A stretch of DNA of 64,000 nucleotides from Tridacna crocea (Eukaryota > Mollusca > Bivalvia > Cardiida > Cardiidae): assembly GCA_943736015.1 (NCBI GenBank), contig OX031069.1, forward strand, positions 44,488,728 through 44,552,727, in the 5' to 3' direction. The notes beneath the pieces were generated by a model. The model was given only the letters and a program-made list of their open reading frames with translations, had not been told where the DNA came from and ran no database searches. Each line of letters opens with the position of its first letter. The stretch's first letter is position 1. This document shows positions 1 to 64,000 of the stretch, in pieces. A program made the position numbers and the translations under genes.

Positions 1-420
1 TGTGAAGAAATGCAGCGGAGGTGGCAAATTTATACACAAGTTGCAGACGGGAGCATGCTCAGAACATGCCCGATTCATGCGTAAAACATGCGTCATCTGT
101 AAGGGAGCATGCACTATTCATTCGTGCTTTGCGAGAATCATGCGTAAATCATACGAATTTCTTTCGTGATTATGCGTGTTTCATTATCTAGAAAATTGGC
201 TTTTCCGTGGCTATATGCGTGTTCTTTGCGCGGTGTGTTCGTGTTTCATGCGTAAGTTATACGTGGTTTCCGCGTCGTTCTTGCGTGATTCATCTGTCAA
301 AATTTCACGTATAACCACCAAGTTTTCTATTATCGCCGCGTATAAATCCAGATGTTTCAATTTTTATGCGTAAATCGTGCGAAATTTATACGTCAACGGC
401 TGTGTGAGAAGGCCATAAGG
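1..420. other. ATGCGT-rich degenerate sequence
   Basis: No gene is seen. The hexamer ATGCGT occurs about seven times in roughly 300 bases, often as CATGCGTAA and interleaved with TTCGTG and ATACG variants. This suggests a decayed short-period tandem array, but spacing is irregular and I cannot define a unit. The short open frame at 176-373 is probably a by-product of this simple composition. Confidence 0.35.
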
Positions 421-589
421 AGGCACGTAATAAAAACGCAAAGGACATGGTGCGTGCTTTATCAAGCGCACGACAAGACTTTTGTGGGACATGGTGTTAG
501 ACGCTGTGACATCCTGGCAGGGACGTAGTGAAGACGTAGAACAAACTTGAAAACTGGTTTTTTAGCAAAGTCAAAACAAGCGCCGTGAA

Positions 590-830
590 GTGGCGAACAC
601 GAAGCTTTCGATGCGCTTCATCTACCACCAAAGCGTTTCTACTGCACTTTTGCCGTTCCTGCTATGCTGTGCTGCCTGTTTACTAAAATTTCGAAGCATA
701 GCATAGCTCCGATGAGTGAAATTGAGACAAAAAAGCGGTGATCATGAAGCTTACGATACGCTTCTATTACGAACATGGCGTTTCTACTGCGCTGTGGCCG
801 TTTCTCCTTCATTTCACGGAGTTTTGACGA
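590..830 (+). repeat. Two diverged direct repeats, spacing about 146 bp
   Basis: The block around 600-656 (GAAGCTTTCGATGCGCTTC, then GCGTTTCTACTGC) recurs around 745-802 (GAAGCTTACGATACGCTTC, then GCGTTTCTACTGC). Both end in GCCGTT. It is a two-unit tandem duplication of unknown origin with no coding frame shared by the copies. Confidence 0.5.
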
Positions 831-1030
831 AACATCAAAGTGTAGGGTAAAAAAGAATATATGACTTTATTTCCTTTGATACGAGAAAGTTTAGCTTAGG
901 TCTGTACTGCTTTTGTATTCGAGTCTGAGGTCTTAGCGATATGAAATTAAAACTTGGCAGTCATACATTCTTTTTTTTATGTTATTGGTCGAGTTGGGTT
1001 TACCTATCTGCGTCTTCTAGCATTGTTTAG

Positions 1031-1989
1031 TTTTTAGCTCCACTGGCCTAAGGCCAGCGAGCTTATGTCATGGCCCGGTGTCCGTCGTGCATCCGTTCGT
1101 GCGTGCGTGCGTCCGTGCATGCGTTAACTTTTATTTCAAACATCTTCTTCTCTGAAAGTGCCCATCCAATTTTGATGAAATTTCACAGAAATGATCCTTC
1201 CATGGTCCTCTTCAGAATTCCTTGAAAGAATTTTAGTCCTTTAAAAACTCTTGTTTCCATGGCAACAAAACTGAAAAATATTGATTTAAAAAAAAAAATC
1301 TTCTCTGAAACCATAAGGCCTAGAGATACCAAATTTGGCATGTAGCTTTATCTAGTAGACTTCTACCAAGTTCCTTCAAATAATAGCCCTGGGGTCAAAA
1401 CTGGCCCATCCCCGGGGTCACAAGTTTTATATGGGCTTATATAGGGAAAACTTTAAAATCCTTATGGTACTTAGCCATAGGGCTTAGTGTTACCACTTTT
1501 GGCTTGTATCTTTATCAAGTGATTGTCCACCAAGAGTGCGCAAATGATAGCCCAGGGGTCAAATTTAACCCGGCCCCGGGGATCACAAATTTTATAGAGG
1601 CTTATATAGGGAAAGCTTTAAAAATTTTCTCGTACCAAGCCATAGGGCCTAGGGCTACTTAATTTTGCATAAAGCTTTATCAAGTGGTTGTCTGCCTAAG
1701 GTGTCTAAATGATAGTCCTGGGGTTTCATTTTGCCCTGTCCTGTGGGTCACAAGTTTCACGTGGGCTCATATTGGGAATTCTTTAAAAATCTTCCTGTAC
1801 CTAGCCATAAGGCCTAGGGCTACCAAATTTTGTGTGTTTTTATCTTGTTGGTCTCTACCAGGAGGGCCCAAATCAGAGCCAAGGGGTCAAGTTTGAAAAA
1901 AAAAATGTATTTCCTAAAGTTTGAAACCAATTTGTGTTTTTACTTATCAGCCAGTGGGCTATACAGGGCCATCATGACCCTCTTGTTTT
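1031..1989 (+). mobile_element. C-family repeat (GTCATGGC subtype)
   Basis: It opens TTTTTAGCTCCACTGGCC and ends CATCATGACCCTCTTGTTT, the paired termini of this family. A CCGTCGTGC / CGTGCG microsatellite-like tract follows the 5' end. The interior holds about four diverged tandem units of roughly 165 bp, each with a GGCCTAG...ACCAAATTT block, CTACCAA and GGGGTCA...GGGGTCACAAGTTT. No transposase frame exists, so it is non-autonomous or a long-dead relic. The copy at 30533-31261 has the same internal unit. Confidence 0.6.
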
Positions 1990-2134
1990 CATATATACAG
2001 ATACATAGGGTTTTGGTAATAGAAAGTTTAATGCGTCTTTATAAGTCATCATACATAGCAACTCATGCTTTATTTCCATATTTGTCGATAACGGCTGAAT
2101 GTTTAAGTAGACAAAGCTGTTGACATGTTGAAAA

Positions 2135-2760
2135 ATTACATTTTTTTCGATTTAGGTCAGCCTGCACAGGCTGCGTCGGTTGAGTTACATCGGGAAAAAA
2201 ATGGGGATGTATTAAGCCCCCTTTTCACAGAGCATGGCTCAGATATATAACAATTATGGCAGTGTCACCTTAACTCTTGTCCTGCGAAACAAATTGAATG
2301 AAAATTTAAAACCCAAAGTATATAGAAACCAGAATAATGGTATTCAAACTTATCTTCTGGAGCAAAATATCCCCTTACAGGAAAATGTAGATCCAAGATC
2401 AGAATGCACGTTCTGTGCAGTCTGATCTTGATCTGCACTATCCGCAAAAGGTCACAGAATCACGCCTAGCAGCCTATGGCTTAATCCATTTCAAAATGGT
2501 TGTCGAAAGTCCATGTATTATGAGGTTATGTCCTCATAGGAAACAGTGTCAATAATAACAGGTCTGTTGGTCGAAGAGCGTTATTTTACTGTCAGCATAT
2601 GACTTGAAGTTTCTGCAGGATAATTAGAATTTTAAGTTCTACAACACGCGATCTGAGTATGAGATGGCACGCTTCGACGTTCTTTTCGGGCGATAGTCCA
2701 GTAGATAATTCGAGAATATAAGCCCTGCTCTGGCAAAGGGGGGCTTAATGCATCTCCTTG
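2135..2760. mobile_element. F-family foldback remnant split by a D element
   Basis: F-type sequence (GTCAGCCTGCACAGGCTG, then ATTAAGCCCCCTTTTCACAGAGC) lies at 2143-2240. An inverted counterpart (GCTCTGGCAAAGGGGGGCTT) lies at 2723-2755. Between them is a D-family copy. The simplest reading is an old F foldback interrupted by D; independent neighbouring fragments are also possible. Confidence 0.4.
2270..2494 (-). mobile_element. D-family hairpin element
   Basis: The core hairpin at about 2383-2444 pairs GTAGATCCAAGATCAGA with its complement across GCACGTTCTGTGC. The right side carries CCGCAAAAGG and GCCTAGCAGCCTATGGCTTAA, the conserved family end. The left side carries the AAAACCCAAA...ACCAG block found beside other D hairpins. 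It is non-coding; the overlapping open frames on both strands are hairpin shadows. Confidence 0.55.
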
Positions 2761-2867
2761 ATACATGGTACCAGTCCTAATCATTACATAATTATAAATC
2801 TACAAGAGCCACTCTTTTCAACAACCGACTCAGTCATGAGGTAGACTGGCCCTTTATCAGTCATAAA

Positions 2868-2990
2868 AATGACCAATAGCGAAAAGGTTTCAGCCCAGGT
2901 CAGCGTGTGCGGATTGCTTAGGCTGACCTGGGTCGATACCTTTCGCAGAGGCATCAAGCCCCATTTTACAGAGCAAGGCTATTTCTTTCT
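2868..2990. mobile_element. F-family fragment
   Basis: CCAGGTCAGCGTGTGCGGATTGCTTAGGCTGACCTGG forms an imperfect hairpin (read in two parts). It is followed by CATCAAGCCCCATTTTACAG, the family's ATTAAGCCCC tail. Adjacent fragments at 2143-2240 and 3845-3960 are of the same type. Confidence 0.5.
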
Positions 2991-2991
2991 T

Positions 2992-3240
2992 GGTGAAAGA
3001 TCAGATTGTTTTTTTTTTCACCGAGAGAATATTATCGGTTACATTTTCACAACTGGAGCGATTCGTGAAAATATTACCGATGATGTTCACTCGGTGAAAA
3101 CAAATTCGTATCTTTCACCGAAAAAAAAAAACTGTTTATTTTATAGTTCTAACCCTTTTTGAGTGAGGGGATTCCCATAAGAATCGAGTACAGTTGTTTT
3201 CTGTTTTCCTATGGTGTACGCTCTTCCCATAACAACGTAT
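2992..3240 (+). mobile_element. Diverged E-family copy
   Basis: The sequence follows E order: a TTCTTGGTGAAAGATC arm, a central palindrome with GAAAATATTACCGATG, a TTTCACCGAAAAAA closing arm, then CTAACCCTTTTTGAGTG and CCTATGGTGTACGCTCTTCCC. It is strongly diverged. A TGACGTCA at about 3618 may belong to its tail, but the 3' part cannot be aligned with confidence by eye. Confidence 0.4.
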
Positions 3241-3844
3241 AATCTTAAGGCCCATTTTAAAAAAAAACGGCAAAATTTTCTATATATTTTTTTTAATTCA
3301 TCTGGTAGAAAAATTCAAATGGTACAGTGAGTTAGGATGACCTATTAAAGGCACTTTAAAAAGATTTTTTTTATATGCTAATAAGTAACTTATGGTTGCA
3401 GACAAGAAGATTTTTTAAGAAGTAAGCTTAGCTTCTGGCATACAGAACTTTGACTATTATTATACTGCAAAGAAATGTCTCGTGATCTGATTGGTTAACA
3501 TGCCTGGAAAACATATCATCTTCCCTGGCAAAAACCACGTAAAACCATTTTACAACATCCAAAATGGCGGCGTCGATCGATCACAAGACTGCACATTTAT
3601 GCAACGCCAGTTTTCAGTGACGTCAGTTTTCACTGAATTGGGGAATTTCTATTTCGTCAGCATACTCGATTCGTGAAATTATAAAACAGGAAATTTTCGC
3701 TTATCCGCTTTGAAATGGTAAAACTTTACAGTATAACAAATTCGTTGAACGGTCGGTGGCAGGGGACTTGGAAACTTGATCACGGCTGTGGTTAATCATG
3801 TCGGCCCGAGCCGAAGTTTTTAGTCCCCTGTCCCTACAACTAAT

Positions 3845-3960
3845 AATAGCGAAAAGTTTCGGACAATGTCAGCCTGCGCAGATTGAGCAGGCTAACCTGA
3901 ATCGATACTTTTTACAGGTTCATTAAGCCTCCTTTTCAAAGAGCATGTTACTCAAGACGT
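3845..3960. mobile_element. F-family fragment
   Basis: GTCAGCCTGCGCAGATTGAG and GCAGGCTAACCTGAATCG form the family hairpin. CATTAAGCCTCCTTTTCAAAGAGC is the tail (read in parts). It is non-coding. Confidence 0.5.
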
Positions 3961-4139
3961 CTGATTTGCATTCGGATAACAATAGGGTTATTTACCAGAG
4001 TTTTCCTAATTGGTAAGGCATTCGTAATAGATACCATTAAAAATCTGATAAATATTATCGGCTGACACTAGAGCCGAACTTTACGCCCTTATTCTCGGGT
4101 TCCACTTTAAATAAATATTCCACACTATAGTCTTCCCGG

Positions 4140-4500
4140 TCGTTGTCTGCGCATGTCATATTCTTCGAAGATTCGACCTGTCTTATATGACGCATCACTA
4201 GCCCCAAAAGCGGACATACTGTAATATTACGCTCTATAAAGTAGCAATGTAGAAAACAGTTTTCATCAATACGTTTGAGGAGAAATGAGACCTGCTTTAG
4301 CTCTTAGATTTCTCTAAATTGCTGATCATAGCTGAGTGAATTGCACGAGGTAGCATTTTATTGAGTAAACGTTTATTTTAGTTTGAAATTCAAAGTAACG
4401 GTTGTCGCGTAGGAAAGTGTGTCGGTTCTGTACCCAGGATGCCCAAATTAGATAGATGAGTATTTATAGAATGCCATCTAGCGGCAGATAATACTTCCTG
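4140..4500 (+). mobile_element. I-family repeat
   Basis: It begins CGTTGTCTGCGCATGTCATA then TTCTTCGAAGATTCGACC, and continues through GCTGATCATAGCTGAGTGAA, TGAGTAAACGTTTATTTTAG and CTGTACCCAGGATGCCCAAA to ATGCCATCTAGCGG. The same order recurs at 32058-32410 and inverted at 9022-9335 and 22160-22510. It encodes nothing and its class is unknown. Confidence 0.6.
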
Positions 4501-4552
4501 GTACATGTGCTTTGTCCTGGCCAGCCTGAGAGTTGCAGTCTAAAAAGTAATT

Positions 4553-4780
4553 TAACTCCTAATCGTTGGCAACCTACAAAATTTTGGACCAGTCCAAATT
4601 TAAAGCATTTACCAAAGCCTTATTGAGTACAACCTAAACTATAGGATTTATCACTGCTAGGATAGAAAACATGATGGTAATAGGAGAAAATGCTGGTAAC
4701 CAGCGTTTCATACTTTTCGCACCATGTTTTCAAAAAGTTCTTTCCTCAGGTTCGGTAAAAGACGAGATTTTTTTTATGGT
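4553..4780 (-). mobile_element. Degenerate A-family copy
   Basis: GGACCAGTCCAAATTTAAAGC then GAGAAAATGCTGGTAACC and GTTTTCAAAAAGTTCTTTCC follow the family order (first item read in two parts). The second hairpin arm is badly eroded. The 104-residue open frame beginning at 4671 starts inside this repeat, so I do not call it a gene. Confidence 0.45.
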
Positions 4781-5211
4781 AAACCTTCAAAAGAAGTCGG
4801 TGAATGTAGGCACTGATGTACCTATTACTAGTGTTTGTTTGGCAATTACAACAGCAGGTGCGTGTTTGGAACACGGTGGAATTGTTATCGTTAAAATCCA
4901 ATTTTCTTTTAGAAGATTGCGTGTCCCGTTGTGGATAAGTTTGCATTTCATTGATCTTTTGAAACTTGTAAAATACCAAGGGTAACTTGACATGCCTTTT
5001 TCGGTCAGTGCTTTATATCTAAGAGAATGTACCATAAGCGTGTTGTTTTGTATTGACCGTTGACCTACGGCATAAAACATGTGTTGAACAATTCGGTATT
5101 GACTTTGAACCAGCCCTAAATTTCCACTTCACGTATAAATAAAAGAGGTTTAGGATAAATTTGTGTCGGTCGGACCAATGTGTAAAGCCGACAAGAATTT
5201 TAACTCATAGA

Positions 5212-5611
5212 GGATATTTGTTTTTTTCGGTGTAAGATCGAAATTTATTTCATCTGAAAATATTACCGATGGTGTCCACTCGATGAAATAAATTTCGATC
5301 TTTCACCGAAAAAAAACAAATATTCTATTTATCTTATGCTTTTAACCCTTTTTGGGAGGAGCTTTATCAAAATTCAGTACAATTCTTTTCCCTCATTCCC
5401 CGTGGCGTACCCCTCCCGCATAGCAACGTTACGTCAAGCGCGAGGAATGTAAGTATATGACGTCATATTTCCCATTTGGTTGTTAGGCACGCGCAATTTA
5501 CCTAGGTAACAAAAACGTGAAAATCGGTATTTTCACTGGTGGTACCAGTGTAAGATCGAAAAATATTTTCACTGCTATTTCTCGATATCCCACCGGAAAG
5601 CATGAAATAAT
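5212..5611 (+). mobile_element. E-family element, hairpin partly deleted
   Basis: It runs from AGAGGATATTTGTTTTTTTC to GGAAAGCATGAAATAA. The first hairpin arm (GATCGAAATTTATTTCATC) jumps straight to the middle of the second (GAAAATATTACCGATGG), so about 50 bases around the apex are missing compared with 43444-43891. The tail is full length: TTTTAACCC, CCCCGTGGCGTACCCCTCCC, TTACGTCA, TGACGTCA, and the GGTATTTTCACTGGTGG small hairpin. The open frame on the minus strand at 5498-5683 is a repeat shadow. Confidence 0.7.
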
Positions 5612-5762
5612 GTCGCGTATTTCTTTTCGATCTAATTGAGTTGACAGTCTCCTCTGATGAGAATACAACTTAAGTGATTTCACTGCAGTAAAGCCAGTTT
5701 ATATCTGAAATAAAAGAGATCAGGGTTATGCTATGTGTACCTGCAAAAAGGATCAGCTAATG

Positions 5763-5990
5763 TTAACCCTTTACCACACATTCCCGAATTATAACGACCC
5801 TGAGAAAGAGGCCTTTTTAAAACATTGTGGGAAAAGGAGAAAATGCTGGTAACCAGCATTTTCTCCTTTTCCCACAATGTTTTCTACCCTTCCCAAATCA
5901 GATTTAGATTTTTCAGTCAAATTTATTTTGTCGTCTGCAAATGCTTTCAATTTGGACCAGTCTATAAATTTGTTGTATGGTAAAAAGTCA
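5763..5990 (+). mobile_element. A-family TTAA hairpin element
   Basis: This is a non-autonomous foldback of about 230 bp. It starts TTAACCCTTTACCACAC, has an outer arm with GACCCTGAGAAAGAGGCC, then a perfect central palindrome (ACATTGTGGGAAAAGGAG...complement) with apex CTGGTAACCAG at about 5845-5855. The trailing arm has TCGTCTGCAAATGCTTTCAA and TTTGGACCAG. The TTAA at both ends of intact copies fits TTAA target-site duplication, as in piggyBac or Kolobok elements. No transposase is present. It abuts an inverted copy. Confidence 0.75.
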
Positions 5991-5998
5991 AATGGCTG

Positions 5999-6228
5999 TT
6001 AACCCATTACCAAACGACAGTATTTTAGACTGGTCCAAATTGAAAGCATTTGCAGACGACAAATAAAAGTGACTGAAAATTTGAAATTTGTTCTGGGAAG
6101 GACAGAAAGCACTGTAGGAAAAGGAGAAAATACTGGTTTTCAGCATTTTCTCATTTTTCCACAGTGTTTTCAGAAGGCTTCTTTCTCAGGGGCGTCAAAA
6201 GTAGGGATTGTGTGGTAATGGGTTAACA
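5999..6228 (-). mobile_element. A-family element, inverted partner
   Basis: It is bounded by TTAACCCATTACCAAACG and TGTGTGGTAATGGGTTAA and reads as the reverse complement of the preceding copy. The apex is altered (ATACTGGTTTTCAGCATTT). The stem shows a paired change, CACTGT on the left and ACAGTG on the right, where most copies have CATTGT and ACAATG. Confidence 0.75.
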
Positions 6229-6229
6229 C

Positions 6230-7620
6230 ATTAGTGTCCAAAATATTTACAGTCAAATTCTAATAGCTAGAAATATTTAAATGGCCATTGACATTTAGCT
6301 GTTAATAGCCACTCCATTGTTGATGTTTTTTTTATTTAACAGCATAAATATTGTGTTATTTCTCAAATGTTTAGTAAAATTTTCAAAATATTGACGCTGG
6401 ATGTGGGTTTTTACCAACACCACAACCACCATTGCCACCACCACCAACATCAACAACAAAAGTAAAGTGAACAAAGATTGTTGTGAACAATAAACTCCGG
6501 ACAACTTTGAAAGGTGTCAGTCAATTTGAGCGATATGACCCTACCTTGTACTTTAGAAATAGACTGTCATTTATTCAGCCCCCATAACTTTTCTTCATGT
6601 GCAATAAATTTGATCACAGAAGCCGTAATAGAATGTCATTTATGTGAACAAAATTGAAGATTATAACCCCCTATGTGCTTCCATCACGGCGCACAGCGTT
6701 TCCAATGAAAGGTTTAATACATCAAATGTAAGACAGTTGGTCATATTTCTAAGAATTCACGAGGGATTGATTCAAGGCGTAATACTTCGGTGTGATTGAT
6801 GCAACACTGATTTATATCTGATTCGGCCAATTATTCTTTATCGAACAGACAAAAGCCAAAGAATGAATAATGTTGGCTGATAAGACAGTCAGCTATGATT
6901 TTGTTACTTCAAGTTTGTTAATGCATAAAAATAGATAGGTACACTGAAATATTAAACATGTTAAAACACCCCGGAATGCATCAATGTATGCATTGTGGTC
7001 TCTGTAGAATTCACTAAAATGATAAGACCTTTTTGAAAACCATTGATAAGAGCAACTAAAGAATGTATTATGTCAAGAACCCAAGTCTCACAAAGCATCA
7101 AGTGTCATATTATTTAGATGAACGCTACGGTCAGCTAGACACCAGGTCGTCTGTCCCCGGTCCGTAGGGCTATGCGCTTAAGGCTATTAAATTCCTGTCG
7201 ATTTAATGTTACATAAACTAAGAACTCGGAAAACATTTTATTACAGTAAATGTAGGCCTCTGGCCAAAAATACATTTCATACTCGTTATATATGGCGCGC
7301 CACTGTCAGTCGTTTAACAACGACATAGACAACCACGATGAAGTTATTCACATCTGTGTATCTGTTGCTGAAAACTTCAATTGTAATTGACAAACCACTG
7401 CTGTGACAGGTAGCACTGTTGTGAATTTAGATATAACATACCCGTCTAGTTTTCAAGAAACAAGCAAAGGGCTGACAGTCTTGAGAGTCACCTGGTGTGC
7501 AGTAGGTTGAAAGGTTTTATCCGTTTTGAATTCTAAAGGAAAATCAGTTAACAGCATTCAAGATACAAGTGAACCTAACTGCAAGATAATTTATAGCCTG
7601 CAATGCGCGAAAAGGAGCAT
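6230..7620. other. No recognisable feature; low-complexity patches
   Basis: I see no gene or known repeat. A C/A-rich triplet-like tract (CACCACAACCACCATTGCC and on) lies at about 6415-6465 and explains the valine-rich minus-strand frame there. The remainder is A+T-rich unique-looking sequence with stops in all frames. Confidence 0.5.
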
Positions 7621-7625
7621 ATGGA

Positions 7626-7672
7626 TATTATTATTGTTATTATTATTATTATTGGATATATTATTATTATAC
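7626..7672. repeat. ATT microsatellite
   Basis: There are imperfect runs of TAT/ATT triplets (ATTATTATTGTTATTATTAT) interrupted by GGATAT. Confidence 0.7.
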
Positions 7673-7724
7673 TAATCCGAAACGGTATTTTCCGTTTTTA
7701 TGTAACTTTCTGTTTTGTCCAAGT

Positions 7725-7862
7725 CTAATATAGGACAAAATCTAATGTGACCCCTAAAGTGCCGTCTGGGATAAGCCTGTGGGGATCGCACAGGCTGATC
7801 CGAAACGACACTTCAAGCACATGTCTGAATGCCCCTTTTGGCGTGTTGCAGGCCAAATTACA
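7725..7862 (-). mobile_element. F-family foldback
   Basis: GACAAAATCTAATGTGACCC is followed by AAAGTGCCGTCTGGGATAAG, a short GCCTGTGGGGATCGCACAGGC hairpin (read in parts), ACGACACTTCAAGCACATG, and CCCCTTTTGGCGTGTTGCA. This is the same order as 45550-45690, where a full copy sits. Confidence 0.6.
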
Positions 7863-7986
7863 ATATGCAACCATGAATTCTGAATTTTCATTCTTAAAGA
7901 ATCAACATACATATTAAGATTAACACAAAAAAGAAATATATGTTGAGAACTCCAACTTACTGACAGAAACAAATTTTAAAAAAAGC

Positions 7987-8225
7987 TTAACCCCTTACCA
8001 CACAGCAGAATTCAGACCCATCCAAATCGAAAGCCTTTGCAGACGATAATTTCACAGTGGCTCAAACGATCCAATTTCTTTTTGACAAAGTAGAATACTT
8101 TGTTGGAAAAGGAGAAAATGCTGGTTACCAGCATTTTCTCCTTTTCCCACAAAGTTATTAAAAGACCTTTTCTTAACGACTCTTTCAGGGTCGTTAAAGG
8201 TCGTCCATGTGTGGTAAAGGGTTAA
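7987..8225 (-). mobile_element. A-family element
   Basis: It is bounded by TTAACCCCTTACCACAC and GTGTGGTAAAGGGTTAA. The apex CTGGTTACCAG marks reverse orientation. The stem reads TTTGTTGG on one side and CCCACAAAG on the other, so one pair is broken. Confidence 0.7.
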
Positions 8226-8255
8226 AGTGGCATACCCAGGGTAATATTATTTAAA

Positions 8256-8546
8256 ATGTGTGTCATAAAAATGGTAGCAACCTGGGCGACGTTGAGAAGG
8301 ATTAATGTTGAATGCGTAGAGCGCATGCGTAGATATCAGTCACTGGATCCGACCAAAGTGATAATAGTACACGAAATTGCTACACAAATCCGCAAGATGG
8401 GCAAAAGGGATATCGGTTATCGCTGTTTTGCATTGATCTCTCTTTTTTACCCAGACCCTTTCCTGACAGAAATCAGATTCTGTAATAAGTTTCTATATCA
8501 TGATTTCATTATGCTATATAACAGAGAGCGTTGTCAGCTGATTTGA
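8256..8546 (+). CDS. Unrecognised open frame, 96 codons, doubtful
   Basis: This is an ATG-to-stop frame not covered by any repeat I recognise. It is rich in basic residues near the start (VERMRRYQSLDP, ATQIRKMGKRD). It has no signal peptide and no motif I know. There is no splice-site context that would decide between an exon and chance. I keep it only because it lies outside the repeats and is longer than most neighbouring frames; chance is the likelier explanation. Confidence 0.12.
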   Translation: MCVIKMVATWATLRRINVECVERMRRYQSLDPTKVIIVHEIATQIRKMGKRDIGYRCFALISLFYPDPFLTEIRFCNKFLYHDFIMLYNRERCQLI

Positions 8547-8549
8547 ATA

Positions 8550-9020
8550 CCTCAATGGGATTGGCTTAACGTAATACGTATAACTATTCATTTGGGATGG
8601 AGGGATGTCAGTTAGAACAGAATGCTGGAATCTTTATTAGCCCATGTACCGCATATCGTGAACTTTTAGGATATATGCGAAAATGATAAATTAAGATAAG
8701 CGTGCACGTTCGTGTGGTCTGGTCTTGCTTCGCTCTCTTCTTTACAAAATTCATTCAGATTATTTGTTTACATGTAAACGTGTATGTATGAATTTTTTTT
8801 TCTTTTCCTTTTCCCCAGAATATCTCGTTAAACTCTGAACAACACTAGATCAATGAAATGCACTTTTCTTTCGAATCATAAAGAGGCTGGCCAGTTACAT
8901 TTGGTAAAAAAAGGTACAATTTTGGGGTTAAAATAACGCTATTGTCGTGTTTCAATCAGGAAATATGGCATTCCACAAATATACAATGTATATCTATTAT
9001 ATATACATGTATATATATAT
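8550..9020. other. No recognisable feature
   Basis: This is A+T-rich sequence with T and A runs and an AT-rich TATA patch near 9000. Nothing else is seen. Confidence 0.5.
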
Positions 9021-9021
9021 T

Positions 9022-9335
9022 AATTTGGGCATGCTGAGTACAGAACCTGACTACTTTTCAAAACGACATCCGCTACTTTGAATTTCAAAATCAAATATAC
9101 GTTTATTTCATAAAATACTACCTGGTGCGATTCATTCAGCTATGATCAGCTAGCATGTAACCTATGCACTGGCCATTTATCAAAACAACCCCTGCTGGCT
9201 TGGGTTTCTAGCTTCCGTATAAGCCATACTTTTCCCTAGTATATGGGGTGGGTGATGCGTCATATACAGCAGGCAGGTCGAATCTCCGAAGAATTTGTCA
9301 TGCGCAGACAATGTTAATCGGGAAATCCGTCCATG
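9022..9335 (-). mobile_element. I-family repeat, inverted
   Basis: It reads in reverse of 4140-4500: TTTGGGCATGCTGAGTACAG, ATACGTTTATTTCATAAAAT, GTGCGATTCATTCAGCTATG, GGGTGATGCGTCATATACAG, CAGGTCGAATCTCCGAAGAA, TTGTCATGCGCAGACAATG. An extra block (ACTGGCCATTTATCAAAAC...TTTTCCCTAGTATATGGGG) is shared only with the copy at 22160-22510, so the two inverted copies form a subfamily. Confidence 0.6.
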
Positions 9336-9904
9336 TTGTATACCGGATATGATCCCATATCGTTCTCTTTTGAATACGACCCTAGATAGACAATGTTAGC
9401 CACTGACCCTGTGACATTCAAAGAAGCTTTTGAAAAATTCTGGAGCAAAGCTTAAACATACCTAAGGAGACTACAAGTCACTTTAAGGAAATGGCGTCGA
9501 GGGGAAAAAACTCACCCTTTTCTGTTTTTCTTATGCTTTTTTTTTTCAAAGTATTGCCCTGTATGAATATTGATGCCTACACCGTTCCCTTAAAAAGCTA
9601 ACATCTTTTAATACTGATATCATAATTAAAATCTGAAGCGTGTTTGAATGGATGCAGAAACTATGCCTATCATTTAACTTTTGTTTCTGAGAAACAAATA
9701 TGTCCTTCGTTTTACTTTTTCATCTTTACTCCAGTTGCAAAGATTTCTTATTCACGTTGGAGAAGCTAGCCACGTAGTTCTAGGTATCCTTTGGGAAGGC
9801 GTTGCAAATCCCCATGTCCAGATTTGTTGGTAAACAAGATAATCTCCTTTTCCGACACTACTTTGTAACCTTATGAAGGCAGATACCAACATTTGAAACA
9901 TATT

Positions 9905-10132
9905 TAATGATAGGGCACCTTAATGGGATACGTGTAACATCGCCTTTCATCACGAAAAAATTTACGAATCCGGCCAAGACTCGGGTACTCAATAATCAAT
10001 CGGCCTAAAGACGCTGGTTCCCCCGTATCGATTGCGGATTTCTTGAGTCTTGGCCGAATCTGTACGATATTTTAACGATTAAAGGCGATGTTATCACCAA
10101 CCTCATTAGGGCGTCCTATCATTACATAAGGG
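9905..10132. mobile_element. K-family foldback (about 225 bp)
   Basis: The left arm TAATGATAGGGCACC...CATCGCCTTTCATC and right arm GATTAAAGGCGATG...GGCGTCCTATCATTA are inverted complements. An inner pair, CGGCCAAGACTCGGG against GAGTCTTGGCCG, surrounds a loop with AGACGCTGGTTCCCCC. I could not find a convincing target duplication. A second copy lies at 33325-33480. Confidence 0.55.
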
Positions 10133-10165
10133 AGTTATCGGTTTACAATAGATAATTCTTGGCCA

Positions 10166-11379
10166 TTTTTTAGCTCACCTGAGCACAACGTGCTCAAGGG
10201 GAGCTTTTAGGATCACCCGGTGTCCGTCGTGCGTTATGCGTCGTTAACAATTCTTTAAACATCAACTCCTCCTGAACCGCAGGGCCAATTTGGACCAAAC
10301 TTGGCTGGAATATTCCTTGGGAGATCCTCTTTTAAAAGTGTTCACAGAATTTGATTCCGTCAAAAACTCTGGTTGCCATGGCTACCGAAAGGAACTTTCT
10401 AGGAAATTCTTCAAAAATCTTCTCTGAAACCGCTGGCTAGATTTTAAAATAATTTCACAGAGATGTTCTTTGGGTGAACCTTTTCAAAATTTGTTTGCGA
10501 AATTTTGATCCGTCCTGAAACATGCCTCTGGTGAATGGGGGCTACTTGCACTATACAGAATTGAAATTCTTAAAAATTCTTCTTCTCTGAAATCGCTAGT
10601 CAGATTTTCAATTAATTTGACAGAGATGTTCCTTGGGTGACCCTTTTAAAAAACTGTTCGTGAAATTTTGATCCGTCGAGAAACATGGCTCGGGTGAATG
10701 GGAGCTATTGCACTATAGGGGAATGAAGAAATTCTTAAAAATCTTCTCTCGAATGGCTGGTCAGATTTTGAAATAATTTCACAAAGATATTCCTTGGGTG
10801 ACCTTTTTAAAAAATTGTTCGTGAAATTTTGATTCAAGAAACATGGCTCTGGTGAATGGGGGCTTACCGCACGATATGGAAATGAAGAAATTCTTGAAAA
10901 TTCTTCTTCTCTGCAACTGCTGGTCAGATTTTGAAATAATTTCACAGAGATGTTCCTTGGGTGACCCTTTTCAACAGTTGTTTGCAAAACAGCTCTGGTG
11001 AATGGGGGCTACTTGCACTATAGGGAAATGAAGAAATTCTTGAAAACTCTTCTTCTCTGAAACGGCTGGTCAGATTTGAAAATAATTGTACAGAAATGCT
11101 CCTTGAATGACCCTTTTCAAAAAATTGTTTGCGAAATTTTGATAGGTCAAGATACATGGCTCTGGTGAATGGGGGCTACTTGCACAGTACGGAAATTAAG
11201 AAACTCCTAAAAATTCTTCTTTTCTGAAACTGCTGGTCAGATTTCGAAAGGTAACCTTTTGAAAATTGCTTGGCAAAATTGTGATTTTATTTCCAGTGTT
11301 TCACTATCTAGAAAAAAAAGGCTATGTTTCTGTCAAAAATTAAGGTGAGCGATCCAGGGCCATCTTGGCCTTCTTGTTT
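10166..11379 (+). mobile_element. C-family element (CACCTGAGC subtype)
   Basis: It starts TTTTTAGCTCACCTGAGCAC then AACGTGCTCAAGGGGAGC, with a short CGTCGTGCG tract. A near-palindrome GGTTGCCATGGCTACC lies at about 10370, followed by roughly six tandem units of about 165 bp (CTGAAACCGCTGG, GATGTTCCTTGGGTGACCC, GTGAATGGGGGCTACTTGC). It ends GGTGAGCGATCCAGGGCC, TTCTTGTTT. The open minus-strand frames at 10646-11157 arise because the unit is nearly a multiple of three; the frame is not kept in the longer copy at 40861, so they are not genes. Confidence 0.65.
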
Positions 11380-11686
11380 ACATCATGTATGGTGTCACCG
11401 TACCAAGTTGAAGAAGAATCGACGCGTGTTATTTACCATGTTACAGTCCAATAGATCCTTGCAAAACTCGAACTCAAAATTTTCGAAAAAGAAGCTAATG
11501 GTCCATTTAGAAAATCCAGTTTGAAATGGTTTATCATACTTACTTTGGTACTGATGGTTTTGCTAGATATGGCATCACTCAACTCTGTAATAAATTATTT
11601 TTGCAGTATGTTATTTAAATTGGTAGTTCTGTAGTTTGTAATCATGTTTATTTGTTTCTTACAAGTACTGTAGGTATATCTACAGA

Positions 11687-12083
11687 CATCTTCGCGAGCC
11701 AAGTTTACGATCACTACGTGGATCTTAGCTTGGCTGATTGAGCCCGATTTCGAGATTCCTGTGATGCGCCCTCTGTTGGATGCTGGTTATCACTCCCCTT
11801 TATATCATGTTTCTAAAAGCAAATGAAATATCGTTTTACAAACCGCTTACGAATACACATGAAGCGATAAGCAGACATCCACGTGGGTTTCCATGTTTTA
11901 CCTATTATTCGAAAGGTAGAGACCGTGTTCTATTTTTATCAAAGATGAAATGCTACGGGCGATTTCATTCGTTGCAGCTAGAGCTGGCTGCATCCAATGA
12001 AAAGGCGTATCGGGGGGTAAAATCAAGCTCAATCCGCCAAGATAAGATCCATGTAGTGATCGTAAATTTGGCTGGCGAAGATG
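11687..12083. mobile_element. Mutator-like MITE with 9-bp target duplication
   Basis: The element begins CATCTTCGCGAGCCAAG and ends CTGGCGAAGATG. Inverted arms of about 58 bp share GATCACTACGTGGATC against GATCCATGTAGTGATC. The 9 bases ATCTACAGA flank it directly at 11678-11686 and 12084-12092. A 9-bp duplication with long terminal inverted repeats is characteristic of the Mutator superfamily. The 397 bp body has no transposase. Its overlapping frames at 11780-12143, open on both strands, carry no motif I recognise. Confidence 0.65.
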
Positions 12084-12769
12084 ATCTACAGACGCATGAC
12101 ATAAAGTCGGAGGGGTCATGTTAACATCGACGTTTAGATACAATCTACCCCGAAATGACCCTAAACAATCTAGTGGAAATTTGATGAAAGCGCCGTTGTG
12201 AAACTGAAGAAAAGAAAGGCTTTCAACTACAAACAGCAGTTCATACTTGACCGCTCATCAGTGTTTTAATCATTCGAAAAACTGAATTGTTTTCAGACGG
12301 TATTGATCACTATCAGACTGCTTCTAACGTGCAATCCGATCCGACCCGTATTTTGTGATGTTTCTTGGGAAAAAAATGCCTTGTATTGTTTGCAAATGTT
12401 ACGTACTTTATGAAACCGTACGGATTAAGTGTCGCTTATTTTATCTTCATAAACACTAATGTGATCAGTTATTGTACCACGAGTTCCAATAGTTTGGTTG
12501 TATAACTTTGATGCAAATATTTTGTAATCAGTTAAGGTTGGTCGGCTCTTGACGTGTATCAGAATATACGGTCACGCGAGATTGTGTGTAGGTTCAACGA
12601 CACTTTACGAGATCTCGCGATGCCAGACTCCTGTCATTAAGTCATTGTTTACCGTTGCATGTCTGAAAGACATGTTCTGTTTCATTGAAAATGCTGAAGC
12701 TATGTGTTTGTGAGAGACGTTTCATATGTGGGAATCATACCGCCAGCACAATAAAGCAGTTGGATAATT

Positions 12770-12995
12770 CATTAACTATTTGACATACAATCTCGAATTT
12801 TAATGAACCTGAGGTAAGATGACTTTTGAAAACATTTAGCGAAAAGGAGAAAGTGGTGCAGAGCACAATTTCCCACTTTCCCCACGGCTTTTTCTCTATC
12901 CCGTAGACGAAAAAAAAAGTTTTGTTAGCAATATCAAAGTCGACGTATGTAAATGCTTTGAATTTGATCAATTCTGAAATTTTGACATTTGGGCA
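12770..12995 (+). mobile_element. Degenerate A-family copy
   Basis: ACTTTTGAAAACATTTAGCG then GAAAAGGAGAAAGTGG, with a complementary CCCACTTTCCCC, and later GTAAATGCTTTGAATTTG match the family order. The apex is changed and both TTAA ends are lost. Confidence 0.4.
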
Positions 12996-13169
12996 ATTGT
13001 TTTTAGAACACAAAATAAGCGTTTCTTGTTCACAAATTATTTTTATAAACGTATCTAAATTGAAAGTAACACAGCTTCTGACTAGCTATAAGAAAAAAAA
13101 ACATGTTTGACCTATGTCCGCCCGATAACAAAGAAATACTGTAGAACACGCCGAAAAAAATAAGTATAT

Positions 13170-13377
13170 TGTTACGGGAGACCATTCCTTCCTGCATGGC
13201 ATATACTCCCGATTTAAATACAATACCTGGCTACTGCGTCAGGGAGATATCTCTTTGGCTCAGTGGTTAGGGTATTGGTCTTGTGTCCGGGAGTTCGGAG
13301 TTCGAATCCCGCTCCGATCCTTATTTCTGCCATGCATTTATTCATTTGTTTCTTTGTTACGGACTTCGTTCGTAAGA
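13170..13377 (+). repeat. TRIM 5' LTR with tRNA-like pol III promoter
   Basis: The LTR opens TGTTACGGGAGACC and closes TTCGTTCGTAAGA. A possible TATA box, GATTTAAATA, lies at 13211-13220. Downstream, TGGCTCAGTGG at 13256-13266 fits the pol III A box (TRGCNNAGYNGG). GTTCGAATC at 13300-13308 fits the B box (GWTCRANNC). Their spacing is about 33 bases, as in tRNA genes. The flanking sequence does not fold into a convincing full cloverleaf, so this is a tRNA-derived segment rather than a tRNA gene. Confidence 0.8.
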
Positions 13378-13395
13378 TGGGGGCTCGTCCGGGAT
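13378..13395 (+). promoter_or_regulatory. Primer-binding site, tRNA-Pro type
   Basis: TGGGGGCTCGTCCGGGAT starts at the first base after the LTR. It is the 18-base complement of the 3' end of tRNA-Pro including CCA, the same site used by many mammalian gammaretroviruses. A diverged copy at 20240-20257 keeps 17 of 18 bases. Confidence 0.9.
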
Positions 13396-13482
13396 TGGCC
13401 ATTGAGCCATTAGTCCCATTTGTTGTCCAAAATCGGACTTCCAGCCTAATAAGGCTTTGAGTCATCAATAAATGATGACTTT

Positions 13483-13493
13483 AAGAGGGGGTG
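13483..13493 (+). promoter_or_regulatory. Polypurine tract of the TRIM
   Basis: AAGAGGGGGTG lies immediately before the 3' LTR, where the plus-strand primer of an LTR element is expected. In the diverged copy the same place reads GAGATGGTGTG. Confidence 0.7.
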
Positions 13494-13701
13494 TGTTACG
13501 GGAGACCATTCCTTCCTGCATGGCATATACTCCCGATTTAAATACAATACCTGGCTACTGCGTCAGGGAGATATCTCTTTGGCTCAGTGGTTAGGGTATT
13601 GGTCTTGTGTCCGGGAGTTCGGAGTTCGAATCCCGCTCCGATCCTTATTTCTGCCATGCATTTATTCATTTGTTTCTTTGTTACGGACTTCGTTCGTAAG
13701 A
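13494..13701 (+). repeat. TRIM 3' LTR
   Basis: I see no differences from the 5' LTR across 208 bases. The A box is at 13580-13590 and the B box at 13624-13632. It is followed by ATATT. Confidence 0.85.
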
Positions 13702-13756
13702 ATATTCAAACGGTCTTGTATCGAATTAGATGCTTTTATTTTTTACACGCAAAGAT

Positions 13757-16663
13757 GGTGAATATAAACCTCAGGCAGCTAAGCACCAGTCACCATCGTT
13801 TTTGCGGACAGTGTAGATTAAGATAAGACTGCACACACACTGATCAACGTGAGCCGCGGACACCATGTGTTCTCGGTACACCAGATCGAATTTTCCATGG
13901 AAGAGACGGAGGTGGTGCAAGTAATTTCATTTTTATGGACCTGATTAACCTAGATAGAAATGTTGATTTACAGCAATGTCAAGACGAATGATTGACCTGT
14001 TTACACACATACTAGGGAATAATAATACCATTATATAAGCGAGCTGTGGCTTTATGAGCAACTGGGGTCTTGTTGTTTTGAAGTTTGTTGCCGATTTTCG
14101 GACAAAATCCCCTAACCATTGTTCATTTTACAAGTTTGTATGATAAGATAAATATATTCCCTAAAGGAATACAAAATTTCACTTAGAAATGTCCATCCAA
14201 AGCGAAGATATACGTTTTTTAATGGACCTGGGTAGAGGAAAATATGCTAACAAGACACCATTTTCTTTTTCAGAGTATGTACATGGACACCAGATCAGAA
14301 AAAGCTTGTGGTAACTGGACACCAACCTTTAAATCATCAATATTTCTGCCTGAAACTCGATGCATGGGCTGTATACGAAGACTATTTTTGTAAACATTAT
14401 GTCACTACGGTCCATTACCTGATAAAGAGCATGTTCAACGCAATTTCATTACTTGTAGCACTTGCTTTTTTGAAATATTTGCAATAATACGGCAATTTAC
14501 GAAGCAGACCTACGATGCTTGATCACAATTGACCGGTCATTGCCTCCAATGTTCGTACAAGACATGTTCTTTTTTTACAGCGTTTCAGTTTTATGAATGG
14601 CGTATTCACCCATTACCACGCTATCACGAGCTTTAATGTCCCTGGGAAAGATGGCTTCGAAAAACATTGTCTATAAAGAAAAACCCCTATTAACTAATAC
14701 AGAGTGTACATTATTTACCACATTTGGCCCGATTTTTAGTTTAAATAATTCTCAAATCAGCTTGGCCAACTGCCAGCGGGCTCTTAGAATGGCGTTCTAC
14801 CCTTCGTACATTTGCATGCGTGCGTTTGTTCGTCTACGCGTTTATTTCTAAAATTCTTATTTAATTGACTTCTCCTCAGAAACCACCAAGTGGAAATCAA
14901 CAAAATTCAACGTGGATGATTCCATAAATTTCTTTCGAGATAATTCGATCCTTTAAAAAAAGATGGCTTATGTGGATATGTGGAAGGGGCTTATTTTTCG
15001 TGTACGGCGCGTTGTGAAAATTGTAAAATTTGTCCTTTCAAAAGAACTCAATCACGAGATTGGCATTGGGTAGCTTTCTATCACATTCCTTCAATAAATT
15101 TTGATCTGCCGAAAAACATGGCTTTTGTTGGTGGGACTTATTTTCTCTTTGTGTCATAAAGCGGAAGTACTTGCAGCTCTTTAGAGAAATTCATTGATAA
15201 TACATATATGTAGATCTACATGTATTTCATAACACAGATGATCACTGATAATGTTTCATTTTATCCAATAAGCTGGGTGATCATGATATATGAGATATTA
15301 ATCTTTATTGTTACAAACTTACATAGTTCTTGGAAATGCAGCATTCAAAACGCGCCGTACACGGAAAATAAGCTCCTTCCACATAAGCCATCTTTTTTAA
15401 AGGATCGAAGTATCTCGAAAGGAATTTATGGAATCATCCACGTTGAATTTTGTTGATTTCCACTTGGTGGTTTCTGAGGAGAAGTCAATTAAATAAGAAT
15501 TTTAGAAATAAACGCGTAGACGAACAAACGCACGCATGTAAATGTACGAAGGGTAGAACGCCATTCTAAGAGCCCGCTGGCAGTTGGCCAAGCGGATTTG
15601 AAAATTATTTAAACTAAGAATCAGGCCAAATGTGGTAATGTACACTCTGTATTAGTTAATAGGGGTTTTTCTTTATAGACAATGTTTTTCGAAGCCATCT
15701 TTCCCAGGGACATTAAAGCTCGTGATTGCGCGGTAATGGGTGAATACGCCAATCATAAAACTGAAACGCTGTAAAAAAAGAACATGTCTTGTACGAACAT
15801 TGGAGGCAATGACTGGTCAATTGTGATCAAGCATCGTAGGTCTACTTCGAAAATTGCCGTATTATTGCAAATATTTCAAAAAAGCAAGTGCTACAAGTAA
15901 TGAAATTGCGTTGAACATGCTCTTTATCAGGTAATGGACCGTAGTGACATAATGTTTACAAAAATAGTCTTCATATACAGCCCATGCATCGAGTTTCAGG
16001 CAGAAATATTGATGATTTAAAGGTTGGTGTCCAGTTACCACAAGTTTCTGATCTGGTGTCCATGTACATACTCTGAAAATGAAAATGGTGTCTTGTTAGC
16101 ATATTTTCCTCTACCCAGGTCCATTCAAAAACGTATATCTTCGCTTTGGATGGACATTTCTAAGTGAAATTTTGTATTCCTTTAGGGAATATATTTATCT
16201 TATCATACAAACTTGTAAAATAAACAATGGTTAGGGGATTTTGTCCGAAAATCGGCAACAAACTTCAAAACAACAAGACCCCAGTTGCTCATAAAGCCAA
16301 AGCTCGCTTATATGATGGTATTATTATTCCCTAGTATGTGTGTAAACAGGTCAATCATTCGTCTTGACATTGCTGTAAATCAACATTTCTATCTAGGTTA
16401 ATCAGGTCCATACAAATGAAAATACTTACACCACCTCCGGTTCTTCCATGGAAAATTCGATCTGGTGTACCGAGAACACATAGTGTCCGCGGCTCACGTT
16501 GATCAGTGTGGCACAGAATGTGCAGTCTGATCTTGAATCTACACAGTTCGACACGGAGATATTTTTCCGGTTTAAAGTATAATTATCTTTGAAATACCAA
16601 CATCTGGGGTTTTACTATCGGCTTCAGTCAAAGTCTCATTTCAATTAAATAGCTGGAAAGGGC
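13757..16663 (+). mobile_element. D-family element split by a large foldback
   Basis: The left half (ACCTCAGGCAGCTAAGCACC, then TTTGCGGACAGTGTAG and GACTGCACA) ends at 13835. The right half (GCACAGAATGTGCAGTCTG, CTTGAATCTACAC, then GGTTTTACTATCGGCTTC and AGCTGGAAAGGGCTTAG) resumes at 16511. Joining the halves restores a normal D hairpin apex, so the 2675 bp between is an insertion. Confidence 0.75.
13836..16510. mobile_element. 2675-bp foldback transposon, 5-bp target duplication
   Basis: Two inverted arms of about 1.17 kb (13836-15013 and 15349-16510), nearly identical by eye, flank a loop of about 335 bp. The ends are CACACTGATCAACGTG and CACGTTGATCAGTGTG. GCACA is duplicated at 13831-13835 and 16511-16515. 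No transposase frame is present. The arms contain an A-family end (ACCCATTACCACGC...AAAACATTGT at about 14607-14672) and a stretch resembling C-family sequence (GCGTGCGTTTGTTCG onward at about 14818), so the element has captured older repeats. CAC...GTG ends with a 5-bp duplication recall Transib or ProtoRAG elements, but this is inference. Confidence 0.8.
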
Positions 16664-17107
16664 TTAGAAATACAAAACAATTTTTATCACGGAAAGGGAA
16701 AATCATTGCAGTCTTAAAGTGTTCGAAAGCAGACTGTCCATAGGTGCACTGTGTAAATAATACGAGTTGATATTTCTCACGAGACCTTTTCCGGTCCGCT
16801 GTATGTCTAGAGCCAAATGATGAATGCTTTCTCTAAATGTGGTTATGCGGAATGCTAAAGTCTATCTACCTTGAAGCCTTCACCGTCATATTTGGCAGAG
16901 GTAAATTTGTGACAGGCGTTGATCAAGATCAGACTGCAATGTAGACACAGTCCGATCAGTTCTATACATCATCTGCCCCAAGCTGCATCTGATATTGAAA
17001 AAAGAAAAATAATATTTGTTTTTTAAGGAGTGAAGGGTTCGGTCTATAAGACCTTTCCCTTGAATAAACAATAATAAATATTCCATTGTCGCGTAAAAAT
17101 AACAATC
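16664..17107. other. No clear feature; weak D-like patch
   Basis: GATCAAGATCAGACTGC at about 16921-16937 with CAGTCCGATCAG nearby resembles a decayed D hairpin. Nothing else is recognised. Confidence 0.35.
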
Positions 17108-17195
17108 ATCATTTCATGCTTTCCAGTAGGTCTTCGAGAAGTATCGGTGAAATGTTTTCGGATATGTCATGATTACGACGGGTGAAAATATCGAT
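17108..17195 (-). mobile_element. E-family fragment truncated by a C element
   Basis: ATCATTTCATGCTTTCCAGT, TCGAGAAGTATCGGTGAAAT and GGGTGAAAATATCGATTTTT follow the E tail in reverse. They stop exactly where TTTTTAGCTCACCTGAG of a C element begins. Confidence 0.55.
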
Positions 17196-17905
17196 TTTTA
17201 GCTCACCTGAGTCACGGCGGGGAATAACGTGACACAACAACAACAACAATGACCGTTATTTGAAAAAAATCCCCAACTTCAGGTAAGAAAATCTTCAATA
17301 ACTCCGTTAATACGTGACCGATTGGAATTTGGTTTGAAGCAGAGAGGGCGGAAGGACTCCGGGGATTGGGTTGATGTGTTAGATTTTTTAAACAACACCT
17401 GATAAAAAAGTTATTGACGAGCAAACAAATTATCCAGGGTAAAAAATTTGTTTGCTCATCAATAACTTTTTTATCAGGTGTTGTTTAAAAAATCTAAAAC
17501 ATCACGCAAATCCCCGGAGTCCTTCCGCCTTCTCTGCTTCAAACCAAATTCCAATCGGTCATGTATTAACGGAATTATTGAAGATTTTCTTACCTGAAGT
17601 CGGGGAATTTTTTCAAATAACGGTCATTGTTGTTGTTGTTGTGTCACGTGATTCCCCGCCGTGTGAGTACAACGTGCTTACGAGCAGCTTTTAGGATCAC
17701 CCGGTGTCCGTTGACCGTCGTCAACAATTCTTTAAACATCAACTCCTCCTAAACCGCTGGGCCAATTTAGACCAAACTTGGCTAGGATGTTCCTTTGGAG
17801 GTCCTCTTTAACAACTATTCACATAATTTGATTTTTTACAAAACTCTGGTTGCCATGGCAACCAAATGGAATTTTCTTAGACATTCTTTGAAAATCTTCT
17901 GAAAT
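17196..17905 (+). mobile_element. C-family fragment interrupted by a hairpin element
   Basis: TTTTAGCTCACCTGAGT ends at 17212. After the inserted hairpin the C sequence resumes (TGAGTACAACGTGCTTACG, GAGCAGCTTTTAGGATCACC, CGTCGTCAACAATTC, GGTTGCCATGGCAACC). It is lost near 17905, after GAAATCGCTATG, without reaching the family's 3' end. Confidence 0.65.
17213..17663. mobile_element. 451-bp near-perfect hairpin element, TSD TGAGT
   Basis: Arms of 218 bp each (17213-17430 and 17446-17663) are inverted complements with no net indel, around a 15-base loop (TATCCAGGGTAAAAA). The ends are CACGGCGGGGAATAACGTG and CACGTGATTCCCCGCCGTG. TGAGT is duplicated at 17208-17212 and 17664-17668. A (CAA)n tract sits in each arm near the tips. 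The matching frames on both strands (RCCLKNLTHQPNPRSP and RCCLKNLKHHANPRSP) are the arms read twice, not genes. Confidence 0.8.
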
Positions 17906-18658
17906 CGCTATGATAATGAAGTCCATGAATTATCAAGTGGTTATACTTCAGCATCAAAATCACAGGTATCATTGTTTTATTATGTCATTGTATAAATAAT
18001 GCATCAAAATTATACTACTTCAGTGGTTAAATGGTCACGAAGCTAATACCATAATGCATTAATGATATTACATATGCTATTGCACTGTATAAAAATGTTG
18101 AAATATTCGTGTTTAAACAAAATTAATATGTTACTTTTTTTTATGAAAATAATCACCAAGGTATTCTGTAGCATAGAAGCAGCGTTGTTAACGATGTCTT
18201 GTTCTTTTATAACAATAAAATTTAATATTTTACTGTCATGTTTAAAAGAGTCACTGCAATAATGTGTTAAAAAGATGAAAATATATGGTAGCTTATTGAT
18301 AATTATCAGTGCCAAGATAATGTTACAGCTATTGTCAAAATAACGTTGTTGCGATAAACGTTGTGTGTTGAGGTCGACATTGTGAAAAAAGTTTCTCTTC
18401 TGTTCTATTATTTTAACGTTATTAAGACTATGATATCGCAGCTGATAAGTAAGATATAATGTTGTATCTTTTAAAGATTTTAAAAATTGCTCTGTGGTGT
18501 GTAAATACTAATTAATGAAATAATGTAATTTTTCAACGATTAACAAAATGATATTTCATGAGATAAACAACCCTGAATTTTTCCATAATGTATGAAAACT
18601 CAAGAAGTGCATATTGTACCATATGAAAGACCGCCAATGTGATGTAGAGAACGAATGT
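17906..18658. other. No recognisable feature
   Basis: This is A+T-rich sequence with no repeat family I recognise. The open frames at 18043-18315 on both strands reflect low G+C composition. Confidence 0.5.
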
Positions 18659-19111
18659 TATTTCATGCTTTCCGGTAGGATATCGAGAAATAGCAGTGAA
18701 AATATTTTTCAATCTTACACTGGTACCACCAGTGAAAATACCGATTTTCACGTTCTTGTTGTCTAGGTAAATTGCGCATGCCTGACAACCAGATGGGAAA
18801 TATGACGTCATATACCTTACATTTCTCGCGCTTGACGTAACGTTGCTATGCGGGAGGGGTACGCCACGGGGAATGAGGGAAAAGAATTGTACTGAATTTT
18901 GATAAAGCTCCTCCCAGAAAGGGTTAAAAGCATAAAATAAATAGAATATTTGTTTTTTTTTTTCGGTGAAAGATCGAAATTTATTTCATCGAGTGGACAC
19001 CATCGGTAATATTTTCACGAGTGGCTGCGCACTCGTGAAAATATTACCGATGGTGTCCACTCGATGAAATAAATTTCGATCTTACACCGAAAAAAACAAA
19101 TATCCTCTATA
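18659..19111 (-). mobile_element. E-family element with complete hairpin
   Basis: It reads in reverse from TTATTTCATGCTTTCCGG to CAAATATCCTCTATA. Both hairpin arms are present, around GAGTGGCTGCGCACTC at about 19019-19034. The tail keeps TGACGTCA at about 18803, TTGACGTAA, and CGGGAGGGGTACGCCACGGG. The open frame at 18533-18811 lies within it. Confidence 0.75.
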
Positions 19112-19405
19112 TCATTTAATATTCATAACAAGAAAATGTTGATGCATAACACCTATGGCGTCGCAAATAAGTTGTTTCTGAAACAGGGCAGATTGCATCA
19201 GGTTTTTTTTACGCCAAGGGCATCACGTGAACAAACTTCGTAGAGATCTTTGTGGTGATACTGCATGACAAATATTTAAAATCTACGCCATCTAGGTTAC
19301 ATATTGAAAAAAAAATCAGTCCAAATAGAAAATCAAGTTATACGGGTTCGATCTTGTGCAGTATTTTTACACGTATATATAAAAAAAAAACAACACTGAA
19401 CCAGT

Positions 19406-19610
19406 TGTTATGGGAGACCATTCCTTCATGCATAGCTTCATTCCGGTTTAATTACAATATCTAACAACTGCGTCAGGGATTTTCTTTTTTGGCTTAGTGG
19501 TTATGGTGTTGGCCTATCGTCCGGGAGTTCTAGTTTCGAATCATGCTCGGACCCTGTATACTATATGTATTTGTTCATTTTTTTCTTTGCTACGGACTTT
19601 TTTTGTTAGA
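19406..19610 (+). mobile_element. Solo LTR of the TRIM family
   Basis: It runs from TGTTATGGGAGACCATTCC to TTTTTTTGTTAGA, about 205 bp, diverged from the 13.2 kb LTRs. CAGT flanks it at 19402-19405 and 19611-19614, a clean 4-bp target duplication that supports the assigned LTR ends. Despite the divergence, a TGGCTTAGTGG A box and a TTTCGAATC B-box-like sequence remain. A solo LTR normally forms by recombination between the two LTRs of one insertion. Confidence 0.8.
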
Positions 19611-19826
19611 CAGTCCATGTAGTAAACAATAAGGCCACCTCCACAGGCACTTTTCAAATGCAAGTAATAAATATAGTGCTGTCGCTCCTGCGATGCCACA
19701 ATAGTAATTTATTTGACAATGTACATCTATAAACAAGACAGAAAATTGTATTGCGATTTATGTGCATTCATAGGCATGACATTTTTCTGTTTCTGTACGT
19801 ATATGTATGTACGATCACCAGATTGA

Positions 19827-20450
19827 TGCTATAGGGTATCAGCCACGATGAAAGTGATGATGTAATTTACTGATTATTACCTGACGATTGCGTTGGGAAG
19901 TTCTCTTTATCTCAGTGGTTCTGGGACCGTATTCACCAACCATTCTTGAGAATATTCTTAATCTTATTCTCCAAGATTTTCTAAATTTGTAAGTAACACA
20001 ACTTCTGATTGGCTAAACCGAATGGTTCAGCCAAACCGAATGGTTTAGCCAATCAGATGCTGTTTTACTTACAAATGTAGAAAAAATTGTGTAGAATAAA
20101 ACAAAGAACGTTCTTAAGAATGGTTGGTGAATACGGGCCCTGGTGTTGGTATTTCGTCGGGGCGTTCTAGGTTCGAATCATGCTTGGTCTCATATACATT
20201 TGTTCATTTGTTTCTTTGTTACGGACTTTGTTCGTAGGATGGGAGCTCGTCCGGGATGGGCGATTCGGCCATTCATCCCGTTTGTTGTCCAAAAGCAGTC
20301 TTTCTGCCTTATTAGGCTTTGAATCATCAATAACCGATGACTTTGAGATGGTGTGTGATACTGGAGACCACTCCTTCATGCATGGCTTCATCCCGGTTTA
20401 AATACAATGCCTTTAGCACAGTGGTTACGATGTTGACCCTTCGTCCGGGC
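19827..20450 (+). mobile_element. Older TRIM copy broken by an H foldback
   Basis: The 5' LTR (19827-20239) is split by an inserted H element after CTCAGTGGTTCTGG. It resumes at TGGTGTTGGTATTTCGTC, AGGTTCGAATC, GTTACGGACTTTGTTCG. The interior (20240-20355) is 116 bp, as in the intact copy, with primer site TGGGAGCTCGTCCGGGAT. The 3' LTR starts at 20356 (TGATACTGGAGACC), has an internal deletion and is lost near 20450 (CGTCCGGGCC). B box GGTTCGAATC is intact at about 20171. Confidence 0.75.
19925..20140. mobile_element. H-family foldback inside the TRIM LTR
   Basis: This is the type copy. It has terminal inverted repeats GACCGTATTCACCAACC and GGTTGGTGAATACGGGCC, then inner arms TTCTTGAGAAT and ATTCTTAAGAA, and a central pair around TTGGCTAAACCGAATGG. 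A CTGG or TGG flanks each side, a possible 3- to 4-bp duplication. It is non-coding. Confidence 0.7.
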
Positions 20451-20456
20451 CATCAA

Positions 20457-20695
20457 TATACTTATTTACATCGGCACAATATTTAAGTCATGCAATTTAC
20501 TTATCAACATCTGTACAATATTGTAAGTCATGCAGTTTACTTGGTAACATCAGTACAATATTTAAATCATGCAGTTTACTTATCAACATCAATACAATAT
20601 TCAAGTCATGCAATTGACTTATTAACAAAGGTACGTTATTTAAGTCATGCAATGTACTTGTTATCATTGATACAATATTCAAGTTAGACATGCGA
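20457..20695 (+). repeat. Minisatellite, period about 40 bp
   Basis: There are about six imperfect units of ATTTAAGTCATGCA, ATTTACTTATCAACATC, and GTACAAT. The period is near 39-40 bases, so frames stay open on both strands and give repetitive peptides that are not genes. It starts where the truncated TRIM 3' LTR ends. Confidence 0.75.
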
Positions 20696-20699
20696 TTGT

Positions 20700-21560
20700 T
20701 GTCGTGTAAGCCCATGGACAAACTTTAAACTGATATTTGTAGTGTTCAAACGAAATTGACCATATTGAACCTAATCCTAAAAAGTTCTCTGTCTTTGTCT
20801 CACCTCACAGAATGCTTAGTTATGTATTTAATCACGCAATTTTCTCTATAATCAGTTGAGGCAGAGGTAACTAATGTAATGTTGTACGTAATGTTTTTAT
20901 GTGACTATTTTTCCTCTCCACGGTTTATTTATAAATTCCAAGCGTTCGGTAAACGATAAACTTGAAACTGGTAATAGATAGTAACGTGTAAAATGTTGGA
21001 GGTTTCGGTATTCTAGAACGCGTATACTACTTCAAATGTAATTTTTTAATAATCAATGAACATTCCCTTTTCTGTACCGAGATATTGTCAGGATTTTTTG
21101 ATGACACCAGGTTCAATACGATAACGATCCTTTTACTCTTACATTACGGACTACTTTTATTGAAGAATTGTTATACTCGTAACCGTAATTGTTTGTTTTC
21201 ACAAAAAAACATAAAATAAAAATTTGCATTGTAGCAAAGTTAGAATATTAAATTAATTTTTAAACTCGATAACCGAAAACGCTAGTTGGAAATTTGCTCT
21301 CATCTTAGGTGGAAAGACTCCGATCAAAATGCAAGTTATACGTTTCAGTTCACCTTTAACAGGACCAGCCGCCACGAAAGTCGATTTGACCGCGTACTCT
21401 TTCATTTTCTATTGATAAATGGCGAAAAAAGCCATTGACCTGATCATTTAGAATGACCAGTGGTCACCAATAGTGTCCTCCTATTGCCTATTATTGGAAA
21501 CAACGATATTTGTTTTCCTTTTTATGGAATTTTTTTCACTAGATTATAACCCTTTGCACA
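20700..21560. other. No recognisable feature
   Basis: This is A+T-rich unique-looking sequence with no gene signal. Confidence 0.5.
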
Positions 21561-21565
21561 CTGCA

Positions 21566-21807
21566 TTAACCCTTTACAACACAATGCAGACTTTTTAACG
21601 ACTCTGAGGAAGAAGCCTTTTGAAAACATTGTAGTAAAAGGAGAAAATGCTGGTAACCAGCATTTTCTCCTTTTACTTAAATATTTATTTTCTACCCCAT
21701 AAAACAACAATTGTATCATCTGAGCCACACTGAAATACTGAAATTATCGTCTGCAAATGCTTTGAATTTGGACAGATCTAAAACTCTGTCGTTAAGTAAA
21801 GGGTTAA
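21566..21807 (+). mobile_element. A-family element
   Basis: It is bounded by TTAACCCTTTACAACAC and TTAAGTAAAGGGTTAA. The inner arms pair perfectly around CTGGTAACCAG but lose pairing beyond CTCCTTTTAC, where ACTTAAATATTTA replaces the usual CCCACAATG. Confidence 0.7.
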
Positions 21808-21884
21808 CTAATTTTGTCGTGAGACTTGTGAGGCTTGTATTGTGCCTAACGCAATTTTAAATATCATCCTAATTATATATCACG

Positions 21885-22005
21885 GTGCCCAGTGAAACCA
21901 TTCCGTGTTTCCCTGGAGTTTAATTTATTAGTACTTCGCTCAGTATTGTTTCCAAGCCATTGGTTGATTTTTACACTTGACCATCGTCGAAACATTTTTT
22001 TAGCA
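21885..22005 (-). mobile_element. Possible SINE core fragment
   Basis: CGTGTTTCCCTGGAGTTTAA, GTACTTCGCTCAGTATTG and CCAAGCCATTGGTTG resemble the body of the SINE at 28990-29335 (CTTTCCTGGAGTTTC, CAGTACTATGCATAATATT, CAAGCCACTGGCTG). No tRNA head is present here. Confidence 0.35.
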
Positions 22006-22159
22006 CTGAGACAGAAATGTACATAGTGAGACAAATATGCAATTGCAGATTTTGAAAAAAAAAATCTGTAAAAATTAGATAATCGATAATGAATGTAAAG
22101 GACGTTTTTTTTTTATACAAAAGTCAATAACCAAGGCGAGTTGGCGTTTACCATAGAAG

Positions 22160-22510
22160 TACAGGCCATTATCTCCTAATAGATGGCATAAAATACACAT
22201 CTGTCTAATTTGAGCATTCTAGGTACAGAACCAGACTAATTTTCAAAGCAACTGTTACTTTGAACTTCAAAATGAAATAAACGTTTTTTTTTTTCAATAA
22301 AACAGTAGCCCATGCGATTCATTCTTCTATGATTGGCTGGTATGTAACCTGTGTATCGGCCATTTACTAAAACAGCTCCTATATACTTGGGTAATAGGTT
22401 ACTACCTTCGGTATGAACCCTACTTTTCCCTAGTATATGGGGATGAGTGATGTTTCATAGCACACAGGTTGAAAATTCGAAGAATATCACATGCGCTGAC
22501 AACGAAGTAC
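22160..22510 (-). mobile_element. I-family repeat, inverted
   Basis: AATAGATGGCATAAA, GGTACAGAACCAGAC, AATAAACGTTTTTTTT, GCGATTCATTCTTCTATG, TTCCCTAGTATATGGGGATG, TCGAAGAATATCACATGCGC follow the same order as 9022-9335. Confidence 0.6.
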
Positions 22511-22539
22511 ATGCCAACACATTGTTACAAAGTAGATGC

Positions 22540-22695
22540 TTCATCAAAAAAAAAAAAAAAAAAACGTGCAGACTGATCTTGGGGCTACACTGCCCGATCA
22601 AGAGGTATCGTTCAAAAAACGCACTTGAAATAATAAAATCTAGGGATTTTACTATAAGCTTGAAAGTTTACTATTATTATTTGATAATCGGGGTC
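22540..22695 (+). mobile_element. Half D-family element
   Basis: Only one hairpin arm survives (CGTGCAGACTGATCTTGGGG, CTACACTGCCCGATC). It is followed by the family tail AGGGATTTTACTATAAGCTT, GAAAGTTTACTATTATTATT. A poly-A run of about 20 precedes it. Confidence 0.5.
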
Positions 22696-23099
22696 GTCAA
22701 AAGTAGATTGTGTGGGAATGGGTTGAATGATTCCGTTTAAAAGTATAGAAAATATTGTGAAGATGACAATCTGTTAATTGTACGTTTGGACCAAGTGTTA
22801 GTCACAGGAATTAAGCAAAACGTAAATGTAAACAAACGATAGAGCGACTTACCAGGTTTTAACCAAGTTTGGTGAATAATTTCTCGTCCAGCGACTAGCA
22901 CTGGGACATACCGTGCAATAACAGATTGTCATCTTCCAGTAATTTCAATAATGTTTGTTTTCTTTTGGCAGCTATTGTTACTTTAGACTTGGCAGCCTGT
23001 TATAGATCAACGTATCAACAACAGACAACACCCAATGCTACAAGGCAGATATCTGCCCTGTTTAAGACTCGTCCCTTAACCTATTTCATAAGAACAATA

Positions 23100-23290
23100 T
23101 AACCTTCAACCCGATAGTAACCTTGAACCTAATTGTTGTATTGCAATTTTTTTTTGGGAGAAAAAAATTTCTCCTCATCGGACAGTGTAGATCCAAGATC
23201 AGACTGCACAGAATGTGCAGTCTGTTCTTGGATCTACACTGTCCACAAAAGGTCTTACAGTCGCGGTTAGCAGTTGAAAGGTTAATATAG
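23100..23290 (-). mobile_element. D-family element
   Basis: The hairpin at 23179-23244 (CGGACAGTGTAGATCC...GGATCTACACTGTCC) has apex GCACAGAATGTGC. It is followed by AAAAGGTCTTACAGTCGCGG, TTAGCAGTTGAAAGGTTAA. A decayed tail precedes it. Confidence 0.65.
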
Positions 23291-23544
23291 ATAACGTGAG
23301 ACTTGGAAATTTCAATTGAGATATTACATTATAATTATGCACAACATAATCCTTATCACAGAAGATTTAATTCCGTTAGCAAATTGATCCTGGTAAGAAT
23401 TATCATTGTCAGTCACGAAAATTTGTGCCTGAGATAAAACTATTTCGACCTCTCAAAACAAGCAGTCGTTGCAATGATATCCCTCCCCTACCGCTGAAAA
23501 AAAGACCTTTTCAAAAATCTACGCGACCGCGTAACACAAAATTA

Positions 23545-23765
23545 TTTTCGGTGGGCATGGAATCAAATAATAATGATAATAGTAAAATATCTGTGGAATA
23601 GATTATTGTACACACGTATAAAGTTTCACGAAATTTCCTCCAAATGTATGAGAGATATTATCCCGGACGGACGGACATACTGAAAAATGGATAGATGGAC
23701 GGACAGACGGACAACGCTAAACTATATCCCTCCGCCAATGGCGGAGAATGAAAAGAAAGTTATTC
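23545..23765. repeat. GGAC-repeat-bearing dispersed element
   Basis: CACGTATAAAGTTTCACGAA, ATTTCCTCCAAATGTATGAG, a (GGAC)n tract at about 23664-23713 (GGACGGACGGACATAC, GGACGGACAGACGGACAACG), then AACTATATCCCTCCGCC. I know this arrangement from bivalve genomic sequence in general but cannot name the family. There is only one copy in this window. Confidence 0.4.
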
Positions 23766-24251
23766 TGACATCACACTCTGTTATACTCTGTCTGATTGGC
23801 ACATAATGTGAGGCGGACAACCAATAGCTGCCATCGATAAATTTGATGTTTCCTGTTGTCTTATGGACAGTCACAGGGTATGCAGTGAAACACATACCTT
23901 TAGCATTGACCTCTATCAGGCCTAGGAAGAAATTAAAGACCTAAAACCTCGAAATAGTAACCCCAGGATAATAAGCCATGCTCGTAGCCAACGTGCCTCC
24001 GGGTCTTGACAAATAATTGAAGAAAAGTTAAAAAAAGAAATTCATCTCTGCAAATTTTATCTGCAACAAATATTCATGGCGTGAGAAGGAAATATAAGGA
24101 CTTCTACGTGAAATTTACAATATTTTGTTTGAGACTTTATTTCCTTAAACTAATTTTCTCTGTCACTCCATGTTTGGAAAGTACAGAAAATGAGTTATAC
24201 GGATAAAAACTATATCATGACAAATAAGATCACTGAAGTAGTTGAAGACGA

Positions 24252-24474
24252 ATTTAACCCATAGGCTTCTAAGCGCGACTCACTGACCTTTTGCGGACAG
24301 TGTAGATCCAAGATCAGACTGCACAGAACGTGCAGTCTGATCTTGGATCTACACTGTCCGATAAGAATATATTTTCCCCGAAAAAAATAACTTTGAATAT
24401 ATAGCAACATTTGGGTTTTTACTATCGACTTGAAACTTTCATGTTAATGATTTAGCACGATAAGCGTTAATTCT
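24252..24474 (+). mobile_element. D-family element, reference copy
   Basis: It starts TTTAACCCATAGGCTTCTAA, GCGCGACTCACTGACC, then a 67-base hairpin at 24294-24360 whose arms (CGGACAGTGTAGATCCAAG and complement) pair fully around GCACAGAACGTGC. The tail runs CCGATAAGAATATATTTTCC, GGGTTTTTACTATCGACTTG, to GCGTTAA. TTAA-like ends suggest a TTAA target, as for family A. It is non-coding. Confidence 0.7.
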
Positions 24475-24650
24475 GGCCCAGTGGCGCAGCCGATAACGTA
24501 CTGGCCTTGAAACCAGGCGGTCGCAGGTTCGAATGATCAGCTGAGCCAATTTCTGTCCTCAAGTTGACATTAGTCAATACGACAGGATCTGAAAGTGGCT
24601 TTAGATGAAGATTGCGGAAGAACTGCACGCATTTCTATGAAACCATGGAC
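24475..24650 (+). mobile_element. tRNA-derived SINE (head and short body)
   Basis: The first 73 bases have tRNA layout. GGCCCAG and CTGAGCC pair in six of seven acceptor positions. TGGCGCAGCCG fits an A box and GGTTCGAAT a B box. An anticodon-like loop reads CTTGAAA. The T stem does not pair, so it is not a working tRNA gene. The body (TGTCCTCAAGTTGACATTAG, ATTGCGGAAGAACTGCACG) ends where an H foldback starts. Confidence 0.55.
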
Positions 24651-24656
24651 AGGTCT

Positions 24657-24853
24657 AGGCCCGTATTCACCAACCATTCTTAAGAATGTTCTTTGTTTTA
24701 TTCTTCAAGATTTACAAACTGTGAAAGTGACAGAACTTCTGATTGGCTAAACCGATGGTTTAGCCAAACAGAAGTTCTTTTACTTTCACAATGATGAAAT
24801 TCTGGAAAACAAGACTAAGAATGTTCTTAAGAATGGTTGGGAAATATGGCCCC
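24657..24853. mobile_element. H-family foldback
   Basis: GGCCCGTATTCACCAACC and GGTTGGGAAATATGGCC are the ends. Inner arms CTTAAGAATGTTCTT and AAGAATGTTCTTAAG and a central GATTGGCTAAACCGATGG complete the fold. Confidence 0.7.
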
Positions 24854-24859
24854 TGATCT

Positions 24860-24995
24860 TGGAACTGCATTGTGTGCCAAGGAAAAAATAATTTCCAAAA
24901 TATAACTTTTAAATAGCAATATTTGTGTGCTTTTTTTTTTTAAATCGAATTGAAAATTTACTTTAAGATATCTAGCAGGAAAAGAGCTAATGTAC
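24860..24995 (+). mobile_element. D-family tail fragment
   Basis: TTGCATTGTGTGCCAAGGAA, AATATAACTTTTAAATAGCA, ATATTTGTGTGC and AGCAGGAAAAGAGCTAA match the tail downstream of D hairpins at 24361 and 43308. The hairpin itself is gone. Confidence 0.45.
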
Positions 24996-25189
24996 ACTGA
25001 TAAACAAAGGGAATCTGATCTTGATAACTTTGTATGCATATAAAGAAAGAACTAAAGCGTGAGCCTTAGGCCCTATGGATCAAACGTTTCGGAAATCCCT
25101 CTAGAAGGGATAATTGCCTTCCAAGTTAAAGCTCTATACTCTTGTTCATGATTTCAGTTAACCCATTTTAACCCTTAACTCGCTAAGTA

Positions 25190-25860
25190 AGTCAAATGAA
25201 ATTTTCAAGCCGTGGCAAAGACCAGCATGTTGCTACATATAGATCTCATTTTTTGATGGTATCGTGTTATCAAAGAGTGTATGTCCAAAATTTGATGACC
25301 TTTTGCGGCCAGATTTGATGAAGGATTAAAGTCTGTATTTTTGGTCAGATTTCCATGAAACTTGCAGAGTTTGTTTATCTTATCAATAGCTTCAACCCTA
25401 TTGATTTTAAGAAAAATCCAACAAACAGTATGGGAAAAGTAGCCATTTCAGGTTGAAAACTTTCATTTCTTGTTTACGCGATGAAGTCTTCATTTTTGGT
25501 CAGATTTTCGTGAAACTTATACAGTTTGTTTATCTTATCAATAGCTTTCACCCTATCAGTTTGAAAAAAATCCAACAAACAGTATGGGAAAAGTAGCCAT
25601 TTGAAATTGAACAATTTCATTGCTTGTTTATATGATAAAGTATTTATTTGTGATCAGATTTTTGTGAATTTTTCAGTTTGTTTATTCCATCAATAACTTT
25701 TTAATCCTGTTGAGTTTGAAAAAAATCAACAAACAGTAATGGAAAAGTAGCCATTTTGAGTTTTTGTATAATGAATTCCAAATGTATGCTACATGTATAT
25801 TTAAATGCAAAATCTCTGCCAGTAGAGCATATTCAGGCCCTTCAGGGCCTTCTAGTTTTT
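25190..25860 (+). mobile_element. C-related element with tandem units of about 125 bp
   Basis: There are three to four repeats of TTTATCTTATCAATAGCTT, CAACAAACAGTATGGGAAAAG and TAGCCATTT (read in parts). It ends CCAGTAGAGCATATTCAGG, CCCTTCAGGGCCTTCTAGTTT. The element at 27675-27968 has one unit and the same 3' end, so unit number varies between copies. Confidence 0.6.
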
Positions 25861-25864
25861 CTTT

Positions 25865-26580
25865 GTTGAAACATAAAGTGTCAAGATAAATACAGAAAAC
25901 TTCTGAAATGCGTACTTTGTGGTAAGATCTGAAATGTTATATTAGATTGGAGGTATTTTGCTTACGAGCGTGCGTATTGCAACATCTGGTTCACACTGCC
26001 TAAAAAGATGAAGCTCCACCTAGCGACATATTTCCGTTGCCATTTCCGAACAAAGGGGGGATTCACTTCACCATAATATATGATCGATGGCAAGTAAAGC
26101 AATAGTCCAGTTGTCACTTCATTCGTTTTACCATAAAGGCAATTGGTGCAGTCAGTAAGAAATTTTGTTCCTTTGAAACTTTTAAAATTCTGAAGTAATG
26201 AACTAAGAATGCAAATCAGGACAACTGGTCAACGAGGGCCCTGATTCTTCCTTGACTTGTCTGATCAAGAAATTGAACAGCATAAACTATCCAAGTCAAA
26301 TTATGGATGACTGTGCCAAGACCGGACATCTAGTTCCTGTCTCCTTGACCGGTATATGTAGACGTCATGAAACGTCGACATAACATAGTTAATGAAGGAA
26401 AGCTATATTTTGTAGATGAGGGATACAATTTATGTTAACTGTAGTTCAACACGCGAGCAGTCTTGTACTTGAAATTACAGTATCTGATGTCCCCTTGTAA
26501 GACATGCCGAAGATCAGTATGCCTTGAATTTTTTAACCATGATACTTCTAACCTTTTTGCACAAATATACCTGAATAAAT
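25865..26580. other. No recognisable feature
   Basis: This is unique-looking sequence. I find no convincing exon or repeat. Confidence 0.5.
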
Positions 26581-26972
26581 AAAGGATATTTGTTTTTTTT
26601 CGGTGAAAGATCGAAATTTATTTCATCGAGTGGACACCATCGGAAATAATTTCATGAGTGGCGCACCGAAAAAAACAAATTTTCTATTTACTTTATGCTT
26701 TTAACCCTTTCTGGGAGGAGCTTTATCAAAATTCAGTACAGTTCTTTTCCCTTATTCCCCGTGGCGTACCCCTCCCGCATAGCAACGTTACGTCAAGCGC
26801 GAGAAATGTAAGGTATATGACGTCATATTTCCCATCTGGTTGCCAGGCACGGGTAATTTACCTAGGCTACAAGAACATGAAAATCGGTATTTACACTGGT
26901 GATACCAGTGTAAGATCGAAAAATATTTTCAATGCTATTTCTCGATATCCTACCAGAAAGCATGAAATAAAC
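26581..26972 (+). mobile_element. E-family element with one hairpin arm
   Basis: It begins AAAGGATATTTGTTTTTTTT. The first arm runs to CACCATCGGAAATAATTTC, ATGAGTGGCGCACC, then jumps to GAAAAAAACAAATTTTC, so nearly the whole second arm is deleted. The tail is complete with TTACGTCA, TGACGTCA, and GCATGAAATAA. The open frame at 26658-27017 runs through the tail and is not a gene. Confidence 0.7.
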
Positions 26973-27032
26973 ATATATTCTTATGAGCATAAAAGGTCAC
27001 AACAAATGCACAGCTGAAATACACACCGCATC

Positions 27033-27673
27033 TGCGGGGTTTCGAACCAATGCGGACAAATATCCTCGTTCTTTGAGGTTTATAGTGGCCCTTCAGATTT
27101 TGGGATAAAAGATTCACAGAAATTTATAAAAATCTTCCTTTTATCCCCTAAGCCTTTTAATTTTCATTCATGAAAACCCGGTATTCGAAAGCCCTGCGCC
27201 AAGAAGAGAAATTGGAGATTTACTACGGCCTAAGTTGAAACAGATGGGAAACACAGTCATTCTTATATGAGCTACTCGCTCATTTACACACCGGAAATAC
27301 ACAAAGCTTCAAATATAGCGTCCGAAGAAGACATTATAGAATATGCACGTAATTACATGTTCGTTATGCTATGGAATTTAAGCGCCATTAGTTAAGTGCC
27401 GGTCACTTGACATTCCCACAATACTTGTTTTTATTTCTGGCGCGAAATCTAAAAACACCTGAAGAGGATACGTAGCCTTGTATTTGAGGGAACACCATAA
27501 CAAAAATGTTTTTGTAATTTTTTTATGATTTTTAATTATTGATGATTTGTATTTTTTTCCCATATGAATTTCGGTGATATATATATATTTCTAAATTTGT
27601 TGATAGTAAAAAAATAGATACCCACCTTTAAAAGACCAATACCATATCCACTGAGCTAAAGAGATATCTCCCA
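27033..27673 (-). mobile_element. TRIM LTR tRNA-like fragment split by a J element
   Basis: Read on the minus strand from 27673, GGGAGATATCTCTTTAGCTC, AGTGGATATGGTATTGGTC matches the TRIM LTR from before the A box to the anticodon-like region. After the J insertion, TTGGTTCGAAACCCCGC at about 27033-27052 may supply the B-box side. The first part is a clear LTR match; the second is plausible only. Confidence 0.5.
27080..27631 (+). mobile_element. J-family TTAA element
   Basis: About 550 bp, opening AGTGGCCCTTCAGATTTTGG and closing ATACCCACCTTTAA. The conserved interior includes GAGATTTACTACGGCC, CTCGCTCATTTACACACCGG, GTCCGAAGAAGACATTAT, GGCGCGAAATCTAAAAAC and GATATATATATA near the end. The copy at 59576 has TTAA at both ends, indicating a TTAA target. 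No protein is encoded; the frame at 27378-27563 is not shared by the other copies. Confidence 0.65.
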
Positions 27674-27674
27674 G

Positions 27675-27968
27675 TTTTTAGCTCTACTGGCTGAAAGCCA
27701 GCAGAGCTTATGTCATGGCGGGCTTTCCGTCGTCCGTCTGTCCGTCTTTTCGTCTGTCTGTCCGTCCGTCCGTTAGTCTTTTTCTTGTTTACGCGATAAA
27801 GTCTGCATTTGTTATCAGATTTTTGTAAAACTTGCACAGATTGTTTATCTTATCAATAGCTTTAATCCTATCGGTTTTGAGAAAAATCGAAAAAACAATA
27901 TGGGAAAAGTAGCCATTTCAAGTTGACTGCCAGTAGAGCATATTCAGGCCCTTTAGGGCCTTCTAGTT
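27675..27968 (+). mobile_element. C-related short element
   Basis: TTTTTAGCTCTACTGGCTGA, AAGCCAGCAGAGCTTATGTC, ATGGCGGGC, then a (GTCC/GTCT)n tract at about 27728-27775. One unit of the GTCTGCATTTGTTATCAG type follows. It ends CCAGTAGAGCATATTCAGG, GGGCCTTCTAGTTT. Confidence 0.65.
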
Positions 27969-27970
27969 TA

Positions 27971-28194
27971 TTTACCGCTTTACCGACAAAATATTAGACC
28001 TGTCAAAATTGAAAGCACTTACAGACAACAAAATAAACGCGATCAACTATTGAAACTTGACTTTAGAAGAGTAAAAACATTGTGCGAAAAGGAGAAAATC
28101 TTGGTCAGCAGCATTTTCTCCTTTTCCCTCAATTTTTTTCAGAAACTACTTCCTTTTGGTCGAAATAACCAGGGATTGTTTGGTAAAGGGTTAA
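27971..28194 (-). mobile_element. A-family element
   Basis: The right end TTTGGTAAAGGGTTAA is intact; the left end TTTACCGCTTTACCGAC is mutated. The hairpin apex is degraded (AAATCTTGGTCAGCAGCATTT) but the stems remain. Confidence 0.6.
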
Positions 28195-28199
28195 ATCTT

Positions 28200-28320
28200 T
28201 AAAGACATATGGTATATGTAGATCTGTGATCAGACTGCACGTTCCGATTAGTCTCATCTTGATCTATTCCGTCCGCCACAGTCCCTTTTTTCACCTATGG
28301 CGTTATAAGTGTTAAACAGC
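28200..28320 (-). mobile_element. Degenerate D-family copy
   Basis: GTAGATCTGTGATCAGACTG, CACGTTCCGATTAGTCTC, ATCTTGATCTATTCCGTCCG are an eroded hairpin. They are followed by CACCTATGGCGTTATAAGTG, TTAA. Confidence 0.5.
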
Positions 28321-28394
28321 CCATGACTGTCTTTATTCCCGATATCGCTTCATTCTGTGCCGATAAAACATCTCCCTTTTTTTATATCTTTTAG

Positions 28395-28622
28395 ATGAAG
28401 CAATTCGTAAGCAATCATTCTTTAATACTAGACCCCGAAAATATAACTGAGGATCATAAAATCGCGAGAGCGATTCTTGGCAAATTATTTATAGGCAGAC
28501 CCGGGATATTTATAACATCTAAATTGAAAAATCAATTTCCTTTTCTTAGAAACTTATCGGCAATCTGTAAACAAGCAATCAAGACTTGGAACGATTGTTT
28601 CCGTCGTCATTTTTTGCTGTAA
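28395..28622 (+). CDS. Unrecognised open frame, 75 codons, doubtful
   Basis: The ATG follows TTTTTTTATATCTTTTAG, which has the shape of a splice acceptor, so this could be a terminal exon rather than a start. The peptide is mixed and not low-complexity (ITEDHKIARAILGKLF, RPGIFITSKLKNQFPF). I recognise no domain. It lies outside the repeats I can define. An unannotated repeat or chance is equally possible. Confidence 0.2.
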   Translation: MKQFVSNHSLILDPENITEDHKIARAILGKLFIGRPGIFITSKLKNQFPFLRNLSAICKQAIKTWNDCFRRHFLL

Positions 28623-28694
28623 CAAGAAAATGTTCAGAAGCATGGCTCGTTATTTCTTGTGACAAACACTTAGACATCTGCATCCATTCTTGCA

Positions 28695-28890
28695 AAACGA
28701 TCGTTATGAAGTATGCTGTTTGACGCAGTTTTCAATATTATTTCAGTGCAAACCTCCGTACCTCCTGGGAATTTTTAGATACCAGTACTTCGCATTATAT
28801 TATGCCTAAGCCACTGGCTGCTTTTCCTAACAAACATCATTCAAAAATTATCATTGGTGAGAGAGGCAAATATCGAGGTTTTGTGCAGTA
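28695..28890 (-). mobile_element. SINE body without head
   Basis: It aligns with the SINE immediately downstream: AGTTTTCAATATTATTTCAG, CCTCCTGGGAATTTTTAGAT, ACCAGTACTTCGCATTATAT, GCCACTGGCTGCTTTTCC, ATTATCATTGGTGAGAGAGG. The tRNA head is missing. Confidence 0.5.
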
Positions 28891-28989
28891 CGATCTATAG
28901 AATATATACAGTCTATTTTGTTAGTCAAGCCAATGAGAAAATGTCTTTATGATTTACAGTTGATTGTATGATCAACTGTCAAAAGCGGC

Positions 28990-29335
28990 CGAGTCTTCAT
29001 ATTTGATGTATTGATTGATGTATTGATTGATGTATTGATTGATTGACTGCATGGTGTTTAAAACAGTTTTCAACATTATTTCAGTTGTATCACGACGGTC
29101 ATACTTTCCTGGAGTTTCTTTAACCAGTACTATGCATAATATTCTTTTCAAGCCACTGGCTGCTTTCCCACATAACTATCGTTTAAACAGTGATTAGCAG
29201 TGAGAAGATTGGAATCTCTTGAAATGCCTATCATCCATCTTTGGAAAGAAATAGCTCGAACCGGGGTTCGAGCCAACGATCTCCTGTTCCCAAGTACTGA
29301 ACGCAACCGACTGAACTCCTGGGGCTCGACTTTCA
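28990..29335 (-). mobile_element. tRNA-derived SINE with microsatellite tail
   Basis: On the minus strand the head occupies 29329-29256. TCGAGCC and GGTTCGA form a seven-pair acceptor stem with one G-U. GAGTTCAGTCGG fits an A box and GGCTCGAACC a near B box. The body contains the CTGAAATAATGTTGAAAAC core found again near 28700 and 62600. The 3' end is a (TACATCAATCAA)n tail, seen on the plus strand as TTGATTGATGTA repeats at about 28999-29046. Head, body and simple tail are the standard SINE layout. Confidence 0.65.
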
Positions 29336-29392
29336 TATTTGATACTGAAGAAATTAACCAATTCAGCGACATAGGCTAAAACATGGCTTTTG

Positions 29393-29460
29393 TGGACGAC
29401 ATATATTAAGATCAGACTGCACAAAACGTGCAGCCTGATCTTGGATCTTAACCATCCACT
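29393..29460 (+). mobile_element. D-family hairpin
   Basis: GGACGACATATATTAAGATC, AGACTGCACAAAACGTGCAG, CCTGATCTTGGATCTTAACC. The outer arms have diverged; the apex is GCACAAAACGTGC. Confidence 0.5.
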
Positions 29461-29515
29461 TGTTCAGTCAACCCTACAGGGTTCTGAGTTTCAGTGGATT
29501 TTGTGTTAACCCATT

Positions 29516-29734
29516 ACCAAACGACAATATTTTAGGCTTGTCCAAATAGAAAGCATTTGCAGACGACAAAATATAAGTGACTGAAAATTTGAAATTTGTT
29601 TTGTGAAGGGTAGAAAGCATTGTGGGAAAAGGAGAAAATGCTGGTTACCAGCATTTTCTCCTTTTCCCACAATGTTTTCTAAAGGCTTCTTTCTCAGGGG
29701 CGTCAGAAGTAGGGATTGTGTGGTAATCGGTTAA
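29516..29734 (-). mobile_element. A-family element
   Basis: TTAACCCATTACCAAACGAC to GTGTGGTAATCGGTTAA. The full central palindrome is intact (AGCATTGTGGG on the left, CCCACAATG on the right) with apex CTGGTTACCAG. Confidence 0.75.
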
Positions 29735-29799
29735 GCATTAGAAAGAGATCTGGTGGCATTATTGCATGACAAACTATGAACAACATCCTTTGTCTTAAC

Positions 29800-30063
29800 C
29801 CCAGAGTTTTCTAAATTTTGAAAGAAAGATTACTTCTGATTGGCTAAACCATTTGGTGTGGGTAATCAAAAGTAATGTTACTTTCAAATTTAGGGGCTAT
29901 ACGTACTTTCTCGAAGAAACTTTTTAGCCAAACAGAGTTTCTATGCTAAAATGTCTTTTTCCAGTGCATATTAGTTTTATGGCACATTTAAAAAAAAAAA
30001 AAAAAAAAATAAAAAAAGAAGGAAAATAGTTAAGCGATACGGGGCCAATATGACCCTCTTGTA
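29800..30063. mobile_element. Decayed H half and C 3' end
   Basis: CAGAGTTTTCTAAATTTTG with CTTCTGATTGGCTAAACC is an H-like half at 29805-29900. A 20-base A run lies at about 29990-30010. GCGATACGGGGCCAATATGA, CCCTCTTGT at about 30034-30062 is a C-family 3' end. Confidence 0.4.
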
Positions 30064-30266
30064 TTGTTAACAACTTTAAAGCGTCTTCAGAGATGACACA
30101 AATGTCAGAATTTGTTAAGGCGTTACAGACTCTGCGTAAGAAAGATGTTTACAACTCGCTCGAGACCTTCTGCCTAGCGTGGTATCAAATTTTTATACGA
30201 AATTGAAAGCACGTACAAGCAATAGGAATTTTACTACTACTGCTACGTATTTCATATATATTATAT

Positions 30267-30325
30267 CAAAGTTGTCTGCGCATGTCATATTCTTCGAAGA
30301 TTCGACCTGTCTTATATGACGCACA
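30267..30325 (+). mobile_element. I-family 5' fragment
   Basis: GTTGTCTGCGCATGTCATAT, TCTTCGAAGATTCGACCTG, TCTTATATGACGCACATCC, then the match to the family stops. The following 200 bases (including ACCCCCGGGAAAATTAATT) are not recognised. Confidence 0.6.
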
Positions 30326-30532
30326 TCCTCGGATACCCCGGGTCTTCCTATTTGCTACGCTACATCGACCCCCGGGAAAATTAATTAAATTTCCCTCGCT
30401 TTACCGCGGGCTGAATGCTGGCTTTTCATTGGTTCCATCATCATTTTGTGATGGGCAAGTCGATGTACACTATGACGTTTCGTATCGATTTTCAGCGGCT
30501 GATTCAAAGTTTTATTAGTGAATTGGCACCCA

Positions 30533-31261
30533 TAACTCTGGTTGCCATGGCAACCAAAAGGAAAAAAAAAAAATGACGAAATCTTAAAAAATCTTGTTCT
30601 CTGAAACTAGATGGCCTAGAGCTTTGATATTTGGTATGTAGCATCTCCTAGTAGACCTCTACCAAGATTGTTCATATGATGCCCCTGGGGTCAAAACTAG
30701 CCCCGCTCCGGGGGTCACAAGTTTGACACATAGAAACAAAGAAGGAAATTCTTCTCTGAAACTAGAAGGCCTAGCGCTTTGATATTTGGTATGTAGCATC
30801 TCCTGGTGGACCTCTACCAAGATTGTTCATATGATGCCCCTGGGGGTCAAAACTGGCCCCACCCTTGGGGTCACAAGTTTGAAACATAGGAACAAAGAAG
30901 GAAAACTTAAAAAAAAAAATCTTCTTCTCTGAAACAAGAAGGTCCAGAGCTTTGATATTTGGTATGTAGTATCTCCTAGTGGACCTCTACCAAGATTGTT
31001 CATATGATGCCACTGGGGTCAAAACTGGCTCCGTCCCGGGGGTCACAAGTTGGAAACATAGGAACAAAGAAGGAAAACTTTATAAATATTTCTCTCTGAA
31101 ACTGGAAATAGTAGAGCATTGATATTTCATTATGTAGCATCTTCTAGTGTACCTCTACCAAATACGATACGATGATCTTTTCGGAAAAGAAGAATTCTCA
31201 TTGTAGACCTTTTCAGCTTAGTACTCAGGTGAGCGATATAGGACCATCATGGTCCTCTTGT
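30533..31261 (+). mobile_element. C-family element, 5'-truncated, three tandem units
   Basis: It enters at CTCTGGTTGCCATGGCAACC, AAAAGG. Three units of about 165 bp follow, each with GGCCTAGAGCTTTGATATT, TGGTATGTAGCATCTCCTAG, ACCTCTACCAAGATTGTTC and GGGGTCACAAGTTTG. It ends GGTGAGCGATATAGGACC, ATCATGGTCCTCTTGTTT. The unit type matches 1031-1989. Confidence 0.65.
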
Positions 31262-31435
31262 TTAAGTAAACCGACGAAATGCAGAGTATATCCAGTTTAC
31301 CACTATCAAGTACACTGATTTTCCTATTGCTTAAAAGCAGCAGTCCCATCTATTCAATAGTTTGATACAAATGTTTTTGAGAAACTTAGAACGCTTTGAT
31401 TTCTTGATAAAAAAAAGCAGCGCTCAAACGTACAT

Positions 31436-31833
31436 TATTTCATGCTTTCCGGTAGGATATCGAGAAATAGAAGTGAAAATATTTTCCGATCTTACACTGG
31501 TACCACCAGTGAAAATACCGATTCTCACGTTCTTGTTGCCTAGGTAAATTACGCATGCCTCACAATGGGAAATATGACGTCATATACCTTACATTTCTCG
31601 CGCTTGACGTAGTATTGTAATGCGTTGCTATGCGGGAGGGGTACGCCACGGGGAATAAAGCAAAAGAACTGTACTGTACTTTGATGAAGCTCCTCCCAGA
31701 AAGGGTTAAAAGCATGAAATAAATAGAATATTTTTTTTTCGGTGAAAGATCAAAATTTATTTCATCGAGTGAACACCATCGGTGATATTTTCACGGGTGG
31801 CGCAGCCACGAAAAAACAAATATCCTCTATATA
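31436..31833 (-). mobile_element. E-family element with truncated hairpin
   Basis: TTATTTCATGCTTTCCGGTA to CAAATATCCTCTATA in reverse. It has TGACGTCA at about 31573 and CGGGAGGGGTACGCCACGGG. An extra TAGTATTGTAATGCG duplication precedes GTTGCTATGCGGG. One hairpin arm is shortened (GGTGGCGCAGCCACG, then AAAAAACAAATATCC). Confidence 0.7.
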
Positions 31834-32057
31834 AATAATATGATAATTGAAGTAGAATTTTAAACTTACCACCTGTGAGAAACAAAAGCTTCTCGAATCT
31901 AGGCTTTCCTAGTGAATGAAAATATATCATTTAACATATTAAGATTTAGTAGTCCATTAGATACGTTTGTCAGAGACCTAGAAATCTTTGATTCCAGATA
32001 AACTTGAAATTTAATGAAATAGGGGTAGGATGAGTTTAAAAAACATGGAATGAAAAG

Positions 32058-32410
32058 GACGTTGTCTGTGCAAGTCATATTCTTCGAAGATTCGACCTGT
32101 CTTTTTGACGCATCACTCTCCCCGATATTGGGGAGATTGTAGTAATACGCGCTATAAAGTAGCAATGGAGAAAATGGCCTTTTATCAATACTTTTTAGGA
32201 AAATTCAGGCCTGTTTTAGCTCCAGATTTCTGTAAACTGCTGATCATAGCTGAATGAATCGCACCAGGTAGGATTTATTGAGTAAACATTTATTTTAGTT
32301 TCAAAGTAACGGTTGTCGCGTAGAAAAGTAGTCCGATTCTGTACCCAGGATGCCCAAATTAGATAAATGACTATTTGTAGAATGCCATCTAGCGGGAGAG
32401 AATGATGAAA
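32058..32410 (+). mobile_element. I-family repeat
   Basis: ACGTTGTCTGTGCAAGTCAT, TTCTTCGAAGATTCGACCTG, through GCTGATCATAGCTGAATGAA, TGAGTAAACATTTATTTTAG, CTGTACCCAGGATGCCCAAA, to GAATGCCATCTAGCGGG. It aligns over its whole length with 4140-4500. Confidence 0.65.
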
Positions 32411-32727
32411 AGGACATATTGGATATCTTTTTCTGAATTGGGATGGTGGAAAAAATAGAAATTGCAAAAAAAATGGGACAAAAATACATATATTGGAAAA
32501 AAGAAAGACTTGCCAGAGGCAGGATTTAACTTACAACTTGTGACAAACAAACCCCATCTCGAGTCAAACAGAACGCCATAAAAAGCACAGTTTGATCTAG
32601 GATCAACACATTTCGACATTTTCGTTGGTTTTCCAAATAAAGACAGCCTTGCAAATTTAATAGCAGCGTCTCCATGCAGACAGAAAATGTCTGTTTCATT
32701 CATTTAGCGCTCCAAAGGTGGTAGTCC

Positions 32728-32946
32728 TTAACCATACGGTTCTGGATTTTATCAATAAATAGAGAATACTTTTGAAATCATTGTGGGAAAATGGTGTATA
32801 GTGGTCACCAGAATTTCCTCGATACCCACGATATTTTCGACCTCATTTAAGAAAAATTCTTTCACTACAGCCACATTTCAATTGTCGTCTGAAAATGCTT
32901 TCAATTCGGCAAAGTTTAAATGTTTTGCCGCTTGATAAAGAGTTCA
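32728..32946 (+). mobile_element. Degenerate A-family copy
   Basis: TTAACCATACGGTTCTGG, ACTTTTGAAATCATTGTGGG, AAAATGGTGTATAGTGGTCA, then CAATTGTCGTCTGAAAATGC, TTTCAATTCGG. The central palindrome has decayed to short pairs. Confidence 0.5.
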
Positions 32947-33039
32947 TGTTCTCGGCATCAAATCTAAAAATGCGGGCTTTTTCGGAAAAGTACAATCAAA
33001 TGACACTCAAAATGTCTTTTATCCTATTGGTTTAACTAA

Positions 33040-33152
33040 ACAAGCGGATGGTATAGATCCAAGATCAGACTGCACGTTCTGTGCAGTCTGATCTTGATCT
33101 ATACCATCCGCAAAAGCCAAGGTCTGGGTCTAGGGCAGTGAAGGTGTTAATC
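33040..33152 (-). mobile_element. D-family element with covaried outer stem
   Basis: The hairpin at 33045-33110 has outer arms CGGATGGTATAGATCC and GATCTATACCATCCG, changed together from the usual CGGACAGTGTAG and CTACACTGTCCG. The apex is GCACGTTCTGTGC. It is followed by AAAAGCCAAGGTCTGGGTC, GGCAGTGAAGGTGTTAA. Confidence 0.7.
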
Positions 33153-33324
33153 CTTCAGGAATGCCATCTAAATAGCTAATGCTTCTACTGAAAGTAGAGA
33201 CATCAGTATAAATATTTAATTTGTTATCCAACAAACAGAATGTAGTCACACTTTGTTCACGGTGTTTATTGCCTTAGGGAGGAAACCTGCATCAAAGACA
33301 ATTTCTTTTCCAGGCATTATTTAA

Positions 33325-33480
33325 GGATAACCCATCCTAACGGTATACCTGTATCGTCGTCTTTCATCGCCGAAAAAAACGTACAGCTTCGGCAAAGACT
33401 TTGGGAAATCCGTAACGATCGGCTAATAGACGCTGGTTCCCCGCATCGATCATTGGACAGGTCATCATACCTCTCCAACA
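33325..33480. mobile_element. K-family copy
   Basis: TATCGTCGTCTTTCATCGCC, GAAAAAAACGTACAGCTTCG, GCAAAGACTTTGGG, CGATCGGCTAATAGACGCTG, GTTCCCCGCATCGATC match the left arm and loop of 9905-10132. The right arm is shorter. Confidence 0.5.
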
Positions 33481-33489
33481 GTGGTGAGT

Positions 33490-34245
33490 TTAAAAGGCAG
33501 ACTGCCACAGAATTTGCTGTCTAAATCAATTTTTTTGTGCGAAATTGCTCTGATCAGTACACAGTCTGTTTCGTCATGGTTTTGTAAATAAAGCGAAATC
33601 AAAAAAACCGAAACGGGAAATGGACGTGGTTTATTTTTTATACGACGAATTTCAGTAAAAATATTTGTTACGTTAATTTGCCATGGCTGCAAATGACCCC
33701 TTGAATAATTGTAATTTCTCATTAAGCAAATAAATCTAAGCAGAAGAAATATGAGAAGAATTTCGTTAAAAAAGAGAAAGCAGACTGCTGGTCAAGATCA
33801 TGCCACTTGAAAACGCAAGAAGAAGGCCAAATAATCGTCATGTAAAGCATATGAGGTTTCTACGCGGCGGCTTTTTTACTTGTTTGTTTACGCATATCAA
33901 AATGTATTGAAATAAAAAGCCAATAAACTATTTGAAAACAATGATGCTGACCTCTCCTGGCTTCTTTAAAAAAAAAAAAGCCAATTTGTAGATTACTTGA
34001 ATCTTACCTGGGAAGGCGATGTTTCACGAGTCCAATTAGAAGGCACCCTATCCCTAATATAAATACTTACTCCTCTTTTAGAACCCTTGTATATATATGG
34101 TAGGAAAATGAAGAAGGCTTGCGAGGTAGTGGGATTTCTGGTATTCCGGTAGATTCCTCCAATCTGTGGAGCACTCTCTTTTGAGATATGTCTGTACACA
34201 TCTAGAGTAGATCCATAACTATAAACTGGTAAATTAACACACATG
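33490..34245. other. No recognisable feature
   Basis: A 12-base A run lies at about 33969. Short open frames exist on the minus strand but show no recognisable motif; the one at 33993-34244 could be the 3' flank of the LINE that follows. Confidence 0.4.
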
Positions 34246-34254
34246 CACTAGTAT

Positions 34255-34860
34255 TTATGCCATCATCCACTTTGTAATAAAATATTTACGTATTGCACTT
34301 TCACGGTTCTGTTTACGATGATATCTAAGTTCCACAGAACTCTTAATATGTAATGCACAACACATATAGACCTTGTGATTGTTTCTATTCTTTTCGATGT
34401 CCAACGTCTTAATGCGATAACATGTTTTGTCTTTTCGGCACAATTAACCTGATTTAACATTATTTAAATATTGCCTTAAAATTTCTATATGCTTTCTAAC
34501 ATGGGACATTCCAAGAGGAAATGGATGACACCTTCACTATTTTTTCACACATGTCAGAGCTCACATTTTGAAAGAGGGCAGCAGTTGACACACTTGTAGT
34601 TGCAGCCTTTCTAACTTCTGTATATCTGATTTGTATACTGTAATTTTTCTATTCCATACAACGCCTTTGGGATGACGTATGTTTGCCACAGTTTTATTGC
34701 AATCTTGGGGAGCATGCCTTTCCTGACATGAAACCCAGGTCCCAGGGGGGCAGGAGTTGTATTTCTGGCCACTTTCAATAGGTCTTCAATTTTGACTCTA
34801 TTTCCCTCTCTTCTTATAATCCCAATGTGCCCTGTTTCTCTCTTTTGGGTGATTTCATCC
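34255..34860 (-). pseudogene. LINE C-terminal region
   Basis: The minus-strand reading gives VKIEDLLKVARNT, LGPGFHVRKGMLPKIA, KLWQTYVIPKALYGIEKL, YTNQIYRS and, after a frame change, a CPLSKCEL...HFLLECP segment that resembles the C-terminal Cys/His region of many LINE proteins. Further downstream, frames rich in Lys and Arg may be the last residues of the ORF. Several stops interrupt it. Confidence 0.6.
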
Positions 34861-34984
34861 TAACTTTGCTTATTTTTATTTAATGGTACAAGATCTGATT
34901 TACAAGGATTATTTTGACTATATATATATCTTTGCTATTGTGTCTACTATATTCAATAAGGCTTGGGTTTCAGCTTCTGAAATC

Positions 34985-35190
34985 AAGATTTGCAATGTCA
35001 TCTGCGCATTTTGGAGAGGCTGTGTTCACGTGGCCTATACTTGCTCCCAAGTTGGATCTCTCTATACCCTTCAGAATATCTTTATTATACAACTTGTATA
35101 AGATGGTTGATAAATTCGCTCCTTGTCATATTCCTTGCATCAAAGCACTTCTGAGGAGAATTCGTGGTCCCACTTTACTTTAACTGTCAT
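34985..35190 (-). pseudogene. LINE reverse transcriptase, catalytic motif C segment
   Basis: On the minus strand, VKWDHEFSSEV (about 35170) is followed, after a frame change, by SNLGASIGHVNT, ASPKCADDIANL. ADD is the catalytic Asp pair of the polymerase palm. The usual tyrosine (YADD) is a cysteine here, which many LINEs share. The plus-strand frames at 34883-35183 are shadows. Confidence 0.65.
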
Positions 35191-35199
35191 ATTCCTGTA

Positions 35200-35510
35200 A
35201 ATATTTCTTAAAATATACGAATACGAATACATCATTTCAAGAAAAATACAATATTTGATTTGGACTTTTTAAGCTCTGAGTTGTGTTTGCATTGATCTAC
35301 TTTGTATATATAAATATATAAAAGTACTGTATATATAAATATATAAAAACATGAAAAAAAAGGTTATCATGAATTTGACCAAGTGGCCCAGTTCCATAAA
35401 TTTCAGACTTATCCGCTCAAGAATACATCTTTTAATCTGGCATTTAGGCACTGCTATAATATATATATGTATACTTTGTTTTCGGTCATGAGATAATACC
35501 CAAAGGTCAA
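35200..35510 (-). other. A+T-rich stretch inside the LINE region
   Basis: It contains ATATATAAATATATAAAA repeats (about 35305-35345) and shows no LINE homology. It may be an insertion between the polymerase segments. Confidence 0.4.
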
Positions 35511-35514
35511 ATGT

Positions 35515-35765
35515 ATCTCAGCAAAGTTGACAGTAAGATCAAAGATCGGACCATCAAATATATGTCAGGAAAACTGACAGTAACATCAAAGATCGGGCTA
35601 TCAAATGTATCTCAGCAAAACTGAAAGTAAGATCAAAGATAGAACTATCAAAAACATGTCGGGAAAACTGATGGTAAGATTAAAGATTGGACTATCAAAT
35701 GTATCTCGGCAAAATTTACTGTAAGATCAAGGATCGGACTATCAAATGTAATTCAGCAAATGTAC
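35515..35765. repeat. Minisatellite inside the LINE, period about 45 bp
   Basis: There are five to six imperfect units of GTAAGATCAAAGATCGGAC, TATCAAATGTATCTCAGC and AAAACTGA. It lies between polymerase motif A (about 35820-35935) and motif C (about 35000), so it interrupts the catalytic domain. Confidence 0.7.
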
Positions 35766-35910
35766 TTATTTATAAATCCCCTGTAATTCAATGATGTTAT
35801 AATTTGTTGAATAAAATGTCATAATTAACTCTGCCAAAAGCTTTTTGTGACAAGATTTACAGTATAGAGTTCTTTCTTGGTGTACGAATATTCTTCAATA
35901 GTTTGGCTAA

Positions 35911-36546
35911 CTATAGATGCTGCATTGAGAGGTGATGTCTTTTCTGTAATTTGCTCTGGGTGTGCCATAGTTTTGGTTCTAATCTGTCCTTTATGATACT
36001 TTCTAAAATGGTAGAGAATTTGTTGGTGACGGTTATGCCTCTATAATTCTCTGGTAACATCTTACCTTTATTTGGCTTTGGTACTGGTGTAATATATCCA
36101 GACTTAACTTTCTTTGGGACATCTTGTTTTTGAAATATAAGCTTGATGGTATGAGCTATTAAGGGAAGTAACTCTTCTGGGCTGTTTTTAAAATGCTCTG
36201 CTGATATTCCTCCTGTGTCTGCAGCTTTACCTAATTTCATTTTCTTAATTGCCATATTTATCTCTCTGTTGCTTTGCACTTTGATTTCTAGTTCGGATAC
36301 ACTTTCTATTTTCTCTGTGATGTCATTCCGAAGCTTTGCAAGTTCTAATTTTTCAGTTTTAAAGTTACCATAGTCTTTAATGCAATATAGGTCAAAGAAG
36401 TAATCTTTCCATCCTCCCAGAACAATGTCTTGGGTTTGTTGTTCTTTGTTCCTAAATATCATAGCACTAATACCAGTTTTGTTTTTCCGTTGGTTCTGCA
36501 CAAGCCTGTGAAATAGTTTTGTATCATCTTTAGAGGTCTTCATCAT
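35911..36546 (-). pseudogene. LINE reverse transcriptase N-terminal segment (211 codons)
   Basis: This is the longest open frame in the window. It holds a linker (TKLFHRLVQNQRKNKTG, WKDYFFDLY), the fingers motif AIKKMKLGKAADTGG, and TPVPKPNKGKMLPENYRG, ITVTNKFSTILESIIKDRL. It stops after a frameshift; the next conserved block (SPLNAASIVSQTIEEYS, VNLVTK) lies in another frame at about 35820-35940, with motif A degraded. It is a fragment of the LINE ORF2, not a host gene. Confidence 0.75.
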
Positions 36547-36939
36547 ATTATCAAAGTATTTGTTATTTTTTGATACTATAGCTCTTCTTTGTGCCCTACG
36601 CAGTTTTTTTTTGCCATACGTGATTCATTTTTCAACCTGACATTTGTGTGTCTAATTTCCAATCATGGTAAGCTTGTTTTTGGAAATTTAAGATATGAGA
36701 GTGATCTCAAAATTCCAAATACCCTTTCCAATTGTACGGATTTTTTTTTTTTCAAATATCCGGGAATAGATTGCTGGGCAGCCTGATGTAAGGTTTTCCC
36801 AAGTAGTTCTAAAGTTTCTGTAGAGCTCTGTACTTTCTTCAGGTTTTTCTGTGAAACCTTTGCTGAATCACATTTACGCCGGTGCGGTTTTTTTTATTAT
36901 TGTTTTCTTTTGTTGGTCTTTTTTAATCAAGTTTCTATC

Positions 36940-37560
36940 TAATTCTGCTATGATCAGACTGTGATCAGAGATATTATGTATATCCATATCTAAAGTTTGT
37001 GTTGTTGTAGATTACCTCTATGTAATATATTATCTATTTGTGAAGTGTATCTCCCATTGTGGTGATAAACAGTATCCTCTATTGGGTAGTTCTTAGCCAT
37101 TTGGAGCTAACTGGTCTTCACAAATTCTAGGAATAAATTATCTCTACTTCTGTCTATTCTGTGTAGTGATGCATTAAAATCATCACATACGATGATATCA
37201 TTTTCTCTGCCATAGATTTTTTCTGCCATAGATTTTACAAATTTGCTCTTGCTCTGCAAGAATCTCTTTATATTCCTCATCATTTCTGGTTGCTTTTGAC
37301 GGCATACAGATATTTGTTAGACTTTTTCTCACAGTTTATTGTCACTACATTGATTCTATTTCCTCTCCCTGTATGGAACTTAACTGAGTGGTCTATGTTC
37401 CAGAAAGTGGCAACACCTCCATAACCCTTTCCCATTACAAAGTTGATGGAGTCATTTTCATCATCCACTGACTTAGCTGTATATTCATGGTTGGGAGAGA
37501 GTTCAGTGAGTTTGTATTTTTCAAAAGAATATAACCAATGTTCTTGCATTACTATTATGT
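36940..37560 (-). pseudogene. LINE AP-endonuclease segment
   Basis: Minus-strand 37549-37280 encodes MQEHWLYSFEKYKLTE, SINFVMGKGYGGVATFW, and VVTINCEKKSNKYLYAV. After a frame change, NDIIVCDDFNASLHRI and NGRYTSQIDNILHRG follow, then SLITV with the SDH equivalent. QEHW, DFNA, SxID and SDH are the expected AP-endonuclease markers in order. At least two stops and one frameshift are visible. Confidence 0.7.
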
Positions 37561-38109
37561 CAAATATACTCAGAACTTTCCTGAGATATACCTGATTGGT
37601 AAGAACATTTTGGATATTAATTGGTCCTATGAGGATCTTCTTATGTGTCTTGCTGTTTGTTCGCTTGCTCGGCCATGGCCCGAAAAATGTTCTTTGCGGT
37701 TTTCTTTATTGTTCTGGTCTGTACATTGATCTAATTTTACTACACTATCGCTACGAGTTTGTTCTTGTAGAATACTTTTTATTTCTTGAATATGTAATTG
37801 TAGACTACTCTCATCATTACTTGGCTTTTGATTATGCTGTCTCTGTAGAGTGTCTAAATTTTGGGGTATTTCATATTTGACTCGTATCTTATCTCTGCTG
37901 GGTTCACCATACACACTATTGACGGTAGATACTTCATTAATGTTTCTCTATGTGTATCACAGAACGGTGTTTTACTATGCTTAGTTTCGTGGGGATTACT
38001 TGTTTTAAGGTTGTTCCTGGGGCCTCTTTGAGCCATCTGTTTTGAGTGTTTCTGTTGCACTATTTGCTTTTGATTATCCAATCTTCCATGCCCGCTCCTG
38101 CTGGTTTTA

Positions 38110-39075
38110 GTTCTAGGTCAAAGAGTATGACTTAGTTGACTAACATAAATGGTACATGATTATTTCTGTGTGGGCTGTTGGTAAGTAGTATAGACTTGTG
38201 CTGTGGGGCTATGAACACCAAAAAAGTTTAGTATACATCCTGTTCTTCCTAGTTTGATCTTCTCTTTCTTTATGTAATTGTTCTTGAACAATGCTATCGG
38301 CAATAAGTCCACAGTTATAAACAATCGAATATGGCGTCTCAGAAGCTAATGATTGATGCTTCATTCAACACCGATATCAAATGGTATGACATACTACATA
38401 TTCAAACTGCAAGTTTAAGTGTCACTCTGTCGTTATAGCTGCATTTCTATCTGGAACTCTAGCCTCGTCACATTACTTCTATTCAGTTCAAAATGGCGTC
38501 AGGAGCTCAAAGGGGTCAAGCTTGTACAAAAGTAAGCAAGTACAGCTGCCTCTTTTTTCAGTACTAGGATGTTACCTTTCATTGCCTCATCTGGTAAAAG
38601 TTAATTAAAATGTACAGTTTGTTGCATCTCATAAAAAGTCGAAGAGATCTTGTCCCTCTTAAAAACCAATACGGCGTCGTGGACAAGGCACATGGGCGCG
38701 AATTCACAGATTAAAACTGAACTAAATAACAAGTAAAAACAACGCGTTGCCTGGTAATAGACACAGTTTAACACATTCACCACTTTCTAATTATTTCAAA
38801 AATGCTTGCAACAGATAAAGAGGTCGTCGCACAGTAAAAAGCCAACAAAACAACAAAAAAATTCTGAGCTCCAAAAACTACGTCCGCTCAGCTCGACATC
38901 CGGGCAACTTCATCCGGAACGAATGAATTAATTGGCATATTCAGACAATGCATTGCAATTACAAATACATCATATTTATAAGCCCATTTACGTTCTGATA
39001 ATGGAAATAAGATGTATTTGAGAAGCCTTCAGTCCGTAAGTAGAATGAAATATGTTTAGATTTAACTTCCCTATT
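38110..39075. other. No clear feature; possible short coding start
   Basis: ATGGCGTCAGG at 38493 opens 13 codons (MASGAQRGQACTK) that end at a donor-like A/GTAAGC at 38531/38532, the shape of a short first exon. A second ATGGCGTC lies near 38331 with a 36-codon frame. Neither has further support, and AAAATGGCG also occurs in repeats here (near 3562). Confidence 0.2.
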
Positions 39076-39079
39076 TCAG

Positions 39080-39270
39080 GGCCCGTATGCACCACTCTGA
39101 ATGACATTTTTCGTGTAATTCTCATTGTCTTCGTTTAAGTTTCAAAGTAATGTAGGTTTTGACTGGCTTTACCGAATGGTTAACCAATCAGAAATTACAC
39201 AACTTTTTAGCTTGAATGAGACGGAAAAATAAATCTTGAATAGTTGTTGAGTAAATTCGGCCTGCGTGAC
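39080..39270. mobile_element. Diverged H-family foldback
   Basis: GGGCCCGTATGCACCACTC at the left, TTGAGTAAATTCGGCC at the right. The centre has GGCTTTACCGAATGGTTAAC, CAATCAGAAATTACAC. Confidence 0.55.
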
Positions 39271-39556
39271 TGAGTAGAGGAGACAGATGGTTTGTAGACA
39301 AAGTTTCTGTGAAAACAAAATAAAATCCAAGTAACAAGTTTATTTCCTCTCTCAATGTCAAACATCAGACTGCTATTCCATGATAATATACTTCTTTTTT
39401 TTTAAGTAACGAAATTTCAGATTGGCTAGATAGAAATTGGGTTACTATGGAAATTAGATATTTCTTGAGAATTTGATTATAGATTGTGTGGTTACTAAAT
39501 ACAGTCCCTGTTGAAGAATTGGTACTGCCGCTGGAAAGGCAAGAATGGGATCTTTG

Positions 39557-39870
39557 TTATCCTTTTCGATGCCGAACACTTCCAATTTACTATCCTTTAC
39601 TCTTTCCACAATATTCTTTTCTGGCCTAAAGCTTTACATGCTTTATATACCGGACATCAGCAATTGTTTTCAATACTTTGTGCAAGAACTTTTGAGATAT
39701 TTTGAAAGAAAAGGATCCTTTTCGATGCCGAACACTTCCAATTTACTTTCTTTTACTCTTTCCACAATATTCTTTTCTGGCCTAAAACTTTTACATGCTT
39801 TATATATCGGAAATCAGTAATTGTTTGCAATACTTTGTGCATATATTTTTGAGATTTTTCTTAAAAGAAA
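39557..39870 (+). repeat. Tandem duplication, two units of about 155 bp
   Basis: ATCCTTTTCGATGCCGAACA, CTTCCAATTTACT, TCTTTCCACAATATTC, TTTTCTGGCCTAAA, CATGCTTTATATA, CAATACTTTGTGCA occur twice in the same order with few differences. Repeated peptides (MPNTSNLLSFTLSTIFFSG) in the frames here come from the duplication. The origin of the unit is unknown. Confidence 0.8.
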
Positions 39871-40011
39871 GGGATGCTGTAACAACACAGAGCGACAAAG
39901 ACAAGAATGTTAAAGAAGATAAAACACTTTGCACAGAGTACACATATTTAGGACATTACGACGCCGAAGACCTATCAACTTTTTCCATACCATATAGATG
40001 ACACCAGAAAT

Positions 40012-40090
40012 GTTCGTGGACATTGTAGATCAAGATCAGACTGCACAGAACGTGCAGTCTGATCTCTGATCAACACTGTTCACTGCCTTC
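40012..40090 (+). mobile_element. D-family hairpin
   Basis: GGACATTGTAGATCAAGATC, AGACTGCACAGAACGTGCAG, TCTGATCTCTGATCAACAC. The arms pair except for small differences. Confidence 0.6.
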
Positions 40091-40171
40091 TTTGAGACTG
40101 TGAACGAATCGTCTCTTGATCTTGTAGCAGAACTGTATAAATTGACATCGATATATTCAGTGGTGAAAAAA

Positions 40172-40394
40172 ATAACCCATTACCACACAATCCCTACTTT
40201 TGACGCCCCTGAGAAAGAAGCCTTTTGAAAACACTATGGGAAAAGGAGAAAATGCTTGTAACCAGCATTTTCTCCTTTTCCCACAGTGTTTTCTACCCTT
40301 CCCAGAACAAATTTCAATTTTTCTGTCACCTTTATTTTTGCAAATATTTTCAATTTAAACCAGTCTAGAATTTTGTCCTGTGGTAAAGAGTTAA
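40172..40394 (+). mobile_element. A-family element
   Basis: TAACCCATTACCACACAATC to TGTGGTAAAGAGTTAA. The stem has CACTATGGG left and CCCACAGTG right, so one pair has covaried and one is broken. Apex TTGTAACCAG. Confidence 0.7.
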
Positions 40395-40432
40395 AATGTA
40401 TATTTTTGCGACCAATTGGGATAAAGATAGCA

Positions 40433-40630
40433 AATGACATAATCAAACGGCTTGTCCAAGTTGAAAGCATTTACACATGATCAAACGAAATATGTCTCAA
40501 ACGGTGGAATTTGAGACTTAAAGTGCAGAAAACTTTGTGGGAAAAGGAGAAAATGCTGGTTACCAGCATTTTCTCCTTTTCCCACAAAGTTTTCCAAAAA
40601 GTTAAAACTCGGGATTTTGCGATAAAAGGA
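40433..40630 (-). mobile_element. A-family element with covaried stem
   Basis: GGCTTGTCCAAGTTGAAAGC, then AACTTTGTGGGAAAAGGAG with perfect complement CTCCTTTTCCCACAAAGTT around CTGGTTACCAG. The outer ends have decayed. Confidence 0.65.
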
Positions 40631-40860
40631 TGGTCTGATCTTGAGTCTACAGTTTCTCAACAAGTAACTTAACAAATATTTCTGAAAAGACAGCCTTTAA
40701 ATTCAACAACTCCCCTTTGTACTTACTGAAAGTATCCACGTCACAAGAAGTAGTAGGTCTGGAAACATCTAATGATTATTCCGAATATGGAGCTATTAGT
40801 ATAAATATTTAATGTGTTATCTTACAAACATAATGTAGTCACTTTGTGCGCCGTGCCTTT

Positions 40861-42440
40861 TTAGCTAGCCTGAGCACAACGTGCTCAAGGGGAGCTTTTA
40901 GGGTCACTGGGTGTCCGTCGTCCGTCGTGCGTCGTGCGTCGTCCGTCGTGCGTCGTGCGTCGTGCGTCGTCAACAATTCTTTAAACATCAACTCCTCCTA
41001 AACCGCTGGGCCAATTTGGACCAAACTTGGCAGGAATGTTCCTTGGGAGGCCCTCTTTAAAAATTGTTCACAGAATTTGATTCTGTCAAAAACTCTGGTT
41101 GCCATGGCAACGAAATGGAATTTTTTAGCAAATTCTTTAAAAATCTTCTCCTCTGAAACCGCTGGTCGGATTTTGAAATAATTTCACAGATATGTTCTTT
41201 GGGTGACCCTTTTCAAAAATTGTTCGTGAAATTTTGATCCGTCAAAAATTGTGGCTCTGGTGAATGGGGGCTACTTGCACTATACAGAAATGAAGGAATT
41301 CTTAAAAAATCTTCTCCTCTGAAACTGCTGGTTGGATTTTGAAATAATTTCACAGATATGTTCCTTGGGTGACCCTTTTCAAAAATTGTTCGTGAAATTT
41401 TGATCCGTCAAAAAATGTGGCTCTGGTGAACGGGGGCTACTTGCACTATATAGAAATGAAGGAATTCTTAAAAAATCTTCTTCTCCGAAACCGCTGGTCA
41501 GATTTTGAAATAATTTCACAGAGATGTTCCTTGGGTGACCCTTTTCAAAAATTGTTCGTGAAATTTTGATCCGTCAAGAAACATGGCTCTGGTGAATGGG
41601 GGCTTCTTGCACTATTGGGAAATGGGGAAATTCTTAAAATTTTTTCTTCTCTGAAACCACTTGTCAGATTTTGAAATAATTTCTCTGGGATATTCCTTGG
41701 GTGATCCTTTTCAAAAAGTGTTCACAAAATTTTAATCCGTCAAGAAACATGGCTCTTGTGAATGGGGGCTACTTGCACTATAGGGAAATAAAGAAATTTT
41801 TAAAAATTCTTCTTCTCTGAAACGGCTGGACAGATTTTAAAATGATTTCACAGTGATGATCCTTGGGTGACCCTTTTCAAAAACTGTTCACAAAATTTTG
41901 ATCCATGAAGAAACATGGCTCTGGTGAATGGGGGCTACTTGCATTATATGGAAATGAAGAAATTCTTGAAAATTCTTTTTCTCTGAAACCCCTAGTCAGA
42001 TTTTAAAATAATTTGACAGAGATGTTCCTTGGGTGATCCTTGCTCTTGTGAATGGGAGCTACTTGCACTATATGGACATGATGATATTCTTGAAAATTCT
42101 CTTTCTCTGAAACCCCTGGTCAGATTTTAAAAGAAATTTTCCGAAATGTTCCTTGGGTGACCCTTTTCAAAACTTGTTCGTAAATTTTGATCCATCAAGA
42201 AACATGGCTCTCGTGGATGGGGGATACTTGCTCTTATACAGAAATGAAGAATTCTTAAAAATTCTTCTTTTTGAAACTGATGGTCAGATTTGGAAAAGAA
42301 TTTTACAGGTGACCTTTTGAAAATTGCTTAGCAAAATTATGAATTTGGTTCCAATGTTTCAATACCTCAAAAAAAAGATATAGGCTATGGTCATCTCAAA
42401 ACTCAGGTGAGCGATCCAGGGCCATCTTGGCCCTCTTGTT
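40861..42440 (+). mobile_element. Longest C-family element, about eight tandem units
   Basis: It opens TTTTAGCTAGCCTGAGCAC, AACGTGCTCAAGGGGAGC, then a (CGTCGTG)n-like tract at about 40914-40970. GTTGCCATGGCAAC lies at 41099-41112. About eight units of about 165 bp follow, each with GAAACCGCTGGTCAGATTTT, GATGTTCCTTGGGTGACCC, and GTGAATGGGGGCTACTTGC. It ends CTCAGGTGAGCGATCCAGGG, CCATCTTGGCCCTCTTGTT. It has no transposase. Confidence 0.7.
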
Positions 42441-42486
42441 ATTGCCTTAAGGAAGTTTTGTTTCAAATATTGAGTTCTCTCAACCC

Positions 42487-42765
42487 TTGTGGGGGTTTTC
42501 TTTTCTTTTCAGTGAATTTACACCCGTCAGTTTCATACCAATCAGCCATTCTTTGGCAAAAGGTTGCTTAATGCATCTCCATGGTGCACGCTCATTCGGC
42601 ATGCTTCGGGTGGTGGAAGCCATTAAATCCCTTGGATGTATCTGGCGGATTGTTATGCACCAGATCGGTTTTATCGCCCAGAAATACGCCGGTTTATATA
42701 CTGTTCTGAAAATTGTCAGGCTCCTTTTACAAAAAAGAATCTGGAGATTCATTTTTTTTTTTTAA
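42487..42765. other. Open on both strands; origin uncertain
   Basis: The block is less A+T-rich than its surroundings, with 90-codon frames on both strands (plus: MWGFSFLFSEFTPV; minus: KPIWCITIRQIHPRDLMAS). TTTTCTTTTCTTTTCAG at about 42496-42512 looks like a splice acceptor in front of the plus frame. However CTTTGGCAAAAGGTTGCTTA, ATGCATCTCC inside it resembles the F-family end at 2728-2757. I recognise no domain. It could be a decayed mobile element or an exon. Confidence 0.2.
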
Positions 42766-42769
42766 TCGA

Positions 42770-43200
42770 AACCTTTCTAACTATTTTTCAGTTGGCAAAC
42801 AGTACATTCATTTTTTAACGCGGTTTACCAATTCCGATCAATTACGAATTTTCCGATCTTATACACGTTTCATGTAAGTCAATAATGGCATGTTTGGTCA
42901 AAGTTTTGTAATTATAATCCCCATTTATAACATATTACTGTCAAAGATCCCTCATTAAAATAACAGTAAAATTAATTGTTACAAATCGGCAACTTATATC
43001 ATCTTAAGGTCGCCATGGGCTCGCTGAAAAACACTTTTTACTAGACCTATTCAATTGCATTTCACAAGCCAACTCGGAAAAAAAAAACAAAGCCAATGGC
43101 CTTTCAAACATTATCATGTGGTTTACTTCTTGTACAAGATATACGACGAAAGCATGGACAGAAATCTACTTCCCGCTATCGATGAATAAAGTACCGCATT
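42770..43200. other. No recognisable feature
   Basis: This is A+T-rich unique-looking sequence. Confidence 0.5.
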
Positions 43201-43202
43201 GT

Positions 43203-43410
43203 TAACCTTTCGGCTGCTAAGCGCGACTCACTGACCTTTTGCTGACAGTGTAGATCATGATCAGTCTGCACGTTCTGTGCAGTCTGATCGTGGATCTACA
43301 CTGTCCGATAAGGACAAATTATTCCCCAAAGCATAACTTTAAAATAGCAATATTTGGTTTTTTACTATCTAACTAAAAATTTCATTTTAGTTATTCAGTA
43401 GGATAAGGAT
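43203..43410 (+). mobile_element. D-family element
   Basis: TTAACCTTTCGGCTGCTAAG, CGCGACTCACTGACC, hairpin at 43243-43307 with apex GCACGTTCTGTGC, then CCGATAAGGACAAATTATTC, AATAGCAATATTTGG, TTTTTTACTATC. It is collinear with 24252-24474, but the apex is in the opposite orientation (GTTCT against GAACG). Confidence 0.7.
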
Positions 43411-43443
43411 TATAAAGCAGTGTAAAAAAGCGTTCAAAGAAAT

Positions 43444-43891
43444 AGAGGATATTTGTATTTTTCGGTGAAAGATCGAAATTTATTTCATCGAGTGGACACC
43501 ATCGGTAATATTTTCACGAGTGGCGCAGCCACGAGTGAAAATATAACCGATGGTGTTCACGAGATGAAATAAATTTCGATCTTTATCCGAAAAATACAAA
43601 TATTCTATTTATTTCATGCTTTTTACCCTTTCTGGGTGGAGCTTTATCAAAATTCAGTACAGTTCTTTTCCCTTATTCCCCGTGGCGTACCCCTCCCGCA
43701 TAGCAACGTTACGTCAAGCGCGAGAAATGTAAGGTATATGACGTCATATTTCCCATCTGGTTGTTAGGCACGCGCAATTCACCTAGGCAACAAGAACGTG
43801 AAAATCGGTATTTTCACTGGTGGTATCAGTGTAAGATCGAAAAATATTTTCACTGCTATTTCTCGATATCCTACCCGAAAGCATGAAATAA
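43444..43891 (+). mobile_element. E-family element, full length
   Basis: This is the most complete copy. AGAGGATATTTGTATTTTTC, a long hairpin whose arms (GATCGAAATTTATTTCATC, GTGGACACCATCGG, TATTTTCACGAGTGG and complements) meet at GTGGCGCAGCCAC, then the tail: TTTTTACCCTTTCTGGG, CCCCGTGGCGTACCCCTCCC, GCATAGCAACG, TTACGTCA, TGACGTCATATTTCCC, a CACTGGTGGTATCAGTG hairpin, and GAAAGCATGAAATAA. It encodes nothing. Confidence 0.8.
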
Positions 43892-44199
43892 ACGACATGC
43901 CTTATGTCGGAATCAAAATTATTTTAATTCTTTCCTCCACAAGAATTCAATTAAGAAAATCTTCCTCAGACTGAAATCTTGTCTCCATAAATTTAACAAC
44001 ACGTATTTAAGATGCTTCGAAATTGAACTAATACTGACTGTTAAACAAATGGATCGACAAGACACTTGGTACAAATCTCTATCAATTTCCGACTTTACTT
44101 TTTCGCTGCCAACTAAATCATCCAGAATTTTCCCAAGATCTTAAATTTTCTAAATCTTCCACTTGAATTGAAAATTGTTTAGCCGGGTGTATCTTCAGG

Positions 44200-44470
44200 T
44201 AGCAGAAAATCTACATCCAAGTCCAGACCAATCTTAATCAACGCTGTCCGCAGAAGACAAATGGACACAATAGGCAGTGAAAGAGTTAATCGGAAATACA
44301 GTGAACGTTTTTTGTGCAATTTAAATGTCGTAAAAGTCGGATGACATTAAACTCTCAGCCAAAAAGAAACGACTTCAATTTTGTCCGTTCTAAAAATACA
44401 TTTCTATAAAAAAAAATGCATACGTTCTGTGCAGCCTGATCCTGATCCATGTTATGGAAAAAAAGTAGGG
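44200..44470. mobile_element. Two D-family remnants
   Basis: CTACATCCAAGTCCAGACC, AATCTTAATCAACGCTGTCC, GGCAGTGAAAGAGTTAATC (44210-44292), and TACGTTCTGTGCAGCCTGAT, CCTGATCCATGTTATGG (44421-44457). In the second, one arm is missing. Confidence 0.4.
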
Positions 44471-44748
44471 GACGCATTATTCAGTGAAAGATTTGATTTT
44501 GGGAAAGGTCAAGTATTTTTGTGCCAATTAAATGTCATAATGGTCAGATGACAATAAACTCTTAACCAAAAAAAAAAAACCGATTTCAATTTTGTTGGCT
44601 CTAAAAATACATTTGCTGACGACAAATTAAGCATGTCACAAAGATCAAGTTTGATAGGGTGGAAACGCGTGGTTTGAACAACCAGAAATTCTGATTATCA
44701 GCACTTTCTCCCAGTCCCAAAGCCGTCTTTCCCAGGTTTGTTTCAGAG

Positions 44749-44970
44749 TTAACTCATTACCACACGAGAAGATTTCGGACTGGTCCAAACTGAAAGGATT
44801 TGCAGACGACAAAATAAAGATTACTGAAAAATTGAAATTTGTTCTGGGAAGGGTAGAAAACACTGTGGGAAAAGGAGAAAATGCTGGATACCAGCATTTT
44901 CTCCTTTTCCCACAATGTTTTCTAAAGGCTTCTTTCTCAGGGGCGTCAAAAGTGTGTGGTAATGGGTTAA
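44749..44970 (-). mobile_element. A-family element
   Basis: TTAACTCATTACCACACGAG to TGTGTGGTAATGGGTTAA. Apex ATGCTGGATACCAGCAT. The stem has CACTGTGGG against CCCACAATG, one pair broken. The 117-codon minus frame crosses it and is not a gene. Confidence 0.7.
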
Positions 44971-45164
44971 GCTGATTTGAAAATTCCCCTTTAGGCAATA
45001 GGAAATGACGTAATCAAATTTCAATTACTTTTGCTTCCGGCAAATAACTTCAATCCTCTTTTTATTCGATGGCTTAAAGTGCTAGGTAAATTATGTATTA
45101 GCAAATACAGAGATAGTCAATAATTTTGGTCGTAATTTTAGGGCCAAAATTGTCATCGCTTCTT

Positions 45165-45412
45165 GGCTTGCAAAACCGGCGAAAAGTGGCATTCTGAAAT
45201 GTGTGTAACGTATCGGTTCGGATCACTTTGCGCAGCTCGAACATGCTAATCCGAGATGGCAGTTTAAGACTACAGCAGAATTTGAGCTACAGTAGACCAG
45301 TTCAGAACAGAAAATTGTATTTAAACGGAGTGTCGTTCCGGATTAGTTTGTGCGGACTCCGAGACAAAAATTTACGCGAGTATCCAAATGCTCCTTTGCG
45401 CGTCTTAAAGCC
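45165..45412. mobile_element. Diverged F-family foldback
   Basis: GTAACGTATCGGTTCGGATC, GCGCAGCTCGAACATGCTAA, TCCGAGATGGCAG, and a second half GTGTCGTTCCGGATTAGTTT, GTGCGGACTCCGAG, follow the layout of the next element with many substitutions. Confidence 0.5.
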
Positions 45413-45423
45413 CATAATTGGAG

Positions 45424-45692
45424 TGCAACACGCGAAAAGGGTCATTCGGACATTTGCGTAAAGTGTCGTCTCGGATCCGCCTGCGCAGTCCGCACAGGCT
45501 AATCCGATAATCCGAAACGACACTTTCCGATTTTATGTGATTTTCTGTTTTACGCAAGTCTACTGTAGCACAAAATCTAATGTAGTCGTAAAGTGCCGTC
45601 TCGGAGTAGCCTGCGCGGACTGTGCAGGCTAATCCGGGACGACACTTTACGCAAATGTCCGAATACACCTTTTCGCGTGTTGCAATCCGATA
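45424..45692. mobile_element. F-family foldback, best copy
   Basis: The outer inverted repeats are CAACACGCGAAAAGGGTCAT, TCGGACATTTGCGTAAAGTG and their complements ending TTTTCGCGTGTTGCA. Each half carries its own small hairpin (GCCTGCGCAGTCCGCACAGGC and GCCTGCGCGGACTGTGCAGGC, 21 bases each, here named by their GCCTG...CAGGC ends). The spacer has GATTTTATGTGATTTTCTG. The open minus frame of 127 codons is a shadow. This family resembles abundant dreissenid and other heterodont repeats as I remember them. Confidence 0.65.
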
Positions 45693-45699
45693 GGCTCTA

Positions 45700-48230
45700 T
45701 TTCGAAACATATAATGTCCAGTATTAAAGTTAGACTGAAAAAGAGTTCTTTTTAATTTACAATAAATAGTTAGGGAACACAAGAGCAAAGTCCGACACGA
45801 TACACATATTCAAACAATGATGCAAATGATGTACAATTTGAAATTTCTGTCATCTTTCTTTGGTAGATTGTGAAATAATCTGCAGAAATTAACTTTAGAT
45901 ATAAACAATAGTTCCCAACTTACTCTTCCGAAAGGTTGAGAAAAAAACGTAAGAGATGACAGGCTGTAGGATTTGATTTAGATTGGTCTCCATGGCAAGG
46001 TCCAGCATTTTCAGTACAGGCGATTTTAAAATCTTTATTATGACGACAAAATGGAAAAGTCAAATTACGGGGACATCTTGATTTTATAGTACTCAATATA
46101 CCGTAATGAACTATAATTTGATACAAATTTTCGCCGCAAATTAATTTTCACATAAAATCGCAGTAGTTAACTGCAGTTCCGACACAACTTTGAACAGAAA
46201 CGCAAATAACTAATTGATTACCTTTATCTTTGCTTCTGTTTGATTTTCCGTATCATTTTCATTATTGTTTGTATTTTGAGCTATTGATTTCATACTTTGA
46301 TGAATGTCATCGTTTTCATCGTAATTTCGACTGTTAAACCGGGTTCATTGTCGACTTCATGCCTGAAAAACGCATGTATTTTGCTGAAATGGACATTCTT
46401 GAAATAATTTCGAATTAAAACGACTGTACCTCTAAAATATTCTTAAGCTTCCAAGTCGGCATTGTAATGCATGTATAGCTCGTTCACAAGAATTTTACAG
46501 ATTTTAAATCGGTGATCGTTATTGTTTTATTTCAAGACCGGTATTGTCGCCAATATGAATTTGCTTTAATGACAACTAAGATCTAGTTCTGCTTAAGTTC
46601 TCGTAGTGCTTACGGAGGCAGGATACACGAGATAAAGTGGTTGTAATTTGTTATCATTTGAATTAAATTTACCCCACGAAATTAGCCCTCTTGGCGCTGT
46701 GCTGTTCTTAGGGCCAACACCAGAGTAGAGTAATTACATCGAATTAGTAAATCTTTGGGACCAGCTCTTAGTCTCATTTCAGTCTTATCGTTTTTGACTT
46801 TTCTTCTCCTAGTATTCTTTTCCGCATTAGTAGCTAAGTGGTTAGCTTAGCTGAATCGTGACCAATGGTTGCAGATACGCGGCTTAGGCAAGCTTTCTTT
46901 CCAGAGACTTTCCACCTCTTACCTCTGATGCATGTGAGAAAAAGAGTCAGTGACTTGGAGAGAAATTTGTGTCAGTGCTGGTGTGAGAAACACAGAAAAC
47001 ACATGTAGGCGTAAGTGCACTGATCGCCGTGATATGACCTAAACTGTTGACATGGCATTAATCTCCAAAGGTACATACAGTTTTTATCTATCTGCTGTTT
47101 TTCCTGTACCAAGCTAGTATCAAACGCACTGCTACACTTAGAATTGTTTTTTCGCCAATGCAAAGAGAATCTCCAATCAACTGTCAATTACTTTGCGTCA
47201 ACGCACATTTGCCTATAGAGGTATTGTAATATTGTTTAAGAAATTGTAACTGGCCCGATCATTTTGATAATCTGGTGAAAATATTTACTATGGAAGGGGT
47301 CAAAGTAGTTGTTGATCGACTGAATTACTGACCATGCTTATGAGGCAGTTCTTTCAATGCATTTGATTTTAATATTCTTAACAGTATTGTAGTCAGTGTA
47401 GTGGACTTTCAAAATGCAGTTAAGTGCTCCATAAAGTCCCCTGACTTTAAAGTCTGCCGACTGATGACATTCTATCATGCGATACCATTACGCGTGAAAG
47501 AGATTATCAAAACCTTTTACCACTTCCGTGCCACGCCGACCTATGGTTATTGCTTCCATTCTTTTGGGTTGATTTTTCATAATCTTGATTTTTTTAAATA
47601 GCCAGTGCATGATCTCCCTACAAACCAACACGACTGATATTGGATAACTTAAGATCTTTTGTAATGCTAAAATGTTCAACCGAACTGAATTACCACAATC
47701 CCAACGCTATTAACATCAGGATTTAATGACAAAACATGTTTGTATCCAAGGAAAGAACGTTCGATGCTTCTTAAAGCGTATACAGTATAAATTTAACACA
47801 ATCGTCACATGGTCAACAACGTCTGCCGAAAATTGGACTCTTAAGATTGTCTTCGTATCATACCTTTATTGCGGAATAATTGACGAGAAATAGTTTCTCC
47901 CAAGTGTATATTATACCCTCTCCCACCTACAGGCGACCTTGTAGTCTTCCCGAGCAAACAAACAACGATGAAGAAAAAAAACAAAAACATGCGATTTATC
48001 CTCGTGAGATAATATTCGCTCATGCATTGATGTATGTTTTTTTTCCCAAGGTGACCATGTTGATATTCTATTCTTTTCACAGCGACTGTTTTTAGTGTCA
48101 TTAAAAAGAAGGGCGTAATAAACATTGCTATCATAGGGTCAACAGTGGCCGCCCATTACGACTGCCTTAAACGATATGACAGAAATAGATCATGTCCCAC
48201 CAGTCATAGGTAACTAACGTCTCAGGTATC
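45700..48230. other. No recognisable gene or repeat
   Basis: This long unique-looking stretch is not covered by the families described. It has short open frames on both strands with no motif. TAGCTAAGTGGTTAGC at about 46831 resembles a pol III A box but has no matching B box at tRNA spacing. Confidence 0.45.
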
Positions 48231-48234
48231 ATAG

Positions 48235-48330
48235 GCAAACTCTTTTTTCGGAGGGCAGAGGTCAACATCAGACTGCACAGAATGGATAGTCTAATCTTGA
48301 ATCCATACCGTCCACTGTTTAAATGTAGCC
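48235..48330 (+). mobile_element. Diverged D-family hairpin
   Basis: GGTCAACATCAGACTGCAC, AGAATGGATAGTCTAATCTT, GAATCCATACCGTCCAC. Pairing is partial. Confidence 0.45.
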
Positions 48331-48689
48331 TTTAAAGATATAACTAAGTTTCGGTGTAAAGTGGTTTTAGCCGTAGAAGCAGAAGATCGCGTTTTGTGTA
48401 TTTGGCATTTGCTGAGACAGCAAAGAGAAAATATAAAGACTAGACTCCCAAAGAGACATGCAAACGTTTGCATAATGAATCTCGCTACCATAAATGTGCA
48501 ATTAAGGGCTTAGAAATCCATCGACAAATCAATTTTTACACCCAATTTTCTTTACAAAGTGCAAACTGGGAGTGACTTTCATAATCTTGTATGAATCTTA
48601 AACTGTGACAATTCATCCATTAACCTTCATCCGCTAAACAGCTCAGGACATGATCAACAGAATAACTGGTAAACCAGAAAAAAAATTAC

Positions 48690-49800
48690 AGTCTGCAGAA
48701 AATTAGCAAATAGTCAAGCTTTCCACACAACACAAAACAGAGCAAGCACTCACTCTATTAACATAACTTACAAAAAAAGCAACTGCTCGATCACTCAAAT
48801 TGATCAAGAGCATGCAAACTCCGAAACACAAAACACGAATGAAGCAACCATTTGAGCAGTAAATAAAAGAACTCTTGAAATTTAACACAAAACCAAGCAA
48901 GTGTATAATTATGAAACAAATAAATGCTCAACAATTAAAAGCAAGCCAGCATTCAACTATGCAAATAGACAAAGATCCAAGCCCCTCTTATAATGTAAAA
49001 AAAAAACAACAAAAAACAGGAAACCAAGCTATCATGCAACAATTAACCTAAACACAATATCTACGAAGCTTTTTCAGCACTCCACCTAGCGCAAGTAATG
49101 AAATACTTAACTGAACTAAAAACTGAGAACCATTACAAATTTGACTTCACAAAGATGCAAGCGCAGGTAAAGACAAAGACAAGCAACGACCAAAGCAGGT
49201 ATAATTTAGTGCAACAAAAAAGGCAACCATTTAAGGACTTAACAATACATATTTACGCAACCACATAGTATAACGCAAAACTAAGCAACCAGAAAAAAAC
49301 TTTATGCAACTCAAAGCATACACACGATTAAAAAAACATCAATCAAGCACTAAACAAAAGAAAAAGGTTGTACCATTAAAGCACTCAAACCAATACAAAC
49401 AACAATCGAAGCATCCAACAAAAAAGTAATTTAAACATTTAAAGAACAAGATACATGTAAATCAAGTATCTACTTAAATATTTCACGAACAAAAATAAGC
49501 AACCTTTAAAGTATCAAATAGAACACATCAATGCAACCATTTACCCGCTTACCCCTACTCTAATCTAAGCAACCATTCAAACATTTAACAAAAAAGGAGC
49601 AACAGGTCAAGCTCTCAACAAGTCAAAAGCAAGGGATTATTTATGTATTAACCAAAACAAAAACAACAAGGTGGAATGCAGAGAAACTATGGAGGCACTC
49701 GCACAGAACACAGAAACCACGCAGCAAGTCAAACATTGAACGCTAAACTAAACAGTAATTCAAGCATTAAATTACAAAAGATAACAAACAACCAGGTACT
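48690..49800. repeat. G-poor, A/C-rich degenerate tandem tract
   Basis: For about 1.1 kb the plus strand is dominated by A and C, with recurring AAGCAACCATTTAA, CACTTAACAAAA, CTCAACA and CAAGCA words at intervals of very roughly 40 bases. Strand asymmetry is strong. There is no long open frame. I read it as an old minisatellite; the unit cannot be fixed by eye. Confidence 0.5.
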
Positions 49801-49929
49801 CCATAAAATCAAATAAAAAGATAAGTAAGATAATCATTCTACAAAATAATAACACAGCTTTAAGCCAACAGCACAGACAAGCAACAAAGTGACAAAACTT
49901 TTGTCTTGTCAAAGAAAAGGCCGTCTGAA

Positions 49930-50010
49930 GAGTGCAATGACTTTTATATAAGTGAATTTTAGTTAGTCTGACCTTGATCTGTGATGTCCGGAAGGCTGAT
50001 TGTATAGCCA
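49930..50010 (+). mobile_element. Half D-family hairpin
   Basis: TTTTAGTTAGTCTGACCTTG, ATCTGTGATGTCCGG is a single eroded arm. Confidence 0.35.
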
Positions 50011-50014
50011 ATAT

Positions 50015-51187
50015 CCGATGAAAAGGCTACAAGGGCATCAAACGATCGTTGCAGCCCAATGAATGTAAGTTTTATGTACCCGGATAAGGTTTATTAACAC
50101 TATCAATAAATGTGGTTTTATCTTTCTGTTCAATGATTACTTTGGTCTTTGATCTCCTCATCTAGTTTTGTTTTTTGTTGTGACAGTTATAATGGATATA
50201 TCCGGTGGTTCGATAGTACTAACACATGTAAAGCTGCCTCTTTTTATAGGTCCTTATTGACTCATTCTAAAGGTGTTGGATTGGTAATCATGCAATCGTA
50301 TTACCATCCTACAGGCATTCGTACTTAGTCGAGGGTGTATTTTGATCAAGACACAGGAAGCCACAACATGATACTCGTAAACAAAGGAAAACCTCAAAAA
50401 TTAATATATTGCCATATTATGACTGAATCATATTTGATAAAGCAGTAAACCATATGGTACAAAACACACAGAAACTCTCTTCCTTCTGGTAAGGTCTGTA
50501 TTGGTTTTGATAGGTAGACATGAAAAGTCTAAAATGACAAGTAAAACCACTATGGCGATGACTAGGGCTTACCATACCTCTATATTACAAAATTGGAGAG
50601 TTATAGTGGAATAAGAAGGATTGTTATTAAATGTACATTTGATGGACTGACTGATCAATAAATTGACAAGTCGATTGAATTAGTTGTTGATTGATTGGTT
50701 GACGTTGGAATGTACAATGTGACTTGTGTGCTCGACCAGTTTTACCTGTAAAATATATTTTTATAAGAAATGCATCAAATGACGCTGCACATATAAAGAA
50801 AACATATTAAGTGCAGCTTTGTATGTTTTTAGGGTGAGAGATGTATTAAGTGATCTACGGTTCTTTAAAGGAGATAACACTTGTAAACAGTAAGGAAAAC
50901 AAGCTTTAATTCCTTAAGTGCGATAAATGCAAACAGCGAAAAAGATGAATGGCAAGAATCAAGGCAATAGACAGATCATTGTAGAAAATAGAAATCGTCT
51001 CATCTGTCAATAAAACCATATTTTCTTACTATTTTTCTGCAAGTAAACAATTTAGGTGATAATTTTTTTTTTCAAGTTAGCACAGGATTAAGTACTTTTA
51101 TAATATCTTGTTAAGTAAAATAGAATAAAGTATAGTAAGCGTCACATTTGGAGGACTTACTGGCAAGGTTATTTACCTCCATTTTTA
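50015..51187. other. No recognisable feature
   Basis: This is unique-looking A+T-rich sequence. Short GATTGATT-type patches lie near 50640-50700 (ATTGGTTGACG). Confidence 0.5.
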
Positions 51188-51606
51188 TAGCAGTGAAAAT
51201 ATTTTTCGATCTTACACCGGTACCACCAGTGAAAATACCGATTTTCACGTTCTTGTCGCCTAGGTAAATTGCGCGTGCCTAACAACCAGATGGGAAATAT
51301 GACGTCATATACCTTACATTTCTCTCGCTTGACGTAACGTTGCTATGCGGGAGGGGTACACCACGGGGAATAAGGGAAAAGAATTGTACTGAATTTTGAT
51401 AAAGCTCCTCCCAGAAAGGGTTAAAAGCATGAAATAAATAGAATATTTGTTTTTTTCGGTGAACGATTGAAATTTATTTCATCTCGTGAACACCATCGGT
51501 AATATTTTCACTCGTGGCTGCGCCACTCGTGAAAATATTACCGATGGTGTCCACTCGCTGAAATAAATTTCGATCTTACACCGAAAAAATTAAATATCCT
51601 CTATAT
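51188..51606 (-). mobile_element. E-family element, 3' end truncated
   Basis: It enters at TAGCAGTGAAAATATTTTTC, so about 30 bases of the usual end (TTATTTCATGCTTTCC...) are absent. TGACGTCA at about 51300, CGGGAGGGGTACACCACGGG, a full hairpin around GTGGCTGCGCCAC, and AAATATCCTCTATA at the far end. Confidence 0.7.
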
Positions 51607-51859
51607 ATTAAACGTCTATTTTAGTGTGTTTGGCGTCATCTTAATTTAAAATCATTTATAAATGTCTTCTGCGTCTGCGATTTCCATTTTTTTAAGGGCA
51701 AATGACATTACATATTCCAGATAGAAAACACACTACATGTACCCAACTCTCATATTAACCAAATAAACAATAACAAAACAATAACAGAGTTGCAAATATT
51801 AACGGAAAGAAAATACGAGCAATAGAAAGCGTGCAACAGCCCCTTCTCCCCCACGCCCT

Positions 51860-51886
51860 CCCCCCCCCCCCCCCCAAAAAAAAAAA
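51860..51886. repeat. Poly-C followed by poly-A
   Basis: A run of 16 C is followed directly by 11 A. The C run is long enough to be slippage-prone and its exact length in the assembly may be unreliable. Confidence 0.8.
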
Positions 51887-52097
51887 CCCAAAAAACACCA
51901 ACAATCAAAAAATCTACGGCATATGTCCTCCTTGAAGATCGTGAAATAATCGGTAGAGGGCGTGATTAATGGATTTAAGGTATTATCACCCTAAGGCTTC
52001 TAGTGCAGAATAGATCGAACTTTCTTCTTTGTTGATAATAACGATTTATACCGATATATTATTTTTGCACATTTCTAACCGACCAGAAATTCCTTTG

Positions 52098-52345
52098 ACG
52101 TCCATCTTGAAATTATTTGTTGATATTTTTGTTGGTTTTCAGAAAAGGGAGGTTATTATAATCTCCCTTTGTAATGAGAATAGAGTGGCCTTAGATTTAT
52201 AAATGAAAATTATGAGAAAGAAAAAAAATGGAAAAAGTGACTCAGTCATAGTAGAACATCAATACTTATTTCAATCAATTTTTGATGATAATATTATAGT
52301 GCAATTGCTGTTTTCCATTAGAATGGTACTATCTTAATCAAATTC
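52098..52345 (+). mobile_element. M-family repeat
   Basis: GTCCATCTTGAAATTATTTG, TTTTCAGAAAAGGGAGGTTA, TAATCTCCCTTTGTAATGAG, AATAGAGTGGCCTTAG, GATGATAATATTATAGTGC, TTAGAATGGTACTATCTTAA. The inverted copy lies at 62752-63002. It is non-coding and the class is unknown. Confidence 0.6.
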
Positions 52346-52358
52346 ATCGACTGTTGGG

Positions 52359-52880
52359 TTGATTATTTCTCTTAAGACTGGTTGTTTGATTGGTCGATGT
52401 TTCGTCAAAAGGTGCTTATCACTGGTGCTACCTTTGCTTTCATTTTCTTGCTTCCCATATCTGTCTTATCTCTGGAAAGTAATTAGTTTATATTGTACTG
52501 CACTTGCACATGTGTCAATAGTGTATTCTGTAATACTTTCATGTAATAGAGTTTTTTTTGACATGTTAGATATAACTATGAATTGACCACTCTGTTTTTG
52601 ATGCCTTACCCTTCAATGTACTTCTATCCACATTTTTTTCGTTAGTAAGTCTAGTATGTATTAAATCAGCGGGAACCATAACGCTTGTATTTCTTCATTA
52701 CATATGCCCCACACAAAGCAGTTGTTTATAACCAGATTAGATCAGTCAATCGATTCGTGGTACTAGGTTGTTATGTTTTGTTGTCACATTTTCCTCATCT
52801 TTTTCGCGTCAAGCATGGCTGTAATGAAAGATATTTACTGTTTCTCTGATTGAATTATTGTATTGATTGATTTATTTATT
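52359..52880. other. No recognisable feature
   Basis: The 75-codon plus frame at 52359-52586 is rich in Leu, Ser and Phe and could be mistaken for a membrane segment. It has no start context or homology I recognise. Confidence 0.4.
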
Positions 52881-52887
52881 GACTTTT

Positions 52888-53419
52888 TTAGCTCACCTGA
52901 GCATATCGTGCTCAAGGAGAGCCCTTAGGATCACGTTGTGTGCGTCGTCCGTCGTCAAAAATTCTTTAAACATCTACACTTAAACGGCTGGCCAATTTGG
53001 ACCAAACTTAGCTAGAATATTCCTTGGGAGGTCCATGTTCCTTGGGAAGTAAAAGAGCAACCCATAGGGGCAGGTAAGTCTAAAATCATTGTGTCAAAAT
53101 TATGCCCCTTTTTGACTTGGACTTTTAACTTACTATCCAGCACTAAACATCCAATCGCTGGCACCCGCATGCGGTCTGTTGTTCAACTATCGTGCATGTG
53201 CTCTTTGTCATTAAATGGTCCTTTGGCGACCTTTCCCAAACTTTTTTTCGCAGAATTCTCATTCGTCAAACATAGCTATGACGATGTTTTTAGGTGACTG
53301 ATTTTGAAATGATTTTTAAAATTGCTTTGCAAAAGAATGACTTTGTTTCCAACATGTCAATACTTCCAAAAAACGGCTATGGTCCTGAGCGATCCAGGGC
53401 CATCTTTACCCTCATGTTG
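52888..53419 (+). mobile_element. C-family element, short copy
   Basis: TTTTTAGCTCACCTGAGCAT, ATCGTGCTCAAGGAGAGC, CGTCGTCCGTCGTCAAAAAT, GCCAATTTGGACCAAACTTA. The body has lost the tandem units. It ends CCTGAGCGATCCAGGGCC, ATCTTTACCCTCATGTTG. A frame at 53091-53297 in an unmatched interior shows no domain. Confidence 0.6.
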
Positions 53420-53489
53420 TTCGTTTTATCATTTCGCTGAATGGATCCATCGACTAAACAATTCATGGGTTGATCAAATCATTACTTAA

Positions 53490-53711
53490 TTAACTCTTTA
53501 CTCTTTAAATATTTGACTCGTCCAAACTGAAAGTATCCAATAACAAATCAGGTATGGCTTAAGCCGTAGGATATGTCTTTGATAGAACAGAAAACATTGT
53601 AGGTAAAAGAGACAATGTTAGTTACCAGCGATTTCTCCTTTTCCAACAATGTGTTCAGTAGCATCCCTTCTTAGGATAGTTAAAATACATGGTTGCGTGG
53701 TAAAGGGTCAA
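53490..53711 (-). mobile_element. Degenerate A-family copy
   Basis: TTAACTCTTTACTCTTTAAA, TCGTCCAAACTGAAAG, ACATTGTAGGTAAAAGAGAC, TTAGTTACCAGCG, TTCTCCTTTTCCAACAATG, and GCGTGGTAAAGGGTCAA. The stems are partly eroded. Confidence 0.6.
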
Positions 53712-53714
53712 TTA

Positions 53715-54390
53715 AATGACTGATAGTCTATCTACCTTTTAGATCGAACAGTCTGAAATATCGTACTCTTCTTTAGTTCTTTTGAGGCGGAGACGACAGT
53801 TCGTTCACTAAACGATTTCTGTAAACATCATGGATTTCCACAGAGGATCACTTAATAAAATAATTTCATTTAATAAAGTACTGGTCTGTTTTTTCGGTGT
53901 TGCTTTACGCATTGTTCTTAAGTTTTAAACATTCAAACAGCCTCTAGTCTTATTTTGCCTGCTCCCTGGAGAACCACGTGACAAGTTAGAAAACTAAATT
54001 AATCATTGCTGTGGGGAGATAATTGGTATAGTTTAAGGGCAATACTGTGTCGCTTGGTAACCGTTAATCTAGGCGATATTTCGACTAAAATGTAAAAAAT
54101 GAAATTTAGATGAATCCAACATACATTGGATTTGACAAAGTTGGCAGTTGAGATTTTTTTTTCATCTAGAATTGATTCTAAAGAAATAAGGGTCATAAAA
54201 TCTTCTCAGACGTGTAAGATAGTTTTACTCAAAAGCCAAAGAATGTTAGATTTATTTTCTTACTTAACGCTATTTCATGAATTAAGGGTAGAAACTTGTG
54301 TAATCGTAGATAAAAACGTGGTAACCTCATGAAGAAAACACGATTAACTTCCCTGAAAAAGTATGAAATGACGTCATATATGACATAATT
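53715..54390. other. No recognisable feature
   Basis: Unique-looking sequence. Confidence 0.5.
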
Positions 54391-54394
54391 CTGC

Positions 54395-54610
54395 TTAATC
54401 CTTTCCCAAACAAGCCCCGGTTTATAGTAAAAGTCTTTTGAAAACACTGTGGGAAAAGGAGAAATTGCTCGTAACAAACAATTTCTCCTTTCCCCACAGT
54501 GTTTTCTACCCTTTTTAGAACTTTCTTGCATTTTCTCCAAATCTAAAATTGTTGTCTGCAAACTCTTTTTGTATGGAAGAGTCCAAAATTTGTCGTTTTG
54601 GAAAGGGTTA
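54395..54610 (+). mobile_element. A-family element with covaried stem
   Basis: CTTAATCCTTTCCCAAACAA to TGGAAAGGGTTAA. The stem reads CACTGTGGG, GGAGAAATTG on the left and CAATTTCTCC, CCCACAGTG on the right, both changed from the family norm yet still paired. The apex is CTCGTAACAAA. The 163-codon minus-strand frame spans this repeat and is not a gene. Confidence 0.65.
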
Positions 54611-54904
54611 AAACGGAGATGCACTAATGTGCCATAATTTTTCGATGATCGACTGATGATAATTTTAGTGTTCTGGATAGACCAATACAGCATCAAAGGC
54701 CTGTAGTATAAACTAGTCACATTAAAATATATATAGGCTTGAAGGATTTGATTGGCAAGGCGGAGGTATGTTCCATTTCACTACATTTTAGATTGGGAAA
54801 AAGTCTGATTTTGAAATCTTCCCTAACAACCGTATGAAATACAGTACAAAGGTACAAAGGTTAATAACGAGAGAATTGAACAACATGGATAAGAACAATT
54901 CCGA

Positions 54905-55270
54905 ACTGACTCGAGGCCACTGAAATGGATCAAAGCGTTGAGAACGCTGAAGTGGTATTTGTCAAGGAACCCATTGTGTGGAATCAACAATTTATAAGAA
55001 AAAGAGACACGTTGTTCAAATATTGGCTTGAAAGTCAACCTACTAAGCAAATGAATACATTTTCTGTTGGAGGGAAGGAATCATCACACAGTTAGGATTA
55101 TTTGTGTATTAGTGATCTCTCTTGGATCATTAGGATTCAGGAGTAACTTCCCTTGATAGTAGGATTCATGATGGATAGAGAGAAAAATTATGTGATTATA
55201 TCGAATAAAATAACGTTAGTACTTGAAAACTTTGATTTTGAAATATCTTTAGCCGTTAATATGAGCAAAT
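54905..55270 (+). repeat. N-family block, copy 1
   Basis: AATGGATCAAAGCGTTGAGA, ACGCTGAAGTGGTATTTG, CCCATTGTGTGGAAT, CCTACTAAGCAAATGAATAC, GTTAGGATTATTTGTGTA, TTCATGATGGATAGAGAGA. The same order occurs at 56325-56670. This copy contains a 57-codon frame (MDQSVENAEVVFVKEP, VWNQQFIRKRDTLFKYWL) that the second copy breaks with TAA soon after VWN, so it is weak evidence for coding. It is either a dispersed repeat or a local duplication. Confidence 0.6.
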
Positions 55271-55668
55271 GCAGCCATTTTCGATTAAAAAAAAAAAAAC
55301 TTCCTCGGTCGATAACCTCACCCAATGTATTGTAACATGCCATTTCCAAGTACTTATCCGAGGGCTGCCTGAGAAAAAATGAAGTTGATTGTGTTTATTT
55401 CCCTCGGCTTTGCACAAAATACGATACATGGTCTTTAAAATGTAATATTAAACCAATAATGATGTTTTCTTTGACAATTACTACAAAAATGAATCGATCG
55501 ATTCATGTGAATGGTTAGCCATGCCCTGTTAAGTCAACTCTTACAGGCGATACATCTCTTAACTATACGTCGGGTTGTTTGCTTTGTGTTTAACCCTTTA
55601 CAGGACGACAAGGTTTTAGTTTTGCACAAAATTGTCAACATTTGCAGAAACAAATTTGGTATGGCTTA

Positions 55669-55921
55669 ACCCTTTAACAAATGACAAAATTTTAGATTGG
55701 TCCAAATTGAAAGTATTTTCAGATGACAAATTAAAGGCGGCCAAAATGACGAAATTTGTCATTGATGAGTTAGAAAACATTTTGGAAAAAGAAGAAAATG
55801 CTGGGGGGGGGGGGGGGAGTTGCAAGAAAATGCTAGTTACAAGTATTTGTCATTTTGCGACAACGGCTTTGAGTATCTACGACATTGGTGTCGTTAAAAC
55901 GCGGGGCTGATTAGTAAAGGG
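55669..55921 (-). mobile_element. A-family copy with a 15-base G run at the apex
   Basis: TTAACCCTTTAACAAATGAC, TTTTAGATTGGTCCAAATTG, AAAGTATTTTCAGATGAC, ACATTTTGGAAAAAGAAGAA, AATGCTGG then 15 G at 55803-55817, where other copies have the apex ACCAGC. The right arm has degraded (TTGCAAGAAAATGCTAG). An older A fragment (TTAACCCTTTACAGGACGAC) lies at about 55589-55668. Confidence 0.55.
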
Positions 55922-55924
55922 CCA

Positions 55925-56320
55925 AACCTATTTTTCATTTATATCATGACAAGCAGTACTGCTAAACGTATGTTCCTAAAGATTCTTGTACACGTACCTC
56001 TCATTTTGCTTAACGACGTATACGACAAATGTTACTGCGCATCCTACTGCGCATGCACATGTTTCTTTGCCGTAAATATTAAATCAAAAGTGCACCTACG
56101 TAACATTTTGCTTATAATAGTAATACTATTGGTGCACTGAAACATATAGCACTTTCTTCGGGATGTATTGGTGAAGAGGAAAACAAATGGATCTTTGAGC
56201 TATCACAGTGAAATTGTTAAGATGCAATTGACGCGGCGGTAAAATTCAAATAAGTAAAAACATATTGCAGATTTAAAGCTGTTTAAAGGAAGTTTAGCTG
56301 TTTCCATTTTGAGAATTTTT
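55925..56320. other. No recognisable feature
   Basis: The 64-codon plus frame at 55946-56140 shows no domain. ACTGCGCATCCTACTGCGCA at about 56035 is a short direct repeat. Confidence 0.4.
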
Positions 56321-56324
56321 GTCG

Positions 56325-56670
56325 GAAGAGGAATCAAAGCGTTGAGAACACTGAAGTGGTATTTCCCAAGGAAACCATTGTGTGGAATTAATTATTTGAA
56401 GGACAAAGAGAAACGTTATCCAAATATTGCCTTGAAAGTTAACCGACTAAGCAAATGAATACCTTTCTGGTTGAAGGGAGAGTACTCGTGACAAAGTTAG
56501 GATTATTTGTGTAGTGGAGATTTCCTTTTGACCATTAGGAGGAGTCGGGAGTAACGTCACTTGAGAGTAGGATGCATGTTGGATAGAGAGAGAAACCAAG
56601 TAAATGTATATAATAAAATTAAGTTTGTACCTTAAAACTATGATTTTGATTTTTATGTTGCTAACCTTTA
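56325..56670 (+). repeat. N-family block, copy 2
   Basis: AATCAAAGCGTTGAGAACAC, TGAAGTGGTATTT, AACCATTGTGTGGAATTAAT, ACCGACTAAGCAAATGAATA, GTTAGGATTATTTGTGTAG, ATGCATGTTGGATAGAGAGA. It is direct with copy 1, about 1.4 kb apart. Confidence 0.6.
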
Positions 56671-56724
56671 GTTCCCAATATTACAATCAGTCATATGGGT
56701 CTATGAATATTCATGCCAATGAAA

Positions 56725-56830
56725 TGGATTAACGCACAGCCTGATTTGGGATCTACACAATCCGATACGGATATATATTGAAACGAACCAATGTTAAGCT
56801 GTAATTTCCCACAGCCCTTTGCTGGCGTCC
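56725..56830 (+). mobile_element. Half D-family element
   Basis: GCACAGCCTGATTTGGGATC, TACACAATCCGATACGGATA. Then a decayed tail. Confidence 0.4.
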
Positions 56831-57414
56831 ACTGCCTATAAAATGGACAGCTTTTTTTGTTTCGATTTTTGCAGAATAATCAACTGTTCTGAAAGCATAC
56901 CTTAGCCTAATTCTGAAGCGAATCTATTCAATTTTTATCGCGGAATAAACTTATTTGTCGTTCATTTACTCAACATTGTAAATTGAAAAATCAAGTTTTT
57001 TAAAAATTTAGGCTTGTTTTTTCGGAGTACATTTTTTCACAGAAAATATTTTCATGTTTTTTGTTTTCCTTATTGCTTACAAAGTTTAGTATCTTATGCT
57101 TCTCTTTTTTGAACTGTTTTAGTTGGTAGACAACACGCACGCGCAAACAACTACTTTTCCTTTTTTTGAAAAAGAGAGTCCCTCTGTTGGCAAAATCGAG
57201 AATCTTTGCATTACAAGACCATGATAATCGTCCATATATATTGTCTCAAGTTGTTTTATTAACATTTCTTTTACTTGCTCCAATTTATAGAAGAAACAAA
57301 AGTGGCTGTTTAGAAGTTCGTTTCAGTGTAACTGCTCTAAAGTATATCTTTGAAACAGCAGCAATTCATTTGGGGTTTTACTAGCGGTTTGAAAGTTTCA
57401 CTTCAGTATTTATC

Positions 57415-57627
57415 AGGTTGACTCTGTGCCAAACGACAAAAATTTAGACTGGTCCAAATTGAAAGTGGCTCAACTTGAAAGTGAACTTTGTTTTGGGAAG
57501 GGTGGAAAACATTATGGGAAAAGGAGAAAATGCTGGTTACCAGCATTTTCTCCTTTTCCCATAATGTTTTCAAAAAGGCTTCTTTTTCAGGGTCGTTAAA
57601 AGTCGGGATTGTGCGGTAATGGGTTAA
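57415..57627 (-). mobile_element. A-family element with covaried stem
   Basis: GACTGGTCCAAATTGAAAG, then ACATTATGGGAAAAGGAG with complement CTCCTTTTCCCATAATGT around CTGGTTACCAG, so G-to-A and C-to-T changes pair with each other. It ends GTGCGGTAATGGGTTAA. Confidence 0.7.
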
Positions 57628-57689
57628 GTATTGCACAAGGTTCCGTCGAAGCTTCTGGCGGAATATTTGGCTCCAGAATTGACGGAATA

Positions 57690-57800
57690 TACCCTTTCAT
57701 CGATAAACATAAACTATGTGCAGTTAATGCCGATCCAGGGTCAGACTGCACACACTGTGCAGTCTGATCTGAGACCTACACCGACCGTCATAATTTTTCT
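57690..57800 (+). mobile_element. D-family hairpin
   Basis: GATCCAGGGTCAGACTGCAC, ACACTGTGCAGTCTGATCTG, AGACCTACACCGACCGTC. Apex GCACACACTGTGC. Confidence 0.5.
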
Positions 57801-58039
57801 AAGCTATAGCATTCTTTCTCTTATTTTTTTTTTCAATGGAATTGTAATTTCATCTTTCGTAAATAAACGAATCTATCTGTAAGACAACAAAAGAATAAAT
57901 GCAGAAAGGAGTTAAGTGCATTCGTTTGTGTAAGCATTTGAATTTCTTATGCATCAACGACCTATGCTGGCAATATCGTTTTAAAGTGGATACAAGCGTA
58001 AAATTGGACGCATTGTCCTGTCATTCAAGAAATTTGAAC

Positions 58040-58235
58040 TCAGTTTTTTTTTTTTCAGACGACCAAACTTTTAGATTGTCTTTGTGATTCTTAAAATAGA
58101 ACTTGTCTTTCAATACATTGTCTGAAAAAGGGAAAGTGTTTGTTACCAGCCCATATTTTCTCCTTTTCAGACAACGTTTTCAAAACCTTTTTAAACCCCG
58201 AGTCTTATTTTTATGAGATAAAAGAATTATTTTCT
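58040..58235. mobile_element. Decayed A-family copy
   Basis: TTTCAGACGACCAAACTTTT, ACATTGTCTGAAAAAGGG, TTTGTTACCAGCCCATATTT, TCTCCTTTTCAGACAACG. Most pairing is lost. Confidence 0.4.
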
Positions 58236-58257
58236 TTGTACTCGATGTTCTAGCCAA

Positions 58258-58485
58258 TAACCCTTTACCAAACAAACGCTGATTTTTACGACTCTTAGAT
58301 AGAAACCTTCTGAAAACACCATGGGAAAAGGAGAAAATGCTGGTAACCAGCATTTTCTCCTTTTCCCACAATGTTTTCTACCCTGCTGAAAACATATTTC
58401 AATTTTTGAGTTACGTTTACTATGTCGTCTTGAATGGCTTTCAGCTTGGACCAGTATACTATTTTGTCGTTTGGTAAAGAGTTAA
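58258..58485 (+). mobile_element. A-family trimer, copy 1
   Basis: TAACCCTTTACCAAACAAAC, ACACCATGGGAAAAGGAG, apex CTGGTAACCAG, TTTGGTAAAGAGTTAA. It is followed after three bases by the next copy in the same orientation. Confidence 0.75.
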
Positions 58486-58488
58486 GAG

Positions 58489-58717
58489 TTAACCTTTTAC
58501 AAAATAATCCCTGGTTTTTACGACCCTGAAATAGAAACCTTCTGAAAACACCATGGGAAAAGGAGAAAAATGCTGGTAACCAGCATTTTCTCCTTTTCCC
58601 ATAATGTTTTCTATCTTGCCGAAAACAAATTTCAATTTTCAAGTTACGTTTATTTTGTCGTCTGGAATGGCTTTCAACCTGGACCGGATACTATTTAGTC
58701 GTTTGGCAAAGAGTTAA
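58489..58717 (+). mobile_element. A-family trimer, copy 2
   Basis: TTAACCTTTTACAAAATAAT to TTTGGCAAAGAGTTAA. It keeps ACACCATGGGAAAAGGAG like copy 1, so copies 1 and 2 share variants. The left arm has one extra A at the hairpin (GAGAAAAATGCTGG). Confidence 0.75.
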
Positions 58718-58941
58718 CCCTTTACCAAACAATCCCTGGTTTTACGACCCTGAAATAGAAGCTTTTTGAAAACATTGTGGGAAAAGGAGACAATGCTGAT
58801 AACCAGCATTTTCTCCTTTTCCCACAATGTAATCTACCCTGCTGGAAACAAATTTCCCTTTTTGAGTTACTTTTCTATTGTCATCTGCAAGGGATCTCAA
58901 TTTGGATCAGTCTAAAATTTAGTCGTTTGGTAAGGAGTTAA
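58714..58941 (+). mobile_element. A-family trimer, copy 3
   Basis: It shares the TTAA at 58714-58717 with copy 2 and ends TTTGGTAAGGAGTTAA. The stem has GGAGACAATGCTGATAACC on the left. Shared TTAA is expected if one copy inserted at the end of another. Confidence 0.75.
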
Positions 58942-59089
58942 GGGTCTGGCACACACTTGGAGAAGAAGACTGGGTTTTTGCACTACTTATGTCATTTGAC
59001 CCCATAGACATACGATTGTTTTTTTTTTTATAAATTTATTTTTTGTTTCAAATCGTTCATCCAAAAATCTTTCTGCATCGCCCTTGCAG

Positions 59090-59310
59090 AGCAATACTCT
59101 TTTACCAAATAAGCCCATATTTCAACGAACCTTAGGTAAGAATTTTGGAAACATTGTGGAAAGGAGAAACTTCTTTTTTTCTGCAGTTTTATCTTTCGCT
59201 TCAATATTTTATACACTTTTAATATCATATTTTAACTATCTAAAACACATCTTATCTGTCAACATCCAATGTTTTTAATTTGGACTAATCGAAATTTTGT
59301 CACTTCGTGA
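59090..59310 (+). mobile_element. Decayed A-family copy
   Basis: ACTCTTTTACCAAATAAGCC, CAACGAACCTTAGGTAAG, ACATTGTGGAAAGGAG, then TTTTTAATTTGGACTAATCG, AAATTTTGTCACTTCG. The central palindrome is deleted. Confidence 0.45.
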
Positions 59311-59575
59311 AGACCTAATAAAAGCAGGCACGACACAAAAATCTAATTACAGATAGTTTTATAAGCATTAATTCGCAAAGAACGAATTCGTTTTTCAGGA
59401 ACTACTTTATGTGCGCATTTTTATTACGCTATCAGATAAGGACGTAAACATGTAGAGATGTCAATATAATATACAGCAGCTGTAAATCTCGTCTGGTGGC
59501 AGGCATGCCTTGTGTTGCACAAAACTATCTCTTGTCTTGCTAAATAACTAAACTGAAACTTTTAAAAGCCGATCC

Positions 59576-60127
59576 TTAAAGGTGGCCCTTCAGATTTTGG
59601 GACGAAAATTGTACAAAAATGCAAAGAAATCATCCTTATACTCCCAAACCCTTTTAAATTTCATTTATAAAACCCCAGTAGTCGAACACCGTCCAAGAAC
59701 ACGAGAAATTAGAGATTTACTACAGCCCAGGTCGACTCCGACGGGAGACACGTTCTATTTTTAGATGATCAATTCGCTCATTTACATACAGGAATACACA
59801 GACGAAATTTCAAACATAGTGTCCGAAGAAGACATTATGGAAAATAATTATTACATGTTTGTTATGTAATGGAATTTAAGCGTTATGAGTCACGTGCAAG
59901 TCACTAGGCATTCCCGAAATGCTTTATTGATTTTTGGCGCGAAATCTAAAAATACCTTAAGAGGCTACGTAGCCTTTTAAGGGAATACCATCAAAAAAAA
60001 AATTTTTTTTTGTAATTTCATGAATCTAAATTATTGATGATTTGTATTATTTTTTCATATGAATTTCAGTGATATATATATTTTTTAATTTGGTGAGATG
60101 TAAAAATTCTAAATACCCACCTTTTAA
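59576..60127 (+). mobile_element. J-family TTAA element
   Basis: TTAAAGGTGGCCCTTCAGAT to ATACCCACCTTTTAA with TTAA at both ends. The interior has CTCGCTCATTTACATACAGG-type sequence, TGTCCGAAGAAGACATTATG, GGCGCGAAATCTAAAAATAC, AAGAGGCTACGTAGCC, and GATATATATA. No product is encoded; the 60-codon frame at its start is not conserved between copies. Confidence 0.7.
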
Positions 60128-60255
60128 ACCAAAAGTTTGCAATTTCAAATGTGTTTATGAATGAATCAATGAATCAATGAATGTCTTTATTGACTTATAC
60201 ATCTTGTACATAGTCAGTTACAACCAAACTAGTTTCAATACATCCCACGTGATAC

Positions 60256-60258
<3 letters not shown>

Positions 60259-60300
<42 letters not shown>
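60259..60300. repeat. (TC)n microsatellite
   Basis: About 21 uninterrupted TC units; a shorter run lies at about 60380-60396. Confidence 0.9.
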
Positions 60301-60305
<5 letters not shown>

Positions 60306-60449
60306 CTATCACTGCTCTTTCGCTCTCAAAATTACATAATGCTTGTAATCAAACTACTCATCAAAAATATTAAAAGCGCACTCTCTCTCTCTCTCGTTCT
60401 TAGACAAGTAAATTTTGTCAGGAAACAGACATTGGGAATAATATCTTCT

Positions 60450-60562
60450 TATTCGACAGTGCAGATCAAAGATCAGACTGCACATTCTGTGCAGTCTGAT
60501 CTTTGATCTACACTGTCTGAAAAAGGTCTGTGAGTGGCTCTTAGAAGCCTAAAAATTAACAG
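60450..60562 (-). mobile_element. D-family element
   Basis: Hairpin at 60454-60519: CGACAGTGCAGATCAAAGAT and ATCTTTGATCTACACTGTC around GCACATTCTGTGC. CAAAGATC and GATCTTTG have changed together from CCAAGATC and GATCTTGG. It is followed by GTGAGTGGCTCTTAGAAGCC, TAAAAATTAA. Confidence 0.65.
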
Positions 60563-60765
60563 GTTTCTAGAATGTAAATTCAATGAATTATTCAGCGGCA
60601 AAAAAGAAGCATTCCGTGTTTTTCCCATCGAATGGAAAAGCGAACAAAATATTCAAATCAGACCAGAGCGGCCATGCAATGTTTTGGTAGCTGAATACAG
60701 AGATTTTGCTGTAAAAGGTGCATGGTTCTACAGAAAAAAATTCTAGAAGTTCAGCCTTAGGCTTG

Positions 60766-61296
60766 TTAAAGGTGGCCCTATTAAGACGAATGTTTTACAA
60801 AAATACAAAAAAAAAATCCTTATACACACGAAGCCCTTTAAATTTTATTCATAAAACTCTAGTAGTCGAATTTTAGAGATTTATTACGTACGGACCAGAT
60901 CAACATCGACGGGTAAAACGGTCTATTTTTACATGAGCAACTCGCTCATTTACATACCGGAAATACACAATCAAGGCTTCAGACATAGCGTCCAAAGAAG
61001 ACATTACGCAAAAATAATTACATATTTATTATGTTATGCAATTTAAGCGTCATTAGTCACGTGCCAGTCATTTGACATTCCCACAAAGCTTTTTTGATTT
61101 CTGGTACGAAGTCTAAAAATACTCTAAGAGGCTACGTAGCCTTATAAGGGAACACCATATTTTCTTTACTTTTAATTTGTAATTTTATGATTCTTAATTA
61201 TTGATGATTTGTAATTTTTTATATAAATTCCAGTGATATATATATATATATATATATATTTGGTGAGATGTGAAAAATCTAAATACTTACCTTGAA
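60766..61296 (+). mobile_element. J-family element
   Basis: TTAAAGGTGGCCCTATTAAG, CTCGCTCATTTACATACCGG, CGTCCAAAGAAGACATTACG, AAGAGGCTACGTAGCCTTAT, an (AT)n run at 61234-61259, and AATACTTACCTTGAAAG. The 3' TTAA is mutated. Confidence 0.65.
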
Positions 61297-61406
61297 AGAA
61301 TGGTACAACATTCTATATGGGAAACATGAGGAGACGGTGCCAAGCTACCATTTATAAAAAGGAAGAATCTATGCGTAAAACACTTTCTTTTTTCTTTTAA
61401 TTCCAG

Positions 61407-61512
61407 TTAAAGACAACAATTATGGAAATTTAGAACATGGCGGAATATTTTACAGACGAATACAGACTTCGAGCGAGACAGTGCCTTAGTTCTATGATCC
61501 TGAACTATACCG
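61407..61512 (+). CDS. Candidate first coding exon
   Basis: TTTCTTTTTTCTTTTAATTC then CAG precedes 61407, a strong acceptor-like tract. Thirty bases of untranslated leader with an in-frame stop come next. ATG at 61437 in the context AACATGGCGG begins 25 codons, MAEYFTDEYRLRARQ then CLSSMILNYT, and one extra base. The donor GTAAGT follows at 61513. The peptide is charged and not low-complexity, and the sequence is not part of any repeat I can see. I recognise no protein family. No in-phase second exon was found in the remaining 2.5 kb, so the gene, if real, would continue beyond the window. Confidence 0.35.
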
Positions 61513-61627
61513 GTAAGTACAGTTCTTATAATCTCTTTACCGGGAAAACAAACAACTGAACTTGCCCATTTTGGAAATATTTGCAGAGGGAATATTAGAT
61601 GCTCGTCAGATGTTTGTCGTTGTCTTT

Positions 61628-61857
61628 TTAACCCATTACCACACAATCCCTACTTTTGACGACCCTCCGAAAGAAGCCCTTAGAAAACATTGTGGGAAAA
61701 GGAGAAAATGCTGGTAACCAGCATTTTCTCCTTTTCCCACAATGTTTTCTACCCTTCACAAAACAAATTTCAAATTTTCAGTTACTTTTATTTTTGTCGT
61801 CTGCAAATGCTTTCAATTTGGACCAGTCTAACATTTTGTAGTTTGGTAATGGGTTAA
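61628..61857 (+). mobile_element. A-family element with longest perfect stem
   Basis: TTAACCCATTACCACACAAT to TTTGGTAATGGGTTAA. The central palindrome pairs from TAGAAAACATTGTGGG on the left to CCCACAATGTTTTCTA on the right without a mismatch, about 70 bases. Confidence 0.8.
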
Positions 61858-61889
61858 AGAATGGAAAATAGTGAAATTAATACTTTTGC

Positions 61890-61891
<2 letters not shown>

Positions 61892-61943
<52 letters not shown>
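61892..61943. repeat. (GA)n microsatellite
   Basis: About 26 uninterrupted GA units lie between two A-family copies. Together with the (TC)n at 60259 this could pair across 1.6 kb. Confidence 0.9.
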
Positions 61944-61946
<3 letters not shown>

Positions 61947-61963
61947 ACGAAAGTATTGACGAA

Positions 61964-62190
61964 TAAACCCTTTAACAAACAATCCCCGATTTTTACGACC
62001 CTGAAGAAGCCTTCTGAAACAATTGTGGGAAAAGGAGAAAATGCTGGTAACCAGCATTTTCTCCTTTTTCTCACAATGTTTTTTACTCTTCTAAAGTCTT
62101 GTTTCAATTTTTTAGTTAAATCTATTTTGTCGTCTGCAAATGCTTTCAATTTGGACACGTCTAAAATTTTGTCGTTTGGTAAAGAGATAA
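61964..62190 (+). mobile_element. A-family element
   Basis: AAACCCTTTAACAAACAATC to TTTGGTAAAGAGATAA; both TTAA ends carry a substitution. Apex CTGGTAACCAG, TTGTGGGAAAAGG against CCTTTTTCTCACAA. Confidence 0.7.
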
Positions 62191-62589
62191 CAGACAGGGT
62201 GAAGGTTGATCATACAGAAAACCGAGACGAAGAACGTGAATTTGACTCTGACTGAAGAATTCGGTTTTGTAAGAGTTACTTCCCGTACAACCTATCTGAC
62301 TTTCTATTTTCAGCTCAACCTCTGTAAGAAATGTCCCATAGAGTTAGTCTTTCCGATGCCGGAGAAAAATAATTCAATTAAAGAAAAATATGCTTCGTGA
62401 CCTAAAAAACAATTGGCCTAAAAGTCTTATACCACTTGTATAGCAGGATAAGGGATATTCTTCTACAGTCTGATCTTTACCTATGATGTTTGGAAAAAAA
62501 AACAGATGTATCTTTGAACCTTTTATGATGAATTTTATTAGTACGAAAAAGTTTAGAGCGAAACAAAAAATAGTGATTGGTCTTGTTTG

Positions 62590-62700
62590 ATTGAAGGTTT
62601 TTTGGCCGCTTTCAACATTATTCCAGTCATGTCAGGGCGACAGCTGGCTTATTCAAGTACGTCCTGGGTTTAAAACAGTGCCAGGCTAGGGCTCTGAAAA
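62590..62700 (-). mobile_element. SINE core fragment
   Basis: CGCTTTCAACATTATTCCAG, TCATGTCAGGGCGACAGC and GTACGTCCTGGGTTTAAA match the body of the 28990-29335 SINE at TTTTCAACATTATTTCAG and its continuation. Confidence 0.4.
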
Positions 62701-62751
62701 ATTAGACTGACTTGCAACACCCACTCTAGACAGAATTTAATATTAGAAATG

Positions 62752-63002
62752 GAGTTAAGGTAGTACCATTCTAATGAAAAGCATTTTTTCCGCAATATTA
62801 TTATCCTAGAAAAATTGCTGTGATTGAAAATGAGAATTATTGTAATGCTTTGCCCGAGCAACTTTTTCCATTTTTTTCCTTCTTAGAATTATCATTTATA
62901 AACCTAAAAGCACGCTATTCTCAATACAAAAGGAGATAGTAATTACCTCCCTTTTCAGAAAACTAACAAAAAATCACCATATAATTTCAAGATAGACAAC
63001 AT
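62752..63002 (-). mobile_element. M-family repeat, inverted copy
   Basis: TTAAGGTAGTACCATTCTAA, GCAATATTATTATCC, CTATTCTCAATACAAAAGG, AGATAGTAATTACCTCCCTT, TTCAGAAAACTAAC, ATAATTTCAAGATAGAC. It is the reverse of 52098-52345. Confidence 0.6.
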
Positions 63003-63019
63003 TTTCAGTTTCATTCTTA

Positions 63020-63135
63020 GTCTTATTCTAGTATTAACTAAACGAAATATTTTAGCCAATCAGAAGTTGTGTTACTTTCATTGTGAAGAAAAAAAGCTTG
63101 GAATTAGATTTGGTTGGTGAATACAGGCACTTGAA
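63020..63135. mobile_element. H-family half
   Basis: TTTTAGCCAATCAGAAGTTG, TGTTACTTTCATTGTG and GGTTGGTGAATACAGG are one arm of the foldback. Confidence 0.5.
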
Positions 63136-63159
63136 GATTAATTACTTGTTATAAATTAG

Positions 63160-63250
63160 TCCGCCAATTCTGTACAATCTGACTTCAATCTACACTGTTT
63201 AAAAAAGAACATATCTAAGTTGTCCTTGGGTACCGGTGGGGTTAATCGAT
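63160..63250. mobile_element. Half D-family hairpin
   Basis: AATTCTGTACAATCTGACTT, CAATCTACACTGTTTAAA, then GGTGGGGTTAA. Confidence 0.4.
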
Positions 63251-63394
63251 GAGTGGAATTTATGACGAAACACAATACATAACATACACAATATATCATT
63301 TAAGTCCTAGAAGATTGATTAACTGCTACAATAAATCACAATTAACTGGATCAACCCCATACCAGCCATGTTACGACATTAGTATGACCTTTGT

Positions 63395-63458
63395 CGTAAA
63401 GTGTTCAGCAAGATCAGACTGCACGTCTGTGCAGTCTGATCTTGATGTACACTTTACG
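63395..63458. mobile_element. D-family hairpin with covaried outer stem
   Basis: CGTAAAGTGTTCAGCAAGAT, CAGACTGCAC, GTCTGTGCAGTCTGATCTTG, ATGTACACTTTACG. CGTAAAGTG and CACTTTACG replace the usual CGGACAGTG and CACTGTCCG on both sides at once. Confidence 0.6.
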
Positions 63459-63459
63459 A

Positions 63460-64000
63460 TACTCGACAGATTTTTCAATTGAAACTCACCTCCATGAAGG
63501 TAAAATACGAAGTTCTGGGAAATGGTTTGCTCTGCGGATTATCTCAGACCTGCGGGATGTACGCTGTCACTATAAACTATGATTTACCCTATTTACGGTA
63601 CCATATCAGTTTCTATCTTTATTTCAAACTGCTGGTAATCCAATTTACTGACTCTTTTGTCCTTCTTGCCCATTTGTCCTTCATGTCCATCAGCATGCTT
63701 GTTGTTTCTGGTCTTACCGGCATTTGAAACGACCATTTCTCGTTTTTCCAAAACGTTGTTTTTCTACCTTTTCAAAGCCAAGTACACGACACCTTTAGAA
63801 GTGTCATAGGTCACCATTGGTTTTATTTCAATTTCTTTTTTTAAGATATGACTTTCGATTATCACGTCATAAAGCCAAGTTCATTAGGTAACGCCTTTAT
63901 TAGGTCAGTGTTAATGACAAAAACGGGATAAAAAACACACACTCGACAGTTATTAAAGGATTGTAATATCCTTGCAATTCCATGGCATTTTGCAGATGAA
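63460..64000. other. No recognisable feature
   Basis: The 82-codon plus frame at 63479-63727 is hydrophobic in its second half (YLYFKLLVIQFTDSFVLL) but has no homology or splice context I can support. Confidence 0.35.

Follow-up and report, generated by a model that had tools for sequence, protein, structure and literature searches.

The 64-kb window analysed here, i.e. the whole stretch of giant clam DNA that was read, contains a 532 bp element with two LTRs that are 100% identical to each other, and the element is bordered by the duplication ATAT at both ends (Table 1). The primer-binding site (PBS) TGGGGGCTCGTCCGGGAT, which we take to be the complement of the tRNA-Pro 3′ end, is followed by a short inner part that ends in a polypurine tract (PPT), and no open frame of at least 120 aa in the stop-to-stop ORF list overlaps the element. 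The preliminary description had claimed an identical pair of 208 bp LTRs, an 18-base tRNA-Pro PBS, a purine tract, the ATAT repeat, a length of 532 bp and the lack of a protein, all of which were reproduced; the A and B boxes that it placed inside each LTR with a gap of 33 bases were found in both LTRs. Its reading of the element as a complete TRIM is supported by the LTR-PBS-PPT-LTR anatomy and the 4-bp duplications.

Table 1 Features of the TRIM element and of related sequences in the 64-kb window.
Feature	Position	Strand	Basis
Target site duplication, left (ATAT)	13166..13169	.	Sequence inspection
5′ LTR, 208 bp	13170..13377	+	LTR-to-LTR alignment
TATA-like TTTAAATA, LTR 44-51, ~30 bases upstream of the inferred RNA start	13213..13220	+	Motif position; identity in 36 LTRs
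Palindrome GAGATATCTC, LTR 75-84, turn-around point of palindromic insertions	13244..13253	+	Palindrome and junction scans
tRNA-like module, approximate extent; tRNA position 1 would be 13249	13249..13318	+	Inspection
A box TGGCTCAGTGG (starts at LTR 87)	13256..13266	+	Motif match
B box GTTCGAATC, 33 bases after the A box	13300..13308	+	Motif match
PBS TGGGGGCTCGTCCGGGAT, adjoins the 5′ LTR directly	13378..13395	+	Complementarity to tRNA-Pro 3′ end
Internal hairpin AGTCATCA-ATAAA-TGATGACT; AATAAA from 13467	13460..13480	+	Palindrome/hairpin search
Polypurine tract AAGAGGGGG	13483..13491	+	Inspection
3′ LTR, same as 5′ LTR; A box 13580-13590, B box 13624-13632	13494..13701	+	Alignment
Target site duplication, right (ATAT)	13702..13705	.	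Inspection
Solo LTR of this family, older (75%), with CAGT/CAGT flanks (by eye)	19406..19610	+	Alignment
Incomplete older copy (79%) comprising the end of an LTR, the PBS, the inner part and the beginning of a 3′ LTR	20142..20412	+	Alignment
Fragment matching LTR 73-113 (93%), then CTTTTAAA of the long-head subtype	27632..27672	-	Alignment

None of 5000 dinucleotide-shuffled versions of the LTR contained a degenerate pattern of the A and B boxes, and the pattern turned up once when the 64-kb window was shuffled 100 times (one strand). ARAGORN reported 0 tRNA genes in the window, and an Rfam scan of 12900-14000 with E values up to 10 gave no tRNA and no 5S match; its sole match there, HIV-1_SL3, was weak, far under the cut-off and outside the element. 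The module is therefore tRNA-like and not an intact tRNA gene. The hairpin in the inner part has a perfect 8-bp stem and the loop ATAAA, and it is changed in a copy of the second subtype (L082).

Older relics of the same family are present elsewhere in the window. For the capture of a SINE head, a possible origin according to the preliminary description, the fragment at 27632-27672 was considered as the source; only 41 bases match, and it would fit a piece of a long-head LTR instead. An old LTR of this family contains, at ~19923-20140, a MITE-like inverted repeat that has GGGACCGTATTCACCAACC at one end and its near-complement at the other. On the minus strand, frames at 35911-36624 and 37280-37705 resemble, by eye, parts of the reverse transcriptase and the endonuclease of a LINE; neither of these two ORFs gave a Pfam match at 1e-3.

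Copies, LTR subtypes and a candidate helper

The genome searched (G000, 1.05 Gb, with the window on C14) contains 2790 exact PBS sites and 4548 exact heads of the form TTTGGCTCAGTGG-N25-55-GTTCGAATC, with 0 matches in each reversed control. All 40 scored copies, out of 1395 candidates, were full-length and 98-100% identical, and the TRIM is present in the giant clam genome in thousands of copies. To its own reading the preliminary description had opposed two possible observations, a lack of flanking duplications and a tRNA-like part absent from most LTRs; neither was borne out. Perfect 4-bp duplications flank 20 of the 21 top-ranked full copies (L001, L009-L028; the duplication of L026 is 5 bp by eye). 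Sampled in order of position, 30 PBS loci on C1 (L059-L088, among which L079/L080 and L084/L085 overlap) comprised 21 loci of the main subtype, two of a second subtype (L062, L082) and seven belonging to another element. Parsing this sample without partial and overlapping loci left 18 complete non-redundant copies; 15 had perfect 4-bp duplications and seven had identical outer LTRs, and the three misses were an old copy (L063), a one-base difference (L065) and a copy parsed from within an array (L079). The B box was found in 36 and the A box in 32 of the 38 position-ordered LTR starts.

Copies, solo LTRs and 4-bp duplications, the three things that the preliminary description had proposed to count, were all found in this genome. 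Among the 100 heads listed of the 4548, 58 clusters were formed by 31 pairs, 22 singles and 5 larger groups. All four short-head singles that were fetched are solo LTRs with 4-bp duplications (GAGG, CTTT, CTGA, TGTT). The five fetched long-head singles, read by eye, include a solo LTR with TTAT (L093) and one with the 5-bp ATAAT (L094), the others being partial or complex (L092, L096, L097). Tandem arrays exist as well, such as a five-LTR array enclosed by a single duplication (L037/L038). At the LTR/PBS junction of an array copy lies a short element with long inverted ends (L034:2098-2365).

Two types of head can be told apart among the heads listed. Nearly all short heads measure 55-56 bases from TTTGG to GAATC and occur in two main forms, GGCTTTGCG...GTTCGG and GGTCTTGTG...GTTCCGG, with intermediates. 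The long heads (n = 8) measure 75-76 bases, contain a potentially self-pairing stretch like CCTCGAAAAACGAGG and mostly carry CTTTTAA, which presumably resembles the anticodon arm of tRNA-Lys(TTT). In the legend of Figure 2d of Kojima, molluscan Helenus elements are aligned with tRNA-Lys-TTT (PMC10886601). ARAGORN found 0 tRNA genes at the 10 loci scanned, long-head loci included.

We compared 36 full-length LTR alignments, taken from position-ordered loci, fetched single-head loci and relics in the window, with the window LTR. Mean identity was 0.936 overall, 0.994 in the B box, 0.982 in the A box and 0.890 in the stretch between the two boxes, and the TATA-like TTTAAATA was conserved as strongly as the boxes (0.986). 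The B box value was reached by 4 of 200 nine-base windows and the A box value by 19 of 198 eleven-base windows; with the 31 LTRs of at least 90% identity the contrast was weaker (15 of 200 and 46 of 198, respectively). The A and B boxes are under constraint above the rest of the LTR, with a weaker contrast in younger LTRs. The palindrome GAGATATCTC was exact in 30 of 38 LTR starts.

Runs of four T residues (T4), absent from the LTR and the inner part of the window copy despite 33% T, were likewise missing from 17 of the 18 complete position-ordered copies and from 20 of the 21 top-ranked copies. For the window copy this absence had a P of 0.0096 in dinucleotide shuffles and of 0.054 in mononucleotide shuffles, with 0.62 for the A4 control, and the first T4 downstream is at 13734, in the flank. 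By eye, T4 is present in seven of the eight listed long heads; T4 avoidance is thus not general.

Common to the seven PBS loci of the position-ordered sample that belong to another element are an LTR terminus unlike that of the TRIM and a gag reading frame containing a CCHC knuckle. Two such Gypsy elements on C1 (L090 and L091) are recent copies of 6229 and 6320 bp in this bivalve genome, each with identical 561-bp LTRs and with the duplications ACAT and ATGA. A single frame of 1597 aa in L091 encodes, according to Pfam, SCAN, followed by an integrase (H2C2, rve, p58_C) and then by RVT_1 and RNase H. This order of integrase before reverse transcriptase is that of Gmr1-type Gypsy elements. Both copies have 21 bases at the PBS in common with the TRIM, 18 of which are explained by the common primer, as well as 4-bp duplications, a G-rich PPT and a similar LTR start (TGTTATG versus TGTTACG in the TRIM). 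However, 5 bases separate their PBS from the LTR, against 0 in the TRIM, and the LTRs lack BLAST similarity to those of the TRIM. Genome-wide, 1973 of the 2790 PBS sites are preceded by AAGA and 31 have a base other than A at -3. No Gypsy element with the LTR end of the TRIM itself was found among the 23 TRIM-type loci of the position-ordered sample. L090 and L091 are put forward as a co-resident helper candidate with the same PBS and duplication length and a different PBS offset.

Relation to Helenus and other short elements

The preliminary description knew of no described equivalent of this element; such elements were described in 2024 as Helenus, TRIMs with a tRNA-like LTR, with 51 families from pteriomorph bivalves (Kojima 2024, PMC10886601). 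By its sequence the element fits Helenus in every structural feature tested, an assignment that rests on structure, with the named families compared by description. Here as in Helenus, tRNA-like A and B boxes lie in the LTR, a PBS adjoining the 5′ LTR and a PPT are present, animal copies have 4-bp duplications, and solo LTRs occur; tRNA-Pro is among the primers of bivalve families, tandem arrays are noted for one zebrafish family, and the length of 532 bp, with two LTRs and no protein, falls within the range of 311-1263 bp (PMC10886601). For Helenus the tRNA-like part is described as unrelated to the PBS primer; here, by eye, the CGGGATT at the PBS edge recurs on the opposite strand of the B-box region. 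For molluscs, Table 1 of the Helenus paper lists Pteriomorphia only, in five bivalve orders (PMC10886601), whereas Tridacna belongs to the Cardiidae within the Euheterodonta and is thus a heterodont host. COX1 on C31, translated with code 5, is 94% identical over 99% to that of Tridacna derasa, followed by Lymnocardiinae at 80%. To explain Helenus beyond Pteriomorphia, one would need an origin further back in the molluscs, several separate origins or horizontal transfer. Gypsy has been inferred as the helper of Helenus in animals, and it was stated that a pol III function cannot be concluded without experimental validation (PMC10886601). The abstract, introduction, results, discussion, legends and tables of that paper contain no mention of the RNA start or of palindromic insertions, and in a term search 'termination', 'polyadenylation' and 'TTTT' were absent, while 'terminator' was used for Cassandra only (PMC10886601). 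New relative to these parts of the paper are the heterodont host, the co-resident helper candidate and the palindromes (PMC10886601).

The preliminary description had proposed a tRNA-type counterpart of the plant TRIM Cassandra in a mollusc, and this proposal is supported by the boxes in the LTR and the TRIM anatomy. Cassandra likewise has the promoter of a small RNA gene in its LTR and forms arrays (PMC7215508), but that promoter is 5S-type instead of tRNA-type. A Cassandra-like 5S promoter was rejected for the element, since the Rfam scan (E values up to 10) gave no 5S match. Transcripts of Cassandra reportedly begin and terminate inside the 5S parts of the two LTRs (PMC10886601), whereas the LTR of the window copy lacks T4. 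Biv-TRIM, which has been reported from Cerastoderma edule, also a member of the Cardiidae, resembles the element in its bivalve host, terminal repeats of 202-218 bp, solo repeats and tandem arrays (Satovic 2019, PMC6934838). It differs in an inner domain of 77-80 bp, the lack of a clear PBS and a PPT that is mostly GGGGAGA (PMC6934838), compared with 116 bp, a perfect PBS and AAGAGGGGG here. On this anatomy, and set apart by description, membership of biv-TRIM was rejected.

Palindromic insertions and their origin

At two loci (L061, L098) we noticed LTR pieces arranged head to head that turn at GAGATATCTC (LTR 75-84). A junction scan of the genome gave 52 forward and 52 reverse matches and 0 in the reversed control; the 100 of these 104 matches that were listed correspond to at least 53 places, at 46 of which (46/53, by eye) the junction has a length of 36 bases. 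The insertions span about LTR 75-208 in each arm. Two other palindromes of the LTR, which also contains ATGCAT (LTR 163-168), served as controls for the turn-around. Genome-wide, 0 head-to-head junctions were found at the U3 palindrome ATTTAAAT (LTR 43-50), which is 8 bases long and varies between subtypes, and 0 at the B-box palindrome TTCGAA (LTR 132-137), which has 6 bases, both being shorter than GAGATATCTC.

The first 20 places of the junction list were read in detail by eye. Twelve have the structure [reverse LTR 208-~80][LTR ~80-208] without an inner part (L098, which contains an extra head, L103, L106, L108, L109, L110, L114, L115, L116, L118, L119, L120). Together with L061 and L104, these make 14 of 20 with U5-type ends on both sides, the left end of L109 being degenerate; L117 has a U3 end on its left side. 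Perfect 4-bp duplications surround the whole palindrome in 13 of the 20, by eye: L061 TTTT, L098 GTAT, L103 AGAC, L104 TTGT, L108 CAAG, L110 CTAC, L114 ATCT, L115 GTGA, L116 CTAC, L117 CTTT, L118 ATCG, L119 TCAT and L120 CCCA, where L061, L104, L108 and L110 were read allowing small changes at the LTR ends. By chance, a 4-base match is expected in ~1 in 256 cases each. Among the seven palindromes without a perfect duplication, L106 and L109 agree in three of the four bases, and L105, L107, L111, L112 and L113 lie in arrays or have no readable duplication.

For 15 of the 20 palindromes we compared the two arms. They are identical in L114 and L117, differ once in L119 and at 3-5 places in L061, L103 and L104. 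Arms of different form were found in L120 (all 4 of 4 head-diagnostic places) and L116 (3 of 4), L118 differs at one diagnostic place only, and L110 joins different subtypes, with 44 mismatches between its arms. In L098, L106, L108, L109 and L115, indels, trimming or age make the comparison uninformative. Further irregularities were seen at two loci. To the left of the palindrome in L117, LTR 1-142 is joined to the first PBS bases and a reversed U5 through a common CGGGATT, resembling a template switch, and at L098:369-592 the tRNA-like unit is doubled in tandem with a spacing of 68 bases inside the palindromic insertion.

The palindromes are best read as integrated, paired strong-stop cDNAs of an RNA with its 5′ end at LTR 75-79. 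For such pairing, the 3′ end of the cDNA must sit at or a few bases past LTR 75, which places the RNA 5′ end there, 8-12 bases before the A box, and the U5 terminus at each end of the palindrome would make it an integrase substrate. The palindrome GAGATATCTC may itself favour the turn-around, and the reading of the start site is not independent of it. A chromosomal origin by inversion or recombination of neighbouring LTRs, rather than by reverse transcription, would render the palindromes uninformative on the RNA start. Copies are numerous and arrays exist, and L111 and L112 lie ~3 kb apart as parts of arrays, yet the U5 ends on both sides in 14 of 20, the perfect duplications round the whole structure in 13 of 20, the single length of 46 of the 53 listed junctions and the 0 junctions at the two other LTR palindromes make this very unlikely. 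A snap-back of single molecules, in which one strong-stop strand primes itself instead of being joined to another, appears doubtful but possible: self-priming is known for the minus strong-stop DNA of HIV-1 (PMC4668388), and it would suit the identical or nearly identical arms of L114, L117 and L119, but not the form-diagnostic differences in L120 and L116 or the different subtypes in L110. Such mixed arms suggest that two RNAs were present within one particle; ordinary copies can also combine two LTR forms (C1:12135835 and 12136157), so conversion after insertion could have mixed the arms and is a possible alternative. In its fullest form, the paired-cDNA reading would make the palindromes genomic fossils of a new class. 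They would derive from strong-stop cDNAs of two different co-packaged TRIM RNAs, joined through their self-complementary start and inserted by integrase at two U5 ends; the mobilised Helenus RNA would start 8-12 bases before the A box as by pol III, and a Gypsy helper would package pol III-made RNAs in mixed pairs. We give this complete version an even chance of being correct.

Start of the mobilised RNA and a proposed cycle

On tRNA-like promoters pol III starts ~8-12 bases upstream of the A box, and the start deduced from the palindromes (LTR 75-79) fits this distance. Use of the tRNA-like LTR by pol III, as expected for Helenus/TRIMp3, is putative here, with indirect support from the palindromes. 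Alternatively, pol II could produce the mobilised RNA from the TATA-like box (LTR 44-51), in which case the tRNA-like boxes would be a relic or have another role. TTTAAATA, 29-36 bases upstream of LTR 80 and conserved at 0.986, could set the same start, and the LTR of the candidate Gypsy helper contains AATAAA and no A and B boxes with the patterns used. We nevertheless consider pol II unlikely, given that the A and B boxes are conserved beyond the rest of the LTR, that short heads are depleted of T4, and that AATAAA followed by GGGGGTGTG in the inner part, just upstream of the 3′ LTR, would tend to stop a transcript before the second R. Mobilisation by a LINE, as of a SINE with direct-repeat-like ends, could account for a tRNA-like head with A and B boxes, but an LTR-PBS-PPT-LTR structure flanked by 4-bp duplications, with solo LTRs and with tandem arrays that share LTRs, makes it scarcely credible. 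A tRNA-derived SINE was rejected on structure (LTRs present, 4-bp duplications).

With pol III as the preferred polymerase, the window probably holds an intact young Helenus-type TRIM copy with the following pol III/Gypsy/strong-stop cycle. The A and B boxes, perhaps with the TATA-like motif, would recruit pol III to the 5′ LTR, from where it would start at LTR 75-79 and transcribe both the inner part and the 3′ LTR. Since the common short-head subtype lacks a T4 stop, transcription would run on to a terminator in flanking DNA, the first T4 for the window copy being at 13734. As the anatomy suggests, Gag and reverse transcriptase of Gypsy would then package the RNA and prime it with tRNA-Pro. 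The palindromes suggest that the minus strong-stop cDNA would be extended from the PBS to the RNA 5′ end, and that two such cDNAs in one particle would sometimes pair via their GAGATATCTC 3′ ends and extend each other, giving a palindrome with two U5 ends. The 4-bp target duplications round normal copies and palindromes show insertion of the kind made by an integrase, and solo LTRs and tandem arrays occur.

If this holds, the palindromes would reveal the start of the mobilised RNA without RNA data and make it readable, for tRNA-like LTRs, from assembled genomes; the same test is applicable to other Helenus and to Cassandra families. A literature search covering titles and the beginnings of abstracts of the entries listed, with few subscription journals, met no mention of palindromic strong-stop insertions or of Helenus in Tridacna. 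One longer junction of 49 bases was observed at C15:4291391-4291439, where the centre is TGACTCA, which would suit an RNA start lying a few bases further upstream.
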